Source: Cyclobacteriaceae bacterium (GTDB lineage: Bacteria; Bacteroidota; Bacteroidia; Cytophagales; Cyclobacteriaceae). From it: a DNA stretch of 64,000 nt. The notes under the pieces are model-generated. The model had not been told where the DNA came from and ran no database searches. It saw only the letters and a list, made by a program, of their open reading frames with translations. The DNA is taken from positions 1 to 64,000 of the forward strand of contig PXCO01000040.1 in assembly GCA_003565295.1 (NCBI GenBank), read 5' to 3'. Position 1 is the first letter of the stretch; each line of letters begins with the position of its first letter. A program made the translations under genes and the position numbers. Below, piece by piece: positions 1-64,000 of this stretch.

Positions 1-1767
1 AAGGAGCCTGTGCACCATCATGTCCGGATAGCGCCGTATGGGGGAGGTGAAATGGGTGTAATGTTTAAAGGCTAGACCAAAATGTAACTTGGGCTCGGTG
101 GTATATTTGGCTTTCGCCATGCTGCGTATGGCCAGTTGTTCCAGCACATTCTGTTCAGGCTTGCCCTCTATTTCTTCCATGAGTTGGTTGAGGGAGTTGG
201 AAACCGTTTTTTCATCGGCTACTTTGACCTCATGCCCGAATTTTCTGGCAAAATTGGCAAAGGTATTCAGCTTTTCCAGATCTGGGTAATCGTGGATCCT
301 GTACACAAAGGTGCTTTTCCCCTTGAATTTATTGAAAATAAATTCGGCAACTGTACGGTTGGCAAGCAACATAAACTCCTCTATGAGCTTATGCACATCC
401 TTACGTTCCTTGATGATCAGCCCGAGAGGGGTGCCATCTTCCCCAAGTTTAAATTTTACTTCTAAGGTTTCAAAATTGATCGCCCCTTTTTTGAACCGGG
501 TCTGCCTCAGGTTTTTTGCAATTCTGTTGAGAAGGTTGAGCTCGGCATGATAATCCCCCTCGCCCTTATCCATGTTTTCCTGAGCTTCCTCATAGGCAAA
601 ACGCCTATCGGAATGGATAATCGTCCTCCCTATCCAAAACTCCTGCACATTACCCGCTTCATCCATTTCGAATACGCAGGAAAAGGTGAGTTTGTCCTCG
701 TTGGGCCGAAGGGAACAAAGGCCATTGCTCAAGCGCTCGGGCAGCATGGGGATGGTCCTGTCCACCAGGTAAACAGAGGTAGCCCTTTCATAAGCCTCCT
801 TTTCCAAAAGGCTACCCGGCTTCACATAGTGGGTCACGTCTGCAATGTGAACCCCAATCTCATGTAGGCCATTTTCGAGTTTTCTATAACTTATGGCATC
901 ATCAAAGTCCTTGGCATCAGCGGGATCTATGGTAAAGGTAGGGATGCCCCTGAAATCCCGCCTTTCTTTTACGGCTTTCTCTTCGATTTTTTCGCGAATC
1001 TGCTCCGCTTCCTCCACGGCATCCTCCGGATACCCAAAGGGTAGGCCAAATTCCGCCATTATAGAGTGGATTTCCACCTCATGGTCGCCGGCATCCCCCA
1101 AAACCCGGACTACTTTACCCGTGGGGCTTTTGTCCTGTTCATTCCATTCCGTGATTTTCACCACTACCTTTTGGTTGTGCTGGGCGCCTATTAGGTCCGG
1201 CTTTCTGACAAAGATGTCATGATGCATTTTTTTGAAGTCCGGTACCACAAATGCAAATCGTGGGGAAATTTCCACCCTGCCCACAAATTCGTCCCTGAGC
1301 CTTTGAAGGATTTCAAGTACCTTGCCTTCTCTTCTACCATTTTTAGACCGGGAAGGCGTGATCATTACCCGTACGAGGTCTCCGTCAAGGGCATTTTTAA
1401 GATTGGATTCTTTTATCAGTATGTCATTTTCCGATTTTTCCTGCCCTTTGGGAATGATAAAGGCAAACCTTGGATTGACAAAATCTACCTCTCCCTCCAC
1501 GAATTCCGGAGTGTTGGCACTACTGTATTCGTTTCTGGAGTTTTTTGCCACATCTCCAGTGGATATCAATTCAGTTAGGGCTTCCGGCACAGCTGCCTTG
1601 TCCTCTGCCTTTCTTAGGCCCAACTTTTTGATGATGTTTTTTTCTGAATAGGCCTCTCCATAATATTTGTCTAAAAATTGCCTAACTTGATGCAGCACAG
1701 AACCCGCAGTTTCACTACGTCTTTTACCGCTTTTATTGCTTCTTTTACTTCCTGATTTTCTTCCCAT
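1..1767 (-). CDS. rnr: Ribonuclease R (3' end beyond the window)
   Basis: This is a 3'-5' processive exoribonuclease of the RNase II/R family, which degrades structured RNA in the cytoplasm. The 589 visible codons begin with a basic stretch (MGRKSGSKRSNKSGKRR), followed by a winged-helix-like segment, two cold-shock-type OB segments with the repeated F-x-x-P-D/K pattern, and the RNB catalytic domain. The RNB signature is clear: DPADAKDFDDAIS carries the metal-binding aspartates, followed by GVHIADVTHYV. The last visible residues, SPIRRYPDMMVHRLL, are the conserved end of the catalytic core, so about the last 100-150 residues including the S1 domain lie outside the window. The start ATG at 1765-1767 is the first in frame and is followed by the basic leader. 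The reading frame is open to base 1. Confidence 0.96.
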   Translation of the reverse strand, partial: MGRKSGSKRSNKSGKRRSETAGSVLHQVRQFLDKYYGEAYSEKNIIKKLGLRKAEDKAAVPEALTELISTGDVAKNSRNEYSSANTPEFVEGEVDFVNPRFAFIIPKGQEKSENDILIKESNLKNALDGDLVRVMITPSRSKNGRREGKVLEILQRLRDEFVGRVEISPRFAFVVPDFKKMHHDIFVRKPDLIGAQHNQKVVVKITEWNEQDKSPTGKVVRVLGDAGDHEVEIHSIMAEFGLPFGYPEDAVEEAEQIREKIEEKAVKERRDFRGIPTFTIDPADAKDFDDAISYRKLENGLHEIGVHIADVTHYVKPGSLLEKEAYERATSVYLVDRTIPMLPERLSNGLCSLRPNEDKLTFSCVFEMDEAGNVQEFWIGRTIIHSDRRFAYEEAQENMDKGEGDYHAELNLLNRIAKNLRQTRFKKGAINFETLEVKFKLGEDGTPLGLIIKERKDVHKLIEEFMLLANRTVAEFIFNKFKGKSTFVYRIHDYPDLEKLNTFANFARKFGHEVKVADEKTVSNSLNQLMEEIEGKPEQNVLEQLAIRSMAKAKYTTEPKLHFGLAFKHYTHFTSPIRRYPDMMVHRLL

Positions 1768-1827
1768 AAAAGTTGATTGAATCCTTAAAGATAAAAAATA
1801 TTATCCAAATTACGAGAACCCCTATGG

Positions 1828-2565
1828 TTAGTCACCCGGGGTCTCATCCAGGTTGATGACTTCTAGTTCCAGATCCCCCGGTAATCCGTGGTAGGCCAGG
1901 TACAATCTTGCGGTCACTTCCACATCGCGGATACAATATTTCCGAATATCCGACAGGTTGTTTTCCACGTAGTAAGTGTGATTCACCAGGCTGCCATCTA
2001 TGTCTTCTTTGGAGCTGGGAATGTCAAATACCGCTGCAAGTAGCTCCAGCCTGGTGTAATATTTGTAATCCCCGAATTTCCACATTTCCATGGTGTCCAG
2101 ATGCCGGATTTCCCATGGTTTTTTCCCCGCCAATTGCAGTACCTCCGGCAATGCTATCCCATTGATCAGCATTCTTCTGCATATATATGGAAAATCAAAT
2201 TCCTTGCCATTATGTCCGCATAGCGTCCATGGTTTTTTCTCCAGTAATTCCCTAAACTCCCAAAGTGTATCGTGCTCTTCCTCTGAGGCAAAGGTTTTAG
2301 TGCGGTAGATTAGCCTGTTGTCATCTGTATCCATCATGAAAAAACCCACACCAATGCAAACCACTTTTCCAAATTCAGCGTGAATACCGGCCTTATCAAA
2401 AAACAATTCTTCAGCTGTCAACCCTTCTTGACCTTGCATGAATTTGGTCTTTCGGGCCCATTCTTCTTGCAGCCTTTCCGGCAGGTCTCCGAAAGATTGG
2501 GTGAGAGAGGCGGTTTCTATGTCCAAAAACAAGATGTCCTTTAAGTGTCCGAAAAAGTTGTTCAT
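1828..2565 (-). CDS. Predicted 3'-5' exonuclease related to the PolB proofreading domain
   Basis: This is a 245-residue DnaQ-like protein of the DEDDy type. ExoI is seen as FLDIETAS (D and E), ExoII as GHNGKEFDFPYI, and ExoIII as YCIRDVEVT, where Tyr and Asp have the YxxxD spacing. Members act on single-stranded DNA ends; the biological role in Bacteroidota is not settled. I chose the ATG at 2563-2565 (MNNFFGHLKD) rather than an in-frame ATG at 2599-2601, because the longer form would overlap the upstream gene by 29 bases and adds no recognisable sequence. It lies 7 bases downstream of the conserved hypothetical at 2573-2971 and the two are probably co-transcribed. Confidence 0.88.
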   Translation of the reverse strand: MNNFFGHLKDILFLDIETASLTQSFGDLPERLQEEWARKTKFMQGQEGLTAEELFFDKAGIHAEFGKVVCIGVGFFMMDTDDNRLIYRTKTFASEEEHDTLWEFRELLEKKPWTLCGHNGKEFDFPYICRRMLINGIALPEVLQLAGKKPWEIRHLDTMEMWKFGDYKYYTRLELLAAVFDIPSSKEDIDGSLVNHTYYVENNLSDIRKYCIRDVEVTARLYLAYHGLPGDLELEVINLDETPGD

Positions 2566-2572
2566 GCCGTGT

Positions 2573-2971
2573 TTAAGTATGTAAGACGCCGAATAATTCA
2601 AGCTCGGGTATGTAACTTATGTTTTCTTCCCCCATGCTCCCTTCCACAAATATAAATTTTTTGTCGAAAATTTGGCCCATTATGTAGTAGCTGACCCAAA
2701 ACTCATTGGTGAATTTGAAAAGTGCAGGGTCTATGGGTTCAATTCGTGCAAAACTGTTCTCTTCCAATTCCTCAATGAGGTGCCTGAGCACAGAGGTGTT
2801 ACGTTTTTCCCCTTCTACTTTTCCATATCCCTTAGAAGTAACCATGAGTGTTTGCAGGGAGATAAGGTTCTGGTTGATGATGTATACGCCCCAATTGTCT
2901 CCGTTTTCATCCTCCTTGGCAATGGCTAGTTTCACCCCGGTCACGGGATGGAAGGGAATATCCTTTTTCAT
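2573..2971 (-). CDS. Conserved hypothetical protein, start codon inside a repeat boundary
   Basis: This is a 132-residue soluble protein beginning MKKDIPFHPVTGVKLAIAKE. It has no signal peptide or membrane segment. The sequence resembles a Bacteroidota-wide family of about 130 residues, some members of which I recall being labelled phenylalanyl-tRNA synthetase alpha subunit; nothing here looks like a synthetase and I would not carry that name over. The function is unknown. An in-frame ATG at 3026-3028 would add 19 residues (ending NYKH), but these are encoded entirely by the tandem repeat, so the start at 2969-2971 is preferred. That ATG sits in the conserved box at the end of the repeat unit, so the repeat provides the translation initiation region. 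Confidence 0.8.
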   Translation of the reverse strand: MKKDIPFHPVTGVKLAIAKEDENGDNWGVYIINQNLISLQTLMVTSKGYGKVEGEKRNTSVLRHLIEELEENSFARIEPIDPALFKFTNEFWVSYYIMGQIFDKKFIFVEGSMGEENISYIPELELFGVLHT

Positions 2972-3280
2972 GTGTTTATAATTGATTTTTATTTGCCACA
3001 TGGAATCTCGCAAATGATAATCATCCATCCGTGCGTCGCTTGCGTCATGCTCGATTTCATCTGTTTATAATTGTCTTTTTATGGTCAGATGGAATCTCTC
3101 AACGATAATCATCCCCCCGTGTGTCGCTCTCGTCATGCCCTGACTGCCGTCAGGACAGGCTCGATTTCATGTGTTTGTATTTTTTTTTCAGCGGCCACAT
3201 GGAATCTCGCTATTTTAATCATCCCACTGTGTGACGTGCTCGTCATGCCCTGACTGCCGTCAGGACAGGCTCGATTTCAT
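2972..3280 (-). repeat. Tandem array of three repeat units ending at the start codon of the downstream gene
   Basis: Read on the minus strand, three units lie head to tail: 3280-3171 (110 bp), 3170-3061 (110 bp) and 3060-2972 (89 bp). Each unit begins with ATGAAATCGAGC and contains GAGATTCCA near its end. The two proximal junctions read ATTATAAACASATGAAA and the third is diverged to TACAAACACATG. The two 110-bp units carry a 22-bp hairpin module (CCTGAC and GTCAGG arms around a GGCA loop) that is missing from the 89-bp unit. The last junction is immediately followed by the ATG of the gene at 2971. No transposase and no CRISPR-like spacing are seen. The short interval 3281-3316 between the array and the end of lipB holds nothing recognisable. 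Confidence 0.9.
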
Positions 3281-3316
3281 CTGTTTTGCCGTTAATGGTT
3301 AGTTTTTTGACAATTT

Positions 3317-4087
3317 TCAATTTCCCATTTTCCATTCTCCATTCTCCACCAGTTGCATTTCAAACAACCCTGCCAGGTGAAATTTCACCCGGCCCTTTAC
3401 TTCTTCCTCATTCACCGGTTTCCCCAGTTCTATGTGCATGGAAGTTACGGCTTTGTCACTGATCCCGCAGGGGACGATGTTGCCAAAGTAGGAAAGGTCT
3501 GCATTGATGTTGAAGGCAAAACCGTGCATGGTCACCCATCGGCTAGACTTTACCCCCAGTGCGCAGATTTTCCTGGGGTACCTTTGGCTAACATGGTCAA
3601 GCCACACCCCGGTAAGCCCTTCAATCCTTCCTGCCTCCAGCCCATAATCGGCCAATGTCAGGATCACTGCTTCTTCTAAATAGCGTAGGTACTTATGGAT
3701 ATCTGTGAAAAAATTATCCAGATCCAAAATGGGATATCCCACCAATTGCCCGGGGCCATGATAAGTGATGTCCCCTCCGCGGTTGATTTTATAGTAGGTG
3801 GCACCTTTTTCGGCAAGCGCCACCTCGTTGAGTAATAGGTGAGAGGCCTCCCCGCTCTTGCCCAGGGTGTATACATGCGGATGTTCAACAAAGAGCAGGT
3901 AATTGTTGGTCAGCAGTTGTTGCTCAGGCGGTAATTTCCTGTTGCCGATCTTAGTGGCCACAGTTTGCCCAAAAAGCTCTTCCTGGTAATCCCAGGTTTC
4001 TTTGTAATCTTTTCGTCCTAAGTCGATGAAAATTACTTTTTTATTTTTAATTTGTTTCACCTTAAACCGTTTTATCGTATCCCTCAA
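3317..4087 (-). CDS. lipB: Octanoyl-[acyl-carrier-protein] protein N-octanoyltransferase
   Basis: LipB moves the octanoyl group from octanoyl-ACP to lipoyl domains, the first step of lipoate synthesis. The family signature RGGDITYHGPGQLVGYPI is present near residue 103. The catalytic Lys lies in CALGVKSSRWVTMHG and the catalytic Cys in NIVPCGISDKAVTSM. At 256 residues it is slightly longer than many LipB proteins because of a basic N-terminal lead (MRDTIKRFKVKQIKNKK). There is no better internal start before the conserved region. One obvious client, the E2 subunit of pyruvate dehydrogenase with two lipoyl domains, is encoded at 57088-58740. The gene diverges from the YraN-family gene at 4168. 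Confidence 0.96.
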   Translation of the reverse strand: MRDTIKRFKVKQIKNKKVIFIDLGRKDYKETWDYQEELFGQTVATKIGNRKLPPEQQLLTNNYLLFVEHPHVYTLGKSGEASHLLLNEVALAEKGATYYKINRGGDITYHGPGQLVGYPILDLDNFFTDIHKYLRYLEEAVILTLADYGLEAGRIEGLTGVWLDHVSQRYPRKICALGVKSSRWVTMHGFAFNINADLSYFGNIVPCGISDKAVTSMHIELGKPVNEEEVKGRVKFHLAGLFEMQLVENGEWKMGN

Positions 4088-4167
4088 AACAAGGCGTTAT
4101 CCGTCTTGGTTCTGAAACATTTTAATGGACGGTCAAAGCTAGTCTTTTTTCACAAAATTTTTAAACC

Positions 4168-4527
4168 ATGGCTTCACCTACACAGAACAAAGGCTATTTG
4201 GCCGAATCCCTGGCCAAGGAGTGGCTGGAGGGAAAGGGTTATATCTTTAAAACTTCCAATTACCGCTATAAGCACGCAGAGATTGACCTGATCATGCAGC
4301 ATAAGGGGGTATTGGTGTTTGTGGAGGTTAAATTCCGTAGTGGAGCGGGATATGGTTATGCGGAGGAATTCGTGGACTACCGCAAAAGACAACTGATTAT
4401 CCGCGCCGCAGACCACTATATACACGATACGGATTGGCATAGGGACATCCGCTTTGATATCGTGGGAGTTTACCAGGATAGGTCAGGCAGGATAGCTTTC
4501 AAGCATTTTGAGGATGCTTTCTATTGA
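4168..4527 (+). CDS. YraN/UPF0102 family endonuclease-fold protein
   Basis: This is a 119-residue protein with the compact PD-(D/E)xK nuclease core of the UPF0102 family: KGYLAESLAKEWLE at the N terminus, then AEIDLI (Asp) and VFVEVKFR (Glu and Lys). The length matches the family norm of about 115-130 residues. The family fold points to nucleic-acid cleavage or Holliday-junction processing, but the cellular role is poorly defined. It ends 3 bases from the convergent stop of the next gene, with no terminator between them. Confidence 0.93.
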   Translation: MASPTQNKGYLAESLAKEWLEGKGYIFKTSNYRYKHAEIDLIMQHKGVLVFVEVKFRSGAGYGYAEEFVDYRKRQLIIRAADHYIHDTDWHRDIRFDIVGVYQDRSGRIAFKHFEDAFY

Positions 4528-4530
4528 ATT

Positions 4531-5427
4531 CTAGCTGTCATTTCTGTATACTAGGTTGCCCTCTTTGTCCCATTCGGCCCGGATGTAGGGCTTGTGGTTT
4601 TTAGTGAAGGGTTCGTCTTGGTATTTTATTTCCCTTTTTCTGATAAGCTGATGATTTGGCGTGTGCCAGTATTCGGTCCAGGTACCTACTCGCTCCCCAT
4701 GATGGTACTCTCCACTTACGGCCAATGAACCATCTTGAAAAAAGTGATAAAAATTGCCTTCCTTAAGTTCGTATTCGATGGGTGTCATTCTTTCAATCTT
4801 TTTCTCCTCCCTGTTATAGTAGGTAATCCTGGATTCCTTGGGCCAACCCCTGGAATAATGAAGTTTATCAAGGAGGATATTTTTAGCATCGTAGGTCATC
4901 CATCTCCCGTGTTTGGTACCATAAAAATACATGCCCGTTTCCACCACTGTGTCGTCTATTCTCCTTTCGTAGGGGCCATGGAGCAGGTAACCTTTGGAAG
5001 GGTCAAAGTTTTTATTTTTGATCGCCTTGTTTTTGGAATCATACCAGTAGATGTCTCTGATGTAGGGGTCTACTTCCTGGTTTTTGTAGGTAATGTGAAA
5101 GACCTGATAGGTGACCTGATCGCGAAAGCTATGCTTGATCATCGTCTTCTTGGTTTTTATCCCAAAATAGACGTTTTTCTTTCGCTTCTTCTTTTTCTTC
5201 TTCTTTTTTTCCTTGTTTTCCTCTTCTTCTGCATCAGAAAACAAAAGGACTGGGGTGGAGGTGGGAGAAAGCCTGTCTTTCACTACCCCCGAGGAATCAG
5301 GGTCTGCTTTGGCGACTTCAGCTGATTTTCCGCTTGTGCTTTCCGCCTCAGTATTTTCATCCTGGGCCATTATTGAATGGGTATATAAGCACCCAATAGC
5401 CAAAAATAGGGTGGTGTAAAATTTCAT
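4531..5427 (-). CDS. Exported MORN-repeat-like protein with a polylysine segment
   Basis: This is a 298-residue protein with a signal peptide (MKFYTTLFLAIGCLYTHSIMAQ, cleavage likely after the first 21 residues). An acidic, Ser-rich segment follows to about residue 72, then a run of almost pure lysine (KEKKKKKKKKRKK). The C-terminal two thirds contain several short repeats of the type G-x-Y-x-x-G-x-R-x-G-x-W-x-x-Y, for example YFYGTKHGRWMTYD and GEYHHGERVGTWTEYW, which resemble MORN or toxin-antitoxin YwqK-like repeats common in Bacteroidota exported proteins. No enzymatic motif is seen and the function is unknown. It converges on the YraN-type gene. Confidence 0.82.
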   Translation of the reverse strand: MKFYTTLFLAIGCLYTHSIMAQDENTEAESTSGKSAEVAKADPDSSGVVKDRLSPTSTPVLLFSDAEEEENKEKKKKKKKKRKKNVYFGIKTKKTMIKHSFRDQVTYQVFHITYKNQEVDPYIRDIYWYDSKNKAIKNKNFDPSKGYLLHGPYERRIDDTVVETGMYFYGTKHGRWMTYDAKNILLDKLHYSRGWPKESRITYYNREEKKIERMTPIEYELKEGNFYHFFQDGSLAVSGEYHHGERVGTWTEYWHTPNHQLIRKREIKYQDEPFTKNHKPYIRAEWDKEGNLVYRNDS

Positions 5428-5520
5428 AACAAGTTAACGAATTACCTTCCGTACATATTTTTAACGCAATGGAAAGCCGTGTATTTTTTTCAAAGGTTTA
5501 GAAATCATGGGCATTATCCT

Positions 5521-5528
5521 TAATTTTG
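5521..5528 (+). promoter_or_regulatory. Candidate -7 box TAATTTTG
   Basis: TAATTTTG matches the Bacteroidota sigma-ABfr -7 consensus TAnnTTTG and lies 94 bases before the aminotransferase start. No convincing -33 TTG is seen. The leader between contains a small inverted repeat, CCACAAAA at 5551-5558 with TTTTTGTGG at 5567-5575. Confidence 0.45.
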
Positions 5529-5622
5529 CCCCCGCCTTTGTACTAATTTTCCACAAAACTAAAGTGTTTTTGTGGTAAAGTAAATGTTTACAGGGCTTTA
5601 TAAACCAAAAATAAAAAAATTC

Positions 5623-6825
5623 ATGAACTCCATTTTATCAGACCGCATCAATGCCATGGAAGAATCGGCGACCATCGCCATGGCCAAAAAAGCCAGGGAG
5701 CTAAAAGGGCAAGGAATAGACATCATCAGTTTAAGCCTTGGAGAGCCGGACTTCAAGACCCCAATTCATATACAGCAGGCCGCAAAGGATGCCATAGATG
5801 AAGGGAAGTATTTTTCCTATGCACCAGTGGCGGGATATCAGGATTTGAGGGAAGCTATTGCCAAGAAGCTAAGGGAAGAGAACAATATTCAGGAGGCCAA
5901 GGCTGAAAACATAGTGGTCTCCACGGGGGCAAAGCATTCCATAGCCAACATTTTCATGTGCATAATCAATGAAGGCGATGAAGTGGTCATATTCTCCCCG
6001 TATTGGGTTTCCTATTCAGAAATCATAAAATTGGCCGGAGGGGTGCCGGTGTTGATCGAAGGGGATTTGGAAAATAACTTTAAGGCCACTGCGGAGCAGT
6101 TGAAGGCAGCCATCTCTGATAAAACCAAGGCGGTGATTTACTCCTCCCCATGCAACCCCTCGGGATCGGTTTTCAGCAAAGAAGAGCTACAGGCTATTGC
6201 AGAGGTAATAAAGGAAAAGGAAGATGTAGTGGTAGTGGCAGATGAGATCTATGAATTGATCAATTTCACCGGAGATCATGCCAGCATTGCCTCATTCCCG
6301 GGGATGTTTGAGAGGACAATTACGGTAAACGGGTTTTCTAAGGGATATGCGATGACTGGCTGGAGAGTAGGGTACATCTGTGCCCCCGTGAGTCTGGCAA
6401 AAGCCTGTGAAAAGATCCAAAGTCAGTTTACATCCGGAGGAACGGGAATTGCCCAGAGGGCTGCATTGGCAGGGTTGACCGGTGACCAGGCGCCTTCACA
6501 GGAAATGGCAAAGGCCTATCTGAAAAGAAGGGATTTGGTGCTTGAGCTGCTTAAAGAAATACCAGGGATTAAAACACATGTACCTGAAGGTGCATTTTAT
6601 TTCTTCCCTGACGTTTCGGCCTTCTTTGGCAAGCGAGCAGGTGACCAAACCATCCACAATGCAGATGATTTCTGTTTGTATATTTTGAATGAAGCCCATG
6701 TGTCCTTGGTAACAGGTGCGGCTTTTGGTGCCCCGGATTGTGTCAGGCTTTCCTATGCTGCCTCTGAAGAGGAGCTGAAGGAAGCTTTGAAGCGCATCAA
6801 AGATGCCCTGTCTAAATTGAACTGA
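5623..6825 (+). CDS. PLP-dependent aminotransferase, aspartate aminotransferase class I
   Basis: This is a 400-residue fold-type I aminotransferase. Seen in order are SLGEPDF (substrate arm), the cofactor segment STGAKHSIAN, YSSPCNPSG (Asn-Pro-x-Gly), VVVADEIYE with the pyridine-N Asp, and VNGFSKGYAMTGWRVGY with the Schiff-base Lys near residue 240. The C-terminal arginine that binds the substrate carboxylate is in CVRLSYA. These features fit the bacterial Ib-type aspartate/prephenate aminotransferase group; substrate choice cannot be fixed from sequence alone. The ATG at 5623 is preferred over one at 5584 because the 13 extra residues are low-complexity and unlike the family N terminus. Confidence 0.93.
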   Translation: MNSILSDRINAMEESATIAMAKKARELKGQGIDIISLSLGEPDFKTPIHIQQAAKDAIDEGKYFSYAPVAGYQDLREAIAKKLREENNIQEAKAENIVVSTGAKHSIANIFMCIINEGDEVVIFSPYWVSYSEIIKLAGGVPVLIEGDLENNFKATAEQLKAAISDKTKAVIYSSPCNPSGSVFSKEELQAIAEVIKEKEDVVVVADEIYELINFTGDHASIASFPGMFERTITVNGFSKGYAMTGWRVGYICAPVSLAKACEKIQSQFTSGGTGIAQRAALAGLTGDQAPSQEMAKAYLKRRDLVLELLKEIPGIKTHVPEGAFYFFPDVSAFFGKRAGDQTIHNADDFCLYILNEAHVSLVTGAAFGAPDCVRLSYAASEEELKEALKRIKDALSKLN

Positions 6826-6857
6826 TAAATCATGATTCATGCCGCCAATCCATTCAG

Positions 6858-6886
6858 TTGCTGATGGCTTGGCGGCAATACTTTTG
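6858..6886 (+). promoter_or_regulatory. Bacteroidota-type promoter, TTG / 18 bp / TACTTTTG
   Basis: The -33 TTG is at 6858-6860 and the -7 TACTTTTG at 6879-6886. The predicted transcription start falls only a few bases before the ATG at 6894, so the glycosyltransferase message may be nearly leaderless. The promoter overlaps an inverted repeat (GCCGCCAA at 6841-6848 and TTGGCGGC at 6869-6876) that could be an operator or an mRNA hairpin of the upstream gene. Confidence 0.55.
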
Positions 6887-6893
6887 CAGATCC

Positions 6894-7601
6894 ATGGAAG
6901 CCCTAGTCATCACTCCCGTAAAAGATGCCGTAGCCTCTGCCTCTCTAGCAGCCAAGGCGGTGGTGGATTCAAATGTCCCCATCACATACAAGGTTTTCAA
7001 TGATTACAGTACCGATGAAGGGACGAAGGTGCTCACAGATTTAGCAGAAGAACTGAATATTCAACTGGTCCACCTCAAAGACCTGACGGATACCCCTTCA
7101 CCCAACTACAAGACTGTGCTGCAGGTAGCTCAAAAAGAGGCTTTAGCCCTTGGTGTGCCCCTGATCATTGTGGAGTCTGACGTCAAAGTGCAACAGGACA
7201 CCTTTTCAGCTTTGCTGGCTTTTGCCCATAATCATCCTGAAACAGGACTGGTAGGTGCCATTACTGTGGATGAGAATGGAAAGGTGAATTTTCCCTATCT
7301 AAAGTTTAAGGGGGTTAAGGATAAGGTGATGTCCACAGAGAGAAGCCTAAGCTTCTGCTGTACCTTACTTTCCGTTGATTTTTTAAAAGCCTATGATTTC
7401 CATGGGCTCGATCATTCCAAGCACTGGTATGACACCCATATTTCCAAAATGGCCCTACAATTGGGCTTTAAGAATTACATACTTCCCGGGGTGCAGGTTA
7501 TCCATCAGCCCCATGGTAGCAGGCCTTGGAAAAAACTAAAATATCAGCAGCCCCTGAAATATTATTGGAATAAATTTTTCAAGGGGTTGGATAAAATATA
7601 A
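6894..7601 (+). CDS. Family 2-like glycosyltransferase
   Basis: This is a 235-residue protein beginning MEALVITPVKD with a GT-A-type nucleotide-binding start. VFNDYSTDEGT is the usual Asp pair after beta-2, and LIIVESDVKV stands where the metal-binding D-x-D lies in GT2 enzymes. No membrane helix is visible, so it is probably cytoplasmic or peripheral. The donor and acceptor sugars are unknown. I prefer the ATG at 6894 to one at 6858, because the extra 12 residues (MLMAWRQYFCRS) overlap the promoter and do not fit the fold. The gene stands alone rather than in a polysaccharide cluster. Confidence 0.8.
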   Translation: MEALVITPVKDAVASASLAAKAVVDSNVPITYKVFNDYSTDEGTKVLTDLAEELNIQLVHLKDLTDTPSPNYKTVLQVAQKEALALGVPLIIVESDVKVQQDTFSALLAFAHNHPETGLVGAITVDENGKVNFPYLKFKGVKDKVMSTERSLSFCCTLLSVDFLKAYDFHGLDHSKHWYDTHISKMALQLGFKNYILPGVQVIHQPHGSRPWKKLKYQQPLKYYWNKFFKGLDKI

Positions 7602-7655
7602 ATGAGGGATGCCAGTGAAATAGAACGGTTTTGAAGGGCATTAATCAGTATTTTT

Positions 7656-7687
7656 TTTGGAGTGCTAAAATAATTCCTTTACATTTG
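7656..7687 (+). promoter_or_regulatory. Promoter of rpsT, TTTG / 20 bp / TACATTTG
   Basis: This is a perfect match to the Bacteroidota housekeeping promoter: TTTG at 7656-7659 and TACATTTG at 7680-7687, 20 bp apart. It lies 45 bases before the rpsT start and is the clearest promoter in the window. Confidence 0.75.
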
Positions 7688-7732
7688 CATTCCAATTCTG
7701 TAAATGGAAGCTAATAATTAAGGAATAAATAT

Positions 7733-7987
7733 ATGGCAAATCACAAATCGGCTATCAAAAGAATTCGTGCTAACCAAGCCAAGCGTTTAAGAAACAGGTA
7801 TCAAGCCAAGACTACTAGAACTTTTATCAAAAGGCTAAGGAATACCGAGGACAAATCTGAAGCTCAGGAGTTGCTTAAAAAGGTGACTGGGATGATCGAC
7901 AAATTGGCCAAGAAAAACATTATTCACAAAAATAATGCTTCGAACAAAAAGTCGAAGCTGACCAAATTGGTCAATTCAATTGGTTAA
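7733..7987 (+). CDS. rpsT: 30S ribosomal protein S20
   Basis: This is an 84-residue, strongly basic helical protein beginning MANHKSAIKRIRANQAKRLRNR, the standard S20 N terminus. S20 binds 16S rRNA early in assembly of the small subunit. Its length matches the family (about 84-90). It is monocistronic: a consensus promoter lies upstream and an intrinsic terminator follows directly. Confidence 0.98.
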   Translation: MANHKSAIKRIRANQAKRLRNRYQAKTTRTFIKRLRNTEDKSEAQELLKKVTGMIDKLAKKNIIHKNNASNKKSKLTKLVNSIG

Positions 7988-8013
7988 GCAAATAAAGAAA
8001 AGACATTTTCATG

Positions 8014-8044
8014 GCCCCTCCTTTCAGGTAGGGCTTTTTTTATT
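8014..8044 (+). terminator. Intrinsic terminator of rpsT
   Basis: A GCCC...GGGC hairpin with an inner CCT/AGG stem and one two-base internal mismatch runs from 8014 to 8034 and is followed by TTTTTTT. Confidence 0.75.
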
Positions 8045-8142
8045 TCTAATTTATTGTTAATTTGTTCCTTATAAACGGCTTTGTGAGGATTTTTTTTAGA
8101 GGGGAAAAAGGTGGCCGGCTCTAACCTGAAATTTTTGGAATT

Positions 8143-8838
8143 ATGGACACCTTTGCATCCATTCCCATTCAACAACTCGCCGAAGAAGACCGGCCCCGTG
8201 AAAAATTATTGTTGAAGGGTAAAGCCAACCTTACCGATGCCGAGCTCATCGCCATTCTGATTGGCAGTGGTACCACATCCATGAGTGCTGTGGACCTTTC
8301 TAAGCATCTGCTGAGAAGTGTAGACTACGATTTGGCCCGTTTGGCCCGCCTTTCGGTCAAGGATTTGTGTAAATTTAAGGGTATTGGGGAAGCGAAGGCC
8401 GTGACCATTGTTAGTGCCCTGGAGTTGGGAAGAAGAAGGAAAATGTCCGAACCCCAAAAAAGGGTGAAAATCCGCAGTTCTGCCGATGTATATGAAATAT
8501 TGAGGCCGGACTTGCAAGATGAGACTTGTGAACTTTTTTACTGTTTGCTTATGGACAGGGCCAATTTTGTACTGAAAAAACAATTGATCAGTTCTGGGGG
8601 CACCGCAGGTACGGTGGTAGATGCAAAAGTGATCTTTAAATATGCCATTGAGCAATTGGCCAGCAGCATAGTGTTGGCGCACAATCACCCCTCCGGGAAT
8701 TTAAAACCTAGTGCTCAAGACCTCCGGCTTACCAATAATATCAAAGAAGCAGGGAAGTATTTAGATATTCCTGTGGTGGACCATGTGATTTTCACAGATG
8801 TTGGCTATTTTAGCTTTGCGGATGAAGGTATCCTATAA
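8143..8838 (+). CDS. radC: RadC family protein (JAMM/MPN fold)
   Basis: This is a 231-residue protein. The N-terminal half has the RadC lead (SIPIQQLAEEDRPREKLL) and a helix-hairpin-helix-like segment, LCKFKGIGEAKAVTIVSALELGRR. The C-terminal half is an MPN domain with the JAMM metal motif AHNHPSGNLKPSAQD (His, His, Ser, Asp). The old name DNA repair protein is not well supported for this family and the true role is uncertain. The stop is 3 bases before the next ATG, so it is the first gene of a probable radC-DUF1684-pheT transcript. Confidence 0.94.
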   Translation: MDTFASIPIQQLAEEDRPREKLLLKGKANLTDAELIAILIGSGTTSMSAVDLSKHLLRSVDYDLARLARLSVKDLCKFKGIGEAKAVTIVSALELGRRRKMSEPQKRVKIRSSADVYEILRPDLQDETCELFYCLLMDRANFVLKKQLISSGGTAGTVVDAKVIFKYAIEQLASSIVLAHNHPSGNLKPSAQDLRLTNNIKEAGKYLDIPVVDHVIFTDVGYFSFADEGIL

Positions 8839-8841
8839 GTT

Positions 8842-9465
8842 ATGAGTCAGAGAAACATTATTTTGGTATTTGTGGTCGTAGTGGTTTTTGGGTCACTGCT
8901 ATACACTCTCACGGGGACTGAAGACCCGGAATTATACAGGGAAACAGTGGAGGCCGAACGGGAGAGGCAGTTTAAATACCTGAAATTCAACGCTGATTCC
9001 CCGCTCACTAAAGCTCAAAAAGATGAACTTGAAGCTTTGGATTTTTATGAGGTGGACAGGTCATATAAGGTAAAGGCCAGAATGGAGCCTGTTGAGGACA
9101 GAAAAATGATGGAAATTCCCCTTACAGATGGCTCAGTGGAAAAATATGTCAGGCATTCTTTTGCTGTTTTTGAACTTGAAGGGCAGGAGTTGAAATTGCT
9201 GCTGCTACAAGCGGCTGATGAAACTGACAGGCGTAACTTCTTTTTGGCCTTTGCAGATGAAACCAGTGGAGATGAGACTTACGGTGGTGGCAGGTATTTG
9301 AATTTGAGACAGGATGGGCAGCGATCCATCACCATTGATTTCAACCTTGCCTATAACCCTTACTGTGCTTATAATCCCGATTATGCCTGTCCAATACCAC
9401 CAAGGGAGAACCTGCTTGAAATTCCCATTCGAGCAGGTGAGAAAAATTACGATAAATCCTATTAA
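8842..9465 (+). CDS. DUF1684 domain protein, membrane-anchored
   Basis: This is a 207-residue protein with one N-terminal hydrophobic helix (NIILVFVVVVVFGSLLYTL), probably a signal anchor, so the rest is outside the cytoplasm. The DUF1684 signature is plain at the C terminus: FNLAYNPYCAYNP, then CPIPPRENLLEIPIRAGEK. This family is widespread in Bacteroidota and Actinobacteria; its biochemical function is not established. The gene follows radC by 3 bases and precedes pheT by 36 bases. Confidence 0.9.
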   Translation: MSQRNIILVFVVVVVFGSLLYTLTGTEDPELYRETVEAERERQFKYLKFNADSPLTKAQKDELEALDFYEVDRSYKVKARMEPVEDRKMMEIPLTDGSVEKYVRHSFAVFELEGQELKLLLLQAADETDRRNFFLAFADETSGDETYGGGRYLNLRQDGQRSITIDFNLAYNPYCAYNPDYACPIPPRENLLEIPIRAGEKNYDKSY

Positions 9466-9471
9466 AACTCT

Positions 9472-9479
9472 TAAATTTG
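9472..9479 (+). promoter_or_regulatory. Candidate -7 box TAAATTTG before pheT
   Basis: TAAATTTG fits TAnnTTTG and lies 22 bases before the pheT ATG, so pheT may have its own start site in addition to read-through from radC. No clear -33 element is visible. Confidence 0.4.
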
Positions 9480-9501
9480 TGGTTTATCGAAACCTGAAAA
9501 A

Positions 9502-11916
9502 ATGAAAATTGCGATAAACCGACTCAAAGATTTTATTCCATTTGACCATACTACTGATGAAATTGCCGCAATGCTCACTGCCTCAGGGCTTGAGGTGGAA
9601 GGAGTTTCAACTTTTGAATCCATCAAAGGGAGCTTAGAGGGAGTGGTAATTGCAGAGGTGCTTGGCTGTGAGCCCCACCCCAATGCCGATAAGTTAAAAG
9701 TATGTAAAGTGGATGTGGGGACAGAGGTGTTACCCATAGTCTGCGGTGCCCCCAATGTGGACAAAGGCCAAAAAGTAGCCGTCGCGACTGTAGGTACCGA
9801 ACTTTACACCGAGGAAGGAGATGTCTTTCCCATCAAAAAGGCCAAAATCAGGGGTGAAGTGAGCCAGGGAATGATTTGTGCTGAAGATGAACTTGGCCTT
9901 GGAAGTAGCCATGATGGAATCATGGTATTGGACACCGACTTGCCAAACGGGACTCCTGCCAGCCGATATTTCCCCATCACACGGACAGATGTCTTGGAAA
10001 TAGGCTTGACGCCCAATAGGGCAGATGCTGCCTCCCATTTTGGAGTGGCCAGGGATTTAAAGGCCCTTCTCAATAAGGAAATCGTACTTCCGGAGGTACG
10101 GGATTTTAAGATAGACAATGAGAACCTGCTCATCGATGTGGAAGTAAAAGATCCTTTGGATTGTCCCAGATATGCAGGAATTACACTTTCAGGAGTCAAG
10201 GTAGCACCATCACCAGAGTGGCTTCAAAACTACCTTAAAGCTCTAGGTTTAGAGCCCATCAATAACCTGGTGGACATTACTAATTTCATATTGCATGACC
10301 TTGGCCAACCATTGCATGCCTTTGATGCGGATAAAATCCAGGGCAATAAGTTAATCATACAGCAATTGCCCAAAGGAACCAAATTCATAACCCTGGATGA
10401 AAAGGAGAGAGAATTGAATGGGGAAGAACTTATGATCTGCGATCCCTCAGGGGGGCTTTGTATTGCGGGCATATTTGGTGGGATAGATTCCGGGGTTTCG
10501 CAGGATACCCAAAACTTATTTTTGGAAAGTGCCTATTTCTCTCCGGATGTCATCCGTAAGGGTGCCCAATATCATGGCATTAAATCCGATGCCTCTTTTC
10601 GTTTTGAAAGAGGTACTGACCCAAATATGCCAGTGTATGCCCTTAAGCGGGCGGCAATGTTGATCAAAGAAATTGCCGGCGGGGAAATTTCATCGCCCAT
10701 CATTGACATCTATCCCAACCCCATAGATGATGTGGAAATTCCCGTCAAGTTCCAGCATGTGGACCGCTTGATTGGTAAAAAGCTTGATCGGGATGTCATA
10801 ATTAATATTTTAAATGGGCTGGAAATAAGCACAAAAGATGAAAATGAAGAAGGTTTTGTAGCCGTGGTTAAACCCTACAGGGTGGATGTGACCCGTGAAG
10901 CCGACATAATTGAGGAAATTCTGAGAATTTATGGCTTTGAATCCATTCCCCTAGAAGAACATTACCAATCAGACTATCTTGCTTCCCACCCGGCCAAAGA
11001 TGCCGATAAATTGCAATTCAGGGTTTCGGAGTTGCTTACTGGTCTTGGGTTTCATGAAATAATGACCAACTCCCTTACCAAATCAAAGTATGCGGAAAAG
11101 GCCGAAGAACTCAATGTGCATGAAGATGTGGTGATTTTAAATAGATTGAGTGAGGACCTTGGGGTGTTGAGACAGAATTTGTTATATACCGGACTGGAAG
11201 TGGTTGCGTATAATATTAACCGCCGGCAGAAAGACCTTAGGTTTTTTGAATTTGGCACTGCTTATAAAAAGGCTGAAAGTGGATACAGGGAGCGCAAGCG
11301 CCTTTCATTTTTCCTTACGGGAAATAGGCACCAGGAGACCTGGTTAAGTGAGGCCAAGGAGGTGTCATTTTCAGATCTCTATCAGGTAGTAGAGGGGCTA
11401 TTGGAGAAACTTTCCGTCCAGGGGTACAATGTGACTCCCGAGGAAGGAAAGGCTCCATTTGATTATGCCCTGTCAATTGTTGTGGACAAACAGCATTTAG
11501 GGACATTTGGCCTTTTATCAGAGAAGGCCATCAAACAGTGTGACGTAAAGCAGAAGGTGTTTTTTGGAGAGCTGGATTGGGGATTACTGGTGGAAAAAAG
11601 TAAGGGTGTAGGAAAGTATAAGGAAATCTCCAAGTTCCCCGAAGTGAGGAGGGATTTGTCCTTGGTACTGGATAAGTCCGTATCTTTTAGTACCTTGTCT
11701 TCCTTAGCCTATGAGGCAGGTGGCAGGATGCTTCAGCGAATAGGCGTTTTCGATGTATACCGGGGGGATAAGATTGAGCCCTCTCAGAAGGCCTATGCGC
11801 TCAGTTTTTTCCTGCAAGACCAGGAAAAAACCTTGACCGATAAGGTGATTGATAAAACAATGAATCGGTTAATGGCGACGTTTGAGAAAGAAGTGGGTGC
11901 CATCATCCGGAAATGA
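9502..11916 (+). CDS. pheT: Phenylalanine-tRNA ligase beta subunit
   Basis: This is an 804-residue subunit of the alpha2-beta2 synthetase that charges tRNA-Phe. Domain order is as in the family: an EMAP-like tRNA-binding domain at about residues 40-150 (GVVIAEVLGCEPHPNADKL), the B3/B4 editing region with EIGLTPNRADAASHFGVARD, B5, and a C-terminal anticodon-binding FDX-ACB domain (ISKFPEVRRDLSLVLD). The length is normal for bacteria. The alpha subunit gene pheS is not next to it, which is usual in this phylum. The ORF is followed after one base by the coiled-coil/zapA pair. Confidence 0.98.
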   Translation: MKIAINRLKDFIPFDHTTDEIAAMLTASGLEVEGVSTFESIKGSLEGVVIAEVLGCEPHPNADKLKVCKVDVGTEVLPIVCGAPNVDKGQKVAVATVGTELYTEEGDVFPIKKAKIRGEVSQGMICAEDELGLGSSHDGIMVLDTDLPNGTPASRYFPITRTDVLEIGLTPNRADAASHFGVARDLKALLNKEIVLPEVRDFKIDNENLLIDVEVKDPLDCPRYAGITLSGVKVAPSPEWLQNYLKALGLEPINNLVDITNFILHDLGQPLHAFDADKIQGNKLIIQQLPKGTKFITLDEKERELNGEELMICDPSGGLCIAGIFGGIDSGVSQDTQNLFLESAYFSPDVIRKGAQYHGIKSDASFRFERGTDPNMPVYALKRAAMLIKEIAGGEISSPIIDIYPNPIDDVEIPVKFQHVDRLIGKKLDRDVIINILNGLEISTKDENEEGFVAVVKPYRVDVTREADIIEEILRIYGFESIPLEEHYQSDYLASHPAKDADKLQFRVSELLTGLGFHEIMTNSLTKSKYAEKAEELNVHEDVVILNRLSEDLGVLRQNLLYTGLEVVAYNINRRQKDLRFFEFGTAYKKAESGYRERKRLSFFLTGNRHQETWLSEAKEVSFSDLYQVVEGLLEKLSVQGYNVTPEEGKAPFDYALSIVVDKQHLGTFGLLSEKAIKQCDVKQKVFFGELDWGLLVEKSKGVGKYKEISKFPEVRRDLSLVLDKSVSFSTLSSLAYEAGGRMLQRIGVFDVYRGDKIEPSQKAYALSFFLQDQEKTLTDKVIDKTMNRLMATFEKEVGAIIRK

Positions 11917-11917
11917 T

Positions 11918-12202
11918 ATGGTTTACGAAGAACTTCAGAAGTTAGAAAAGCTTACAGGCCAGTTGGTCAGGAGGCTAAAGATGCTTGAAAAGGAAAACGA
12001 AGAGCTGCATAAGGAGCTTTTGGAGAGCCAACAAACCATCCGGGAAAAAGAGGATGCCCTTGAAAATTTTAAAAATCAAATAAAAATCAGTAAAATTGTA
12101 AGTAACATACCGGTAGAAAACAATGCTTCTGCTGAGCTTAGAGGAAGGATAGATAATTATATAAAAGAAATCGATAAGATCATTACCCATTTGTCAGAAT
12201 AA
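11918..12202 (+). CDS. Small coiled-coil protein upstream of zapA
   Basis: This is a 94-residue protein that is nearly all heptad-like coiled coil (YEELQKLEKLTGQLVRRL, then KENEELHKELLESQQ). It has no signal or membrane segment. Its start is separated from the pheT stop by a single base, and its stop is one base before zapA, so it is almost certainly translated together with zapA. By position and shape it could be a ZapB-like partner at the division ring, but there is no sequence identity I can claim with ZapB; this is inference. An in-frame ATG at 11882 lies inside pheT and is less likely. Confidence 0.82.
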   Translation: MVYEELQKLEKLTGQLVRRLKMLEKENEELHKELLESQQTIREKEDALENFKNQIKISKIVSNIPVENNASAELRGRIDNYIKEIDKIITHLSE

Positions 12203-12203
12203 T

Positions 12204-12488
12204 ATGGACACACTTTCGATACGGCTAAAGATAGGAGATAGAGAATATCCTATGAAGGTGAAGCCCGAGGATGAGGCCAAAATCAGGCAGGCGGGTAGAT
12301 TGATCAACGAAAAACTAAAGAGATACCGTGAGGAATTTGGGCTTGACGATAGACAGGATTTGCTGGCCATGGTGGCCTTTGACTGCATGGTAGAAACCAT
12401 GGATTTAAGTGAGACAAATACTGCTGGAAGCGAGCAGGTGCGTGCAACCCTACAAGAAATCAATGCCCAACTAGCCTCAGCTTTGTAA
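12204..12488 (+). CDS. zapA: Cell division protein ZapA
   Basis: This is a 94-residue protein. ZapA bundles FtsZ filaments at the Z-ring. The N-terminal globular segment LSIRLKIGDREYPMKVKPEDEAKIRQAGRLINEKL... is typical of the family, followed by a C-terminal helix expected to form the coiled coil (MVAFDCMVETMDL onward). The length fits. It lies between the coiled-coil gene and RNase Y. Confidence 0.92.
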   Translation: MDTLSIRLKIGDREYPMKVKPEDEAKIRQAGRLINEKLKRYREEFGLDDRQDLLAMVAFDCMVETMDLSETNTAGSEQVRATLQEINAQLASAL

Positions 12489-12566
12489 TCTTTTCTTTAA
12501 TAATTGACACCTGCCTCTATTAGGCAAGAGGATTTTTCTCCCGGTAGGATAACTAAACATATACCT

Positions 12567-14132
12567 ATGGGAATTTCATTATACATCATTATAGCAGGTG
12601 TGATAGGCATACTGCTAGGCGCATTACTCGCCAGTCTGTTTATTAAAAACAATAGCAAAAAAATAGAAGAGGAGGCCAAGGAAAAGGCCAAAAGTATCGT
12701 AAGGGAGGCCGAAATCACTGCAGAGGGCATTAAGAAAGATCGCATCCTTGAAGCCAAAGAAAAATTCCTCAAGTTAAAATCCGATTTTGAGGAGGAAATG
12801 GGCAAGAAAAAGCATGTCCTTGTTACCAACGAAAATAAATTAAAGCAAAGGGAACAATCCCTATCCAAGGAAATCGAGCAAATTAAAAGAAAAGAAGCGG
12901 AACTGGACAGCAAAAAAGAAAATCTTAGTGCCCAGCTTCACTCGGTTCAAGTGAAAAAAGAGGAATTGGACAGGGTGACCCAACAAAGGATCACTGACCT
13001 GGAAAAGGTGGCCTTACTCACCAAGGATGAGGCCAGGGAGCAACTTATGGAAATGCTGCGGGATGAAGCCAGCAGCCGGGCATCTTCTCAAATAAAAGAT
13101 ATCTTGGACCAGGCCAAGCTCACTGCTACTAAGCAAGCCAAGAAAATCGTATTGGATACCATCCAAAGAACAGCCACAGAGCATGCCATTGAGAATTGCG
13201 TTTCCGTTTTCAACATAGAAAGTGATGACGTAAAGGGTAAGATCATCGGTAGGGAGGGTAGAAATATCCGTGCCCTTGAGTCTGCCACTGGAGTGGAAAT
13301 TGTGGTGGATGATACGCCCGAGGCCATTATCATTTCCGGTTTTGATCCTGTGCGAAGAGAAGTGGCCCGTTTATCCCTGCACCGCTTGGTTCAGGATGGA
13401 AGGATTCACCCTGCAAGGATTGAAGAGGTGGTGGCCAAAACCGAGAAAAACATCGACGAGGAAATCATTGAAATCGGGGAGCGTACCTGTATAGAGTTGG
13501 GGATTCATGGCCTACATCCTGAGTTGATAAAAATGGTGGGAAGATTAAGGTTCAGGTCTTCTTATGGGCAGAACCTGCTTCAGCACTCCAGGGAAGTGGC
13601 CAAGCTTAGCGCCACCATGGCCGCCGAGATGGGCTTTAACGCCAAATTGGCCAAAAGGGCAGGCCTACTTCATGATATAGGCAAGGTTTACCCCGAGGAG
13701 GCCGAATTGCCCCATGCCATTTTGGGGATGGAACTTGCCAAAAAACATAAGGAGCACCCAGAGGTCATCAATGCAATTGGAGCCCACCATGATGAAATTG
13801 AAATGACATCCATGCTATCCCCCATTGTGCAAGCCTGTGATGCCATATCCGGTAGCCGACCAGGTGCCAGGAGGGAGATCATGGACAGCTATATCAAAAG
13901 GTTGAAGGATCTTGAAAACCTTGCCCTGAGCTTTGATGGAGTAAATAAATGCTTTGCCATGCAGGCCGGAAGGGAGCTAAGGGTCTTGGTGGATGCCGAT
14001 AATGTGGATGATGGAACAGCAGGGAAATTGTCATTTGATATTTCCCAAAAGATTGAAAAGGAAATGCAATATCCTGGGCAAATTAAGATTACGGTAATCC
14101 GGGAGATGCGGGCCGTAAATTATGCAAAATAG
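12567..14132 (+). CDS. rny: Ribonuclease Y
   Basis: This is a 521-residue membrane-anchored endoribonuclease that starts bulk mRNA decay in many bacteria lacking RNase E. Seen in order are an N-terminal transmembrane helix ([21 protein letters not shown]), a long Glu/Lys-rich coiled coil to about residue 200, a KH domain with [16 protein letters not shown], and an HD domain with [13 protein letters not shown] and GAHHDEIEM. The length matches RNase Y proteins (about 520). The ATG at 12567 gives the usual MGIS-type start directly before the helix; an upstream ATG at 12504 would add 21 polar residues before it. The 78 bases between zapA and this start hold only a weak hairpin. Confidence 0.97.
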
Positions 14133-14249
14133 GTTTACTTAGGACAAATAATCGCTTTTTTCAATATTTTGTGATGAATTTCTCAGTATTGGTGAAGGCG
14201 TTTATTTGTCTTTTTCGTTTCTTTGCGTTGGAATTTTAGGCATTTAATT

Positions 14250-15587
14250 ATGAGACAATTGTTGCTGAGGCCAGGGGCTGAGGAGCTGAATTATGAGATA
14301 AGGGGGATTGTAAGAAAAGCCCGGCAAATTGAACAGTTGGGGTATGACATTACTTGGGAAAACATAGGCGATCCCATCCAAAAGAACAACAAGATCCCAT
14401 CTTGGATGAAGGAGATTGTTGCAGACCTTGTGAGCCAGGATAATTCTTATGGTTATGCCGATTCCAAGGGTATGCTGGAAACCAGGCGCTTTCTGGCGGC
14501 CATCAATAATGACAAAGGCGGGGTGCAAATAGGCCCGGAAGACATTCTTTTTTTTAATGGACTAGGAGATGGTATTGCCAAGCTTTATCAGTTCCTGATA
14601 CCCACTGCAAGAATTATTGGCCCATCACCGGCATATAGCACCCATAGCTCTGCTGAAGCTGCCCATGCCAATACAAAGCCTATCACTTACAAACTGGATC
14701 CGGACAATAACTGGTATCCGGATATGGAAGACCTTTACAACAAAGTAAAATACAACCCCTCAGTGGTGGGGATACTGATCATCAACCCAGACAATCCAAC
14801 GGGCATGGTATATCCCAAGGAGGTGCTTGAGCGCTTTGTGGCAATTGCCAGGGAATTTAGCCTCCTATTGATCGCTGATGAAATTTACCAAAACATCACT
14901 TACAATGGGTATCAGAGTGTTGGGCTCTCGGAGGTGTTGGGAACCGAACTCCCAGGGATCTCCCTAAAGGGGATCTCCAAGGAATTCCCCTGGCCGGGTT
15001 CCAGATGCGGATGGATGGAGTTTTATAACAAAGAGGTTTCCAAGGAATTTAATAAATTGTGCCTTACCCTTGAGAATGCCAAAATGATTGAAGTATGCTC
15101 TACCATGCTTCCTCAACTCGCCATACCCCGAATCATGAGTCATTCCGAGTATGCACACTATAGAAGGACCGCCAACGAAAGGATAGGGAAGAGAAGCCAG
15201 TTGATGGCAGAAATTCTGGGCAAAGTAAGTGGTATAAAGTTCAACAAGACCAAGGGAGCCTTCTATAACACCATCATCTTTGAAAATCAAAAGCTGAATT
15301 CCGCACAATCCTTGCCTGTGGAGGACAGGAGGGTGAAGCGCCTACTTGAGGATTGGTTGCTGGAGGAAGACATGCCCCATGATAAAAGGTTTGTATATAA
15401 CCTCCTGGCATCAGAGCGGATTTGTGTGGTACCAGTTAGTTCCTTCTGCTCCGACCTTAGGGGGTTTAGGGTCACCTTGCTTGAGGAGGACGAGGATGTG
15501 TTTATAGACACCTTTGAACGCCTGGCCAGGAGTATTAAAACCTACATCAATTCTTCTAAAGTAACCGCTGCGGGAGTCAGCCAGTAA
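14250..15587 (+). CDS. PLP-dependent aminotransferase, class I/II
   Basis: This is a 445-residue fold-type I enzyme distinct from the one at 5623. The PLP features are INPDNPTGMVY, LLIADEIYQNITY, and the Schiff-base Lys in LKGISKEFPWPGSRCGWMEF near residue 250. The Arg for the substrate carboxylate is in GFRVTLLEED near the C terminus. Compared with aspartate aminotransferases it has an N-terminal lead (RPGAEELNYEIRGIVRKAR) and an insertion near residues 350-385. The substrate is unknown. Its 3' end overlaps the convergent nuclease gene by 11 bases. The start at 14250 is preferred to 14223, which adds only nine residues. Confidence 0.9.
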   Translation: MRQLLLRPGAEELNYEIRGIVRKARQIEQLGYDITWENIGDPIQKNNKIPSWMKEIVADLVSQDNSYGYADSKGMLETRRFLAAINNDKGGVQIGPEDILFFNGLGDGIAKLYQFLIPTARIIGPSPAYSTHSSAEAAHANTKPITYKLDPDNNWYPDMEDLYNKVKYNPSVVGILIINPDNPTGMVYPKEVLERFVAIAREFSLLLIADEIYQNITYNGYQSVGLSEVLGTELPGISLKGISKEFPWPGSRCGWMEFYNKEVSKEFNKLCLTLENAKMIEVCSTMLPQLAIPRIMSHSEYAHYRRTANERIGKRSQLMAEILGKVSGIKFNKTKGAFYNTIIFENQKLNSAQSLPVEDRRVKRLLEDWLLEEDMPHDKRFVYNLLASERICVVPVSSFCSDLRGFRVTLLEEDEDVFIDTFERLARSIKTYINSSKVTAAGVSQ

Positions 15588-16629
15588 GGGTACCTGATCC
15601 CTCTTCTTTTCTTTTCCAATGTGTATTCACCCAAGGCAAGAGGGAAGTATCGCTTTGCCCTTCATGTTCGCGGATATTTTCCAGCTCTTTCAGTGGAGCG
15701 AATTTTTCCTGCTGTTCAAAAAAATCCATATCCACCGACGGCGAAAGTGAGGGTTGGCCTGCATTTATCCAGGCGGTGTACCAAAGGTCTGCTGTAAATT
15801 TAATGGTTTTCCGCATTTGTCTTTCTACCTGACCATCCAGCATAGACTGATAGGCCATGGTAAAAGCCTTGGAATGTACCCTGGTATTGATACCGCCCCT
15901 CTCCTCGTAACTGTATTTCTTATGTTCCGGCCAGGTGGCAGATAATTCCCTTTCGGCATTTAGCACCGAATCCACGGCCTCATGGGTGTTGGTGATGACT
16001 TTCCAGATCGCCAATTGGGGGTTTTCCACAAAAGTGGCCTTTCCCACAAAGAAGTCGAACCCATCCGCCAGCAGTTCCGGGATCCTGGATTCCCAAAAGG
16101 CGTGTATCCCATATTGACCGCTAAGCTGCCCATTGTAATTTTTGGTGGTGTGCAAGGGGACATGTATGTCTCCCACATAATGTCCCAGATCAGCAGAAAT
16201 CCGGAGAATAGCTTTGGTGTCCCTACTTTGCATGGCTCTGACCAATTGTAGAAAGGTTTGATACGTGCTCCAAGGGGCAATCCCGTGTGCCCTTAGGCTG
16301 TCCTCCCCATATACTGCCACGGCATCCTCCCAATATCTGGGCAGGGTATAAATGGCACTGTCCCCGTAGGCATCGGCATCTAAAAAGTGCTTTTCCGCCT
16401 CACCTTTTACGGCATATCGCCTCCGGTCGGGATTCACTGCATTTTCTGAAATATACTGGATATGGGATTTGTAAAAGCCTATCATCTCCGGGGGAAGGCT
16501 GAAAACCGCCTGATAGTTGATGCGCTTGTGGGCATAAAACCCCCAGGCACTTACATGTGCTAAAGGCAGGCTAGCCATTATCAACAAAAGCAAAAGTGCC
16601 CTACAAAGATACCCGCGTGAAAAAATCAT
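15577..16629 (-). CDS. Exported S1/P1 nuclease-like, zinc-dependent phospholipase C superfamily protein
   Basis: This is a 350-residue protein with a signal peptide ending HVSA|WGFYAHKRIN. In the S1/P1 family the mature N-terminal Trp coordinates zinc, and here Trp29 follows directly after a good cleavage site. Other metal ligands are His34, Asp in HFLDAD, HY in DLGHYVGDIHVPLHTT (HxxxDxHxPLH) and HAFWES. The family cleaves single-stranded nucleic acids or acts on phospholipids; the periplasmic or secreted location follows from the signal peptide. The substrate cannot be assigned. The C terminus (after residue 300) is polar and unlike the core. Confidence 0.85.
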   Translation of the reverse strand: MIFSRGYLCRALLLLLIMASLPLAHVSAWGFYAHKRINYQAVFSLPPEMIGFYKSHIQYISENAVNPDRRRYAVKGEAEKHFLDADAYGDSAIYTLPRYWEDAVAVYGEDSLRAHGIAPWSTYQTFLQLVRAMQSRDTKAILRISADLGHYVGDIHVPLHTTKNYNGQLSGQYGIHAFWESRIPELLADGFDFFVGKATFVENPQLAIWKVITNTHEAVDSVLNAERELSATWPEHKKYSYEERGGINTRVHSKAFTMAYQSMLDGQVERQMRKTIKFTADLWYTAWINAGQPSLSPSVDMDFFEQQEKFAPLKELENIREHEGQSDTSLLPWVNTHWKRKEEGSGTLTG

Positions 16630-16683
16630 GGTTTAGGGGGTTGGTTATCAATGGTTAAAGTAGTTGTTTTTTGTAGCTTCTGC

Positions 16684-16716
16684 AACTTTTCCAAAGTTTT
16701 GAACTTTGGAAAAGTT
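16684..16716. repeat. Perfect 15-bp palindrome in the 16630-16935 gap
   Basis: AACTTTTCCAAAGTT at 16684-16698 pairs perfectly with AACTTTGGAAAAGTT at 16702-16716 across a TTG loop. It lies in the gap of about 300 bases between two minus-strand genes. It could be an RNA hairpin, a protein-binding site or part of a dispersed repeat. The rest of this gap is AT-rich and shows no ORF. Confidence 0.7.
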
Positions 16717-16935
16717 TATTCATCCTTTTTATCCACCTATTCATTTTCTGTAGAAATATCGGATAAATAGTGAATGCATGGACAATATTCTTTATTTACT
16801 CATCCCTCCGGAGAACCTGAGTAATAGCCTTTTGCTTTACCAATTTCAGAAATATTCATATTTACTTAAGTCGCTGTTATTTTTTTGAAGCGCATATTCA
16901 GTAATTAATGCTCATAGGTTGAAATCTTGATGGGC

Positions 16936-16962
16936 AAAAAAAGAGTGACCCTTCGGTCACTC
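16936..16962 (-). terminator. Intrinsic terminator of the exported hydrolase gene
   Basis: On the minus strand GAGTGACC, loop GAAG, GGTCACTC is followed by TTTTTTT. The 8-bp stem is perfect and includes the TGA stop codon of the gene at 16957. Confidence 0.85.
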
Positions 16963-17910
16963 CCCAGCTTTTGCAATGAGAAATTCATTCACATCTAGCC
17001 AATGCATAAATGCCTCAAACCAACGGTTACTGGTCCGGTTAGGGTTGCCCAGGCCAAAGCCATGTCCTCCATTTTGGTATAGGTGGAATTCCACAGGGAT
17101 ACCTGCATTGTACCAGGATTCGACTACACCGATCTGACCGTTGAAAAGAAAATCGTCTGTGGCGATCACATTGAACATGGGAGGTGCATTTTCTGGAACT
17201 TCCACTTGACCCATGCCCCCGTAAATAGGACCGATAAAGGCCAATTTCATAGTCTCAGAGTTAAGGGTGGAGTGCATGGTGAGCCCGGCACCTGCCGAAA
17301 ATCCGATCATGCCAATTCTGTCAATGTCTACCCCCCATTCCTCAGCCCGATCTATGATCATGGTATAAGCAGCCTCAGCATCGGCCAGCTGGTTGCTCAG
17401 GTCCCTTTGTGGTGGACGGGGAGGGGTTTCACCTTCTTCAGATGCTGAGGAAGGTGCCGCAGTTGGGCGGGGTCTGTTCATCCAATCCGCAAATTCCTCC
17501 AGTGATTCTGCGGTAGGGTGAAGCCTGTATTTGAGTACAAATGCGGCAATTCCCTGCTCCGCAAGTGCCTCTGCTACCCTCCAGCCTTCATTGCTCATGG
17601 ACAGCCACCTGAAGCCACCGCCTGGCGCCACGATTACTGCCGTACCATTTGCTTTTTCCGGATCGGGTAGGAAAGGGTTCAGTGTTGCTTCCGTGATATT
17701 CCGTGCCATGGGGACGCCCCATTGTCTAAACCAGCTCTCTGAAGCAGGTTGGTTTTCCACATCTCCCGTGCCTAGAGGTATGGCATTTGATTCATCTGGT
17801 GGGGTATCGAGGGGATAGATCGTTCCGTCTTGTGCCATAGCCGGAATAGCAATGGCAAAAAGAGCTATTAAAATGGATCTTTTGACTGAGTTTAGAAGTT
17901 TGCAGTTCAT
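16957..17910 (-). CDS. Exported alpha/beta hydrolase, acetyl-xylan-esterase-like
   Basis: This is a 317-residue protein with a signal peptide (KRSILIALFAIAIPAMAQ). The alpha/beta-hydrolase features are an oxyanion segment VIVAPGGGFRWLS, nucleophile elbow GMIGFSAGAGLT (Ser), the acid in VIATDDFLF and the catalytic His in NGGHGFGLG. A Pro/Ser/Glu-rich insert lies near residues 145-170. It resembles periplasmic esterases that deacetylate plant polysaccharides, and its neighbour is a decayed SusC/SusD-type locus. A link to glycan breakdown is inference. Confidence 0.87.
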   Translation of the reverse strand: MNCKLLNSVKRSILIALFAIAIPAMAQDGTIYPLDTPPDESNAIPLGTGDVENQPASESWFRQWGVPMARNITEATLNPFLPDPEKANGTAVIVAPGGGFRWLSMSNEGWRVAEALAEQGIAAFVLKYRLHPTAESLEEFADWMNRPRPTAAPSSASEEGETPPRPPQRDLSNQLADAEAAYTMIIDRAEEWGVDIDRIGMIGFSAGAGLTMHSTLNSETMKLAFIGPIYGGMGQVEVPENAPPMFNVIATDDFLFNGQIGVVESWYNAGIPVEFHLYQNGGHGFGLGNPNRTSNRWFEAFMHWLDVNEFLIAKAGE

Positions 17911-18084
17911 GGTAATGGGTTTAATAGGTTAAAGGTTAAAAATAGGGATTCTTAGCGAATTTATTAAAACAAATGGCTATACTAAGGTTTTTTTGAAAAA
18001 TTTTTGTTTCAACATCCAGTGTTCAAGGATGGTTAATTTGGCCATTGGAATGATAAGAGCAAATCAACCTGTGTTTCCCCTATG

Positions 18085-18120
18085 AAAAAAATCCCCCACT
18101 CCTCAGAAGGGAGTGGGGGA
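18085..18120 (-). terminator. Strong terminator downstream of the fossil SusC/SusD locus
   Basis: TCCCCCACTCC (18092-18102) pairs perfectly with GGAGTGGGGGA (18110-18120). On the minus strand it is followed by a T-rich run (from A-rich 18085-18091). It lies 30 bases after the stop of the remnant at 18151 and is in the position expected for the terminator of the original gene. Confidence 0.85.
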
Positions 18121-18150
18121 TAGAGGTTACTATCAATGGATTGTTGCTGT

Positions 18151-18342
18151 TTAATACCCCGGGTTCTGCCTAGTTCGCTGAATAGCCAGAGGGATGGTTT
18201 GGTTGATTTGCTTGAAGGATAAATTAGATTGCCTGCTCACTTCTTCTAAAGCTGATTCTAAATCAACGGCATTACCGGTGAATTCCAGTGGCAGCCTCAG
18301 ATCCAGATGTTGTTCGTAGGCGAATTTAAAGTTTATCGGCAA
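18151..18342 (-). pseudogene. Fused remnant: STN-like N-terminal piece joined to a SusD-like C terminus
   Basis: The 63-codon frame contains LPLEFTGNAVDLESALEEVS followed by RQSNLSFKQINQTI, the pattern of the secretin/TonB N-terminal (STN) domain found at the start of SusC-type transporters. It ends TRQNPGY, which looks like the usual C-terminal tail of SusD/RagB lipoproteins. The simplest reading is that almost all of a susC gene and almost all of a susD gene were deleted, joining the two ends. There is no signal peptide in this frame. The family assignments rest on short matches. Confidence 0.55.
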
Positions 18343-18541
18343 TCTCTGAGATTTTTAAATGTTCAAACCTGCTCATTAAAAACACCTCTTTCTCCTTAGC
18401 GGGAAGCTTGTCTACCGCAATCAGTATCTGTTCGAAAAGTTCTTCAAATGCCAGGATTTCACCTTTTTCAAAGAGGTGTCCAAAGGCTTTTTTATCACCT
18501 TTTTTTATGCTTTCCAGGAGCTGTTTTTCTGCCGAATTCAT
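18326..18541 (-). pseudogene. Internally deleted ECF sigma factor remnant
   Basis: The 71-codon frame starts MNSAEKQLLESIKKGDKKAF, typical of the N terminus of Bacteroidota ECF sigma factors. It then passes directly into ILIAVDKLPAKEKEVFLMSR and HLKISEIADKL, typical of region 4 (helix-turn-helix). Region 2, which should be about 70-80 residues between them, is missing. Region 4 itself stops early, at a frame change into the STN-like remnant. In PULs such a sigma gene often lies upstream of an anti-sigma gene and susC/susD, so this fits a collapsed locus. Confidence 0.65.
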
Positions 18542-18813
18542 TGCCTTGTCTTTAGAAAGACCAAGATATCATCAAGAGATAATTTAGAGCCGACCAAAAT
18601 AATTATCAAATCATTAAATCTTACCCTTCCCTCTTAACTTTGGCAGATCAAAGAAACCTTTTAGGTTACCTATGGATTTAGTATATTTCCTAAATTGAAT
18701 ATAAACTTTATCCAATCAATAGCAATATAATGAATTATTCCGACTTTATTTCAAATTTTAAAATTGTATTAACCACATTCTCCAAATCCCAATATAACCC
18801 CTCATCCTCACAC

Positions 18814-20565
18814 CTAATGATTATGTTGAGAATGATCTTCATGCCCTGGATCCTTCATCACCTTTTCACCGGGTCTGTATGTTTCCTTTACCTCTCCACA
18901 AGTAAGCATTTCATCCCCCCAGTAAGGGTTTTTGATTTGTTTCTCTTCGCTGAGCCAATATGCCCCCTTGTTGTCGAAAGCCATGGGGCAAAACTGCCGG
19001 TATAATGTAATGCCTTCCACCCCGAAAAGCTCCACCGCCTCTATCATATGGTCGGAAAGATCCTCAAAGTGGACTCGTTGGTCAGCTATGTCATTTTCTT
19101 TTTCCATATCTTCTAAAACCACAGGCAAACGGCTTATAATTTCCCGCCATTTTTCCTTTGCAGCCGACTCAAGTTGATCGCTCTTAACCTCATCTAATTT
19201 CCCTAGCAATGGGGATATGGCAGAACGAACCTGTTGTACATCGCTTTCCACAAAGGCATCTTTTAGCTGAAGGTAGGCCTTTATTACACCAGTGAATTGC
19301 TTCCGGAAAGCATCAGTTACTTCCATGCTTTTAACCTCTGGCCGCAGCATCATACTATAATTGCCGCTCAATTGAGCTGCGGCATCTATGGAAAACGTAC
19401 CTTGACTCACTAATTCTTCTCCCTCTTCTATTCCCGATAGGATTAGGTAATTTTCACCCAAACTACTTCCCAGCTCCACTTCCCTCATTTCGAAGGCAGG
19501 GGCGTCACTTGTGCCCACTTGGGCATAGACCACCGATCTAGGCCCCGTCCATAAGACGGCGGATTTGGGTATCACCAAACTACCGTTACCACTCATTTTG
19601 GCATTGACCTTACCCTGTACGATCATACCGGGTTTCAGTTTGCCTCCCGGGTTGGCTATTTCAGACCTTATTGGGATGGTTCGGGTAGATTCCTCCAGAA
19701 CTGGGTGTATAAATTCTACCCGGGTAGAAAATTCTTCTCCAGACAAGGCCGACACCTTAAAGGTAATAGGGTCTCCAGTCCTTATATGCTGAATGTGCCT
19801 TTCATAGGCATCTAGCACTATCCAGACCCGGGAGAGGTCCACAAGATCAAACATACTGCTGCCCCTACTTACAAAATCACCTTTGGCCACATTTCTTGCC
19901 CAAACCACACCATCAATATCAGAGATGATATCAAAGCTGGACTGTACTCTCCCGGAAGCCTCTATTGCTGAAATCTGGTCTTCGTTTATTTTCCAGGAAC
20001 GCAGCTTTTCCTTGGCAGCTTCATATAAACCCGGCTGCCTTTCTTTGAGCTTTGCCGCCTCCAGTAGTTCCTTTTGGGAGCTTATCAGTTCAGGGGAATA
20101 AATGCTGGCCAGTTTTTCTCCTTTTTTAATCTCCTGCCCGGTAAAGTTGACATAAAGCTCCTCAATTCTGCCCGGATAATTGGCAGTGAGGCTCTTTATC
20201 CTTTGCTCGTTGATTTTAATTTTTCCATTGAGGGAGATGTTGCCTTCAGCTTTTTCACTCTTCACACGTATGGTGGATACATTGGCAAGGGCCACTGCCT
20301 CAGGGTTCATTTCCAGAATATACGGGCTGCTTTCGCCATTTTTCAATTGGCTGGCCGGGATGAGTTCCATTCCGCATATGGGACAGTCCCCAGGTTCATC
20401 CTGTCTTATTTGGGGATGCATGGAGCAGGTGTAGGTAATACTGCCCTCTTCATGGTGTTCATGCCCATTATCAGCTGATTTTTCGTCCCCGCGGACAAAC
20501 CACCCTAAAAGAAAGCCTGCGATAAGCAGCAAGCCAATTCCTAAAATTTTTTTTCGTGTATTCAT
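18814..20565 (-). CDS. CusB-like periplasmic adaptor of a copper/silver RND efflux pump
   Basis: This is a 583-residue membrane-fusion protein. It has an N-terminal signal anchor (ILGIGLLLIAGFLLGWFV), then a heavy-metal-binding segment YTCSMHPQIRQDEPGDCPIC, and the hairpin/lipoyl/barrel core of the HlyD/CusB family at about residues 85-410. A C-terminal helical DUF3347-type domain follows, with FCPMAFDNKGAYWL and MLTCGEV, both rich in possible Cu ligands. It ends in a His-rich tail (DPGHEDHSQHNH). The adaptor links the inner-membrane pump to the outer channel. It is the last gene of the operon formed with the TolC-like and CusA-like genes. Confidence 0.93.
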   Translation of the reverse strand: MNTRKKILGIGLLLIAGFLLGWFVRGDEKSADNGHEHHEEGSITYTCSMHPQIRQDEPGDCPICGMELIPASQLKNGESSPYILEMNPEAVALANVSTIRVKSEKAEGNISLNGKIKINEQRIKSLTANYPGRIEELYVNFTGQEIKKGEKLASIYSPELISSQKELLEAAKLKERQPGLYEAAKEKLRSWKINEDQISAIEASGRVQSSFDIISDIDGVVWARNVAKGDFVSRGSSMFDLVDLSRVWIVLDAYERHIQHIRTGDPITFKVSALSGEEFSTRVEFIHPVLEESTRTIPIRSEIANPGGKLKPGMIVQGKVNAKMSGNGSLVIPKSAVLWTGPRSVVYAQVGTSDAPAFEMREVELGSSLGENYLILSGIEEGEELVSQGTFSIDAAAQLSGNYSMMLRPEVKSMEVTDAFRKQFTGVIKAYLQLKDAFVESDVQQVRSAISPLLGKLDEVKSDQLESAAKEKWREIISRLPVVLEDMEKENDIADQRVHFEDLSDHMIEAVELFGVEGITLYRQFCPMAFDNKGAYWLSEEKQIKNPYWGDEMLTCGEVKETYRPGEKVMKDPGHEDHSQHNH

Positions 20566-20608
20566 GTCTTTCGATTACTTCTAAGTGGAACAAAATTATT
20601 GCTTGAGA

Positions 20609-22096
20609 TTAAATACCTACCAATAACTCCCAACGGGCCTGTGCTCTTAGGGAGTCGATGGTAGCATCAATCTTGCTCAACCTGAAATCCAATAGTTCCC
20701 GTTGTAGCGCAATGAGTTCTTCAAAACTGCCCTCGTCATTCGCATAAGCTACAATTATCAGTTCCATGGTTTTTTCCAGTAGTTCAACCTGTTCTTCCAG
20801 GAGGCTAGCCCTTCTTAATGCATCATTGATGGAATTGATCACCTCTGACATTTCGGTTTTCAATTCGTTTTTCAGGTTATCTTGGGAATGGGTATTGGCA
20901 GATTGCATATGCCTTGCTTCGGTCACCATGCTTTTGTATTTTTTTCTGGATAAGGGTAAGCTAAGGGAAAGCATGGGCATCAACATGTTGCCACCCATAC
21001 CGGCGGGCATATATTCCATGGTTCCGCTGCCACCGGGTATTCCCATTTCCGGTCTGGAATTTAGTAACATGTAATTGAGGCCAAGTCCTATCATAGGCTT
21101 TCCTGCCAGCTCGGCCAAATTTGTCTTAGATTCCAGGGCTTTAGCTTCTTTGTTTAGCATGGAGAGCATGGGGTTATGATCCCATATGCTGTCTAGCATC
21201 AATTCCTCCATATCTATGGGAGGCATTGCTTCTTCCCATTCCAATATTATCGTGTCTCCCTCAGAAAGTCCACTCAGTTGTACAAATCTTTGTATCAATG
21301 GGGCTTTATCTTGCTGTAGTTGGTCCAATTGACTTTGTAAACCTTTTATCTGGATTTGGAGCCTGAGCACATCGGTAAGCCTGGTTGTTTTCCTGCCTTC
21401 ACTCCTAACCCCCATATCCGAAGGTGCTTCTGTGGACTTGGATGGCTGCGGACTGCCCTCCATTTGCATGGCATTTGAAGTAGGCAGTTGTCTTGAAAGC
21501 GTTGGGGTGCTTACCGCCTCCATGGCATTTCCCATGGCTCCTCCGGAGTCTCCCCCTTGAAATCGAACCAAACTCAACGCTTCCAGGGTTTCCAACAATT
21601 TCAAGTTGGATGCTGTGACATCTATGGTATGCTGAAGCAGTAATAGATCATAGTAGGTGTTTTTGACATCAAAAAGGATCTGGTTCCTTTGCTGCCGAAA
21701 TGCTTCATAACTTGCCTCTGCCATATATGTGGCTTCTGCTTTCTCTGCCTTTAAGGTGCCAAACCAAGGGAACATTTGCATAAGTGAGACTTCTGCTACC
21801 TGATTCCCCATGAGTAACCGCATGGGACGTAGAAAATACCCAATGCCCAATTCGGCATCGGGGAGTTGTCCCATTTGGTCAACCTTGGCGAGTTGAGCTT
21901 TATAGGCATCAAAGGAACTTATTAGCTTTGGGTTGTTTTCCGCGGCCAACTCAAGGTAGACATCGATTGCATTTTCTTGTGCCATGCTTTTTGCAAAAAG
22001 CAGAAAAATGAAAAGTAGCATCAGCCCAGTTCTAACTGTTGGAGAGCCCTTTTTATGCCATCTTGCCTTAAGGGTGTTTTCTTTACTTTTTTCCAT
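20609..22096 (-). CDS. TolC-family outer-membrane channel of the copper efflux operon
   Basis: This is a 495-residue outer-membrane efflux protein with an N-terminal signal (LMLLFIFLLFAKSMAQ). It has two long TolC-type helical repeats, with LRLQIQIKGLQSQLDQLQQD in the first half and the second ending near residue 490. Compared with ordinary TolC proteins it has a Met/Ser/Pro-rich insert at about residues 180-240 and a second Met-rich segment (MEYMPAGMGGNMLMPML), which may be metal-sensing or metal-handling. It sits between the CusA-like and CusB-like genes with gaps of 14 and 43 bases. Confidence 0.88.
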   Translation of the reverse strand: MEKSKENTLKARWHKKGSPTVRTGLMLLFIFLLFAKSMAQENAIDVYLELAAENNPKLISSFDAYKAQLAKVDQMGQLPDAELGIGYFLRPMRLLMGNQVAEVSLMQMFPWFGTLKAEKAEATYMAEASYEAFRQQRNQILFDVKNTYYDLLLLQHTIDVTASNLKLLETLEALSLVRFQGGDSGGAMGNAMEAVSTPTLSRQLPTSNAMQMEGSPQPSKSTEAPSDMGVRSEGRKTTRLTDVLRLQIQIKGLQSQLDQLQQDKAPLIQRFVQLSGLSEGDTIILEWEEAMPPIDMEELMLDSIWDHNPMLSMLNKEAKALESKTNLAELAGKPMIGLGLNYMLLNSRPEMGIPGGSGTMEYMPAGMGGNMLMPMLSLSLPLSRKKYKSMVTEARHMQSANTHSQDNLKNELKTEMSEVINSINDALRRASLLEEQVELLEKTMELIIVAYANDEGSFEELIALQRELLDFRLSKIDATIDSLRAQARWELLVGI

Positions 22097-22110
22097 AACT
22101 ATTATTAAGT

Positions 22111-25100
22111 TTAGGCTTCCAGGGAGTTTTCTGATTTATTTGAGTTCCGAAATCGGATAAGTTTATACCTGCCGTACAAAACTGGTACAATAAACAGGGA
22201 AATAATGGCCACACTCATACCCCCAAAGGCCGGAATGGCCATAGGGATCATGATGTCTGAGCCTCTGCCCGTACTGGTAAGTATGGGCAGAAGGGCAATC
22301 AAAGTAGTCGCCGTGGTCATCAAGCATGGTCTTACCCGCTTCACCCCGGCAGCTAATACGGCTTTTTTGATGCCATCCTCGTCATCGGGTTTGAACTTTT
22401 CGAAACTTTGCTTGAGGTAGGTACCCATCACCACCCCATCATCTGTGGCTATGCCGAATAAGGCGATAAACCCCACCCAAACCGCCACGCTGAGATTGAA
22501 GGTTTGCATTTGAAACAAGGATCTGAGGTGAGTGCCAAAAAGGGAAAAATCCAGGAACCACTCTTGACCGTATAGCCAAAGCATGAGAAATCCTCCCGAA
22601 AATGCCAAAGCAATGGAGGTAAATATCATTAAGCTAAGGGCCGTGGACTTGAACTGTAGGTATAGGATCAAGAATATGATGGCAAGGCTCAAAGGTATGA
22701 CGAGGCTAAGCCTTTTCTCAGCTCGGACTTGATTCTCATAACTTCCGGAGAATGCGTAGGACACGCCGGAAGGAACCTCCAATTCTCCAGAGGAGATTTT
22801 TTGCTGAAGGTGCTTTTTGGCTTCTTCCACCGCAGTAACCTCCGCATAACCCTGTCGCTTGTCCAGCATGATATATCCGACCAAAAAGGACTCCTCTCCC
22901 CTGATCATGGTGGGGCCGGACCTAAAGGAGATCTCTGCGATTTGTCCTAAAGGCAACTGTATGCCATCTGGTGTATTGATAAGGATGTCTTTTAATTTTT
23001 CGGGGTCGTCCCTGTATTCACGGGCATACCTGGCCCGTATGTTGTACCTTTCCCTACCTTCCACCGTGGTGCTTAAGTTCATGCCTCCCACAGCCACCTC
23101 AATCATTTCCTGAACATCGGCAATATTGAGCCCATATCTAGCCATCATACCCCTGTCCAGATCAATCTCCAGATAAGGTTTACCCAGGGACCGGTCGGCA
23201 AATATGGCTTGTTCCTTAAGTGCGGGCACCTCTTTCAGTAACGCTTCCAGTCGTAAACTGAAATCCTCGATGGTCTTTAGGTCCGGCCCGTAGACTTTGA
23301 TCCCCATAGGTGCCCGCATCCCTGTTTGCAACATCACCAACCTGGTTTCAATAGGTTGTAATTTGGGAGCAGAGGTTACCCCGGGTAGGTTGGAGGTGCG
23401 GCGTTGGATCTCCTCCCAGATATCATCAGGGCTTTTGATATGATCCCTCCACTGCCTATAATAACTCCCCCTTTTTGGGTCGGGCACAAGGTGATCCCCT
23501 GGCTTACTCAAAAAACTCTTGTGCTTGGAAGAAGGTATGGGATTTCCGTTTTCGTCCAGTAGTTCATCAGATGAGCGATCATACCAGTAGGAGCTCCCAT
23601 TTTTTTCAAGAAGAAAATGACCTTTTTCGTTGGTTTTAAACCTGACTTTTTCCCCCGCCTCATTTTGGAGATATTGGGTTTTGTAATTAATGATGTTCTC
23701 ATACATGGTCAGAGGTGCAGGATCTAGTGGACTTTCGGCTCTGCCTGCTTTTCCTACCACCATTTCCACCTCGGGAATGGCCTGAACCAGCATGTCCAAC
23801 TGCCTGAGGGTACGGTGGTTGGCTTCCACGCCGGAATGGGGCATGGAGGTGGGCATAAGCAAAAAAGACCCTTCATCCAAGGCGGGCATAAACTCTTTAC
23901 CCATACCAGGAAAAGTATTTGCCATTCCTTCCCAGAGGGCATTTTTGCGGAGGTTGAGCCCCAGTTTTTCGACGCCATCTGCCGCAAAGCCAAAGATCCG
24001 GGGGAAGCCTAGCCATGAATTTAAACCTATAAAAAGAACCAGAAGCGGAATGACCAAAAAAGTGAGGGGATTATTCAGGCACCAGGTCAGCAACCTTTCG
24101 TAATAGCGGATGAAAATGGAGAAAAATCCCAATATCAATCCTAATATAAGCAGAATGAAAACCCCATTCAGCGTAAGGGATTGTTCCAGACCCAAAGGTC
24201 TCCATTCCTGGGCCAGTAAGTAAGCCAGTGCCAATACCACGATGAGCATGCTATATAGGTGCTTCCTTTTGCCTACCCAGAGAATATGTGGATAATAGAG
24301 CTGGGTAAGGTTCAATATTCCAAAAGCCAATAGGACTACCCCGGCCCAAGGGGAGAACCAAATCAAAATCGCTCCCAGTAAGGTCAACAGTAAATTCGCA
24401 ATACCTCTATATTTATCAGATGAAATCCTAAGTCCAAATACCCAATGTGCAAGTGCAGGAATAAAGAGTAATGTGATGATCAGCGCGGCAATTAATGCGA
24501 AGGTTTTGGTGTAAGCGAGTGGTCCAAAAAGTTTTCCCTCAGCAGCTTGAAGAGTGAATACCGGTAAAAAGCTGATAATGGTGGTGAGGACTGCGGTGAG
24601 GATAGCACCCGAAACCTCCGAACTTGCCTCTAAAATGGTATCTTTCAAAGGCCGTTTGCTGGTATTGTTTTCCAGATGCCTAAGGATATTTTCATTGAGG
24701 ATAATTCCCAGGTCCACCATCGTACCAATGGCAATGGCTATCCCAGATAGTGCAACGATATTGGCGTCCACTCCTACCTGTTTCATAAGAATAAAACACA
24801 TGAGAACAGCAATGGGGAGTAGGGAGGTGATTAAAATGGAAGCCCTAAGGTTAAATACCATTACCACGATTACAATAATCGTGACCAGCACTTGCAGGCT
24901 AATGGCCTCATTGAGCGTGTTCAAAGTTTCCTGGATTAGACCAGACCGGTCATAAAAGGGGACAATGGTTACCTTTGAGACCCTTCCATCCTCCAATGTC
25001 TTACTGGGCAATCCGGTGGAGATCTCTTCGATTTTATCTTTTACCCCCTGAATGACCTGTAAAGGATTATCCCCATATCGGGCCACCACTACCCCACCTA

Positions 25101-26007
25101 CTACTTCAGCCCCTCCTTTATCCAGTATTGCTCTTTCGGCTCTGCTTGCAGGCCCAAGGCTTACTTTGGCTACATCTTTGACATATAAAGGTGTGGTGCC
25201 GGTGTTTTTTACTACGGCAGAAGCGATGTCTTCTATGTCCTTTACATATCCCAATCCTCTTACCAGGTATTCTACCTGATTGATTTCCATGGTATTGGCA
25301 CCAATTTCTTGGTTGGATTGCCTTACGGCATCCATTACCTGCATCAGGCTAATGCCATGCCCTTTCATGGCCACGGGGTCCAAATCCACCTGGTATTCAC
25401 GGATATGCCCGCCAATGCTGGCGACTTCTGCCACCCCCTTGGCACTGGACAGCCCATATTTGACATAAAAATCTTGTATGGAGCGTAATTCATGAAGGTC
25501 CCATCCTCCTACAGGGTTCCCTTGCTCGTCGCGGCCCTCCAGCGTATAGAAATAAACCTGTCCCAGGCCTGTGGCATCTGGCCCTAATTTGGGCTGGACC
25601 CCTTCTGGAAGTAGGCCAGAAGGTAGGGCATTGAGCTTTTCTAGCACTCTGGACCTGCTCCAGTAAAACTCCACATCCTCTTCAAAAATGATATAGATGG
25701 AGGAGAAGCCAAACATAGAGGTGCTTCGTATGGACCTCACCCCCGGCAGACCCAAAAGAGAGGTGGTGAGGGGGTAGGTGATTTGGTCCTCCACATCTTG
25801 TGGGGACCTACCCATCCATTCCGAAAATACGATCTGCTGGTTTTCACCAATATCGGGAATGGCATCTACAGGCACCGGGTCATTGGGGAGCAGGCCCCTC
25901 TCCCAATCGAATGGAGCGACCGCTATTCCCCAAAGAATAAAGAGGGAAAGAAGGGTAAACGTAATTACCTTGTTTTCAAGGAAAAACCTAATGATATGAT
26001 GTAGCAT
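22111..26007 (-). CDS. CusA/CzcA-family heavy-metal RND efflux pump
   Basis: This is a 1298-residue inner-membrane proton-driven pump of the HME-RND class. Near the N terminus it has FTLLSLFILWGIAVAPFDWE, and the early porter segment includes PVDAIPDIGENQQIVFSEW. TM4 carries AIAIGTMVDLGIILNENILR, with the acidic residues used in proton relay. It is about 250 residues longer than E. coli CusA. The extra length lies in an insertion with additional hydrophobic helices around residues 545-640 and a polar insertion around residues 770-860 (KTNEKGHFLLEKNGSSYWYD). By its Cys/Met-rich partners copper or silver is the likely substrate, but this is inferred from context. Confidence 0.93.
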   Translation of the reverse strand: MLHHIIRFFLENKVITFTLLSLFILWGIAVAPFDWERGLLPNDPVPVDAIPDIGENQQIVFSEWMGRSPQDVEDQITYPLTTSLLGLPGVRSIRSTSMFGFSSIYIIFEEDVEFYWSRSRVLEKLNALPSGLLPEGVQPKLGPDATGLGQVYFYTLEGRDEQGNPVGGWDLHELRSIQDFYVKYGLSSAKGVAEVASIGGHIREYQVDLDPVAMKGHGISLMQVMDAVRQSNQEIGANTMEINQVEYLVRGLGYVKDIEDIASAVVKNTGTTPLYVKDVAKVSLGPASRAERAILDKGGAEVVGGVVVARYGDNPLQVIQGVKDKIEEISTGLPSKTLEDGRVSKVTIVPFYDRSGLIQETLNTLNEAISLQVLVTIIVIVVMVFNLRASILITSLLPIAVLMCFILMKQVGVDANIVALSGIAIAIGTMVDLGIILNENILRHLENNTSKRPLKDTILEASSEVSGAILTAVLTTIISFLPVFTLQAAEGKLFGPLAYTKTFALIAALIITLLFIPALAHWVFGLRISSDKYRGIANLLLTLLGAILIWFSPWAGVVLLAFGILNLTQLYYPHILWVGKRKHLYSMLIVVLALAYLLAQEWRPLGLEQSLTLNGVFILLILGLILGFFSIFIRYYERLLTWCLNNPLTFLVIPLLVLFIGLNSWLGFPRIFGFAADGVEKLGLNLRKNALWEGMANTFPGMGKEFMPALDEGSFLLMPTSMPHSGVEANHRTLRQLDMLVQAIPEVEMVVGKAGRAESPLDPAPLTMYENIINYKTQYLQNEAGEKVRFKTNEKGHFLLEKNGSSYWYDRSSDELLDENGNPIPSSKHKSFLSKPGDHLVPDPKRGSYYRQWRDHIKSPDDIWEEIQRRTSNLPGVTSAPKLQPIETRLVMLQTGMRAPMGIKVYGPDLKTIEDFSLRLEALLKEVPALKEQAIFADRSLGKPYLEIDLDRGMMARYGLNIADVQEMIEVAVGGMNLSTTVEGRERYNIRARYAREYRDDPEKLKDILINTPDGIQLPLGQIAEISFRSGPTMIRGEESFLVGYIMLDKRQGYAEVTAVEEAKKHLQQKISSGELEVPSGVSYAFSGSYENQVRAEKRLSLVIPLSLAIIFLILYLQFKSTALSLMIFTSIALAFSGGFLMLWLYGQEWFLDFSLFGTHLRSLFQMQTFNLSVAVWVGFIALFGIATDDGVVMGTYLKQSFEKFKPDDEDGIKKAVLAAGVKRVRPCLMTTATTLIALLPILTSTGRGSDIMIPMAIPAFGGMSVAIISLFIVPVLYGRYKLIRFRNSNKSENSLEA

Positions 26008-26108
26008 AGCCTTGATGTAATGAAATAAAGGAATCTCTCCTTTGATAATAAAGGACTGAGGAAAGGGTAGGGAAATTTGTCATTCCCCAGGGGAAGAAAA
26101 TTGGTATA

Positions 26109-26492
26109 TCAGATTAAAAAGACCTGGTGTAAAATAAATAAGGGTGATTTGGGTAGGGGAGGGGCATGCGCAGCATACCATAATTGATAGGCTGGGGCAA
26201 CTTCAAATTTTGGTTGGGTGTTGTAAAAATAATGAGAGGGAAAGTAGTTTGATTCAGCGTGGGAAAGGGTAAAAACTACAGGCTGGAATTCTTCCCCGTT
26301 AGGAATATCCAAATGACTTATATCCTCACAGCAGTCTGGCAATTCACCCTTTTCGGGGCAACAAGTTTCGTTTGCGGCAAAAAAATTGAAATGCTGCAAT
26401 ACCCCTTCACAAAAATGCATGCTGTAGCTCATCCCTGCATTGAAGCATAGGTAAAAAACCAGGAGCACTATTTTTTTGCCAGAAAAACTCAT
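26109..26492 (-). CDS. HYC_CC_PP family small exported protein
   Basis: This is a 127-residue protein with an N-terminal hydrophobic segment (IVLLVFYLCFNAGMSYS) and cysteines at HFCEG, CCPEKGE and CCEDIS. It also has a C-terminal APPLPK motif, the arrangement used to name the HYC_CC_PP family. Here the first motif is HFC rather than HYC. Members are found beside copper-efflux genes in Bacteroidota. It lies 101 bases upstream of the CusA-like gene in the same direction and probably heads the operon. A metal-binding role is inference from the Cys pairs and position. Confidence 0.82.
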   Translation of the reverse strand: MSFSGKKIVLLVFYLCFNAGMSYSMHFCEGVLQHFNFFAANETCCPEKGELPDCCEDISHLDIPNGEEFQPVVFTLSHAESNYFPSHYFYNTQPKFEVAPAYQLWYAAHAPPLPKSPLFILHQVFLI

Positions 26493-26591
26493 GTCAATTG
26501 TTCATAATAACGACAAAATTATCAAACTAGATTAAATTTTGCTTATAAAATTTTTGTTAAAGTGTAATTGTAGCAGCTAAAGTCACTAGAA

Positions 26592-26777
26592 ATGGAATTA
26601 ATACAAGCGTTTACCTGCCCCTATTGTATGGCAGAAATATCCATGATGCTGGACCCAAGTGTGCCACATCAGGAATATATTGAAGATTGCGAGGTTTGTT
26701 GTAATCCCATAGAAGTAGCTTATACCCTGGAAAATGGAGAAATTATCTCCTTTTCTGCTTCTTCCATTGAACAGTGA
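26592..26777 (+). CDS. CPXCG-motif small cysteine-rich protein
   Basis: This is a 61-residue protein with FTCPYCMAEI near the N terminus and DCEVCCNPIEV in the middle, giving a zinc-ribbon-like pair of CxxC motifs. It matches the CPXCG-motif family of small proteins found in many Proteobacteria and Bacteroidota, whose function is not known. It diverges from the HYC_CC_PP gene. Confidence 0.85.
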   Translation: MELIQAFTCPYCMAEISMMLDPSVPHQEYIEDCEVCCNPIEVAYTLENGEIISFSASSIEQ

Positions 26778-26848
26778 AATTAAGGCTTTAATCATTCATG
26801 ATTTTTTTGAGGAATGGCTTATTTTAGGCCAGCTTAAACTGATTATTT

Positions 26849-27379
26849 ATGATAAGAATTTTTACAATAGGATGGATTGTCCACTTGTTTTTCGGAGGGT
26901 TGGCCCAAGCACAGGTGGAAGAGGAGATCAAGGTTGCTGCCCAAATTTATGCTTATGCCTTAAAGCATAACGACCAGGATGTGATGTTGGACTTCACTTA
27001 CCCGGCATTGGTGGAAAAGGCAGGTGGAAGGCCAGCTATGAAGAAAATGCTTCACAATATCCAACAGGCTCAATTGGATAGGGGCCGTGTATTTCAACAA
27101 ATGGAGGTCAAACAGCCCATCACTCATGTGAAAGTAGCTGAAGAGATCCATGCTTTGGTGCCCGTGGTGATCATGAGTAAGGTACCAGGGGGCACTCTGA
27201 TTTCAGAAACCACGCTCATTGCAGTGGCTACGGAGCAAAGGAGTAATTGGTATTTCATAGAAACGACCTCACTGGATGAAAGGAATGTAAAAAAGGTAGT
27301 GCCCACATGGGACAATACCCTTATGTTGCCTCCTAAAAAAGCTCCGGTTTTTAAAGAAGATAAATTTGATGTGCGGTAA
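26849..27379 (+). CDS. Exported hypothetical protein
   Basis: This is a 176-residue protein with a signal peptide (TIGWIVHLFFGGLAQAQ). The mature part (VEEEIKVAAQIYAYALKHND onward) has an alpha+beta layout reminiscent of NTF2-like or DUF4878-type domains, with ALVPVVIMSKVPGGTLISET in the sheet region. I cannot name the family. There are no catalytic motifs. It stands alone, 71 bases after the CPXCG gene. Confidence 0.75.
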   Translation: MIRIFTIGWIVHLFFGGLAQAQVEEEIKVAAQIYAYALKHNDQDVMLDFTYPALVEKAGGRPAMKKMLHNIQQAQLDRGRVFQQMEVKQPITHVKVAEEIHALVPVVIMSKVPGGTLISETTLIAVATEQRSNWYFIETTSLDERNVKKVVPTWDNTLMLPPKKAPVFKEDKFDVR

Positions 27380-27542
27380 TGCAAAGTTTATAGTATATGG
27401 CTAAGAAATCGGCTGCATCTTTTCAGCTTTGATTTTTTCTTTTAACTTTGAAAAACAAATCAAAGATAAAGCCACTTGAGCACCTTTCCTGCCAGAAATT
27501 TTTATTGGATTAGGTATCTCGGTAAGAATTGAATTTAAAGAT

Positions 27543-27550
27543 TACCTTTG
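27543..27550 (+). promoter_or_regulatory. Candidate -7 box TACCTTTG upstream of the desaturase
   Basis: TACCTTTG fits TAnnTTTG; the expected transcript would have a leader of about 95 bases before the desaturase ATG. No correctly spaced -33 TTG is seen. Confidence 0.4.
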
Positions 27551-27579
27551 ATGTTATACCCTTATACCAACACCAAACA

Positions 27580-27660
27580 ATGGACGCAGATACCGCGTCA
27601 AATTTCCCAGGGAAGTCTCTTGGGTTATTGGCAATTACAATGATTATCGTCTATGAATAA
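27580..27660 (+). CDS. Possible 26-residue leader ORF overlapping the desaturase start
   Basis: An ATG at 27580 opens a 26-codon frame that begins MDADTASN and ends in a hydrophobic stretch (LGLLAITMIIVYE). Its TAA at 27658-27660 overlaps the first codons of the desaturase (ATG at 27653). This is the arrangement expected for translational coupling or a leader peptide. It may equally be chance; there is no other evidence that it is translated. Confidence 0.3.
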   Translation: MDADTASNFPGKSLGLLAITMIIVYE

Positions 27661-28654
27661 TTCAGAAAATATCAATTACGAATTGGAAAAAAATTCAGAA
27701 GTCATTTCGCAACTCAACGACTTTGTCAGCGAGACTGTGGATACAGTTCTTTTAGATCCGGATGATTGTTGGCAACCCACCGACTTTTTACCGGATTTGA
27801 CCCAAGCTGATGCCTTGGACCAGGTTAAGCTCTTAAGAGAAAGGGCAGAAGGCATACCTGACACCGTCATCACTTCGCTTATCGGAAACATGATCACAGA
27901 GGAGGCCTTGCCGAGTTATCAGACTTACTTCAATATGCTGGAAGGGGTGAACGAAGAGAAAAACCTGACCAGTGAAAAGGGATGGGTAAGGTGGACCAGG
28001 GCCTGGACGGCAGAGGAAAACCGACATGGGGATTTACTGAACAAATACCTTTATTTATCAGGTCGTGCAGATATGCGCCAGGTGGAGCAGACCATTCATA
28101 GGTTAATTTACAATGGTTTTGATCCAAGGTCTGAGAGTGACCCCTATCAGGCCATCATTTATACCTCCTTTCAGGAAAGGGCTACCAAAATCTCCCATGT
28201 AAACACGGGGAAGTTGGCCGATAAAGCGGGTGATACGGTACTCGGAAAGATTTGTAAGCAAATAGCTGGGGATGAAGCCAGGCATGAAAAGGCCTACAAA
28301 TCCTTTATGCAACAGATTTTCGAGATTGACCCCAGTGGGGCCATGTTGGCGTTTGAGAAGATGATGCGTAAGCAAATCGTGATGCCGGCCGTTTTAATGG
28401 GCAATGGAGGCCCAAACCCCACTATTTTTGATCAATTTTCTGCTATCACACAAAAAGTAGGCATTTATACCGGCTGGGATTACGCCAGGATTATTGATCA
28501 TTTGGTGAAACTATGGAAAGTGGAAACCGCCACAGGCTTAAACGATATGGCTTCCAAGGCTCAGGAGTATCTTTCAGGCCTATCAGCACGATACATGAGG
28601 TTGGCTGACAGAATGAAGACTCCTGATGAAATCAGCCTGGCCTGGATCAAGTGA
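27653..28654 (+). CDS. Acyl-ACP desaturase, ferritin-like di-iron type
   Basis: This is a 333-residue soluble desaturase related to plant stearoyl-ACP desaturases and mycobacterial DesA, which puts a double bond into ACP-bound fatty acids. The two di-iron motifs are WTAEENRHGDLLNKYLYL (ExxH) and CKQIAGDEARHEKAYK (ExxH), with a further ligand Glu in LIGNMITEEALPSY. The protein has no membrane helix, as expected for this soluble class. It is flanked by its own promoter box and a bidirectional terminator, so it is probably monocistronic. Confidence 0.93.
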   Translation: MNNSENINYELEKNSEVISQLNDFVSETVDTVLLDPDDCWQPTDFLPDLTQADALDQVKLLRERAEGIPDTVITSLIGNMITEEALPSYQTYFNMLEGVNEEKNLTSEKGWVRWTRAWTAEENRHGDLLNKYLYLSGRADMRQVEQTIHRLIYNGFDPRSESDPYQAIIYTSFQERATKISHVNTGKLADKAGDTVLGKICKQIAGDEARHEKAYKSFMQQIFEIDPSGAMLAFEKMMRKQIVMPAVLMGNGGPNPTIFDQFSAITQKVGIYTGWDYARIIDHLVKLWKVETATGLNDMASKAQEYLSGLSARYMRLADRMKTPDEISLAWIK

Positions 28655-28776
28655 TTAATGCATAAAATAAAAATAAGGCCAAAAAATCAGCATTCTTGGC
28701 CTTATAGCTTTCGCTGTAAAAGAAAGTTGAAAAAGTTGCTTAATCACCCATAACAAAGTTATCCAATGTGACATTG

Positions 28777-28807
28777 AAAAAAAATACCCCGATCGGGGTA
28801 TTTTTTT
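28777..28807. terminator. Bidirectional terminator between desaturase and recQ
   Basis: A-run, TACCCC, GATC, GGGGTA, T-run forms a perfect hairpin with A and T tracts on its two sides. It serves convergent genes from both directions. A second inverted repeat, ATAAGGCCAA at 28673-28682 with TTGGCCTTAT at 28696-28705, lies just after the desaturase stop but lacks a T tract. Confidence 0.88.
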
Positions 28808-28850
28808 GTCTTCTTGTTTAATTTTTTGCTAATAACATTAAACACCAAGA

Positions 28851-31010
28851 TCATTCAACTTGTACATTGCTCACGATAGTCGCAATTCTTAATTGAAAAT
28901 AGCTGTATTTTTCACCGAAGTGTTCTTTTAGTGGTTTGAGTAAATTTGTCGCTAGCTGCTCCTGAATTTCTTTTATCTCATCTATTTCTGATTGGTTTAA
29001 AAAGGAGGTGTTGGCAACTAAATTGGCTTCCACTAATCTTGCAAGGTGGGATTCCACCGTTGAACGTGCGAGGTTTCTTTTTTCGGTTATTTGTTCCACA
29101 TTTAAACCCTGTTTGAGCAAACGTAATGTCTCGGTAGCTGTACCCAGCGAGCGGGACTTGGGTCGGGTATTAAAAGAACCGGGTTTTTGGTCATATGGAT
29201 ACTTTCCCGATCCATTGGTCTTTTCTATAGGGATTTCATTTTCCTCCACATGCTGCTGTATCACTTTCAAGAAGTCATTGCCATAGCTATCAGCCTTCGC
29301 TTGACCTACACCATGAATGTCCAAAAGGTTAGGGGCATTAATCGGGTATTTATTGGCCATATCCGCCAAAGTGGCATCTGAAAATATTAAATAGGGTGGG
29401 AGATTTAATTTACGGGATAGACTAAACCTCAAGTTTTTGAGTTTGTTAAACAACTCACTGTCATATTCCCCGGTTTCTTTCGCTCTCAAATCAGGTTTAT
29501 CCAATGAAAGGAGTATCTTTTCTTTTTGCTTTAGCTTTTTCCAGGCCAAATTTGTAAGAGCATAGGTAGGATAATCCTGACCCTGGGCTTCTATATAGCC
29601 CTCCACCAATAACTGATTTCCCAACTTTTTCCAAAATGATTCTGGCTGCTCTTTCCCTATGCCATACACCGATAGAGTTTTATGGTGTTCGCTCACTTTT
29701 GCAGCATTTGAACCCCTAAGGATTAAAATCACGTAACCCAGTCCGTATCTTTCCTGCAACCTTGCTATTGCAGAAAGCATCATCTGTGCATAAATGGTCA
29801 TATCGACTTTTTCACCTTTATCCAGACAGGTATCGCAATTTCCACAATCCCCGGGAATTTTTTCGTCAAAATAGCCCAACAAAAACCTTCTTCTACATTG
29901 TTGGATTTGGCAGAACTGTACCATTTTGGCAAGTTTCTGCTTCATGTTCTCGACATAATCGGGATTTTCCGCTTTCTCGATCATTCTGGAAAGAGTCATC
30001 TTATCCCCATAACTAAAAAGCAACAGCGCTTCACTGGGCAGTCCATCACGGCCTGCCCTTCCGGTTTCTTGATAGTAGGATTCTACGTTTTGAGGCATGT
30101 TCATATGTACCACGTATCGCACATTGGATTTGTCTATGCCCATGCCAAAGGCAATGGTGGCCACCATTATGTTGGCCTCATCCTTTATGAAAGCCTCCTG
30201 ATGACGCTGCCTAGTAGATCTTTCCAATCCGGCATGGTAGGGAAGGGCTTTGAACCCTTTTCTTTGAAGTGCGGCTGCCGTTTCTTCCACGTTCATTCTG
30301 GAAAGACAATATACTATGCCTGTTTGGTCTACTCTATGACCAAGAAATTCGAGAAGTTGCTGTGGTCCATCACTTCTCTGTACCACTTTGTAGGTGATGT
30401 TGGGTCTGTCAAAGGAGGATATGAACCACTGCGGTTGGTTAAGCCTTAATTTGGTAGCGATATCCTGGCGAGTTTGAAGATCGGCGGTAGCAGTCAGAGC
30501 CAAAAAAGTCACATTTGGTAATATGTCTCTAAGTTTACCTATGTTGAGGTATTCTGGCCTAAAGTCATGGCCCCATTGGGATACACAGTGGGCTTCGTCA
30601 ATGGCCACCAAAGAGACACGGGAATTTTTCAGTAAATCCAGCGTTTGGCCATTTTCGGAAAACAAGCGCTCAGGGGCGAGATAAAGCAGCTTGATCTCCC
30701 CTTTTAGTACACTTTCTGCGATGTCCCTTTGCTCATAATGAGATTGGGTTGAGTTGAGAAATGCAGCAGAAATACCTATTTGGTTGAGGCCATCCACTTG
30801 ATCTTTCATCAGGGCGATCAAGGGGGAGATCACCAGAGTTACCCCGGGTAGGAGCATGGCGGGAATTTGGTAGCATACCGATTTTCCCGCACCGGTGGGC
30901 ATAAGGGCGATGGTGTCCTTGCCCTGCAACACATTGTCGATAATGGAGGCCTGATGGCCTCTGAAGGAATTATATCCATAAAAATCCTTCAAAATGGTTA
31001 AGGGTTCCAT
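28851..31010 (-). CDS. recQ: ATP-dependent DNA helicase RecQ
   Basis: This is a 719-residue 3'-5' superfamily 2 helicase. Walker A is LMPTGAGKSVCYQIP, Walker B is LVAIDEAHCVSQWGHDFRPE (DEAH), and motif VI is QETGRAGRDGLPSEAL. The zinc-binding region shows CQIQQCRRR and CGNCDTCLD. RQC and HRDC domains follow (HRDC near DLRAKETGEYDSELFNKLKN). A C-terminal helix-turn-helix-like extension (LRLLKQGLNVEQITEKRNL) is common in Bacteroidota RecQ. The protein processes stalled forks and recombination intermediates. Confidence 0.97.
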   Translation of the reverse strand: MEPLTILKDFYGYNSFRGHQASIIDNVLQGKDTIALMPTGAGKSVCYQIPAMLLPGVTLVISPLIALMKDQVDGLNQIGISAAFLNSTQSHYEQRDIAESVLKGEIKLLYLAPERLFSENGQTLDLLKNSRVSLVAIDEAHCVSQWGHDFRPEYLNIGKLRDILPNVTFLALTATADLQTRQDIATKLRLNQPQWFISSFDRPNITYKVVQRSDGPQQLLEFLGHRVDQTGIVYCLSRMNVEETAAALQRKGFKALPYHAGLERSTRQRHQEAFIKDEANIMVATIAFGMGIDKSNVRYVVHMNMPQNVESYYQETGRAGRDGLPSEALLLFSYGDKMTLSRMIEKAENPDYVENMKQKLAKMVQFCQIQQCRRRFLLGYFDEKIPGDCGNCDTCLDKGEKVDMTIYAQMMLSAIARLQERYGLGYVILILRGSNAAKVSEHHKTLSVYGIGKEQPESFWKKLGNQLLVEGYIEAQGQDYPTYALTNLAWKKLKQKEKILLSLDKPDLRAKETGEYDSELFNKLKNLRFSLSRKLNLPPYLIFSDATLADMANKYPINAPNLLDIHGVGQAKADSYGNDFLKVIQQHVEENEIPIEKTNGSGKYPYDQKPGSFNTRPKSRSLGTATETLRLLKQGLNVEQITEKRNLARSTVESHLARLVEANLVANTSFLNQSEIDEIKEIQEQLATNLLKPLKEHFGEKYSYFQLRIATIVSNVQVE

Positions 31011-31051
31011 AAAAATTTGAGTTGGGTTAAACAGAGGTCAATTTAATAAAA

Positions 31052-31285
31052 TTAAGTGGGATTTTTGTCATGCAGTTGGGGCAGGTGTCCTGCCATAGGG
31101 AACAACCCTGGTGAAGTGTTTAGGTTTGCCCAGGTTTGGTTACCTTGCCGTTCCCCATTTTGTTCGCTGGTAAATGTTTGGGAAATACCATTCTGACATA
31201 AACCCGTCACCAAGAGCAAAAAAATGCTAATTGATAAAAATCCATTAGTCAAGGCTAAAAACCGAAGCTGTATTTGGTGTGTCAT
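31052..31285 (-). CDS. Possible small exported ORF upstream of recQ
   Basis: This 77-codon frame has a hydrophobic N-terminal helix (GFLSISIFLLLVTGLCQ) followed by a polar tail. It is 41 bases upstream of recQ in the same direction. I recognise no family, and the composition gives only weak support for coding. The rest of the 31286-31432 gap is AT-rich with no clear feature. Confidence 0.25.
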   Translation of the reverse strand: MTHQIQLRFLALTNGFLSISIFLLLVTGLCQNGISQTFTSEQNGERQGNQTWANLNTSPGLFPMAGHLPQLHDKNPT

Positions 31286-31432
31286 AGCAGAAAATCATAT
31301 TAGATAACTGCTGCGAAACTACAGAGGAAAAGGATTTTTTCTTTATCGTTTAAAAATCAAAAAAAACATGTTGAGACACATTTTTTTAGTGATTAAATTC
31401 TTCATGAGGTTGAGAAAAGGCTTTATCGCCAT

Positions 31433-31462
31433 AAAAAAACCCAAGCAAACTGCCTGGGTTTT
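31433..31462 (-). terminator. Intrinsic terminator of rho
   Basis: On the minus strand AACCCA, a short loop and TGGGTT form a hairpin followed by TTTTTTT (plus-strand A run at 31433-31439). It starts about 20 bases after the rho stop codon. Confidence 0.75.
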
Positions 31463-31481
31463 AAATTGGTTCGCAAATTTT

Positions 31482-33338
31482 TTATCCATTCATACTGATC
31501 AGGAACTCTGCATTGTCTCTGGTTCCCCGCATCCTTTGCAGTAGAAATTCCATGGCTTCCTGGGAAGTCATATCTGACATGAGTTTTCGGAGAATCCATA
31601 CCCTTTGCATTTCCTCCTTGTCCATCAGCAGATCTTCCCTTCTTGTGCCGGAACCCGGAACATCTATGGATGGGTAGATTCGGCGGTTGGAAAGTTTCCT
31701 GTCCAAGGAAAGCTCCATATTTCCTGTACCCTTGAATTCCTCGAAGATCACTTCGTCCATTTTAGAACCGGTTTCCACTAGGGCGGTAGCAATGATGGTG
31801 AGGGATCCCCCATTTTCCACATTTCTGGCAGCACCAAAGAAGCGTTTTGGTTTGTGAAGCGCATTGGCATCCACCCCGCCGGAGAGGATCTTGCCGGAAG
31901 AAGGCACCACTGTGTTGTGAGCCCTGGCAAGTCTGGTGATGGAATCCAACAGGATCACTACGTCATGCCCACATTCCACCATTCTTTTAGCTTTTTCCAG
32001 TACAAGGGAAGCTACCTTTACATGCCTTTCTGCCTGCTCATCGAAGGTGGAAGAAATAACCTCTGCCTTTACCGATCTAGCCATATCTGTCACCTCCTCT
32101 GGTCGCTCATCGATAAGTAAAATCATAAGGTGTACCTCAGGATGGTTTTCCGCAATAGCATTGGCGATTTTTTGAAGAAGGACCGTCTTACCAGTTTTTG
32201 GCTGGGCAACGATCATTCCCCTTTGGCCTTTTCCTATTGGTGCAAACAAGTCGACAATACGGGTGGAATAATTATCCGGCTTGGTAGTTAGTTTCAACCT
32301 CTCTTCGGGAAATAAGGGAGTGAGGTATTCAAAGGGGATTCTGTCCCTAATTTCGTCGGTGGTTTTACCGTTTACGGAAATAACCTTTAATAACGCAAAA
32401 TATTTTTCACCTTCTTTAGGGGGTCTGATTTGCCCCTTAATATTGTCTCCTGTTTTTAACCCGAAAAGTTTTATTTGGGAGGGGGAGACGTAGATATCAT
32501 CGGGAGAGGCAAGATAATTGTAATCCAAAGACCTTAAAAAACCGTAACCGTCTGACATGATTTCCAGCACCCCCACATTTTCAATGATGCCATCAAAGTC
32601 CTTAATCGTTACAGCGATTTTCTTTTTGGACATGTACGGTTGAGCATCAGTAGAAGGGGCTGTATTTGAAGGGGTTGGGATATTTTCCTCAGCGTCCCTG
32701 GGGCTTTTTCTCTTTGGCAAATCGGCCTCCTGATCCTTTGGAGGTGTGGGCTTGGTTTCTTCTATATCCACCACAGCTCTCCTTCTGGGTCTAAAACTCC
32801 TGGTGCGGTTCTCCTCCTCTTGCTTTTCCTTTTTTGATTCTGCCCTATTGGGTTCAGGGCGGTTTGGTTTGGCTTTTGGTTCCTTTTCCTCTGATGAAGG
32901 TTTTTCGGATGCACTTGCTTTTACCTCAGCATGCTTTTCTCGGATAGGCTTGGATGCCTTTTCCTTGACTTCTGGTTTTTTTTCCTCGGCACTTTTTGGC
33001 GGCTCACTTTGCCCCTTGTCTTTTGGTTCTTTAGGGAGTTCAGTTACATTTTGGCGTCTGAACTTAAGTTTGTCTGCTTCAACGGATTCCTGAGATTTAT
33101 CTGACTTGTCCAGGTCGGAAGATTTTTCAGCCACTGGTGCTGACTCCTTTTCTTGGTTCTCGGACTTGGTGGGCTTTTTCTTAGGGAGGGATTGCTCTGG
33201 CGTGATTGCCTGTTGATCCAGGATGGCATAGACAAGTTCTTCCTTTTTTAAAGACTTGTAGTTCTTTACACCCAACTCCTCGGCTATTTCTTTAAGTTCA
33301 GACAATAGCCTAACTCTTAATTCTTCTATGTTATACAT
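31482..33338 (-). CDS. rho: Transcription termination factor Rho with a long charged N-terminal extension
   Basis: This is a 618-residue hexameric RNA-dependent ATPase. The N terminus has a Rho_N-type segment ([20 protein letters not shown]). About 190 residues of low-complexity Lys/Glu/Ser/Pro sequence follow (about residues 50-240). The RNA-binding fold comes next ([30 protein letters not shown]), and then the ATPase with Walker [15 protein letters not shown] near residue 380 and Walker [15 protein letters not shown]. The extension makes it about 200 residues longer than E. coli Rho; similar extensions are known in Bacteroidota. It is transcribed divergently from serS. Confidence 0.97.
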
Positions 33339-33685
33339 AAAAAGCTAAATGAAGGTAATTTCGAATGATTATTTGATGAAATCAGTAGTGTGACTCTTGA
33401 TTGGATAAAAAGGTATTTGCTGAAACTAATATCTCCAGGAATGGGATTTAGATAGCTAAGACGTTACAATATTACAGTAACATTCTCATAAACGCAAATT
33501 TTTGCAGAATTGTTATGGTCATACCCCATTTTTAACATAGTGCCATCCACCCAATTATCTCCATGGGAAGTTGCTGGTATCACTTTTTTCTTTAGAACAA
33601 GCGGGACAAAATAAACCGTGGAAGTTAAGGCCTCACAAACTATTGCTTATCTTTGCACACCATTTCAAAAAACCAAACCGATCAA
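33339..33685. other. Divergent intergenic region between rho and serS
   Basis: These 347 bases hold no supportable ORF. The serS-proximal side carries a TAnnTTTG box at 33648. On the rho side I see no box that matches well; the long rho leader could carry attenuation control, but no structure is obvious. Confidence 0.5.
33648..33655 (+). promoter_or_regulatory. -7 box TATCTTTG before serS
   Basis: TATCTTTG fits TAnnTTTG and lies 30 bases before the serS ATG at 33686. No clear -33 TTG is visible. Confidence 0.5.
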
Positions 33686-34963
33686 ATGCTTCAAGTAAAC
33701 TTTATCAGGGATAATTTTAATTTAGCCTTGGAAGGCCTAAGAAAAAGGAATGTTGAACATCCAGAGGAGGTGCTTCATGAAGTGCTACAAATGGATGAGG
33801 AAAGAAAAAACATCCAATTAGAAAGGGATGGGCTTCAAGCAGAGTCGAACAGTATATCCAAAAAGATCGGTGCATTGATGAAATCCGGGCAAAAGGATGA
33901 GGCAGAGGCCATCAAACAAAGAACCGGCGCCATCAAATCGCAGGTAAAAGAACTTGAGGAAAAATACGACACCACTGAGGAATCTTTGATCAGATTATTA
34001 TATACTATTCCAAACATTCCACACCAAAGTGTGCCTTTTGGCAAGTCAGCCGAAGACAACGAGGTGGTGGAGAAAATTGGTGAAATACCCCAATTGGCCC
34101 AAGGGCAGGATCATCCCCACTGGGAGCTGATTAAGAAATATGACATTATAGATTTTGAACTGGGGGCCAAAATTACAGGGGCAGGATTTCCAGTATATAA
34201 AGGTAAAGGGGCAAGGCTCCAACGGGCCTTGGTCAATTTTTTTCTAGACCAAGCAGCAGAGACTGGATACCGGGAAGTGCAACCTCCGATATTGGTGAAT
34301 GAGGCCAGCGGATACGGGACGGGTCAATTGCCGGATAAGGAAGGGCAGATGTATGAATGTGCCGGGGAAAACTTGTTTTTGATCCCCACTGCTGAAGTGC
34401 CCATTACCAATATGTACCGTGATGAAATCCTACGTTTAGAAGAGCTTCCCATAAAAAACGTGGGCTTTACTCCCTGCTTTAGGAGGGAAGCAGGAAACTG
34501 GGGTGCCCATGTGAGAGGATTAAACCGACTTCATCAATTCGACAAGGTAGAAATCGTTCAGGTGACTCACCCGGACCACTCCTACCAAGCTCTTGAGGAA
34601 ATGAAGGCCTATGTGAAGCAATTGCTGGACAAGCTGGAATTGCCCTACCGGGTGCTCAAGTTATGTGGAGGGGATATGGGTTTCACCTCAGCGCTCACCT
34701 ATGACCTGGAGGTATTCGCTGCTGGTCAAGGCCGCTGGTTGGAGGTGAGTTCAGTAAGCAATTTTGAGACCTATCAGTCCAACCGACTCAAACTAAGGTT
34801 TAAGGGTGAAGACAAAAAAACGGTGTTGGCGCATACCTTGAACGGAAGCGCATTGGCCTTGCCCCGTATTGTGGCGGCGATTTTAGAAAACAACCAGGAA
34901 GACAGGGGGGTCAAAATGCCTAAAGTACTGGTGCCCTACCTGGGTTATGAGTGGATCGATTAA
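33686..34963 (+). CDS. serS: Serine-tRNA ligase
   Basis: This is a 425-residue class II synthetase. The N-terminal part is the long antiparallel coiled coil that clamps tRNA-Ser (LQVNFIRDNFNLALEGLRKR to about residue 110). The catalytic motifs follow: motif 2 as CFRREAGNWGAHVRGLNRL and motif 3 as LNGSALALPRIVAAILEN. The length is typical. The ATG at 33686 gives the usual MLQVNFIR start and is preferred to an in-frame ATG at 33653 that lies on the promoter box. The cytochrome c maturation genes follow 12 bases after its stop. Confidence 0.98.
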   Translation: MLQVNFIRDNFNLALEGLRKRNVEHPEEVLHEVLQMDEERKNIQLERDGLQAESNSISKKIGALMKSGQKDEAEAIKQRTGAIKSQVKELEEKYDTTEESLIRLLYTIPNIPHQSVPFGKSAEDNEVVEKIGEIPQLAQGQDHPHWELIKKYDIIDFELGAKITGAGFPVYKGKGARLQRALVNFFLDQAAETGYREVQPPILVNEASGYGTGQLPDKEGQMYECAGENLFLIPTAEVPITNMYRDEILRLEELPIKNVGFTPCFRREAGNWGAHVRGLNRLHQFDKVEIVQVTHPDHSYQALEEMKAYVKQLLDKLELPYRVLKLCGGDMGFTSALTYDLEVFAAGQGRWLEVSSVSNFETYQSNRLKLRFKGEDKKTVLAHTLNGSALALPRIVAAILENNQEDRGVKMPKVLVPYLGYEWID

Positions 34964-34975
34964 GTTCTTTGTTTC

Positions 34976-35641
34976 ATGTGGAAGGAAGTTGCCATCTTGA
35001 TCAGAAAGGAAATCACTCTGGAGTGGAGGCAGAAGTATGCTCTTAATGGTATCCTACTATACATCGTCAGTGCAGTTTTCATCACCTACCTCAGCTTCGG
35101 CATGGGGCAGGGGAACTTAGCGGTTACCACTTGGAATGCCCTTTATTGGATCATTTTACTTTTTTCAGCTATCAATGCCGTTGCCAAAAGCTTCATTCAA
35201 GAGCATCAAGGGAGGCTATTGTATTATTACATGATAGCCTCCCCTGAAGCCATACTTTTGGCCAAAGTGGCATATAACGCAATGCTCACACTTTTTCTTT
35301 CCTTGCTGGGCTTTTTGGTATTCGGAATTGTCATGGGTAATCCTGTACAAGATACCCTCCTTTTTTTGGTCAACCTCATACTTGGGGCCATTGGTTTTTC
35401 CGCTTCCCTTACCTTGGTTTCTTCCATTGCGAGCAAGGCAGGTAATAATGGCACTCTGATGGCCATCCTCAGTTTCCCGGTGCTAATCCCTATATTGCTA
35501 ATGGCCATTCGTGTGTCTAAAAACAGTATTGATGGACTCGACTACAGTGTGAGCCTGGACAAACTTCTCACGCTTTTGGCGATAGATGCCATAGTGTTGG
35601 CCGTGGGATACATACTTTTCCCATATCTCTGGAAAAGTTGA
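34976..35641 (+). CDS. ccmB: Heme exporter protein CcmB
   Basis: This is a 221-residue membrane protein with six predicted helices and the CcmB lead KEVAILIRKEITLEWRQKYA. CcmB is the membrane subunit of the CcmAB ABC transporter that drives release of heme-loaded CcmE during cytochrome c maturation. The ATPase ccmA is not found in this window. It follows serS by 12 bases. Confidence 0.92.
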   Translation: MWKEVAILIRKEITLEWRQKYALNGILLYIVSAVFITYLSFGMGQGNLAVTTWNALYWIILLFSAINAVAKSFIQEHQGRLLYYYMIASPEAILLAKVAYNAMLTLFLSLLGFLVFGIVMGNPVQDTLLFLVNLILGAIGFSASLTLVSSIASKAGNNGTLMAILSFPVLIPILLMAIRVSKNSIDGLDYSVSLDKLLTLLAIDAIVLAVGYILFPYLWKS

Positions 35642-35740
35642 CAGCATCTTTCCTGTACATTAATCTGCCATAGGTATACAGGTGCTTTTTCCGCCCTTCA
35701 AATATTAGGTGGAAAAGTGAAGAAATCCTGAATTATGCCT

Positions 35741-35748
35741 TACTTTTG
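35741..35748 (+). promoter_or_regulatory. Candidate -7 box TACTTTTG before ccmC
   Basis: TACTTTTG fits TAnnTTTG, 27 bases before the ccmC ATG, in the 133-base gap after ccmB. No clear -33 element is visible. It would give ccmCDEF a start of their own. Confidence 0.45.
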
Positions 35749-35774
35749 CATGCTGATTACCAATTTCTATTCCT

Positions 35775-36449
35775 ATGAGAGCATATTGGTGGAAACTGTT
35801 GGCCATACTCCTCTTGGCCTATACCTTAGTGGCCGGTCTGCTGATGGACGTACCCAGGCTTCCCATCCTAAATGAGACCATCCGGGCCCTTTTCTTTCAT
35901 GTCACCATGTGGTTTGGAATGATCATCTTGTTGGTGATTGCAGTGGTGTATGCCATTAAATATTTAAGGTCAGGGGATCTGAACCATGACGATATGGCGG
36001 TGGAGTGTACCAACGGGGCGGTGCTATTTGGGGTTTTGGGAATAGTGACGGGGTCTTTGTGGGCCAGGTTTACCTGGGGAGATTTTTGGACCAATGACCC
36101 GAAATTGAATGGTGCGGCGATAGGATTGCTAATGTATTTTGCCTATCTGATCCTAAGAAACTCTATTCAAGATATTTACCAAAGGGCTAGAATAAGTGCG
36201 GTTTACAGCATTTTTGCCTTTGCCGTTTTCATCCCCTTAATCTTCATTCTACCCCGTCTTACGGACAGTTTACATCCAGGGAGTGGAGGAAACCCAGGTT
36301 TCAATGCATATGATCTGGACAGTAATCTGAGAAAAGTATTTTACCCTGCCATAGTGGGGTGGGCTTTGTTGGGAGTTTGGATTGCTTCGATCAGGGTAAG
36401 ATTAAGGAGGCTGTCCAGGAAACTTGAAGATAAATTGATCAATCAATAA
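35775..36449 (+). CDS. ccmC: Cytochrome c maturation protein CcmC
   Basis: This is a 224-residue, six-helix membrane protein of the heme-handling superfamily. The Trp-rich periplasmic heme-binding loop is GSLWARFTWGDFWTNDPK, matching the WWD-type motif. Histidines for heme ligation are in LFFHVTMWFGM and DSLHPGSG. CcmC loads heme onto CcmE at the outer face of the membrane. It is followed after one base by the ccmD-like gene. Confidence 0.93.
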   Translation: MRAYWWKLLAILLLAYTLVAGLLMDVPRLPILNETIRALFFHVTMWFGMIILLVIAVVYAIKYLRSGDLNHDDMAVECTNGAVLFGVLGIVTGSLWARFTWGDFWTNDPKLNGAAIGLLMYFAYLILRNSIQDIYQRARISAVYSIFAFAVFIPLIFILPRLTDSLHPGSGGNPGFNAYDLDSNLRKVFYPAIVGWALLGVWIASIRVRLRRLSRKLEDKLINQ

Positions 36450-36450
36450 T

Positions 36451-36699
36451 ATGAAGAAATGGATTGTAATGGGCTTAATGTTGATAAGCCTGAGCCTTTT
36501 TGCCCAGGATGAAATTGGCATCACAAGTGCGGATTACCAGAACACACAGGTAGAAATGGCAGATAAAATGAGGGCTGAGGGAAAAATATACGTTTTAGTA
36601 GGCATCATTGGAATTGTTTTGGGTGGAATTCTGGTTTATGTAATGTATACCGATAAAAAGATTTCGGCGTTAGAAAGGCAGTTCAAAGATCAAGAATAA
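36451..36699 (+). CDS. Small membrane protein, CcmD-like by position
   Basis: This is an 82-residue protein with an N-terminal signal-like helix (WIVMGLMLISLSLFAQ) and a second helix (IYVLVGIIGIVLGGILVYVMY) ending in a short charged tail. It occupies the ccmD place between ccmC and ccmE. CcmD proteins are small and poorly conserved, so the assignment rests on position and topology. Confidence 0.75.
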   Translation: MKKWIVMGLMLISLSLFAQDEIGITSADYQNTQVEMADKMRAEGKIYVLVGIIGIVLGGILVYVMYTDKKISALERQFKDQE

Positions 36700-36700
36700 C

Positions 36701-37117
36701 ATGAAAAAAGGACATATCATCGGCTTGGGCATCATCGCTGTGGCCATTACCATCATTATCACCTCCATAGGGGATGCCAGTACCTATGAGAGCTTCTCCT
36801 CTGCAAAAGCCATGGCGGTTAGCGGAAACGACAAAGCCATCCACGTGGTGGGGGAATTGAAAAAAGATGCCAATGGAAATGTGGTGGGGCTTAGGGTGAG
36901 TGAGGAAAAAACCTCCTTTACCTTTATCATGGTGGACAACGACGGGTACGAGCAGGAGGTGTATTACAACGAGCCAGTCCCGGCAGATTTCGTGCGATCT
37001 GAGCAGGTGGTGGTGATTGGTTCATATCGCAACGAAGACACCTTTGTGGCCGATAAGATTTTAATGAAATGTCCCTCTAAATATCAAGAAACTGACATTC
37101 AATCTGCGAATTCTTGA
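36701..37117 (+). CDS. ccmE: Cytochrome c maturation heme chaperone CcmE, Cys-type
   Basis: This is a 138-residue protein with one N-terminal membrane helix (IIGLGIIAVAITIIITS) and a periplasmic OB-fold. In most CcmE proteins heme is bound to a His in an H-x-x-x-Y motif. Here the corresponding place reads FVADKILMKCPSKYQE, so the residue is Cys (CxxxY). CxxxY variants of CcmE are known from archaea and some delta-proteobacteria. It carries heme from CcmC to CcmF. Confidence 0.92.
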   Translation: MKKGHIIGLGIIAVAITIIITSIGDASTYESFSSAKAMAVSGNDKAIHVVGELKKDANGNVVGLRVSEEKTSFTFIMVDNDGYEQEVYYNEPVPADFVRSEQVVVIGSYRNEDTFVADKILMKCPSKYQETDIQSANS

Positions 37118-37145
37118 TATCAACTAAGGATTAACCTAATAAAAA

Positions 37146-39674
37146 ATGATGAATACCTTCGTGGGTAATCTGGGTCATTTTATGACCATCGTGGCGTTTG
37201 TCACGGCCATTATTACCGCTATCTCCTATATAAATTATATTAAAGCCCCCTTAGCCGATAAGGCCTCCTGGAGAAATTTCAGTCGGATTGTCTTCTATAT
37301 CCATGCCCTTGCCTGTGTTGCAGTGGCCGTAGCACTCTTTGAAATCATCTACAACCACAGGTTCGAGTACTTTTATGCCTTTTCACATTCCTCAAAGGCA
37401 CTGCCTGTGCATTATATGATCTCTAGTTTCTGGGAAGGTCAGGAGGGAGCCTTCATCCTGTGGTTTTTCTGGAATGTGGTGTTGGGATTGATCATTATCC
37501 ACACCAATAAATTCTGGGAGGGGCCTGTGATGGTGGTATTTTCTTTGGTTCAGGCCTTTTTGGTTTCCATGATACTCGGTATAGTAATAGGGGACCTTAA
37601 GATTGGGAGTTCTCCTTTCATGCTTTTAAGGGATGTTTCAGAAGCACCAATTTTTCAGATCAACCCTGAATTTGTACCCGAAGACGGAACCGGGCTTAAT
37701 CCCCTGCTTCAGAACATATGGATGGTCATCCACCCTCCTACCTTGTTTTTGGGATATGCCTCTACCTTGGTTCCATTTGCCTTCCTCATGGGGGGACTTG
37801 TGATGAAAAAATATTCGGAATGGGTGAGGCCAGCACTTCCCTGGGCTATCTTTTCTGCCATGGTCCTGGGTATGGGAATTATTATGGGTGCCTATTGGGC
37901 CTACGTCACCTTGAACTTTGGGGGGTATTGGAACTGGGATCCCGTGGAAAATGCCGTCTATGTGCCATGGCTGATCATGGTGGCATCTATACATACCATG
38001 ATCACCTATAAAAAAAGCAGTACTGCCCTCAAAACATCTATCGTATTGGTAATCAGTACTTTTGTATTGGTGCTATATGCAACATTTCTGGTAAGGAGTG
38101 GGGTGTTGGGAGATTCTTCGGTACATTCTTTTACAGATCTTGGACTCTCTGGGCAATTGTTGATTTATATGCTATTCTTTCTGTTGGTAGCGGTATTTTT
38201 CGCCGCCAAGGAATGGAAGCACATTCCCACCTCCGACAAAGAGGCATCTGTGTATTCAAGGGAGTTTTGGATCTTTATAGGAGCTACCACTTTAGGATTG
38301 ATGGCTTTTCAAGTGATCATCCCTACCTCCATACCTGTGTACAATGCCATCATTGAAAGCTTTGGCGGAATATCCAATATGGCACCACCCGCCGATCAGG
38401 TGGGGTTCTATACCAAGTTTCAGTTATGGTTTGCTGTGGCCTTGGCATTGCTCACCGGGGTGGGACAGTTTTTCTGGTGGAACAAAATGGATAAAAAGGA
38501 TCTCAAAAATGCGCTCGTGGCTCCTTATGTGATTACGCTGATCGTGGCAGCGGTTATCATAACCCTGGGTAAAGTGTATGATATCAATTACATGGTAGTG
38601 GTTTTGGCTGGAGCGTTCACTGTGATTGCCAATTTTACCATTTTGATAAAATTGCTAAAAAAGAAGACCTTTAAATTAACGGGAGGATCACTTGCCCATA
38701 TTGGATTGGGCATGATTTTGATAGGAGTGATGTTTTCTTCCGGTTACTCCGACACCATTTCCATAAACATGTCTGGCATGACCTATAAAAAGGATTGGGA
38801 GGATGAGCTAAATAAGGAAAACGTATTGCTCTGGATCAATAAGCCCCTTCAGATGAAGGATTATGAGGTGATCTATAGGGGAAGGCACAAAAAAGTGGCA
38901 GGAGTACCTGAATATGTGAAGGCGGATAAACTTGAGCCCACGGATGGCTTGAATAAGGCAATTGCTCTTAAGGATATAGAAGCAAGGGGTAGGGTATATC
39001 ACCAAAAAGGCGATACGGTGAATATTGTCCTAGAGGAAAACAGCTATTTCAAGGTGGAATATTATCAAGACAGTGACCTGAAGTTCACACTGTACCCCAT
39101 GTCTCAGCCCAACCCCTCCATGGGATTGATATCTTCCCCGGATTCCAAACGCTATCTGACCCGAGACCTGTATACCCATGTTTCGGCGATCAACGATTAT
39201 GATGACCCTGAGTGGAAGGAGGATCAATTTGAAAATGCAGGCCCGGGAGAGCAATTTTTCATCAATGATTTTGTCACGTACTTTGAAGGTGCGGAAGTAG
39301 TAAATGAGTTGGAGGATTTGGAACTGCAGGAAGGGGATATTGCAGTGAAGGCCAACCTCACTATAATGGATTATGATGTGGAGAAAAAATTGTCCCCCAT
39401 ATTCCTGATCCGTGGAAATCAAGTAGGTAAGGTCCCGTCCATAGACCATGACCTGGGTATTAAGGTGGAAATCGACAATATCATTCCGGAGGAAAATAAA
39501 TTTGTATTCAAGTTCAATACCTACCAAAAGGACTATGTGGTCATGAAGGCATCTGTAAAACCCATGATCAATGTATTGTGGTTAGGGACCATCATTATGC
39601 TAATAGGGTTTACCGTGGCAATATATAGAAGGTATGATGAGTTTCAGAAAATGAGAAATAAAGGTCTGGAATAG
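37146..39674 (+). CDS. ccmF: Cytochrome c heme lyase subunit CcmF
   Basis: This is an 842-residue, multi-helix membrane protein. The WWD heme-binding motif is GYWNWDPVENAVYVPWL, followed by LVRSGVLGDSSVHSFTD. The last approximately 250 residues (from KKTFKLTGGSLAHIGLGM) form the large periplasmic part with a terminal helix (VLWLGTIIMLIGFTVAIY). It is longer than E. coli CcmF (about 650 residues), mainly by this C-terminal region. CcmF joins heme to apocytochrome cysteines. It follows ccmE by 28 bases. Confidence 0.95.
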   Translation: MMNTFVGNLGHFMTIVAFVTAIITAISYINYIKAPLADKASWRNFSRIVFYIHALACVAVAVALFEIIYNHRFEYFYAFSHSSKALPVHYMISSFWEGQEGAFILWFFWNVVLGLIIIHTNKFWEGPVMVVFSLVQAFLVSMILGIVIGDLKIGSSPFMLLRDVSEAPIFQINPEFVPEDGTGLNPLLQNIWMVIHPPTLFLGYASTLVPFAFLMGGLVMKKYSEWVRPALPWAIFSAMVLGMGIIMGAYWAYVTLNFGGYWNWDPVENAVYVPWLIMVASIHTMITYKKSSTALKTSIVLVISTFVLVLYATFLVRSGVLGDSSVHSFTDLGLSGQLLIYMLFFLLVAVFFAAKEWKHIPTSDKEASVYSREFWIFIGATTLGLMAFQVIIPTSIPVYNAIIESFGGISNMAPPADQVGFYTKFQLWFAVALALLTGVGQFFWWNKMDKKDLKNALVAPYVITLIVAAVIITLGKVYDINYMVVVLAGAFTVIANFTILIKLLKKKTFKLTGGSLAHIGLGMILIGVMFSSGYSDTISINMSGMTYKKDWEDELNKENVLLWINKPLQMKDYEVIYRGRHKKVAGVPEYVKADKLEPTDGLNKAIALKDIEARGRVYHQKGDTVNIVLEENSYFKVEYYQDSDLKFTLYPMSQPNPSMGLISSPDSKRYLTRDLYTHVSAINDYDDPEWKEDQFENAGPGEQFFINDFVTYFEGAEVVNELEDLELQEGDIAVKANLTIMDYDVEKKLSPIFLIRGNQVGKVPSIDHDLGIKVEIDNIIPEENKFVFKFNTYQKDYVVMKASVKPMINVLWLGTIIMLIGFTVAIYRRYDEFQKMRNKGLE

Positions 39675-39724
39675 GCTTGCAATGGGGAAGGTTCTTGCCT
39701 GTGCCAACGAATAACATTTTTCCC

Positions 39725-40507
39725 ATGAAAAAAGAGTTCAAGATTGCGATTATAGGAACTGGAAATGTTGCCTGGCACCTTGGGGAGGCTTTTGAAAACG
39801 CCGGGCACACAGTTACCGAGGTCTTTGGACGCTCATTGGCCAAGGCTCGCAGCATTTCAGAAAGGTTGTATGCCACCCTTCCCAAGGACGAGCTGGACTT
39901 CTCAGACAGTGAAGCTGAGATTTTTGTGATGGCCGTTACAGATGAGGCCATCCCTGAATTGGCCGACGCTATAATCCTTCCCGAGGAAACTATTTTGGTA
40001 CATACAAGTGGATCAGTGCCTTTAGAAATGCTTTCCTATAGTTCGGCGCATTATACAGGGATTTTCTATCCGTTGCAGAGCTTTACCAAAAGCAGAAAAA
40101 TGGATCTTTCTGATGTTCCCTTCTTATTGGAAACCGAGGACAGGGGAGTAATGCAGGCGCTTAAAAAACTGGCCAAAAGTATTTCCCCTCTGTGTTACGA
40201 GGTCGATGGAAAGGACAGAAAGGCCATTCATGTAGCCGCCGTATTTGTAAGCAACTTTACCAATCACATGATCCGGATTGGGGAAGAGATCATGCATAGG
40301 CAAGGATTGGATGTGGAGATGCTGAAACCCTTGCTCATAGAACAGGTGAGCAAATGCTTGGAGATGGGGCCCATGAAGTCACAGACAGGCCCTGCTCTCA
40401 GGGGAGACATTAGTACTTTGGAAGCGCATCATCAATTTCTGGCCTATAATGAATCATTCGCCGAAATATATAAGGTGATATCACAGGATATTATGGACTC
40501 TTTTTGA
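39725..40507 (+). CDS. Rossmann-fold DUF2520 domain protein
   Basis: This is a 260-residue protein beginning KKEFKIAIIGTGNVAWHLGE, an NAD(P)-binding Rossmann motif, with a C-terminal all-helical DUF2520 domain (ALKKLAKSISPLCYEVDGKD, AAVFVSNFTNHMI). The fold is that of the F420/ketopantoate reductase-like dehydrogenases; the substrate is unknown. The ATG at 39725 is preferred to one at 39677, whose 16 extra residues precede the Rossmann strand with no purpose. It follows ccmF by 50 bases. Confidence 0.87.
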   Translation: MKKEFKIAIIGTGNVAWHLGEAFENAGHTVTEVFGRSLAKARSISERLYATLPKDELDFSDSEAEIFVMAVTDEAIPELADAIILPEETILVHTSGSVPLEMLSYSSAHYTGIFYPLQSFTKSRKMDLSDVPFLLETEDRGVMQALKKLAKSISPLCYEVDGKDRKAIHVAAVFVSNFTNHMIRIGEEIMHRQGLDVEMLKPLLIEQVSKCLEMGPMKSQTGPALRGDISTLEAHHQFLAYNESFAEIYKVISQDIMDSF

Positions 40508-40607
40508 TGCATATACCTGAATGCCAAATCTATAATACCTTGAAAGGGGCTGTTAAATTAAATGCAGGGCCTACTTGGAATTACCAAGTTTATGCTAACT
40601 TTAAGAC

Positions 40608-41480
40608 ATGCATCAGGTGAAGGCTTCCCCGATCTTTACGCTTAGGGGCTTTTTAAAAATCATACGTCCCAACAACCTGCTGATGGTTGCTTTTGCGCAG
40701 TGGATGACCGCCATTTTCCTTATTGGAGAGACGAGGTTGGGTCTGCCCGTGTGGCAAGACCCTAATTTATATTTACTGATTATTTCCACGGTGATCCTTA
40801 CTGCTTCCGGCTACATGATCAATGATTATTACGATGTAAAGATTGATTATGTGAACCGGCCAAACAAAGTGGTAATAGGTAGGGAAATGAAACGGAGAAT
40901 GGTGATGATCCTGCATACCATCATGAACTTTGTGGGGATTGCTATTGGTGTGTTCGTGCATCCCAGGATTGGTGCCATTACTTTTGTGGCCGCTTTTCTG
41001 TTGTGGTTATACAGCAACTCCCTAAAAAGGCTCCCCTTTATAGGAAATCTTACGGTTGCCTCCCTTACCGGGCTTTCCATTTGGATTGTGGGGATTTACT
41101 ATCAAAAGTCGGAACTTCTGGTGTTAACATATGCCATATTTGCCTTTTTTATCAATTTGATCAGGGAAATCATTAAAGACATAGAAGATAGACAGGGGGA
41201 CAGGAAGCACGGTTGTAAGACCTTGCCTATTGTCATTGGGTTCCGAAACACCAAAAAGGTTATTTTTTTTATAGCCTTGTGTTTCGTATGTGCGATTTTA
41301 GTGGTTACCTTTAAGATCAACGATGCCCTTCTGTTTTACTATTTCGGGGCATTGGGGATGTTGTTTTTATTCTTTATGTACAAAATATACATTGCCGACC
41401 GCAAAACTCATTTCACCCGACTTAGTGCATTGTCCAAGTTGTTGATGTTAACAGGTGTTATCAGTATGGTATTTTTATAG
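40608..41480 (+). CDS. UbiA-family prenyltransferase
   Basis: This is a 290-residue integral membrane protein. The first Asp-rich motif is NDYYDVKIDYVNRP and the second is DIEDRQGDRKHGCKTLP; both coordinate Mg-prenyl diphosphate. Bacteroidota homologues near DUF2520 genes are usually annotated as geranylgeranylglycerol-phosphate geranylgeranyltransferase, but the acceptor here cannot be told. The region just upstream contains TGCTAACTTTA, a weak -7-like box also seen before mreB. Confidence 0.86.
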   Translation: MHQVKASPIFTLRGFLKIIRPNNLLMVAFAQWMTAIFLIGETRLGLPVWQDPNLYLLIISTVILTASGYMINDYYDVKIDYVNRPNKVVIGREMKRRMVMILHTIMNFVGIAIGVFVHPRIGAITFVAAFLLWLYSNSLKRLPFIGNLTVASLTGLSIWIVGIYYQKSELLVLTYAIFAFFINLIREIIKDIEDRQGDRKHGCKTLPIVIGFRNTKKVIFFIALCFVCAILVVTFKINDALLFYYFGALGMLFLFFMYKIYIADRKTHFTRLSALSKLLMLTGVISMVFL

Positions 41481-41830
41481 CATAGAGGGATAAGCTTCAA
41501 AGGCTTAGATGCGCAAAGACGCCGTTCCCGAAATTTGAATAGCGTAAAATGATAAAGCGGATTTGAAACCCCTTTTCGCAAACCCCACTAACGCAGCTAT
41601 ATGGCCAAAGGTGCACAGGTGGTTGTAAGTCATAATTAAACACCAATTTTTCAGGAAACGCCCCTGACTTTGTTAATTCAAATTTTCTGTTCGTGGACCG
41701 AAGGATTGCAAATCCCAGGTCGCGGTGAATATTAAACCCAGGCAGCATTAAATTCTTAAATTCTTATCTTATCCCACTATGGTTTACTGAATTATCATGT
41801 TTATTTTTACCTCACAAAAAAACAAAAGGA
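41481..41830. other. 350-bp gap with degenerate palindromic fragments
   Basis: No supportable gene is seen (an 83-codon frame on the minus strand looks like chance). Two short hairpin-prone fragments stand out: AGCGGATTTGAAACC at about 41556-41570 and GGATTGCAAATCC at 41703-41715. Both resemble pieces of dispersed palindromic repeats common in Bacteroidota intergenic DNA. The gap may mark the place of a lost gene. Confidence 0.4.
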
Positions 41831-42394
41831 GTGTTGAAAAAAATAGCCATACTCGCCTCAGGCAACGGAACCAATGCCGAAAAGATCATCCAATACTTTA
41901 ATACCTCAGATATAGCCTCAGTTGTCAGTGTAGGGACCAACAAAGAAGACGCAGGAGTTATAGATAGGGCAAAAAAATTGGGTGTGCCCCATTTCACATT
42001 TCAAAAAAAGGAGCTGGAGAATGGTTCCGTAAGGGCTTTGCTAATGATCAAGAGGATAGATTTGATCGTATTGGCAGGGTTTTTACTGAAGATCCCTGAT
42101 AATTTGATAAAAGGTTTTCCAAATGCAATCATAAACATTCATCCGGCATTGCTCCCCAAATTTGGGGGCAAAGGGATGTATGGCATGAATGTGCATAAAG
42201 CTGTAAAAGATGCCGGTGAACAACAGTCCGGTATTACCATTCATTGGGTAAATGAGCATTATGACGAGGGGCAGGTAATTTTTCAGAAAAGGGTGGATTT
42301 ATCTCCTAATGACACCCCAGCGCAAATTGCGGCCAAAGTTCAGGAATTGGAGCATAATTACTACCCAAAAGTGATCGAAAACCTGCTTAAATAA
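41831..42394 (+). CDS. purN: Phosphoribosylglycinamide formyltransferase
   Basis: This is a 187-residue enzyme of purine synthesis that uses 10-formyl-THF to formylate GAR. The first strand KKIAILASGNGTNAEKI gives the phosphate loop. NIHPALLPKFGGKGMYGM holds the catalytic His, and the catalytic Asp is in HYDEGQVIFQ. The start codon is GTG at 41831, directly preceded by AAAGGA, one of the few Shine-Dalgarno-like sites in the window. There is no ATG in a sensible place. purH follows 58 bases later. Confidence 0.95.
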   Translation: MLKKIAILASGNGTNAEKIIQYFNTSDIASVVSVGTNKEDAGVIDRAKKLGVPHFTFQKKELENGSVRALLMIKRIDLIVLAGFLLKIPDNLIKGFPNAIINIHPALLPKFGGKGMYGMNVHKAVKDAGEQQSGITIHWVNEHYDEGQVIFQKRVDLSPNDTPAQIAAKVQELEHNYYPKVIENLLK

Positions 42395-42405
42395 GCTGTT
42401 TTTTA

Positions 42406-42413
42406 TACCTTTG
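42406..42413 (+). promoter_or_regulatory. -7 box TACCTTTG before purH
   Basis: TACCTTTG fits TAnnTTTG and lies 39 bases before the purH ATG in the purN-purH gap. No clear -33 TTG is seen. Confidence 0.45.
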
Positions 42414-42452
42414 CGATTTACATCTAAGACGTCACTTCAAGATTTCTCTAAA

Positions 42453-43979
42453 ATGGCTATAAAAAAAATACAATCAGCACTTATCTCTGTTTTCTATAAG
42501 AACAATCTAGAGTCCATCATTTCTCTATTGCAAAAGCAAGGGGTTACCATCTACTCCACCGGTGGAACCCAACGTTTTATAGAATCTAGAGGTGCCAGTG
42601 TGGTACCCGTGGAGGAACTTACCGGTTATCCGAGTATTTTCGGTGGCAGGGTCAAGACCCTACACCCTAAGGTTTTTGGTGGTATTTTGCACAGAAGGGA
42701 TCTTCAAGGTGATGTTTCCCAGGCCGAAGAGTACCAAATCCCGGCCATTGATTTAGTAATAGTGGATTTATACCCCTTTGAGGAAACAGTGGCTGCTGGA
42801 GGCACTGAGGAGGAGGTGATCGAAAAAATTGACATAGGTGGGATTTCACTCATTCGTGCGGCTGCCAAAAATTACAAAGATGTGTTGATTGTGGCGTCCA
42901 AGGAGCAGTACCGTGAATTACAGGAAAGACTGGAACAAAACGAGGGAGGATCCACCCTGGAGGATAGAAGGTATTTTGCAGCACAGGCGTTTAAGGTGTC
43001 GTCTCATTACGACACTAAAATTTTCAACTACTTCAATGATAAAGAGGAAATTCCTGCTCTTAAGGTTAGCGAAAACCAATACAAAGTGCTTAGGTATGGC
43101 GAAAACCCCCATCAACAGGCTGCCTTTTATGGGGACTTAGAAGCGTTGTTTTCCCAACTTAATGGAAAGGAGCTCTCCTTCAACAACCTTGTGGATGTGG
43201 ATGCTGCCGTAAACCTTATAGAGGAATTTGAGGGAGAAACGGCATTTGCCATTCTAAAACATACCAATGCCTGCGGGGTGGCCATAGGTGAAAGTGTGGC
43301 CGATGCCTATAATAAAGCCTTTCAAGCGGATACAATTTCCGCATTTGGCGGTGTTTTGATCACCAACCATACCGTGGACCTTGCTGCTGCAGAAGCCATG
43401 CATGGTCTATTTTTCGAAGTGCTGATCGCCCCAGGCTTTGAGAATGATGCACTGGAACTGCTAAAAGGTAAGAAAAACAGGATACTGTTGGAGCAGAAAA
43501 TGAAACTTGAGGGCAAGAAGTTGATAAAAACCCTGTTAAATGGATACGTGGAACAAGACAAGGACTCCAGGACGGAATCTGAAAAAGACTTTAAAGTGGT
43601 GACAAAAAAATCACCCAGCGAAAAGGAAAAGAAAGCTTTGGTGTTTGCATTGAAAGTTTGTAAGCACACGAAGTCGAACACCATTGTGTTGAGCAATGAC
43701 AATCAGCTGTTTGCGAGTGGAGTGGGGCAGACCTCTCGGGTAGATGCTTTGAAACAAGCCATAGAAAAGGCGAAATCTTTTGGTTTTGACCTGAATGGAA
43801 GTGTGATGGCCTCAGATGCTTTCTTCCCCTTCCCGGATTGTGTGGAGATTGCAGGTAAAGAAGGCATTACCGCAGTGGTGCAGCCTGGAGGATCCATCAA
43901 GGATAAAGATAGTGTGGATTATTGTGATGCCCATGGGATGAGCATGGTAATGACGGGAGTTCGCCATTTTAAGCATTAA
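42453..43979 (+). CDS. purH: Bifunctional AICAR transformylase / IMP cyclohydrolase
   Basis: This is a 508-residue enzyme for the last two steps of IMP synthesis. The N-terminal cyclohydrolase (MGS-like) half has IYSTGGTQRFIESRG and GGRVKTLHPKVFGGILHRR. The C-terminal transformylase half has YGENPHQQAAFYGD, LKHTNACGVAIGES, the segment SDAFFPFPD, and QPGGSIKDKDSVD. The length is typical. The ATG at 42453 (MAIKKIQSALISV) is chosen over an upstream one at 42411 that lies on the promoter box. Confidence 0.98.
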   Translation: MAIKKIQSALISVFYKNNLESIISLLQKQGVTIYSTGGTQRFIESRGASVVPVEELTGYPSIFGGRVKTLHPKVFGGILHRRDLQGDVSQAEEYQIPAIDLVIVDLYPFEETVAAGGTEEEVIEKIDIGGISLIRAAAKNYKDVLIVASKEQYRELQERLEQNEGGSTLEDRRYFAAQAFKVSSHYDTKIFNYFNDKEEIPALKVSENQYKVLRYGENPHQQAAFYGDLEALFSQLNGKELSFNNLVDVDAAVNLIEEFEGETAFAILKHTNACGVAIGESVADAYNKAFQADTISAFGGVLITNHTVDLAAAEAMHGLFFEVLIAPGFENDALELLKGKKNRILLEQKMKLEGKKLIKTLLNGYVEQDKDSRTESEKDFKVVTKKSPSEKEKKALVFALKVCKHTKSNTIVLSNDNQLFASGVGQTSRVDALKQAIEKAKSFGFDLNGSVMASDAFFPFPDCVEIAGKEGITAVVQPGGSIKDKDSVDYCDAHGMSMVMTGVRHFKH

Positions 43980-44203
43980 TTTTTTTGATTATCAAGGAGG
44001 CAATCAAATACAGTATTCATATTGAATAGATCAATTATTTGATTACTTTTTGATTTTCAGCATTTTGTATGCGATTTTAAATGGGGGCAGGGTTTGTGAA
44101 AAATCAAAAATTAGATTGTAAATTCGTTCACCTTGCTTATATAAGCGGTGAATAATGCTAACTTTAGGCGCTCAAATTAGAATATAAATTAGATAAAGAC
44201 CAC

Positions 44204-45232
44204 ATGGGATTGTTTGACTTTTTCTCCAGTGATATTGCAATAGATCTGGGAACAGCTAACACGCTAATCATCCATAAAGAAAAAATAGTGGTAGATGAGC
44301 CTTCTATCATTGCCATCGACAAGACCAATAACAGGGTACTTGCCGTAGGGAAGGAGGCCATGAACATGCACGAGAAGACGCATGAGAATATAAAAACCAT
44401 AAGGCCTCTTAAAGACGGAGTCATTGCGGATTTTTATGCTGCCGAACAAATGATCCGAGGACTGATCAAGATGATCCCGGGACATAAAAAGGGGATGTTT
44501 CCCCAATCCCATAGGATGGTGATTTGCATCCCCTCTGGAATCACGGAGGTGGAGAAGAGGGCCGTAAGGGATTCTGCAGAACATGCAGGAGCTAAGGAGG
44601 TTTATATGGTGTATGAGCCCATAGCTGCGGCCATTGGAATAGGCATAGATATAGAAAAACCCATGGGTTCCATGATTGTGGACATCGGAGGAGGTACCAC
44701 AGAGATCGCCCTGATAGCCTTGTCCGGGATAGTGGCGGATCAATCCATCAGAGTAGCAGGGGACACGTTCACAAAGGATATTCTGGATTATATGCGGCGG
44801 CAACATAACCTCCTAATTGGTGAGCGTTCTGCCGAAAAAGTCAAAATTGCGATAGGGTCTGCCCTCACGGAACTTGATGATGCCCCTGAAGACTATGAGA
44901 TTAGGGGCAGGGATTTAATGACCGGCATCCCAAAAGTGATAAAGGTTTCCTATTCGGAAATTGCCTTCGCCTTGGATAAGTCGGTCTCCAAGATTGAAGA
45001 GGCCGTGTTAAAGGCATTGGAAATAGCACCTCCCGAGCTTTCAGCGGATATCTATGACAATGGGATACATCTTACCGGAGGTGGTGCGCTTCTCAAAGGC
45101 CTGGACAGAAGACTTCACCAAAAAACAAAACTTCCTATCCACATCGCTGAGGATCCCCTGCGCGCAGTGGTAAGAGGAACCGGTAAAGCCTTGAAGAATT
45201 TAAATGAATATAGGACCGTGCTGATGACTTGA
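44204..45232 (+). CDS. mreB: Rod-shape actin homologue MreB
   Basis: This is a 342-residue cytoplasmic actin-like filament protein that guides the elongasome. The ATP-binding motifs are seen: phosphate 1 as DIAIDLGTANTLI, phosphate 2 as IVDIGGGTTEIA, and the adenosine site as IHLTGGGALLKGLD. It is the first gene of the mreBCD-mrdA-rodA operon; the 224-base upstream gap has a TGCTAACTTTA -7-like box at about 44156-44166. Confidence 0.98.
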   Translation: MGLFDFFSSDIAIDLGTANTLIIHKEKIVVDEPSIIAIDKTNNRVLAVGKEAMNMHEKTHENIKTIRPLKDGVIADFYAAEQMIRGLIKMIPGHKKGMFPQSHRMVICIPSGITEVEKRAVRDSAEHAGAKEVYMVYEPIAAAIGIGIDIEKPMGSMIVDIGGGTTEIALIALSGIVADQSIRVAGDTFTKDILDYMRRQHNLLIGERSAEKVKIAIGSALTELDDAPEDYEIRGRDLMTGIPKVIKVSYSEIAFALDKSVSKIEEAVLKALEIAPPELSADIYDNGIHLTGGGALLKGLDRRLHQKTKLPIHIAEDPLRAVVRGTGKALKNLNEYRTVLMT

Positions 45233-45239
45233 TGAATGG

Positions 45240-46079
45240 ATGCAACGTATCTTACTTTTTCTTTACGGCCTTAGGGCTCTCATTCTTTTTATCCTTTTAG
45301 AGCTGATAGCCTTTTGGTTTATCTTTTCCTATAACTCTGCCCAAGGTGCAGTGTTTTTCAATAGCTCCAATAGGCTTGCTGGTGGGTTATTAGAGAGGAA
45401 GGAAGCAGTGGTGTCGTATTTTTACCTGGGATCGGTCAATGAGGCATTGGCAGAAAAAAACGCCCGGTTGCTGAAGCGGCTTGAGGATTTATCCCCCAGG
45501 GATGACTCCGTCACCTTGGATATTGACACCCTATTTCGGCATAGTTATGAATTTTGGTCGGCCAAGGTCATAAACAATTCCCTTCATTTAAGCCAAAACC
45601 ACCTTACTTTGAACAAGGGCGCCGAAGATGGCATCAGGCCTGGGATGGGGGTCTTCAATGAACAGGGTGTAGTGGGGAGAGTGAAAGGGGTTTCCCGCAA
45701 CTTTTCCACCGTCATATCTGCACTGCACACTGACCTTCTTATTTCCTCAAAGATAAAAAGTTCCAATGTATTTGGTTCGGCTAATTGGGATGGCAAAAAT
45801 CCAAAGAGTGCAAAATTACTTTACGTTCCCAGGCATGTCAACGTCCAAATCGGCGATACAATAGTGACCTCTGGGTATAATGCCATCTTTCCCGAAGGCC
45901 TGGCCGTTGGGTATGTTAGTGAGGTAATGCCAGGAAGTGAATCGGCATATTTGGACATTAGCCTTGAACTAAGTACTGACTTTTCCAAACTCACCTACGT
46001 GTATCTGGTTGACAACACCATGAAGGAGGAATTGGATTCATTGCAACTTCAATTGGATCAGCGGTATGACGGGCAGTAA
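45240..46079 (+). CDS. mreC: Rod-shape protein MreC
   Basis: This is a 279-residue bitopic membrane protein. An N-terminal helix (LILFILLELIAFWFIFSY) is followed by a coiled-coil segment (VNEALAEKNARLLKRLEDL) and two beta-barrel domains of the MreC fold (LNKGAEDGIRPGMGVF, VQIGDTIVTSGYNAIFPEG). It links MreB to the synthases. The start is 8 bases after mreB, and the end overlaps mreD by 14 bases. Confidence 0.95.
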   Translation: MQRILLFLYGLRALILFILLELIAFWFIFSYNSAQGAVFFNSSNRLAGGLLERKEAVVSYFYLGSVNEALAEKNARLLKRLEDLSPRDDSVTLDIDTLFRHSYEFWSAKVINNSLHLSQNHLTLNKGAEDGIRPGMGVFNEQGVVGRVKGVSRNFSTVISALHTDLLISSKIKSSNVFGSANWDGKNPKSAKLLYVPRHVNVQIGDTIVTSGYNAIFPEGLAVGYVSEVMPGSESAYLDISLELSTDFSKLTYVYLVDNTMKEELDSLQLQLDQRYDGQ

Positions 46080-46587
46080 CATCATCAAATATAGCCTGGC
46101 CTTTTTGGCATACCTATTCGTGCAGGTATTTATCCTGAAGGAAGTGGTGTTGTTTGGGTATTCATTTTGCTTGCTTTATGTTTTTTTCCTACTCACATTG
46201 CCAATTGAGGTGGGAACGGTCTCCTTGTTGTTTTTGGGTTTTGGTATGGGCATGGTTGTGGACGTTTTTTATGATAGCTTGGGCATGAATACCGCTGCCA
46301 CTGTTTTGCTGGCATTTATCAGAAACCCATGGATCAAAGCTAATACCCCTAGAGGCGGGTACGATGAGCATATACCGCCCACCTTGCTCAACATGGGGCT
46401 AGGTTGGTTTGTGATTTACGCCCTTCCATTGATTACCATTCATCATTTTCTTTTCTTTTATGTCGACTCCTTGGGCACTGATAATTATTTTATTTTCGTT
46501 ATTAGAGCATTAAGTAGCATACTTTTTACCTTTTTGTTAGGGATAGTGGTGCAGTTGTTATTTTATAATAAAAAGAGGGGCATCTGA
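46066..46587 (+). CDS. mreD: Rod-shape protein MreD
   Basis: This is a 173-residue integral membrane protein with five to six helices. It has little sequence signature except the family-like run GFGMGMVVDVFYDSLGMNTA. Assignment rests on topology, length and location between mreC (14-base overlap) and mrdA (overlap of one base at the stop/start). Confidence 0.88.
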   Translation: MTGSNIIKYSLAFLAYLFVQVFILKEVVLFGYSFCLLYVFFLLTLPIEVGTVSLLFLGFGMGMVVDVFYDSLGMNTAATVLLAFIRNPWIKANTPRGGYDEHIPPTLLNMGLGWFVIYALPLITIHHFLFFYVDSLGTDNYFIFVIRALSSILFTFLLGIVVQLLFYNKKRGI

Positions 46588-48389
46588 TGGAAAGTCACAG
46601 GTCAATTATTGTGGGCATGGTTATACTACTGGTGAGTATAGTGCTGCTTACCAAACTTTTTGTGATTCAGGTCACCGACGACACCTATTTACGGAAAGCA
46701 GAAAGAAACGCGATCCAACGTATCGTGGATCACCCTTATAGAGGGTTGGTGTACGACAGAAATAACCAGTTGCTGGTTTACAATAACCCTGTATTTGATT
46801 TGATGGTGATCCCCAGGGAGTTTCATTTAACGGACACAACCAGGTTTTGTGAGATCTTCGGGATACACAAAGACCACTTGGTTGAAAGCTTCAATGCCGC
46901 AAAAAAATACTCATGGGTAAAACCCTCTCCCCTGATCAAACAGGTGAGCAATGAGGAATTTGCCCGGGTACAGGATTACCTGATCGATTACCCGGGGTTA
47001 TTTGTACTTACTCGTTCGGTAAGGGCCTACCCAAATCCTGTTGCCGCCAATGCATTGGGGTATATAGGCGAAATCAATAAGACTCAGTTGGCTAAGGACG
47101 AGACGAATTATTACAGGCAGGGTGATTATGTGGGGCTAAGTGGCCTTGAGGCTTATTATGAGCCCGAGCTCAGGGGTAGGAAAGGAGTGAAGTATAAGAT
47201 GGTCAATGTAAGGGGCATTGACAAGGGGTCTTTTAGAAACGGGGATTTGGATACTGCAGCTGTGCCCGGGAAAAATTTACAATCCACCATTGACCTGGAC
47301 CTGCAAATCTACGGGGAAAAGCTGATGAAGGGTAAGCGGGGATCTGTGGTGGCCATTGAGCCTAAGTCCGGGGAGATCCTGTCTTTGATATCCGCTCCAA
47401 ATTATGACCCCAATATTCTTACGGGCGCAAGATTTGGCAGAAATTACCTAACGCTGAACGTAGATGAAAATAAGCCCTTATTCAATCGGCCGATCATGGC
47501 CATGTACCCACCGGGTTCCATATTCAAAATAGTACAATCATTGGTAGGGTTACAGGAAGGAGTGCTTAAACCAAGCACCACTTTCTCCTGTAACAGGTCC
47601 CTGGTGAATTGTCATAATCATCCCAATCCTGTCAATTTGTTCGGGGCCATTAAGTACTCCTGCAACCCCTACTACCACCAAGGGTTCAGGGCAATGATCA
47701 ACCAAGAGGTTTCCTCCAATACATTCAGGGACACGCAAATAGGATTGGATAACTGGCACGAATCGGTTGAAAAATTCGGCCTTGGCAACAGGTTGGGTAT
47801 AGATATTCATGGGGAAAAGGGAGGAGCCATTCCCACCAGTCAGCTTTATGACAGAATATACGGTAATGGCAGATGGAAGTATTCCACCATCTATTCCCTT
47901 TCCATAGGACAGGGGGAAATGTTGGTCACTCCTCTACAAATGGCCAATTTAGCAGCCATATTTGCCAATAAAGGGTATTATTATACCCCGCACCTTGTAA
48001 AAGCCATAGACGGAGATGCTGAACTAATATCCAAAAAGTTTAAAGAACCTATATATTCGGGGATAGACTCAGTGCATTTTGACCTTGTGCAAGATGCCAT
48101 GAAAGAAGCACTGTCCGGTACTGCTGCAAGGGCAATCATCAAGGATATAGCCATAGCTGGGAAAACCGGCACAGCACAAAATCCCGCCGGTGAGGACCAT
48201 TCCGTATTTGTTGCATTTGCCCCTAAGGATGACCCGCAAATCGCCATTGCAGTATATGTGGAAAATGCAGGATGGGGAGGTAGGGCGGCGGCAAGTACCG
48301 CCAGCTTAATGATCGAGAAATATCTGCGAGGTCACATCACCCGGCCGGCCTTAGAGGAGTATGTTTTGGAAGGGAATTTTATTTACTAG
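46587..48389 (+). CDS. mrdA: Penicillin-binding protein 2 (elongasome transpeptidase)
   Basis: This is a 600-residue class B PBP anchored by one N-terminal helix (SIIVGMVILLVSIVLLTKLF). The dimerisation region includes GLVYDRNNQLLVYNNP. The transpeptidase domain has the active-site SxxK in YPPGSIFKIVQ, SxN in KYSCNPYYHQ, and KTG in IAGKTGTAQNP. Cross-links peptidoglycan during cell elongation. It is directly followed by rodA. Confidence 0.97.
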   Translation: MESHRSIIVGMVILLVSIVLLTKLFVIQVTDDTYLRKAERNAIQRIVDHPYRGLVYDRNNQLLVYNNPVFDLMVIPREFHLTDTTRFCEIFGIHKDHLVESFNAAKKYSWVKPSPLIKQVSNEEFARVQDYLIDYPGLFVLTRSVRAYPNPVAANALGYIGEINKTQLAKDETNYYRQGDYVGLSGLEAYYEPELRGRKGVKYKMVNVRGIDKGSFRNGDLDTAAVPGKNLQSTIDLDLQIYGEKLMKGKRGSVVAIEPKSGEILSLISAPNYDPNILTGARFGRNYLTLNVDENKPLFNRPIMAMYPPGSIFKIVQSLVGLQEGVLKPSTTFSCNRSLVNCHNHPNPVNLFGAIKYSCNPYYHQGFRAMINQEVSSNTFRDTQIGLDNWHESVEKFGLGNRLGIDIHGEKGGAIPTSQLYDRIYGNGRWKYSTIYSLSIGQGEMLVTPLQMANLAAIFANKGYYYTPHLVKAIDGDAELISKKFKEPIYSGIDSVHFDLVQDAMKEALSGTAARAIIKDIAIAGKTGTAQNPAGEDHSVFVAFAPKDDPQIAIAVYVENAGWGGRAAASTASLMIEKYLRGHITRPALEEYVLEGNFIY

Positions 48390-48392
48390 GTG

Positions 48393-49667
48393 ATGAGAGA
48401 GAAAGAAGTCCAGACCAATAAAATCGACTGGGTAACAGTTTTTTTATACCTTTCCCTGGTAACCATAGGTTGGTTTAACATCTATGCGGCGGTTTATGAT
48501 GAGCAAAGTGCCACCAGCATGTTTGATTTCAGTATCAATTCCGGTAAACAATTGGTGTGGATTGCTACGGCCATAGGTCTGATTGTGCTGATAATGGTGC
48601 CGGATTACAGGTTTTATGAGAACCTTAGTTTCATCCTCTACGGGATGTTGATTTTTATTCTGCTTATTACTCCTTTTTTCGGAAAGGAAATTAACGGACA
48701 AAGGGCCTGGTTTGAACTGGGGATATTTCGGTTGCAGCCCGCTGAATTCGCAAAATTTGCCACGGCACTGGCTTTGGCAAAATTAATGGACTCCCCACTT
48801 TTTGACCTTAGCCAATTCAAATTTCAATGGAAGGCAATAGGTCTGATTGGCTTGCCGGTTGCCTTGATCATGTTGCAGCCAGACACCGGGACAGCCATGG
48901 TCTATAGTGCATTTTTCATTATGCTTTATAGAGAGGGCCTCCCTCAAAAATATTATGTGATTGGGGTCATATTCGTAACACTTTCCTTGATGGCCATAGC
49001 GATTGAAGAAAACCTTTATGTGGCTGCGGCAATTGGAGCTGTGGGGCTATTGGTGATTTTTTCGGGCAAATACAGTTGGAAAAAAACACTTTCTGTGCTG
49101 GGGTTGTGTGGGATAATGATTGGCTACACCTACAGTTTGGATTATGTGGTAGAGAAATTGCCAGAGCACCAGCAAAACCGTATTATGGTCTTGTTTGACC
49201 CCGATATTGATCCCCTTGGGGTAGGCTGGAATGTTACCCAGTCAAAAATTGCCATAGGCTCCGGAGGGCTCATTGGAAAGGGGTATTTAGAAGGCACTCA
49301 AACCAAGTTTGATTTTGTACCCGAGCAACATACTGATTTTATATTTTGTACCCTAGGGGAAGAATTTGGTTGGTTAGGGAGTCTAATCCTTATTGGACTT
49401 TTCAGCACCCTGCTGCTGAGGCTGGTATTTTTGGCAGAGCGACAAAAAACCAGGTTTTCCAGGATTTATGGATATTGTGTGGTTTCGCTGTTGTTCTTTC
49501 ATTTCGCGATCAACATATCGATGACAGTGGGGCTATTCCCCGTCGTCGGAATCCCTCTTCCATTTTTTAGCTATGGGGGTTCTTCCTTATGGTCCTTTAC
49601 CATCCTTTTGTTTATTTTCGTGAAGCTGGATTCCCATAGGGATCAAATTTTAGGAAGGTTGGGCTAG
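48393..49667 (+). CDS. rodA: Rod-shape SEDS glycosyltransferase RodA
   Basis: This is a 424-residue, ten-helix SEDS-family peptidoglycan polymerase. Signatures are FGKEINGQRAWFELG, LQPAEFAKFATALALAK, FVPEQHTDFIFCTLGEEFG with the catalytic Asp region nearby, and GIPLPFFSYGGSSLWS. The ATG at 48393 is taken; a GTG one codon upstream at 48390 is also possible. It partners the PBP2 encoded next to it. The downstream hairpin ATGCC/GGCAT near 49679-49696 is only a weak terminator. Confidence 0.97.
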   Translation: MREKEVQTNKIDWVTVFLYLSLVTIGWFNIYAAVYDEQSATSMFDFSINSGKQLVWIATAIGLIVLIMVPDYRFYENLSFILYGMLIFILLITPFFGKEINGQRAWFELGIFRLQPAEFAKFATALALAKLMDSPLFDLSQFKFQWKAIGLIGLPVALIMLQPDTGTAMVYSAFFIMLYREGLPQKYYVIGVIFVTLSLMAIAIEENLYVAAAIGAVGLLVIFSGKYSWKKTLSVLGLCGIMIGYTYSLDYVVEKLPEHQQNRIMVLFDPDIDPLGVGWNVTQSKIAIGSGGLIGKGYLEGTQTKFDFVPEQHTDFIFCTLGEEFGWLGSLILIGLFSTLLLRLVFLAERQKTRFSRIYGYCVVSLLFFHFAINISMTVGLFPVVGIPLPFFSYGGSSLWSFTILLFIFVKLDSHRDQILGRLG

Positions 49668-49785
49668 ACTACGCTAAGATGCCTTGAAACTGGCATTTAA
49701 ATTGATTATTATTGATTAACAAGTTTGTCATTCGTAAACTACAATCAATTGGTTCCTAATTTGGTGTCAAATCGACCATGAAGAG

Positions 49786-49880
49786 ATCGACACGAGGAGG
49801 TATGCCCCCTTTAGCTCGGGATCGGGGCAGGCAGGGACAAGCTATCTGGCCTTTAAAATCAAATTATAAACACATGAAAT
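49786..49880 (+). repeat. Third locus of the start-codon repeat family (single diverged unit)
   Basis: The 3' half reads TATCTGGCC, an A-rich stretch, then CAAATTATAAACACATGAAAT, matching the unit ends at 2969-3060 and 60720-60749. The 5' half (GAGATCGACACGAGG... GGGATCGGGGCAGGC) is diverged and keeps only a GC-rich segment similar to the one at 60680-60705. The ATG of the box is the start codon of the NlpE-like lipoprotein. Confidence 0.65.
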
Positions 49881-50299
49881 ATATTAGCGTTTTACCCCTT
49901 CTATTTTTGCTATTGGTTTTAGCCAGTTCTTGTTCTAACCCCGCCACTAAAGACAAGCAAGTACCTAAGGGAGATACCAGTCGGAATGCCTTAGATTGGG
50001 AAGGGGTTTATGAGGGCACCGTTCCCTGTGCAGATTGTGAGGGTATTGCCACGACACTAGTCATTGATTATGATAATAATTTTGAGCTAAAGACTAAATA
50101 CCTAGGGAAAAGTGAGGAGGGGTTTTCTCATTCAGGTAGTTTTACCTGGAATGAGAAAGGCAATATTATCACTTTGGAAGGGTTGGAAAACAGGCCAAGT
50201 CAATATTTAGTGGGTGAAAATCAGCTATTTCAACTAGACATGGAGGGGGAAAGGGTAACCGGCGAATTGGCGGATAAGTATATTCTTAGGAAAAAGTAA
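49874..50299 (+). CDS. NlpE-like copper-resistance lipoprotein
   Basis: This is a 141-residue lipoprotein: signal sequence KYISVLPLLFLLLVLASSC with lipobox Cys20. The mature part has the NlpE N-terminal-domain pattern WEGVYEGTVPCADCEGIATT with the CxxC pair, and TLVIDYDNNFELK. NlpE is an envelope-stress sensor or copper-linked lipoprotein in enterobacteria; in Bacteroidota the role is not known. A longer in-frame start at 49778 would add 32 residues encoded by the repeat and would spoil the signal peptide, so 49874 is preferred. It is far from the copper efflux operon in this window. Confidence 0.87.
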   Translation: MKYISVLPLLFLLLVLASSCSNPATKDKQVPKGDTSRNALDWEGVYEGTVPCADCEGIATTLVIDYDNNFELKTKYLGKSEEGFSHSGSFTWNEKGNIITLEGLENRPSQYLVGENQLFQLDMEGERVTGELADKYILRKK

Positions 50300-50512
50300 G
50301 ATCCCACCTTATAGAAAGCACTTATCTTCCTTATGAGGCCTTGGCTTGACCTTCATCAAAACGCCAGGTTCTTTACAGCCATTTTTCATCTTTTCCAATT
50401 AAAGGGTTAAGTGTTGTAATTCTTAATGATACATTTGAATTATTTATTCAATTTTTTTATTTTTATCTTAATATTACATGAATTTAATTTTAATGATTAG
50501 ATAGGTTTTAGC

Positions 50513-50764
50513 ATGGAAGAAATAAGAATGTTAAAAACCCGTTTTTTGGGGTCGCTCCTGTTTCTTTTTGGATCAACCGTGACCGGTCCTCTTTTGGCTC
50601 AAAAGATTACTGTAGAAGGGAGGGTAGTTGATAGGGATTCAGATTTGCCTTTACCCTTTGTTACGGTTTTCGTAAACAATACTTCGAAGGTTACTGGGTA
50701 TGGCAAAAAATTGGAGATATATTACCCATTGATTATGAATTCCCAAATTAAATCAAACCATTAG
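50513..50764 (+). pseudogene. Truncated carboxypeptidase-regulatory-like gene start
   Basis: An 83-codon frame has a signal peptide (FLGSLLFLFGSTVTGPLLAQ) and then KITVEGRVVDRDSDLPLPFV, the first strands of the CarboxypepD_reg-like beta-sandwich found at the front of TonB-dependent receptors and DUF5686 proteins. After about 20 more residues the family pattern stops and a short unrelated tail ends at 50764. The rest of a gene that would have been hundreds of codons long is missing. A strong terminator follows at 50820. Confidence 0.6.
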
Positions 50765-50819
50765 GATTTTAGCGTTTTTTCGTGTAGCAAAGTCAGATAA
50801 TGGGATTAATTCTCCTATT

Positions 50820-50857
50820 GTGGAGGCAAAAATTTTTGTTAGTCTCCACTTTTTTTG
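50820..50857 (+). terminator. Terminator after the truncated gene
   Basis: GTGGAG at 50820-50825 pairs with CTCCAC at 50844-50849, with an inner AAAAATTTTT self-pairing, and is followed by TTTTTTT. It also isolates the oligoendopeptidase gene that follows. Confidence 0.75.
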
Positions 50858-50905
50858 TCCTAAATGGTATATTTGGCCAACACCATTTCTAACTGAACTA
50901 CTATT

Positions 50906-52774
50906 ATGAAAAAATTGCCAATTTTGATCTTGTTGATTGCGTGCACATCTTTTTTGATTGCCAATGCCCAAGAAAGGGACGAGATTGACGAACAGTATAA
51001 GTGGGATCTAACCCATCTTTATTCCAGTGATGAGGAGTGGACTTCTGCCAAAAACAAATTAAGGGAGGAAAGTAAAAAGCTGGATGAGTTAAAAGGGAGT
51101 TTAACTGCCTCGGCGGAGAAACTCGCAGATGCCCTGGAATTTTTATCGGATATCCGGAAGGGAATGAGCAGGCTGGGTGCCTATGCCAATATGAAATCCG
51201 ACCAGGATACCCGTGTATCAAGGTATACTTCAATGAAACTCGAATTGCAGCAACTGGGCTCCGGTATAAGTGCGGCTGCCTCATTCATTGAACCTGAGAT
51301 ATTGGAAGCAGATTCCGCCAATTTGATGGCATTTATCAAAGAGGAATCTAGGTTAGCACCCTTTGACAAGTACCTTTCTGATCTCTTGAGAAGAAGACCA
51401 CATAAGCGAAGCGAAGAGGTGGAAAAGGTAATTGCCCAGGCATCCCAAATGGCAGGCACGGCCTCTAATGTACGTTCGATATTTTCCAATGCGGACTTTC
51501 CCTATCCGGAGATTGAGATAGAGGGGAAGAAGGTCAAGCTCACACCGGCAAACTTCAGTCGGTACAGGGCCAGCGATGATAGGGAGATGAGGGAAAAGGT
51601 TTTTGATGCATTTTTTGGCAAGCTTCAGGAGTTTCAGAGAACCTTTGGGGCCAAACTTTATGGTAACCTTCAAAGTGATATTTTTTATGCCAATGTAAGA
51701 AATTATGAAAGTACCCTACATAGTGCCTTGGATGGTAACAATATTCCGGTAGAGGTTTATCACAACCTCATCGATAATGTGCATCTGAATCTACCCACTT
51801 TTCACAGGTACCTGCAGTTGAGAAAAAGAATGATGAAGCTTGATCACCTTCACTATTTTGATCTTTATGCCCCATTGGTTGGAGATGTGGACCTGGAGTT
51901 TTCAGTAGAAGAAGGGAAGACTCATGTGCTAAACTCTCTTCTGCCTTTGGGAGAAGATTATGTGGAGGTGGTAAGAAGAGCCTTTGATGAGCGATGGATA
52001 GACATGTACCCTAATGAGGGCAAAAGATCTGGGGCTTATTCCCAGGGAAGTGCCTATGACGTGCACCCCTATATTCTTATGAATTACAATGAAAAGTACA
52101 ATGACGTAAGCACCCTTACTCATGAATTGGGACATACCATGCACAGTTATTTCTCCAACAAGGCTCAACCGTTTCCGAAGGCAGGCTACTCCATATTTGT
52201 GGCCGAAGTGGCCAGCACGGTTAATGAAGCCTTGTTGAATGACTACTTTTTAAATGATATCAGTGATAAAAACGTGAGATTGGCCATTTTGGGAAATTAC
52301 CTGGAAACGGCAAAAGGCACTTTGTTCCGACAAACTCAATTTGCTGAATTTGAGTTGAAAATCCATGAAATGGTAGAGAATGGGGAGGCCCTCACAGGGG
52401 AGGATTTTGATCGCTTATATCTGGAAATCACTCGTAAATATTATGGACATGACGAAGGGGTATGTACTGTGGATGAAAATATAAAAGCCGAGTGGGCTTA
52501 TATCCCTCATTTTTATTACACGTACTATGTGTATCAATATGCCACCTCTTTCACCGCTTCTCAGGCCATCGCGGAGAAATTGAAAAATGATGAGGGAGCA
52601 GTTGAACAATACAGGAAATTTTTATCTGCCGGAGGGTCTCAATATCCTGTGGAGCTATTGCACAAAGCAGGTGTGGACATGAGCAGTGCCGCCCCCTTTG
52701 ACCTAACCATCGCCAGGATTAATGCAGTGATGGATGAAATGGAGGCGATATTAGATGAAATCGGGCATGACTAA
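50906..52774 (+). CDS. pepF: Exported M3-family oligoendopeptidase F
   Basis: This is a 622-residue zinc metallopeptidase. The active site is TLTHELGHTMHSYF (HExxH) near residue 410 with the third ligand Glu in IFVAEVASTVNEALL. The oligoendopeptidase F lead DEIDEQYKWDLTHLYSSDEEW is present. Unlike the usual cytosolic PepF it starts with a signal peptide (LPILILLIACTSFLIANAQE), so it should act in the periplasm or outside. It cleaves medium-length peptides. Bidirectional terminator to clpB follows. Confidence 0.93.
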   Translation: MKKLPILILLIACTSFLIANAQERDEIDEQYKWDLTHLYSSDEEWTSAKNKLREESKKLDELKGSLTASAEKLADALEFLSDIRKGMSRLGAYANMKSDQDTRVSRYTSMKLELQQLGSGISAAASFIEPEILEADSANLMAFIKEESRLAPFDKYLSDLLRRRPHKRSEEVEKVIAQASQMAGTASNVRSIFSNADFPYPEIEIEGKKVKLTPANFSRYRASDDREMREKVFDAFFGKLQEFQRTFGAKLYGNLQSDIFYANVRNYESTLHSALDGNNIPVEVYHNLIDNVHLNLPTFHRYLQLRKRMMKLDHLHYFDLYAPLVGDVDLEFSVEEGKTHVLNSLLPLGEDYVEVVRRAFDERWIDMYPNEGKRSGAYSQGSAYDVHPYILMNYNEKYNDVSTLTHELGHTMHSYFSNKAQPFPKAGYSIFVAEVASTVNEALLNDYFLNDISDKNVRLAILGNYLETAKGTLFRQTQFAEFELKIHEMVENGEALTGEDFDRLYLEITRKYYGHDEGVCTVDENIKAEWAYIPHFYYTYYVYQYATSFTASQAIAEKLKNDEGAVEQYRKFLSAGGSQYPVELLHKAGVDMSSAAPFDLTIARINAVMDEMEAILDEIGHD

Positions 52775-52987
52775 ATCGATCAAACGGAGTCTTTATCATT
52801 TAGGGAAAAACTCAGAAAATGTAATCACAATTGGTTCCTTGATTTATTCGTTCGTAAAACATTATAATTAAAAATTGTTTAAAAAAACAATAAATTATTG
52901 TGCTTAACAACAATTCGTAAATGGCAGGGATGCTGCTGAGCTAATGCCTATTCATAGCTGACAATCCGTCTTTAGGGTGACAGGAGC
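52775..52987. other. AT-rich intergenic stretch after pepF
   Basis: There is no ORF or recognisable RNA. Small inverted repeat ATTGTTT with AAACAAT near 52876-52893 and several copies of TTCGTAAA are the only patterns, probably simple AT-rich spacer. Confidence 0.4.
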
Positions 52988-53028
52988 AAAAAAATACCCC
53001 TAAGGAGTTTTCGTCCTTAGGGGGCTTT
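52988..53028. terminator. Bidirectional terminator between pepF and clpB
   Basis: CCCCTAAGGA (52997-53006) pairs perfectly with TCCTTAGGGG (53014-53023). It has an A-rich flank on the left (T run for the minus strand) and a T run on the right. It lies 7 bases past the clpB stop. Confidence 0.88.
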
Positions 53029-53035
53029 TTCCCAC

Positions 53036-55651
53036 TTAATTCACTTCTACTGTTTCCACATTTTTGAAATAGATCTGCTTATCTGCATCAAGATCCACGA
53101 GCACTGCGCTATCATTTTTAATATACCCACTCAGTATTTGCTTGGAAAGTTCATTTAGAATGAGCCGTTGCATGGTACGCTTCAAAGGCCTTGCCCCAAA
53201 CTGGGGGTCAAACCCCACCTCGGCCAAGTGGTTCAACACCTCGGCTGTGGCATCGATCTCAATCCCCCCTTCGTCCAACCTTTTCTGAATCTCCCTCCAT
53301 TGTATATCCACAATCTTTCTGATAATTGCCTTATTTAATGGCTCAAACATGATGATTTCATCTATCCGGTTCAGGAACTCAGGCCTTACCGATTTTTTAA
53401 GTAGGTCAAACACCTCCAATTTGGTGTTTTCCATCACCTCATCCTTGTTCCATTCTTCCATGGTGTCAAATCGCTCCTGAATAAGTAATGAACCAATGTT
53501 AGTTGTCATGATGATGATGGTGTTTTTAAAATTGGCCACCCTTCCTTTATTGTCGGTGAGCCTTCCATCGTCCAGCACCTGAAGCAGTATATTGAATACA
53601 TCCGGGTGGGCTTTCTCAATTTCATCCAATAGCACCACGGAATAGGGTTTTCTTCTGACGGCCTCGGTAAGTTGCCCACCTTCGTCGTATCCCACATAGC
53701 CTGGAGGAGCCCCCACAAGGCGGCTTACAGCATGTCTTTCTTGATATTCTGACATGTCAATCCTTACCATGGAGTTTTCGTCATTAAACAAGTACTCGGC
53801 AAGGGCTTTTGCAAGTTCAGTTTTCCCCACACCTGTGGTTCCCAAGAATATGAAGGATCCAATGGGACGTTTCGGGTCTTGCAGACCTGCCCTGCTTCTC
53901 CTTACCGCATCAGACAGCGCGGCTATGGCTTCCCTTTGGCCGGCCACCCTTTTGCCCAGTTCATCTTCAAGGTGCAATAGTTTATCCCGCTCACTTTGAA
54001 TCATTTTGGAAACGGGTATGCCCGTCCACTTGGATACCACTGCGGCAATATCCTCCTGATCTACTTCTTCTTTGAGTAGGGGCGACCCTTCTTGCATCTC
54101 CTTCAGTTGGTTCTGAAAAGAGGCTAATTTTTTCTCACTTTCACCTATTTTCCCATACCTGATTTCGGCAACCTTTCCGAAATCTCCGGCTCTTTCTGCC
54201 TGTTCAGCTTCAATCTTAAATTTGTCAATGCTTTCCTTTTCCCTTTGGATCCCTTGGATTACCGCTTTTTCGCTTTCCCATTTGGCTTTTATAGCTTGAC
54301 GTTTTTCGGAAAGCTCAGCAATTTCCTTACTCAGAGTGGCCTCCTTATCCTTGTTTTTTTCCCTGCGGATGGCCTCTCTTTCAATTTCCAATTGCATGAT
54401 TCTTCGGTTGAGCTCGTCAAGTTCCTGGGGTAAGGAATCTATTTCCATCCTTAGTTTAGCGGCTGCCTCGTCCATGAGGTCAATGGCCTTATCCGGGAGG
54501 TACCGTTCCGTAATATACCTTTGGGATAGCTCCACCGCGGCTATTACAGCATCATCCTTTACCCTAACCCCGTGGTGGAGTTCGTATTTATCTTTAATAC
54601 CCCTAAGGATACTTATGGCATCTGCTGCATCAGGTTCATCCACGATGACCTGCTGAAACCGGCGCTCCAGTGCTTTGTCTTTTTCAATGTATTTTTGATA
54701 CTCTTTTAGGGTAGTGGCCCCTATGGCATGTAGCTCACCTCTGGCCAGTGCCGGTTTGAGCAGGTTTGCGGCATCCATGGCACCTTCACCTCCGCCTCCA
54801 GCACCTATCAAGGTGTGGATTTCATCAATAAACAAGATAACCTCCCCATCACTATCGGTCACCTCCTTAATCACGGATTTGAGCCTTTCCTCAAATTCAC
54901 CCTTGTATTTTGCCCCTGCCACCAAGAGTCCCATATCCAGGGAGATGATGGTCTTGGATTTAAGGTTTTCGGGCACATCCCCACTTACTATTCGCTGGGC
55001 AAGCCCCTCCACGATAGCAGTCTTTCCTGTTCCCGGTTCACCCAGTAGTATGGGGTTGTTTTTGGTCCTTCTCGCCAAAATTTGCAATACCCTGCGTATT
55101 TCTTCGTCGCGGCCAATTACCGGGTCTATTTTACCCTTTTTGGCCAGTTCATTCAGGTTTTTGGAATACCTTTCCAGAGACCTGTATTTGGATTCTGCGT
55201 TTTGATCGGTCACTTTATTTCCTTTTCTAAGTTCCTTGATTGCTTCAATTAGCGGTTTTTCCTTCACGCCTAGCTCCTTCAATAGTGCTGACGTAGGGTC
55301 GTTTCCAGCTAGTATTCCTAAAACTATGTGCTCAACGGCCACAAATTCATCTCCGAAAGTTTTCAGGTATTCCTTGGCTTTTTGGAGGGCCTGGTTGGTG
55401 GCATTGGAAAGATAGGGTTGCTGCCCTGACACTTTTGGAAGTTTCTCAATGATTTCATCCAGCCTTTGCAATAGCAATTTGGGGTTTACCCCCAACTTGT
55501 TCAGCAAAAAGCCTGTTCCGCCCGCTTCTTCCATCAAAATGCCCTTGAGCAAATGTGCCGGTTCTATCATTTGCTGATTGGCGGCGTTGCAAAGCTCCAG
55601 GGCCTTTTGGATGGACTCTTGTGATTTTATGGTAAACTGTTTGAAATCCAT
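53036..55651 (-). CDS. clpB: ATP-dependent disaggregase ClpB
   Basis: This is an 871-residue Hsp100 chaperone. The N domain carries the double Clp-N repeat (residues 1-145). NBD1 has Walker [18 protein letters not shown] near residue 205, the middle coiled-coil domain spans about residues 410-530, and NBD2 has Walker [17 protein letters not shown] near residue 605 with Walker [15 protein letters not shown]. It has no ClpP-binding loop (no IGF/L motif) and so is a disaggregase working with DnaK. The 188-base upstream gap holds no recognisable heat-shock operator. Confidence 0.98.
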
Positions 55652-55839
55652 CGGTTTGATAGTTTAAGTTTAAAAAGCTTCAACAAATACTTTTCCAAAC
55701 TCAAAAGGACTTAAAAACCTGAAATATTGTCCGAATTCGAACATGGTTTTGTTTGGTTTAAGACTTTATGACAGGAATTACTTGTGTTTTACTTTTTTGA
55801 AACTCCCAGTATGAATCTTAAGGTCTAGAACCAAAACTA

Positions 55840-56295
55840 ATGAAAAGTCGGCATACTTTATTCATCCCTTGCGTGGCGGCACTGTTATTCTTTTCCTGCC
55901 AATCTGATGACATTGCTGAGCTGCAACAAAATTTTCAAGGGCATTGGGAATTGACAAGAAAAATTAGCAGCTGGTATGGAGAAATGGATCCTAGCAATAT
56001 TAGTACTTACCATTTCCGGACAGACGGGACCTTTCTCAAGACGGACCCTGGACTGGGGAGACAAGTATCAGGTGAATTTGTTCAAGTTCCAAAAAGTGAA
56101 AAGGATTGGGTATTGGAATTAATACTAAATTTTAACCCAGATTTAACTGAAGAAGACAAAGGCATATTTAGTGGAATTGTTATTGGTGAACCAGGGGTCG
56201 AAACACTTTACCTTATGAATGACGGTAATCTATGGAATTATGGGCCACCAAATATTGCAGATGGTAACGTTTATGTCTATGAAAGGAAACCATAA
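55840..56295 (+). CDS. Lipoprotein, lipocalin-like hypothetical
   Basis: This is a 151-residue lipoprotein with signal HTLFIPCVAALLFFSC and lipobox Cys20. The mature protein (LQQNFQGHWELTRKISSWYG onward) looks like a small lipocalin-like barrel with the W near the first strand (GHWELTR). Function is unknown. It stands alone between clpB (divergent) and the hslV group (convergent). Confidence 0.75.
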   Translation: MKSRHTLFIPCVAALLFFSCQSDDIAELQQNFQGHWELTRKISSWYGEMDPSNISTYHFRTDGTFLKTDPGLGRQVSGEFVQVPKSEKDWVLELILNFNPDLTEEDKGIFSGIVIGEPGVETLYLMNDGNLWNYGPPNIADGNVYVYERKP

Positions 56296-56305
56296 GGTGA
56301 TAAAA

Positions 56306-56348
56306 GCAAAAAAGATCAGCTTTAGGAAAAAATTTTGAAGCTGATCTT
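56306..56348 (-). terminator. Terminator of the hslV group
   Basis: AAGATCAGCTT (56312-56322) pairs perfectly with AAGCTGATCTT (56338-56348). On the minus strand the hairpin runs into a T stretch formed by the A run at 56308-56314. It also follows the convergent lipoprotein gene by a few bases. Confidence 0.75.
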
Positions 56349-56360
56349 ATGCGATTACCT

Positions 56361-56459
56361 TTAGGATTTAGTGAGGATTGCGAGTATTTTTTCCTTGCCC
56401 TTAGTTAGCAAATTTTCTAGAGCACTTGAATCTTGAGGAGGTTGACCTTTTTTATCCAT
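56361..56459 (-). CDS. 32-residue ORF overlapping the 3' end of hslV
   Basis: The start codon ATG at 56457-56459 overlaps the hslV stop by eight bases on the same strand (sequence ATGGATAA), and the frame runs 32 codons to a TAA at 56361. The peptide starts MDKKGQPPQDSSALENLL and ends TKGKEKILAILTKS, a short amphipathic basic helix. A terminator follows 13 bases later. The tight overlap and position before the terminator favour a real gene. I know no family for it. Confidence 0.5.
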   Translation of the reverse strand: MDKKGQPPQDSSALENLLTKGKEKILAILTKS

Positions 56460-56994
56460 CAATTTTTTCCACTACTATATTATGGTTGGTATAAATGCAA
56501 ATATCTGCAGCAATACTAAGGCTTTCCTTAACAATTTCCTCTGCGGAAAGCTGTGGGGCATATTTTTTCATGGCTCTTGCGGCTGCTTGGGCATACATGC
56601 TCCCGGAACCTATAGTGGCGATTTGATAGTCAGGTTCTATTACGTCTCCGGTTCCTGAAATGATGAGGATATCCGTGGCATCTGCCACGATCATCATGGC
56701 TTCCAGCTTGCTGAGCATACGATCAGTTCTCCACTCTTTGGCGAGTTCCACCGCCGCACGTTTCATATTGTTCCCGAAGGCTGCCAACTTCTCCTCGAAT
56801 TTCTCCAACAAGGTAAAGGCATCTGCTGTGGACCCTGCAAAACCTGTAAGAATTTTACCGCCTTGTAATTTTCTTATTTTGTTCACGCTACTTTTGGCAA
56901 TGGTATTTCCCAGGGTGGCCTGCCCATCAGCCCCTATGGCTACCTGATCACCCTGTTTCACCGCAACCACGGTTGTTGCTTTAATTCTTTCCAT
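56452..56994 (-). CDS. hslV: ATP-dependent protease proteolytic subunit HslV
   Basis: This is a 180-residue subunit of the HslUV (ClpQY) protease, related to proteasome beta subunits. The catalytic Thr segment is KATTVVAVKQGDQVAIGADG. It also has GNTIAKSSVNKIRKL and ILTGFAGSTADAFTL. Ordinary HslV begins with Thr directly after Met; here five further residues (MERIKA before TT) precede it, so processing is probably needed. The ATPase hslU is not adjacent. A 32-residue ORF overlaps its stop. Confidence 0.95.
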   Translation of the reverse strand: MERIKATTVVAVKQGDQVAIGADGQATLGNTIAKSSVNKIRKLQGGKILTGFAGSTADAFTLLEKFEEKLAAFGNNMKRAAVELAKEWRTDRMLSKLEAMMIVADATDILIISGTGDVIEPDYQIATIGSGSMYAQAAARAMKKYAPQLSAEEIVKESLSIAADICIYTNHNIVVEKIDG

Positions 56995-57035
56995 AATTGA
57001 TTTTCACTTTTCTAGTCAATAACCGTACTAAACGC

Positions 57036-57062
57036 AAAAAGTCCTAGAAGATAGGACTTTTT
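57036..57062. terminator. Terminator between pdhC and hslV
   Basis: AAAAAGTCCTA (57036-57046) and TAGGACTTTTT (57052-57062) form a perfect hairpin with its own A and T tracts. It lies 26 bases after the E2 stop codon on the minus strand and separates it from hslV. Confidence 0.8.
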
Positions 57063-57087
57063 GACATGTGTTCTTTGAGACGGAGGC

Positions 57088-58740
57088 TTATATCAACAGC
57101 CTTACCGGGTCTTCAAGAAGGTCTTTCAGTGTTTTAAGGAAGGCTGAACCTATGGCACCGTCCACCACTCTGTGGTCACAGGATAGCGTCACTTTCATCA
57201 CGTTTCCTACTTTCATTTCCCCGTTTTTCACGATCACTGTCTCCTTAATTCCCCCCACGGCCAATATGCAGGCATCAGGTGGATTGATGATTGCCGTGAA
57301 TTCTTCTATGCCAAACATACCTAAGTTGGAAATGGTAAATGTATTACCTTCCCAGTCCTTGGGTTGAAGTTCCTTGTTTTTGGCCTTCCCTGCCAAGGTT
57401 TTTGCCTCCTCAGAAATTTGGGAAAGTGTCTTGTTGTCTGCAAATCGGATAACAGGCACTAGTAGGCCCTCTTCCACAGCCACGGCCATACCGATATGGA
57501 TATGATCGTTGTACCGGATTTTGTCACCCAGCCAGGCTGAGTTTGCTTTAGGGTGCTGACGCAGGGCTGCGGCCACTGCCTTTATGACCATATCATTAAA
57601 GGAAATCTTGACCGGTGCAACTTCGTTCATGCTTTTTCTTGCTGCAATGGCCTTGTCCATGTTGATTTCCATGGTTAGGTAAAAGTGGGGTGCTGTGAAC
57701 TTGCTTTCGGCAAGTCGCTTAGCGATCACCTTCCTCATCTGAGAAACTTTTTCTTCTGTATAGGATTCCTGGCCTATTGCGGGTCCAGATGTGCTTGCAG
57801 CTGCTTGTACCGAGGAAGGATCGAAGTTTTCCACATCCCTTTTGATGATTCTGCCTCCTTCGCCGCTTCCTTCCACCAAGCTTATATCCACCCCCTTTTC
57901 TTCGGCGATTTTCTTGGCCAGTGGTGATGCCTTTATTCTACCATTGTCTGAACTGCTTTTGGTCTTTGTAGATTTCTTTTCAGAAGAGCCTGATGACTGT
58001 GAAGTGGCTTTTTCTTCTTCTTCTTTTTTAGGGGTAGATTCATCAGAGGACGCCTTGGAAGAGGATTGTTTCCCTTTTTGTTTGTGGGCTTTCAGTAATT
58101 TTTCATAATCGGCTCCTTTTTCCCCGATTACCGCAATTACCCCGTCGACTTCTATGGAATCACCTTCCTCCACACCTATGTAAAGGAGAACCCCATCTTC
58201 ATAGGATTCTAATTCCATCGTGGCTTTATCTGTTTCCACTTCTGCCATTATGTCTCCGGATTTCACCTCGTCGCCCACTTTCTTTTGCCAGGAGGCTATA
58301 GTTCCTTCCTGCATGGTGTCACTCATCTTGGGCATGGTGACCAAGGTGGCAGCTACATCAGAGGTGTCTATTTCCTCCTCTTTTTCTGCTTTATCTTCAC
58401 TTTTCTTCTCTTCGGATTTTTTTGGCTCAGATGCAGGTTTTTCTTCCTTCTCACCTTTGCTCCCTCCCTTAATTTCTTTCAGGAGGTCGTCTATATTTTC
58501 GCCTTTTTCACCCAATATGGCAATGACCCCGTTCACCGGTACGGAATCCTTTTCTTCCACACCAATGTGAAGGAGTACTCCCTCATCATAGGATTCCAGT
58601 TCCATGGTAGCCTTATCGGTTTCCACCTCAGCTATTACATCCCCGGCTTTAACCTCATCACCTACTTTTTTTAACCATTGTGCGATCACCCCTTCCTCCA
58701 TGGTGTCGCTCATTTTGGGCATTCGTATTATCTCGGCCAT
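57088..58740 (-). CDS. Pyruvate dehydrogenase E2, dihydrolipoyl acetyltransferase
   Basis: This is a 550-residue E2 with two lipoyl domains (residues about 1-75 and 133-208), each with the lipoyl-Lys motif VETDKATMELES. They are joined by Lys/Glu/Ser-rich linkers. An E3-binding domain follows (SPLAKKIAEEKGVDISLVEG, about residues 275-312) and then the catalytic domain with VTLSCDHRVVDGAIGSAF (catalytic His and Asp). It transfers acetyl to CoA in the PDH complex; E1 and E3 are not in the window. It depends on LipB/LipA for lipoylation. Similar E2s serve branched-chain or 2-oxoglutarate dehydrogenases, but the double lipoyl layout points to PDH. Confidence 0.94.
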   Translation of the reverse strand: MAEIIRMPKMSDTMEEGVIAQWLKKVGDEVKAGDVIAEVETDKATMELESYDEGVLLHIGVEEKDSVPVNGVIAILGEKGENIDDLLKEIKGGSKGEKEEKPASEPKKSEEKKSEDKAEKEEEIDTSDVAATLVTMPKMSDTMQEGTIASWQKKVGDEVKSGDIMAEVETDKATMELESYEDGVLLYIGVEEGDSIEVDGVIAVIGEKGADYEKLLKAHKQKGKQSSSKASSDESTPKKEEEEKATSQSSGSSEKKSTKTKSSSDNGRIKASPLAKKIAEEKGVDISLVEGSGEGGRIIKRDVENFDPSSVQAAASTSGPAIGQESYTEEKVSQMRKVIAKRLAESKFTAPHFYLTMEINMDKAIAARKSMNEVAPVKISFNDMVIKAVAAALRQHPKANSAWLGDKIRYNDHIHIGMAVAVEEGLLVPVIRFADNKTLSQISEEAKTLAGKAKNKELQPKDWEGNTFTISNLGMFGIEEFTAIINPPDACILAVGGIKETVIVKNGEMKVGNVMKVTLSCDHRVVDGAIGSAFLKTLKDLLEDPVRLLI

Positions 58741-58861
58741 AAGTTATTTCTTTCGCATTCTTAAATTCGCAATCCAAAAATAGTTCATTAATATCTTTAT
58801 TCAAATTTAACATTGGTATTTTCACCGTGAGTTTAACCAAGAGCCCGTTCAAAAAATAAAA

Positions 58862-59821
58862 ATGCCCATCGTAAAAAATCGAAATTATGTACCTCCCCGG
58901 TGGATGTATAATGGTCACCTCCAAACGATTGTTCCGGCCATTTTCAGGAAATCCCCTGTCTTACCATTTGAAAGAGAAAGGATTAATACCTCAGACCGGG
59001 ATTTTCTCGACCTGGATTGGTTAAAGCAAGGCAGTGAGAAACTGCTTATCATCAGCCATGGCTTGGAAGGTAACAGCCGAAGGCCCTATATGCAGGGAAT
59101 GGCACGTGTTTTTTTTGAAAGAGGCTGGGATGTGCTTGCATGGAATTTCAGAGGCTGTAGTGGGGAATTGAACAGGCAGCCTTATTTTTATCATTCAGGG
59201 GCCACGCATGACCTGGCCGCGGTGATGGCTCATGCCGCTCCCCGTTATGCGTCCATTTCATTCGTGGGGTTCAGTTTGGGAGGGAATCTCACATTGAAAT
59301 ACCTTGGAGAAGCGCATCCATTTAAGGATATCCTGCATAGAGCGGTCGGTATTTCAGTACCGCTAAATTTGGGGGATTCCTGTGATAAGATTTCAATGCC
59401 CGAAAACAGGATGTATGCCCGAAGGTTTTTAAGGTCGCTGAAATTCAAGATACTGGCAAAGTCAAAGTTCTTTCCTGATCAGATAAACTTGGGGCCTTTG
59501 TCTGCTATACAAGATATCAGGACCTTCGACCATGTATATACGGGACCTATGCATGGTTTTGACAGTGCAGAAGATTATTACGCAAAATGCTCTTCCATAC
59601 ATTTCTTGGAGCAGATAAATCAAGAAGTATTGATCATTAACGCCAGGAACGATCCCTTTCTGAGTGAATCATGTTTTCCAGAGCAGCTAGGGGAAAGGCT
59701 TAAAAATGTATATATGGAATTTCCGGAGCATGGTGGGCATGTGGGTTTTAGAATGGGCGGATGGAAAGGTGTGTACTGGTCAGAATTCAGGGCATTTGAA
59801 TTTATCGAAGGGTATAGGTAA
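58862..59821 (+). CDS. YheT-family alpha/beta hydrolase
   Basis: This is a 319-residue hydrolase with the family lead PPRWMYNGHLQTIVPAIFRK. The oxyanion region is LLIISHGLEGNSRRPY, the nucleophile elbow VGFSLGGNLTLKYLGE, the acid in INARNDPFLSE and the His in EHGGHVGFRMGG. The YheT/ABHD1-3 group acts on acyl or phospholipid esters; the natural substrate is unknown. It is divergent from the E2 gene and precedes the SRAP gene by 33 bases. Confidence 0.92.
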   Translation: MPIVKNRNYVPPRWMYNGHLQTIVPAIFRKSPVLPFERERINTSDRDFLDLDWLKQGSEKLLIISHGLEGNSRRPYMQGMARVFFERGWDVLAWNFRGCSGELNRQPYFYHSGATHDLAAVMAHAAPRYASISFVGFSLGGNLTLKYLGEAHPFKDILHRAVGISVPLNLGDSCDKISMPENRMYARRFLRSLKFKILAKSKFFPDQINLGPLSAIQDIRTFDHVYTGPMHGFDSAEDYYAKCSSIHFLEQINQEVLIINARNDPFLSESCFPEQLGERLKNVYMEFPEHGGHVGFRMGGWKGVYWSEFRAFEFIEGYR

Positions 59822-59854
59822 CTTACGGAATAATAATTTGGTAACTTACTATTT

Positions 59855-60553
59855 ATGTGTGGAAGATATTCACTAGCCAAGAACAAGTTGGAGCTTGAAG
59901 CCCGCTTTGAGGCAGAGATGCTTGATGATTTCAAGCCCAGGTATAACATTGCCCCCACCCAATTGGTGCCTGTGTTGACCTCAGAAAGCCCCAGGGGATT
60001 TTCACATTTTTATTGGGGTATCACGCCACAATTTGCCAAAAATAAGCCGGTTTCGCAGAAATTAATCAATGCCAGGTCTGAGACAGTTGCCGAAAAGGCA
60101 TCCTTCCGCAATGCTTTTCAACAAAACCGTTGCCTGGTGCCAGCAGATGGGTTCTATGAATGGAAAAAAGTGGGGAAAAAAATGAAAATCCCCCATAGGT
60201 TTACGATGTTGGATGAAAAGCTGTTTTCGTTTGCGGGCATTTGGGAAGAATATGAAACCCCGGAAGGGGAAATGGCGCACACTTTTCTTATTCTTACAAC
60301 CTCACCCAACACCCTTGTGGCAGATGTACATGACCGGATGCCTGTGATTTTGAATCCCGAGCAGGAAAGTGTTTGGCTGGACAAGCGTAGCAGCGAGAAA
60401 GTTTTGTTGGGAATGCTGACGCCCTTTCCTGAGGAGGAAATGCTTTCCTACACGGTCTCTCCTTTGGTGAATCAGGTGGCCAATGACACCCCATATGTGT
60501 TAAGGAAGACGATGCCAATGGATCAATTTGGGAATTATACGTTATTTGGATAG
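59855..60553 (+). CDS. SOS-response-associated peptidase (SRAP, YedK/HMCES-like)
   Basis: This is a 232-residue SRAP domain protein. The invariant Cys2 follows the initiator Met (MCGRYSL), and the other active-site motifs are RYNIAPTQLVP, INARSETVAEKASFRNAF, LVPADGFYEWKK (catalytic Glu) and VHDRMPVIL (His). SRAP proteins form covalent links to abasic sites in single-stranded DNA and shield them. The start is fixed by the need for Cys at position 2. Confidence 0.95.
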   Translation: MCGRYSLAKNKLELEARFEAEMLDDFKPRYNIAPTQLVPVLTSESPRGFSHFYWGITPQFAKNKPVSQKLINARSETVAEKASFRNAFQQNRCLVPADGFYEWKKVGKKMKIPHRFTMLDEKLFSFAGIWEEYETPEGEMAHTFLILTTSPNTLVADVHDRMPVILNPEQESVWLDKRSSEKVLLGMLTPFPEEEMLSYTVSPLVNQVANDTPYVLRKTMPMDQFGNYTLFG

Positions 60554-60590
60554 GCTGCTTGCCTGACTGCAGTGAGGCCTGACCAATGAA

Positions 60591-60749
60591 AGACAATTAT
60601 AAACCTATGAAATCGAGCCTGTCCTGACGGCAGTCAGGACATGACGAGCACGTCACACACTGGGATGATTATAGACTGCGAGATTCCACCCCGACCTGCG
60701 GTACGGGGCAAGTTATGACCGCTGAAAAGACAATTATAAACATATGAAA
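60591..60749 (+). repeat. Second locus of the start-codon repeat family (one full unit plus a partial upstream end)
   Basis: ATTATAAACCTATGAAATCGAGC at 60597-60618 opens a 137-bp unit (60607-60743), which closes with ATTATAAACATATGAAAT at 60734-60750. The hairpin module is complete here: TGTCCTGAC, loop GGCA, GTCAGGACA. An extra GC-rich segment (CACCCCGACC, then GGGGC) makes it longer than the units at 2972-3280. A diverged 3' end of an earlier unit lies at about 60570-60606. The closing ATG is the start codon of the MBL-fold gene. Confidence 0.85.
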
Positions 60750-61634
60750 TTATTAGATTTAGGATTTTTAGAGGCCAATGAAGTCATTGGAAGCTACTTG
60801 ATACCAGGAGAGGATGGCAATATATTGGTGGAAACAGGCCCGGAATCGACATGGCCTCATATGGTTGAAGCCTTAAATAGTGAGGGAATAACCCCTGAAG
60901 ACATAAAGCATGTATTACTTACGCATATCCACTTTGACCATGCCGGCGCGGCCTGGAAATTTGCGGAACTGGGCGCTAGGGTTTATGTGCATCCGGTAGG
61001 ATTGCCACATTTGTCCTCGCCCGAGAAGCTCTGGCACTCTGCAGCAAAAATTTATGGGGATGACATGGAGCGGTTGTGGGGTGAAATGGCACCCATCCCT
61101 CAGGAAAAATTAGTGGCAGTAGGCCATGGAGAGAAGTTGAGCATTGGGGGGCAGGAATTGATTGGCTGGCACACCCCTGGTCATGCCGTACACCATATCG
61201 CATGGCAGTTTGGGGAGTCTATCTTCACGGGGGATGTTGCTGGTGTAAAGATATCTGGAGGTCCTGTGGTTCCTCCCTGTCCTCCGCCAGACATACATTT
61301 GGCAGATTGGTCGGATTCTATTCAGCTCATTAGGGAGTTGAAGCCTGAGCGGCTGTGTTTAACCCATTTCGGAGAGGTGCTAGATGTTGAAGCGCATCTA
61401 AAGGAACTGGAAAAAATGATAGAGGACTGGGCATTATGGATGAAACCGCATTACGAACAAGGCACACCAAAGGAGGAAGTAACTCCGGCCTTCATGGCCT
61501 ATACCGAGCTTCAAATGAAGCAATTAGGGGTGGATGAAACCACACGACAGCTTTATGAATATGCGAACCCAAGTTGGATGTCCGTGGCCGGGTTGTTGAG
61601 GTATTGGAAGTTGAAAGAGGAGGGCAGGATATGA
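60744..61634 (+). CDS. MBL-fold metallo-hydrolase
   Basis: This is a 296-residue metallo-beta-lactamase-fold protein. The metal ligands are THIHFDHAG (HxHxDH), His in HTPGHAVHH, Asp in FTGDVAG and a final His in LCLTHFGEV. The family includes lactonases, glyoxalase II and many hydrolases; the substrate cannot be told. The start is fixed by an in-frame TGA seven codons upstream and by the conserved repeat box. The downstream AAAATTATA/TATAATTTT hairpin at 61651-61675 may act as a weak terminator. Confidence 0.92.
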   Translation: MKLLDLGFLEANEVIGSYLIPGEDGNILVETGPESTWPHMVEALNSEGITPEDIKHVLLTHIHFDHAGAAWKFAELGARVYVHPVGLPHLSSPEKLWHSAAKIYGDDMERLWGEMAPIPQEKLVAVGHGEKLSIGGQELIGWHTPGHAVHHIAWQFGESIFTGDVAGVKISGGPVVPPCPPPDIHLADWSDSIQLIRELKPERLCLTHFGEVLDVEAHLKELEKMIEDWALWMKPHYEQGTPKEEVTPAFMAYTELQMKQLGVDETTRQLYEYANPSWMSVAGLLRYWKLKEEGRI

Positions 61635-61880
61635 AAAATAATTCAGTTTTAAAATTATAAAATAGGTATAATTTTTAAAATAAATTTTACATTACTACCA
61701 GGTTTTTGTTTTAAATAATTAAAATATCATTTTAAGTATATTATTTAATTAATATTTAATAAAATCATTTTATAATTGTGTTTATTCAATTTATTTTTCC
61801 GATTAATTATTTAAGTCTTGATATTCCTTAATTTATGTGATATACTCTTCATTTTGCTTAAATTTCGAATCTACCTTCTA

Positions 61881-61911
61881 TTGTATATATGATTTTTGTT
61901 GTTTACATTTG
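61881..61911 (+). promoter_or_regulatory. Candidate promoter, TTG / 20 bp / TACATTTG
   Basis: TTG at 61881-61883 and TACATTTG at 61904-61911 match the Bacteroidota consensus well. A palindrome ATGTATTT, C, AAATACAT lies at 61917-61933, where transcription would start. Confidence 0.5.
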
Positions 61912-61990
61912 TAAAAATGTATTTCAAATACATAGTGAAAATTCGGCAGGGGTATAATAATTTCTTTGGGGTCACTAGTCCTTTCCAAAA

Positions 61991-62019
61991 TTGGATGGAT
62001 TAATTAACTTTTAGTTTTG
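61991..62019 (+). promoter_or_regulatory. Candidate promoter, TTG / 18 bp / TAGTTTTG
   Basis: TTG at 61991-61993 and TAGTTTTG at 62012-62019 also match the consensus and lie nearer to the kinase gene. Which of the two promoters is used cannot be decided from sequence. Confidence 0.5.
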
Positions 62020-62180
62020 CGATGGGTATGCGGTGGTTCAGTGACGAATTATATTCTTTTTTAAAAATAAAAACTACGGTAAATCTAAATTGTGACTTAC
62101 CTTAGCGAAGCTTTTGTTTAATTTTAAGTATACTTGCTAAAGTTCTTCATAATCATAATTACCTTAAAAATTAAAATATC

Positions 62181-64000
62181 ATGGAGATTGGGGATCTTAT
62201 TTCGAAAGAAACTGGAACAAATGATGATTCAGGGACAAATTTACTTTTTTTAATTAAGCGTTTAACCAGGAATTGGTATTGGATTTTTCTTAGTTTGACC
62301 ATTACGGTAAGCTTATGTATGGTCTATCTGTATTTCCAACCTGATATCTATGAAATTAAAAGCAGTATTCTCATTAACACAGATGAGAAGGGCGCCGAGT
62401 TTTCTGAGAACATTGTTTTGGACGATCTGGAAAATTTCTATTCCTCTAAGGTAGTGGAAAATGAAATTGAAGTATTGACCTCAGTGAATCTCATTCGACG
62501 TACTTTGGAGGAACTAGGGCTACAGAACAGTTTTTATGTACCAAATGGAATTCTTAGGAAAAGGGAGGTTTATGGTGATGAAGTGCCTATTATCATTGAT
62601 TTCAAGGAGTTGCCTACAAGAGTAATAAATGTACCCTCTTTGCACCTGGAGTTTATTGATAATGAGAATTTCTATCTGTTAAATGAAAATGGCAGCAAAA
62701 AAATGGTGAAGTATGGGGAGCCACTGAAAAATAGTGCGGGTGTATTTACTGTTAAGTTAAAAGGTGAAAAACTTCCAGAGCTACCTCCTGAAAACCTAGA
62801 AGTTGTTTTTAATGATTTACGTGAACTAGCTTTTTATTTAAGCGATGAAATAAGTGCAGAGCCTACCAACAAACTGTCCACAGCAGTGGGGATAACCTTT
62901 TATGATCCCCTTCCTGAGAGAGGAGAGATGATTGTTGACAAGTTAGTGGAATTATATAACAAAAGGGCATTTGAGAGTATCAGTTCTACAGCGGAAAACA
63001 CCATTGAGTTTATTGATCTTCAAATGGGGCAATTGACAAAGGAATTGGAAGCCATAGAACTTAAGATTGAAGAATTTAAAAAGAAAAACGAAATATCCGA
63101 TCTCAGTTCTGAGTCCCAATTGTACTTAGAAAGCACTAGGGGAAATAAACAGATGTTGTCTGAATATTACATAAAAATCGACGTATTAAATGATATTATT
63201 CAGGAATTGGAAATCGATGAGGACTCATACAAGGTTTTGCAAGGGGTAATGATTGTTGAAGATCAATCCTTGTCTGATATGATAAATAATTTTAATCAAT
63301 TGCTAAGGGAAAGACAACGATTATTGAAGACCGTGAACCCAAGTAATCCTTTATTGAAGAATTTAGAGGGGCAAATTTTTGATTTAAGGAAGGATATACT
63401 AGAAAGTGCTAAAAATGATAGAAGGAGCTTTCAGGTTGCGGTAAATAATTTGGAAGAAAGCTCTAAGAGAACGGAAGCGAGAGTTGGCAGGGTACCGGTA
63501 ATCGAGCGCGAATTGCTGAATTTGACAAGAGATCAGGGAATAAAGCAAGAAAATTATTTGTACTTAATGAAAAAAAGGGAAGAGGCCATGCTGTCATCTG
63601 CGGCAAACTCGGGGAAAAGTGCAAGAACAATAGACCCTGCGATGGCAGGTATATATCCCGTCAGGCCATTAAAGAAGTTTTTGGTGTTAGCCTCAATTGC
63701 AATAGGTATTGGTATTCCCCTTTCAATTATCGTGATCAGTGATAAGCTTTTTGGAAAGATTACTCAAAAAAGCGAACTGATGAGATTAACCAAAGTACCT
63801 GTTTTGGGAGAGGTGGCCAAAAGTAAAAAGGGAAAGATCTACCTTAAGGACCCTACCCAAAGAAGCATTATTGGGGAGCAGGTTAGTCTGATATGGAGCA
63901 ACCTTAAATATGCCATCAAGGAGGGTGATGGCAAAGTATTAGCATCCACTTCTAGTGTAGGTGGAGAAGGTAAAACTTTTTTCACCATACAATTGGCCAG
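62181..64000 (+). CDS. Wzc-like polysaccharide biosynthesis tyrosine autokinase (3' end beyond the window)
   Basis: This is the first 606 codons of a chain-length regulator and BY-kinase. The order is: a short cytoplasmic lead, helix 1 (NWYWIFLSLTITVSLCMVYL), a Wzz-type periplasmic domain with long coiled coils (SSTAENTIEFIDLQMGQLTK onward), the Pro-rich motif GIYPVRPLKKFLVLASI with helix 2 near residue 500, and the start of the kinase with Walker A SVGGEGKTFF at the right edge. The C-terminal kinase domain and Tyr cluster are outside. It controls polymerisation and export of an exopolysaccharide. Confidence 0.92.
   Translation, partial: MEIGDLISKETGTNDDSGTNLLFLIKRLTRNWYWIFLSLTITVSLCMVYLYFQPDIYEIKSSILINTDEKGAEFSENIVLDDLENFYSSKVVENEIEVLTSVNLIRRTLEELGLQNSFYVPNGILRKREVYGDEVPIIIDFKELPTRVINVPSLHLEFIDNENFYLLNENGSKKMVKYGEPLKNSAGVFTVKLKGEKLPELPPENLEVVFNDLRELAFYLSDEISAEPTNKLSTAVGITFYDPLPERGEMIVDKLVELYNKRAFESISSTAENTIEFIDLQMGQLTKELEAIELKIEEFKKKNEISDLSSESQLYLESTRGNKQMLSEYYIKIDVLNDIIQELEIDEDSYKVLQGVMIVEDQSLSDMINNFNQLLRERQRLLKTVNPSNPLLKNLEGQIFDLRKDILESAKNDRRSFQVAVNNLEESSKRTEARVGRVPVIERELLNLTRDQGIKQENYLYLMKKREEAMLSSAANSGKSARTIDPAMAGIYPVRPLKKFLVLASIAIGIGIPLSIIVISDKLFGKITQKSELMRLTKVPVLGEVAKSKKGKIYLKDPTQRSIIGEQVSLIWSNLKYAIKEGDGKVLASTSSVGGEGKTFFTIQLA

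Follow-up and report, generated by a model that had tools for sequence, protein, structure and literature searches.

The window, a 64,000-nucleotide stretch of contig PXCO01000040.1 from a Cyclobacteriaceae bacterium, carries on its minus strand between 18,541 and 18,085 a row of gene pieces in the order ECF sigma factor start, part of sigma region 4, SusC N-terminal piece, SusD tail and terminator. They fall in two short minus-strand frames, 18541-18326 (71 amino acids [aa]) and 18342-18151 (63 aa), which overlap by 17 bases. The only known start site for the 63-aa frame is a TTG within the 71-aa frame. The row lies between intact flanking genes, and the features are given below with the evidence for each; "sister" denotes the genome of Pleomorphovibrio marinus SW125.

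16957..17910, minus strand: intact flank, exported alpha/beta hydrolase (esterase-like); Abhydrolase_3, E = 5.7e-12
18085..18121, minus strand: strong intrinsic terminator, 12-pair stem (18121-18091) and T run
18151..18195, minus strand: last 14 codons of SusD and stop, IPLAIQRTRQNPGY-stop; end pattern, SusD tails, tail alignment
18193..18331, minus strand: SusC N-terminus piece (STN-like), without signal peptide; protein and DNA match to sister SusC, joint
18332..18467, minus strand: ECF sigma region 4, first part only; Sigma70_r4_2, sister match, jump-alignment joint
18467..18541, minus strand: ECF sigma factor gene start, start codon and first ~25 codons; DNA match to sister
18814..20565, minus strand: intact flank, CusB-like efflux adaptor; HlyD_D23, E = 2.4e-67; syntenic in sister
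20609-22096, minus strand: CusC-like gene, upstream on the same strand as the CusB-like gene; syntenic in sister
22111-26007, minus strand: CusA-like gene, likewise upstream on that strand; ACR_tran; syntenic in sister

Identity of the gene pieces

A sequence-only reading of this DNA had proposed the five pieces, in this order and on one strand, and profile and sister matches confirm the arrangement. Residues 38-71 of the 71-aa frame match Sigma70_r4_2 above the Pfam cut-off (E = 2.9e-8), and the frame also gives a weak match to an ECF sigma factor start. Its residues 1-28 and 24-71 correspond to two separated stretches of a single 196-aa ECF frame in the sister. DNA across 18573-18465, which covers the start piece, shares 76% identity with the start region in the sister (blastn, E = 1.3e-16); the region-4 piece is 60% identical to the sister ECF (E = 1.1e-13). 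The two are fused in frame, and the stop codon (18326-18328) lies just past the next joint. The assignment to region 4 holds for a piece that is itself truncated, with 36 of the 54 profile positions in the frame.

Residues 4-52 of the 63-aa frame are 69% identical to the N-terminus of the sister's 1,116-aa SusC (E = 6.7e-16; 74% DNA identity, E = 1.3e-16 by blastn). The piece had been described as STN-like. From these comparisons the label "SusC N-terminus" is solid; "STN" is loose, because the Pfam STN match of the frame is weak (E = 0.029, under the cut-off) and a Pfam profile search of the sister SusC returned no STN match at E ≤ 0.001.

The SusD tail is fused in frame with the SusC piece, about 46 codons of SusC and 14 of SusD remaining. 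The 63-aa frame ends in QNPGY, the usual SusD end within the window genome. That genome contains 13 instances of a DNA pattern encoding QNPG[YF]-stop and 0 of the reversed pattern. Each of the 12 other cases follows at least 59 open codons; a SusD_RagB match covers the end of 11, and the twelfth lies 94 bp beyond one. When the window tail and terminator were aligned with the sister's 19.9 kb, the best alignment was the SusD end, with a score that 0 of 2,000 shuffles reached. These controls uphold the NPGY-type SusD tail named from sequence alone.

The intact locus of the sister genome and the deletion joints

The best matches to both short frames were found in Pleomorphovibrio marinus SW125 (G001), the sole other genome of the genus in the compared set, in a search of 59 genomes that included the window's own. 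All lie on one contig, at most 8 kb from the hydrolase ortholog, which is 82% identical and sits downstream of the sister SusD. The sister locus (L068, a 19.9-kb stretch; L076 is the same place, with 100% identical proteins) has the order CusA, CusC, CusB, ECF, FecR, SusC, SusD, terminator, hydrolase, on the same strand as in the window. Its Pfam domains are sigma regions 2 and 4, FecR and FecR_C, Plug and CarbopepD_reg_2, and SusD-like_3 and SusD_RagB. The place where the sequence-only reading had proposed to look, flanked by the exported hydrolase and the efflux operon, thus holds an intact homologous locus in this relative. The terminator is at a matching distance, its stem lying 29 bp after the SusD stop in the window and 30 bp in the sister. 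The span between ECF start and SusD stop is 6,788 bp in the sister and 391 bp in the window, in agreement with the proposed loss of several kilobases by internal deletion.

Genes, order, strand, neighbours and terminator match a SusC/SusD uptake locus under ECF sigma/FecR control, and the pieces are 60-69% identical to it in protein. Compared with the sister locus, the window lacks ~94% of the length, is entirely without FecR and presumably retains no working gene: neither SusC nor SusD is full length, ECF region 2 is absent and region 4 is partial. The further proposal that each gene's ends had been left behind applies to three genes (ECF, SusC and SusD) and fails for FecR, which is gone from the locus. 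The pieces keep their original order and strand, and the products would be destroyed.

The joints were placed by spliced-type jump alignment to L068. At joint 1, window 18468/18467 corresponds to L068 8944/9182, with 237 bp lost in frame. At joint 2, window 18332/18331 corresponds to L068 9317/10979, and the 1,661 bp lost took the rest of the ECF gene, all of FecR and the SusC start. Joints 1 and 2 were stable across three jump costs and joint 3 was unstable: the alignment placed the tail inside SusC at a cost of 10 or 13, and at the SusD end only at 17, the highest. Placement at the SusD end rests on the comparison with SusD tails, the tail alignment with shuffles and the comparison of ortholog tails. 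Many SusD tails of the group read PIP..QI(D)R...QNPGY; those of both intact orthologs (the sister's and that of another genus, described below) read IPQSQIDRTxNEFxQNPGY, and the window tail, 15 bp shorter than both, reads IPLAIQRTRQNPGY. Joint 3 lies at Thr-Ile of the SusC piece. CCATT occurs at both of its ends in the sister, and if this shared sequence is the joint, ~4,484 bp were lost. The lengths then balance (6,788 - 237 - 1,661 - 4,484 - 15 = 391 bp, as observed).

We judge joint positions good to about 10-20 bp because DNA identity is 74-76%. The longest direct repeats within 10 bp of joints 1, 2 and 3 are 6, 5 and 8 bp, with the joints blurred by ~25% divergence; the shares of random positions reaching these lengths are 0.10, 0.32 and 0.008, so that the repeats at joints 1 and 2 do not exceed chance. 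The 8-bp repeat at joint 3 does not predict the window sequence. Two of the three large joints and the 15-bp loss keep the frame; at least two of three in frame would occur by chance in 7/27 of cases.

Relatives, copies and substitution pattern

Of 390 family genomes, drawn evenly from a larger group, 24 matched the short SusC/SusD frame (E ≤ 1e-6); the sigma frame was compared in the 59 genomes. In all 23 matching genomes besides the window's, the match lies inside a SusC frame of 1,087-1,211 aa, and the short frame as such was found only in the window genome. Conservation of the short SusC/SusD frame, which would have spoken for small genes in their own right, was thus not seen in the 390 genomes, and conserved small genes are rejected on this set. 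In a genome of another genus (G232), SusC and SusD orthologs are each 77% identical to those of the sister. The long form is therefore ancestral. Neither the Cus nor the hydrolase queries matched within 13 kb around that SusC/SusD ortholog. The ECF and FecR genes there (L246, G232:C1:5678500-5691500) are 47% and 39% identical to the sister's, a much greater divergence than that of SusC and SusD.

Proteins 70-82% identical to the hydrolase (16957-17910) occur in many Bacteroidota, flavobacterial and saprospiral records included, usually without an adjoining uptake locus. Membership of the hydrolase in the uptake locus is unsupported. Among 88 hydrolase loci (80 and 8 from two collections, with some genomes in both), the four-gene set occurs at only one place, L068/L076; six have only a distant SusC-like match and 80 have no query gene beyond the hydrolase.

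Relocation of an intact copy within the window genome was considered, and none was found: the next best match to the SusC piece is 35% identical and the best SusD is 45% identical (24 of 49 candidates scored). Searches with the SusD-end pattern, SusD_RagB and STN found no other orphan fossil in that genome; of its 12 STN matches, only the window's sits in a frame shorter than 300 aa. The window genome and the sister differ at other loci, given 31 SusD_RagB matches in the former and 42 in the latter, and our searches saw no such remnants there.

Over 116 codons the pieces are 67% identical to the sister in amino acids, with a pN/pS of 0.213 (bootstrap 0.154-0.292). This falls within the span of the neighbours (hydrolase 0.14, CusA 0.17, CusB 0.27, CusC 0.29) and of other ortholog pairs of the two genomes (ECF stretches 0.018-0.362, 4 pairs; SusC stretches 0.031-0.256, 5 pairs; 4 of 13 calibration rows were set aside, 2 as repeated genes and 2 as SusC rows seemingly misaligned or non-orthologous). 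Of the outgroup-conserved sites, the window alone is changed at 4, the sister alone at 5 and neither at 37. Against neighbours, ortholog pairs and outgroup-conserved sites alike, no excess amino-acid change was seen in the pieces. The two short frames contain no stop codon in 134 codons, and in a simple simulation the chance of this is down to 0.05 once 0.2 neutral substitutions per site have accrued. Between the two genomes, synonymous sites are close to saturated. Most of the divergence would then predate the collapse, which was either late or left pieces that are constrained, because frames free of stops allow only ~0.2 substitutions per site while synonymous sites are nearly saturated. Selection keeping the pieces is unlikely.

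Probable collapse of a SusC/SusD-type uptake locus

The pieces are very probably the remnant of a SusC/SusD-type uptake locus (ECF, FecR, SusC, SusD) that collapsed by internal deletions. The ancestor of the genus would have carried the intact ECF-FecR-SusC-SusD locus at the position it has in the sister. Loss of function presumably came first and removal of the locus afterwards. Three internal deletions (237, ~1,661 and ~4,484 bp) and the small 15-bp loss would have removed ~94%, leaving the sigma gene start, part of region 4, the SusC piece, the SusD tail and the terminator. Ordinary deletion, through drift or selection against useless expression, may be the cause, and the collapse was probably late on the branch of the window species. 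No working product is expected: region 2 and the end of region 4 are missing from what is left of the sigma factor, and the SusC piece has neither signal peptide nor plug nor barrel.

A point against collapse is that there is no sign of neutral decay, with no stops, no excess change and joints that keep the frame. The absence of decay fits a late collapse, but it also fits selection on the remnants. The frames could then be small functional genes under selection, a 71-aa sigma-derived peptide and a 63-aa SusC/SusD fusion. Both are open, the substitution pattern is of the purifying type, change is no faster than in the functional sister and two large joints are in frame. A late collapse would give the same pattern without selection, none of the relatives among the 390 family genomes has the short SusC/SusD frame, the missing domains named above leave both products defective, and the second frame has for a start only the TTG inside the first; we regard small genes as very unlikely. 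Most improbable is an assembly artefact, by which several kilobases that exist in the bacterium would have dropped out of the draft genome (403 contigs). The contamination estimate is 4.39% and the genome has many similar SusC/SusD genes, features that favour an artefact. Three separate joints with pieces of 130-140 bp between them, together with the additional 15 bp missing from the tail, would be hard to obtain by misassembly, and the assembly has no good SusD or SusC match elsewhere.

A variant compatible with collapse by deletion is that a single complex event, rather than the stepwise loss proposed from sequence alone, made all three joints. With no stops in 134 codons, at most ~0.2 neutral substitutions per site have accrued since inactivation in the simple simulation, so that three independent large deletions would have had to follow one another quickly. 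Nothing indicates the timing of the joints, and rapid selective removal of young pseudogenes (PMC2916853, from excerpts) would serve equally; a single event is in our view unlikely. A broader suggestion, which we hold tentatively as a possibility, is that the four-gene locus was erased too fast for stops to appear, either by strong selection against a harmful, half-broken regulator/receptor system or by one complex event.

According to excerpts of Kuo and Ochman (2010; PMC2916853), Salmonella pseudogenes are lost at a higher rate while young than neutrality predicts, most of them (346 of 378) have one inactivating mutation, and just a small fraction have lost more than 20% of their length. Such rapid removal would, by analogy, account for large deletions without point mutations here. 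As far as the excerpts of these studies go, pseudogene remnants in Salmonella (PMC2916853) and Rickettsia (PMC2374718) likewise show deletional erosion with an intact syntenic copy in a sister. Unlike the Salmonella pseudogenes described there, the window's four-gene unit has lost 94% and its remaining letters are unspoilt. Among titles and abstract openings we found no report of a SusC/SusD locus reduced to gene ends.

The genus is represented by two genomes in the compared set, and the collapsed state is known from one draft genome; as a single case it leaves the general view unchanged. The uptake-locus remnant is a tidy, clear case of a known, ordinary process. It is also an unusually legible snapshot of locus loss, because position, order and terminator survive and the deletions can be sized against the sister. 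With other strains to compare, it could reveal whether deletions proceed faster than point mutations once an outer-membrane system under sigma/anti-sigma control breaks.

Follow-up and report, generated by a model that had tools for sequence, protein, structure and literature searches.

A short hairpin-bearing element dispersed in Cyclobacteriaceae genomes, with insertion immediately upstream of ATGAAA and often at start codons

Mobile elements typically arrive at gene starts through chance or selection. REP, REPIN and BIME repeats depend for their movement on HUH enzymes of the Y1 type supplied in trans (PMC2817692, PMC3116915, PMC6006769), and the Bacteroidetes subclass-2.6 TnpA_REP genes are reported to be flanked by "atypical secondary structures" (PMC6006769). 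A tetranucleotide and hairpin logic has been described for IS200/IS605-type elements (PMC6006769), and the target-adjacent motifs (TAMs) of IsrB are NTGA (PMC9581776). The repeat unit described here was compared with these systems. It lies at three places in the window (the whole 64-kb stretch of Cyclobacteriaceae DNA that was analysed) and is best read as a dispersed, non-autonomous, HUH-transposon-like element with start-codon-directed insertion 5' of ATGAAA, a reading to which we assign a probability of roughly two in three.

Units and genes in the window

The initial annotation had described a 137-bp unit joined to the start codon of an MBL-fold gene, and both the junction and a perfect 8-bp hairpin were recovered (Table 1). 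The span first given, 60591-60749, holds the unit itself, and its extra stretch also covers the box that remains of a truncated unit just before it. The unit opens with ATGAAATCGAGC, closes with GACAATTATAAACAT and is followed by ATGAAA. An in-frame TGA was located at 60723-60725, as claimed, so that the closing ATG stands as the gene start; its assignment to the element was given up, the ATG being better read as the insertion target. The similar leader reported before an unrelated gene on the opposite strand proved to be an array of three tandem units. The two genes are unrelated, as had been stated: the MBL-fold product matched Lactamase_B in Pfam (E 3e-26), while the 132-aa protein had no Pfam match. 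A third locus, before an NlpE-like gene, was absent from that account. The mechanical ORF list places the start of the NlpE-like gene at 49778, inside the degenerate unit.

Table 1. Coordinates of units, structural parts and adjoining genes in the window
Feature	Start	End	Strand	Details
137-bp unit (core plus two optional GC hairpins)	60607	60743	+	ATGAAATCGAGC...AATTATAAACAT
Remnant 3' part (tail and box) of an older, truncated unit directly upstream of the 137-bp unit	60569	60606	+	nhmmer model positions 111-163
Helix P1	60611	60685	+	AATCGAGC (60611-60618) with GCGAGATT (60678-60685), tandem G.A inside
Optional hairpin A	60621	60640	+	GTCCTGACGGCAGTCAGGAC, perfect 8-bp stem
Helix P2	60642	60655	+	TGACG-AGCA-CGTCA, 4-nt loop, strong covariation family-wide
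Optional hairpin B	60689	60708	+	CCCCGACCTGCGGTACGGGG
A-rich 3' tail	60714	60743	+	box GACAATTATAAACAT (60729-60743); predicted translation-initiation region of the MBL gene
ATGAAA target	60744	60749	+	start codon and codon 2 of the MBL gene
MBL-fold hydrolase gene	60744	61634	+	Lactamase_B, 296 aa
Three tandem units	2972	3280	-	2972-3060 (core), 3061-3170, 3171-3280
Gene of no assigned family	2573	2971	-	132 aa; ATG (2971) closes the three-unit array
Degenerate unit	49778	49873	+	covariance model, E 4e-3
NlpE-like lipoprotein gene	49874	50299	+	starts at the ATG closing the degenerate unit

Units were scored with a covariance model trained on 77 units. The three minus-strand units gave E-values of 2e-19 to 4e-15, the unit at 60.6 kb gave 5e-5, and the truncated older unit was matched at 60572-60606 (E 0.05). 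A further match at 63202 (E 0.32) was taken as chance. As a single strand, the 137-bp unit folds better than its shuffles, with z = -2.7 whether treated as DNA or as RNA.

Architecture and dispersal of the unit

The core of the unit measures 87-94 nt. Its 5' part holds ATGAAA, the P1 5' arm AATCGAGC and P2 (TGACG-NNNN-CGTCA), and its 3' part holds a spacer of 21 or 24 nt that includes GGGATGATTAT, the P1 3' arm GCGAGATT and an A-rich tail of 31-33 nt that closes with the box. With GC-rich hairpins added at fixed spots, unit sizes cluster near 88, 111 and 136; the element is a core of about 88 bp that reaches 110-137 bp or more once such modules are present.

Both helices covary. P2 occurs as TGACG/CGTCA, TGAGG/CCTCA, TGACT/AGTCA and TGTTG/CAACA, and P1 as AATC/GATT and AACC/GGTT, with AATGCCC/GGGCATT in a second unit type; the tandem G.A mismatch of P1 is retained. 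The covariation score was 0.170 against 0.060 +/- 0.008 for shuffled data (0/500), and 91.7% of the cells in P1 and P2 were paired, compared with 9-40% when the arms were slid. P1 and P2 rest on this covariation test of a named structure; RNAalifold, run unguided, proposed no fold. Mismatch cells comprised 13 G.T and 17 A.C, and with counts this similar there is no RNA-type wobble bias and no sign of selection as RNA on either strand. The lack of a G·U bias fits a folded single DNA strand, and the helices may act in RNA.

Several variants were seen. The second unit type, with P2 as TGAGAA/TTCTCA, is mixed into arrays with the first (L107, L111, L112, L121 and others). A long variant carries an extra conserved module, TTGGCATTTACAGAAAGGAAATGAC ... 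GGCCGCAACGAATCCGC (L086:424, L117:8573, L100:9972 and, on the minus strand, L115 at 962). At L089:7160-7235, two unit left ends placed head to head form an almost perfect palindrome of about 48 bp. In a genome of another genus (G104; L186-L195), other palindromic modules (CGCGTCGCCGAAGCTTTAGCGGAGGCGC) fill the unit spacer, like nested repeats in loops.

The initial annotation had proposed a dispersed element family, and hundreds of copies were found. The source assembly (403 contigs, 5.6 Mb) held 133 matches to the box GACAATTATAAACATATGAAAT with at most 3 mismatches, against 0 for the reversed control. The core (terminal) box with at most 1 mismatch was counted 268 times there and 344 times in the sister species Pleomorphovibrio marinus, the reversed pattern again giving 0, which excludes chance. 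A profile built from the unit found 130 units in 77 arrays within about 784 kb of the source genome and P. marinus, a sample picked around known copies, so that this density is not genome-wide. Six source-genome contigs (C10, C165, C176, C267, C295 and C314) start inside or beside a unit; the repeats break the assembly, and the copy counts are therefore probably underestimates.

Distribution is patchy over the Cyclobacteriaceae. Core-box counts across 148 genomes ranged from 0 to 344, most of them near zero, and other genera contributed genomes with 110, 171, 84 and 62 boxes. Counts diverged within a genus as well (5 and 84 in one, 171 and 58 in a second, 1 and 21 in a third). Species of Algoriphagus, Cyclobacterium, Lunatimonas and Lunatibacter are among the named carriers. 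No DNA similar to the unit was found in the phage and plasmid collections searched.

Junction, target and sites in relatives

Nearly all recognisable array ends read TATAA(A/T)CAN followed directly by ATGAAA. In the source genome and P. marinus, 62 of 77 arrays had a recognisable end, and 37 of these 62 open an ORF of at least 100 aa. Named genomes of Algoriphagus, Cyclobacterium, Lunatimonas, Lunatibacter and Pleomorphovibrio gave 72 array ends once 16 that run into another unit had been set aside, and 51 of the 72 lead into an ORF of at least 60 aa. About 60-71% of array ends are thus starts of genes, which are unrelated to one another, and the remainder end at an intergenic ATGAAA. Going by their N-termini, the genes behind arrays presumably include those for glycerol kinase, argininosuccinate synthase, peptidyl-tRNA hydrolase and 6-pyruvoyl-tetrahydropterin synthase (6-PTPS), as well as queA and lspA. 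Array ends were co-oriented with the leading strand in 46 of 66 cases, genes in 342 of 496 and non-genic ends in 21 of 30.

The hexamer is strongly preferred, since ATGAAA opens just 74 of the 456 native genes that lack the element. This fixed short target (ATGAAA, or TTTCAT on the other strand) flanks one end of the element, whose termini are not inverted. At the left end, ATGAAA is kept in 84 of 119 leftmost units and nearly always in inner units. A target-site duplication was considered; where left and right hexamers deviate they do not co-vary, and the left ATGAAA was therefore counted as part of the unit.

Sites without the element were found in relatives, with the ATG intact, as the initial annotation had proposed to look for: about 11 of 15 P. 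marinus orthologues of element-preceded genes have no element before a start codon that is still present. Of these, lspA is the clearest, a textbook empty site. In the source genome, GAGAAAGCATAGACT is followed by ATGAAATCGAGC, the first bases of a 366-bp insertion ending in AACAG, and then by ATGAAATATTTTAGA; in P. marinus, GAGAAAGCATAAGCT is joined to ATGAAGTATTTTAAA. Put more generally, the flank GAACTCACCGTTAAGGTAGAGAAAGCATA(GA/AG)CT leads directly to ATGAA(A/G)TATTTT in P. marinus and to 366 bp (three units) and then ATGAAATATTTT in the source genome; the upstream gene stops a few bases before this flank junction. The sites at pth, queA, a gene of the FAH family and others are also empty in P. 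marinus, as is that of the NlpE-like gene (CCCTAACT joined to ATGAAATCG). The orthologue of the gene starting at 2971 has the same ATGAAA start and no element in another genome (G048).

At the MBL gene the unit is present in both the source genome and P. marinus, and this insertion, common to both species, is not a polymorphic site. Two more insertions are shared with matching junctions, one at L095/L126 and one at the 6-PTPS gene, where P. marinus has one unit more. These sites indicate that insertions built up gradually: some predate the divergence of the two species, and most are younger (or were later lost from one of the two). In 7 of the 11 empty orthologues, codon 2 is something other than AAA, so the element may bring ATGAAA along with it, instead of using a pre-existing target.

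The start-codon link is largely a product of the ATGAAA target and the loss of gene-breaking insertions. Among ATGAAA sites outside coding sequence, gene starts make up at most 45% (99 counted as start-like, which is an overestimate, against 121 intergenic), compared with the 60-71% of occupied ends, and a moderate excess at gene starts remains beyond target choice and loss. This excess is what would be expected if the same mobile element were kept for host benefit, as an initiation region or promoter, with selection explaining the start-codon link. The tail is A-rich and open (A content 0.62 against 0.39 at native starts, local MFE -2.3 against -4.0 kcal/mol), and some insertions are retained across species. 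However, gene-less intergenic insertions have an identical junction, and target choice by itself is therefore enough to produce the geometry. The tail has A at -6 and -12 and C at -3, and in Flavobacterium johnsoniae A is favoured at -3, -6 and -12 (PMC6847099), by which rules this C is not optimal. Selection as the cause of the link is accordingly held to be rather doubtful, and insertion directed by ATGAAA is the reading carried forward.

Mobilisation and relation to known systems

In the preferred reading, the element inserts in one orientation, immediately 5' of ATGAAA (3' of TTTCAT when read on the bottom strand). Genes here open with ATGAAA more often than with any other hexamer, and in-gene insertions are presumably lost, so that most survivors lie exactly between the native 5' UTR of a gene and its ATG. 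The reading frame is left untouched, and the A-rich, weakly structured tail would become the new translation-initiation region, which probably makes the insertion tolerable. The unit itself opens with ATGAAA, so re-insertion onto an old copy would yield the head-to-tail arrays. The element is proposed to move as a folded single DNA strand, handled in trans by an enzyme of the HUH (Y1-type) or a similar class. A target at one end, termini that are not inverted, conserved hairpins, no coding capacity and self-insertion all fit non-autonomous single-strand processing. Read on the bottom strand, TTTCAT both precedes the unit and closes it, which would resemble the IS200/IS605 type of cut-and-insert.

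Y1 genes are common in Cyclobacteriaceae, and none of the Y1 transposase genes in 49 genomes was linked to a unit. No unit adjoined a Y1 gene at 50 Y1 loci searched with the profile and the box. At 45 Y1 loci the covariance model found a single unit, at a distance of about 1 kb from a gene that is damaged. At L090, where a partial unit lies 0.3 kb from a damaged Y1 gene, the proximity was judged coincidental, since this unit precedes another gene. No clade of the Y1 tree tracks unit copy number. One genome (G014) has 28 Y1 transposase matches with mostly identical scores, apparently an expanding IS200-type element.

The unit could belong to a family of the REP/BIME type that a resident TnpA_REP (RAYT) mobilises, for example one of Bacteroidetes subclass 2.6, given that it is short, high-copy, hairpin-bearing and unlinked from genes. 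Genes resembling that subclass (NHLH..YIHQNP) are present in seven genomes (G001, G019, G022, G104, G059, G109 and G118), and TnpA_REP genes with similar NH.H ... YIH.NP motifs were recorded at L138, L143, L144, L147, L148, L150, L173-L175, L184 and L185. Yet no unit lies near any of them, and the source genome, with its 268 copies, has only two Y1 matches, one damaged and neither subclass-2.6-like. The unit is moreover asymmetric, has no GTAG foot and carries a 32-nt single-stranded tail, so that we regard this origin as unlikely.

Descent from an OMEGA-type transposon (IsrB/IscB, HEARO), as a relic structured RNA element that inserts beside NTGA, appears very improbable. In its favour, the four bases that adjoin the element on its 3' side are almost always ATGA, and the element is structured and lacks inverted termini. 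Against this, no RRXRR (IscB/IsrB) protein was matched in 39 relatives, where the positive control was equally silent, and no TnpB-type domain was found in 10 high-copy genomes, where the control was detected. Rfam searches at gathering and relaxed thresholds matched no RNA family, HEARO being unmatched even at E 10, and the unit has 88 nt where the IsrB omega-RNA has about 300 nt. A cis-acting regulatory leader conserved across one regulon (a riboswitch or thermometer) would account for covarying helices always in sense directly upstream of ORFs, but as an origin it is refuted by unrelated genes, empty sister-species sites, some 30-40% of ends without a gene, head-to-tail arrays, genome-wise patchiness and the silence of Rfam, although later co-option at individual genes could survive.

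Bacteroidota ribosomes make no use of Shine-Dalgarno sequences. As a tentative extension of the mobile-element reading, DNA that targets ATGAAA, moved by a not-yet-recognised enzyme, might swap the 5' leaders of about 100 genes per genome with the proteins untouched, a recurrent genome-wide rewiring of translation initiation. With start codon and codon 2 as the target, an insertion is protein-safe and yet replaces the leader, which suits a selfish element in dense genomes. Occupied and empty starts form a natural series in Bacteroidota, in which the effect of a leader on expression is testable across orthologues. For annotation, a warning follows, as ORF callers stretch some genes into units.

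No prior description of this unit family in Cyclobacteriaceae was found in the open-licence literature. With REP, REPIN and BIME sequences and their RAYT enzymes the unit shares its short length, hundreds of copies, hairpins, non-coding and intergenic nature and ability to cluster (PMC2817692, PMC3116915, PMC6006769). It differs from them in that its consensus has no GTAG or GTGG foot at P1 or P2, and in that it is not a simple palindrome, has fixed 5' and 3' ends and a hexamer target at start codons, and has no linked RAYT. The IS200/IS605-derived stem-loops of Borrelia are likewise ssDNA-type hairpins that spread without a transposase and are attached to genes, with insertion directed by a short sequence (a tetranucleotide) and no inverted repeats (PMC2775950); they sit at gene 3' ends, whereas the unit sits at the start codon and inserts in tandem into itself. 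As in the IS200/IS605 type, the hairpins (P1 and P2) are conserved as structure. ISC and IsrB-IscB (HEARO) elements resemble the unit in the ATGA directly after the 3' junction; for the unit, in contrast, no guided-nuclease gene and no Rfam match were found, and it is far shorter (about 88 nt, against about 300 nt). Correia elements and other prokaryotic MITEs often lie immediately upstream of genes (PMC10969869), but the ends of the unit, ATGAAATCGAGC and AATTATAAACAN, are not inverted, its hexamer is fixed and its ATG junction is precise, not approximate. CGTC-tagged palindromic repeats are likewise reported from Bacteroidetes without a dedicated transposase, but are palindromes of 20-40 bp and are not known to target start codons (PMC3733652). 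The unit is best classed, broadly, as a small non-autonomous mobile element, and its distinguishing trait is start-codon-directed insertion.
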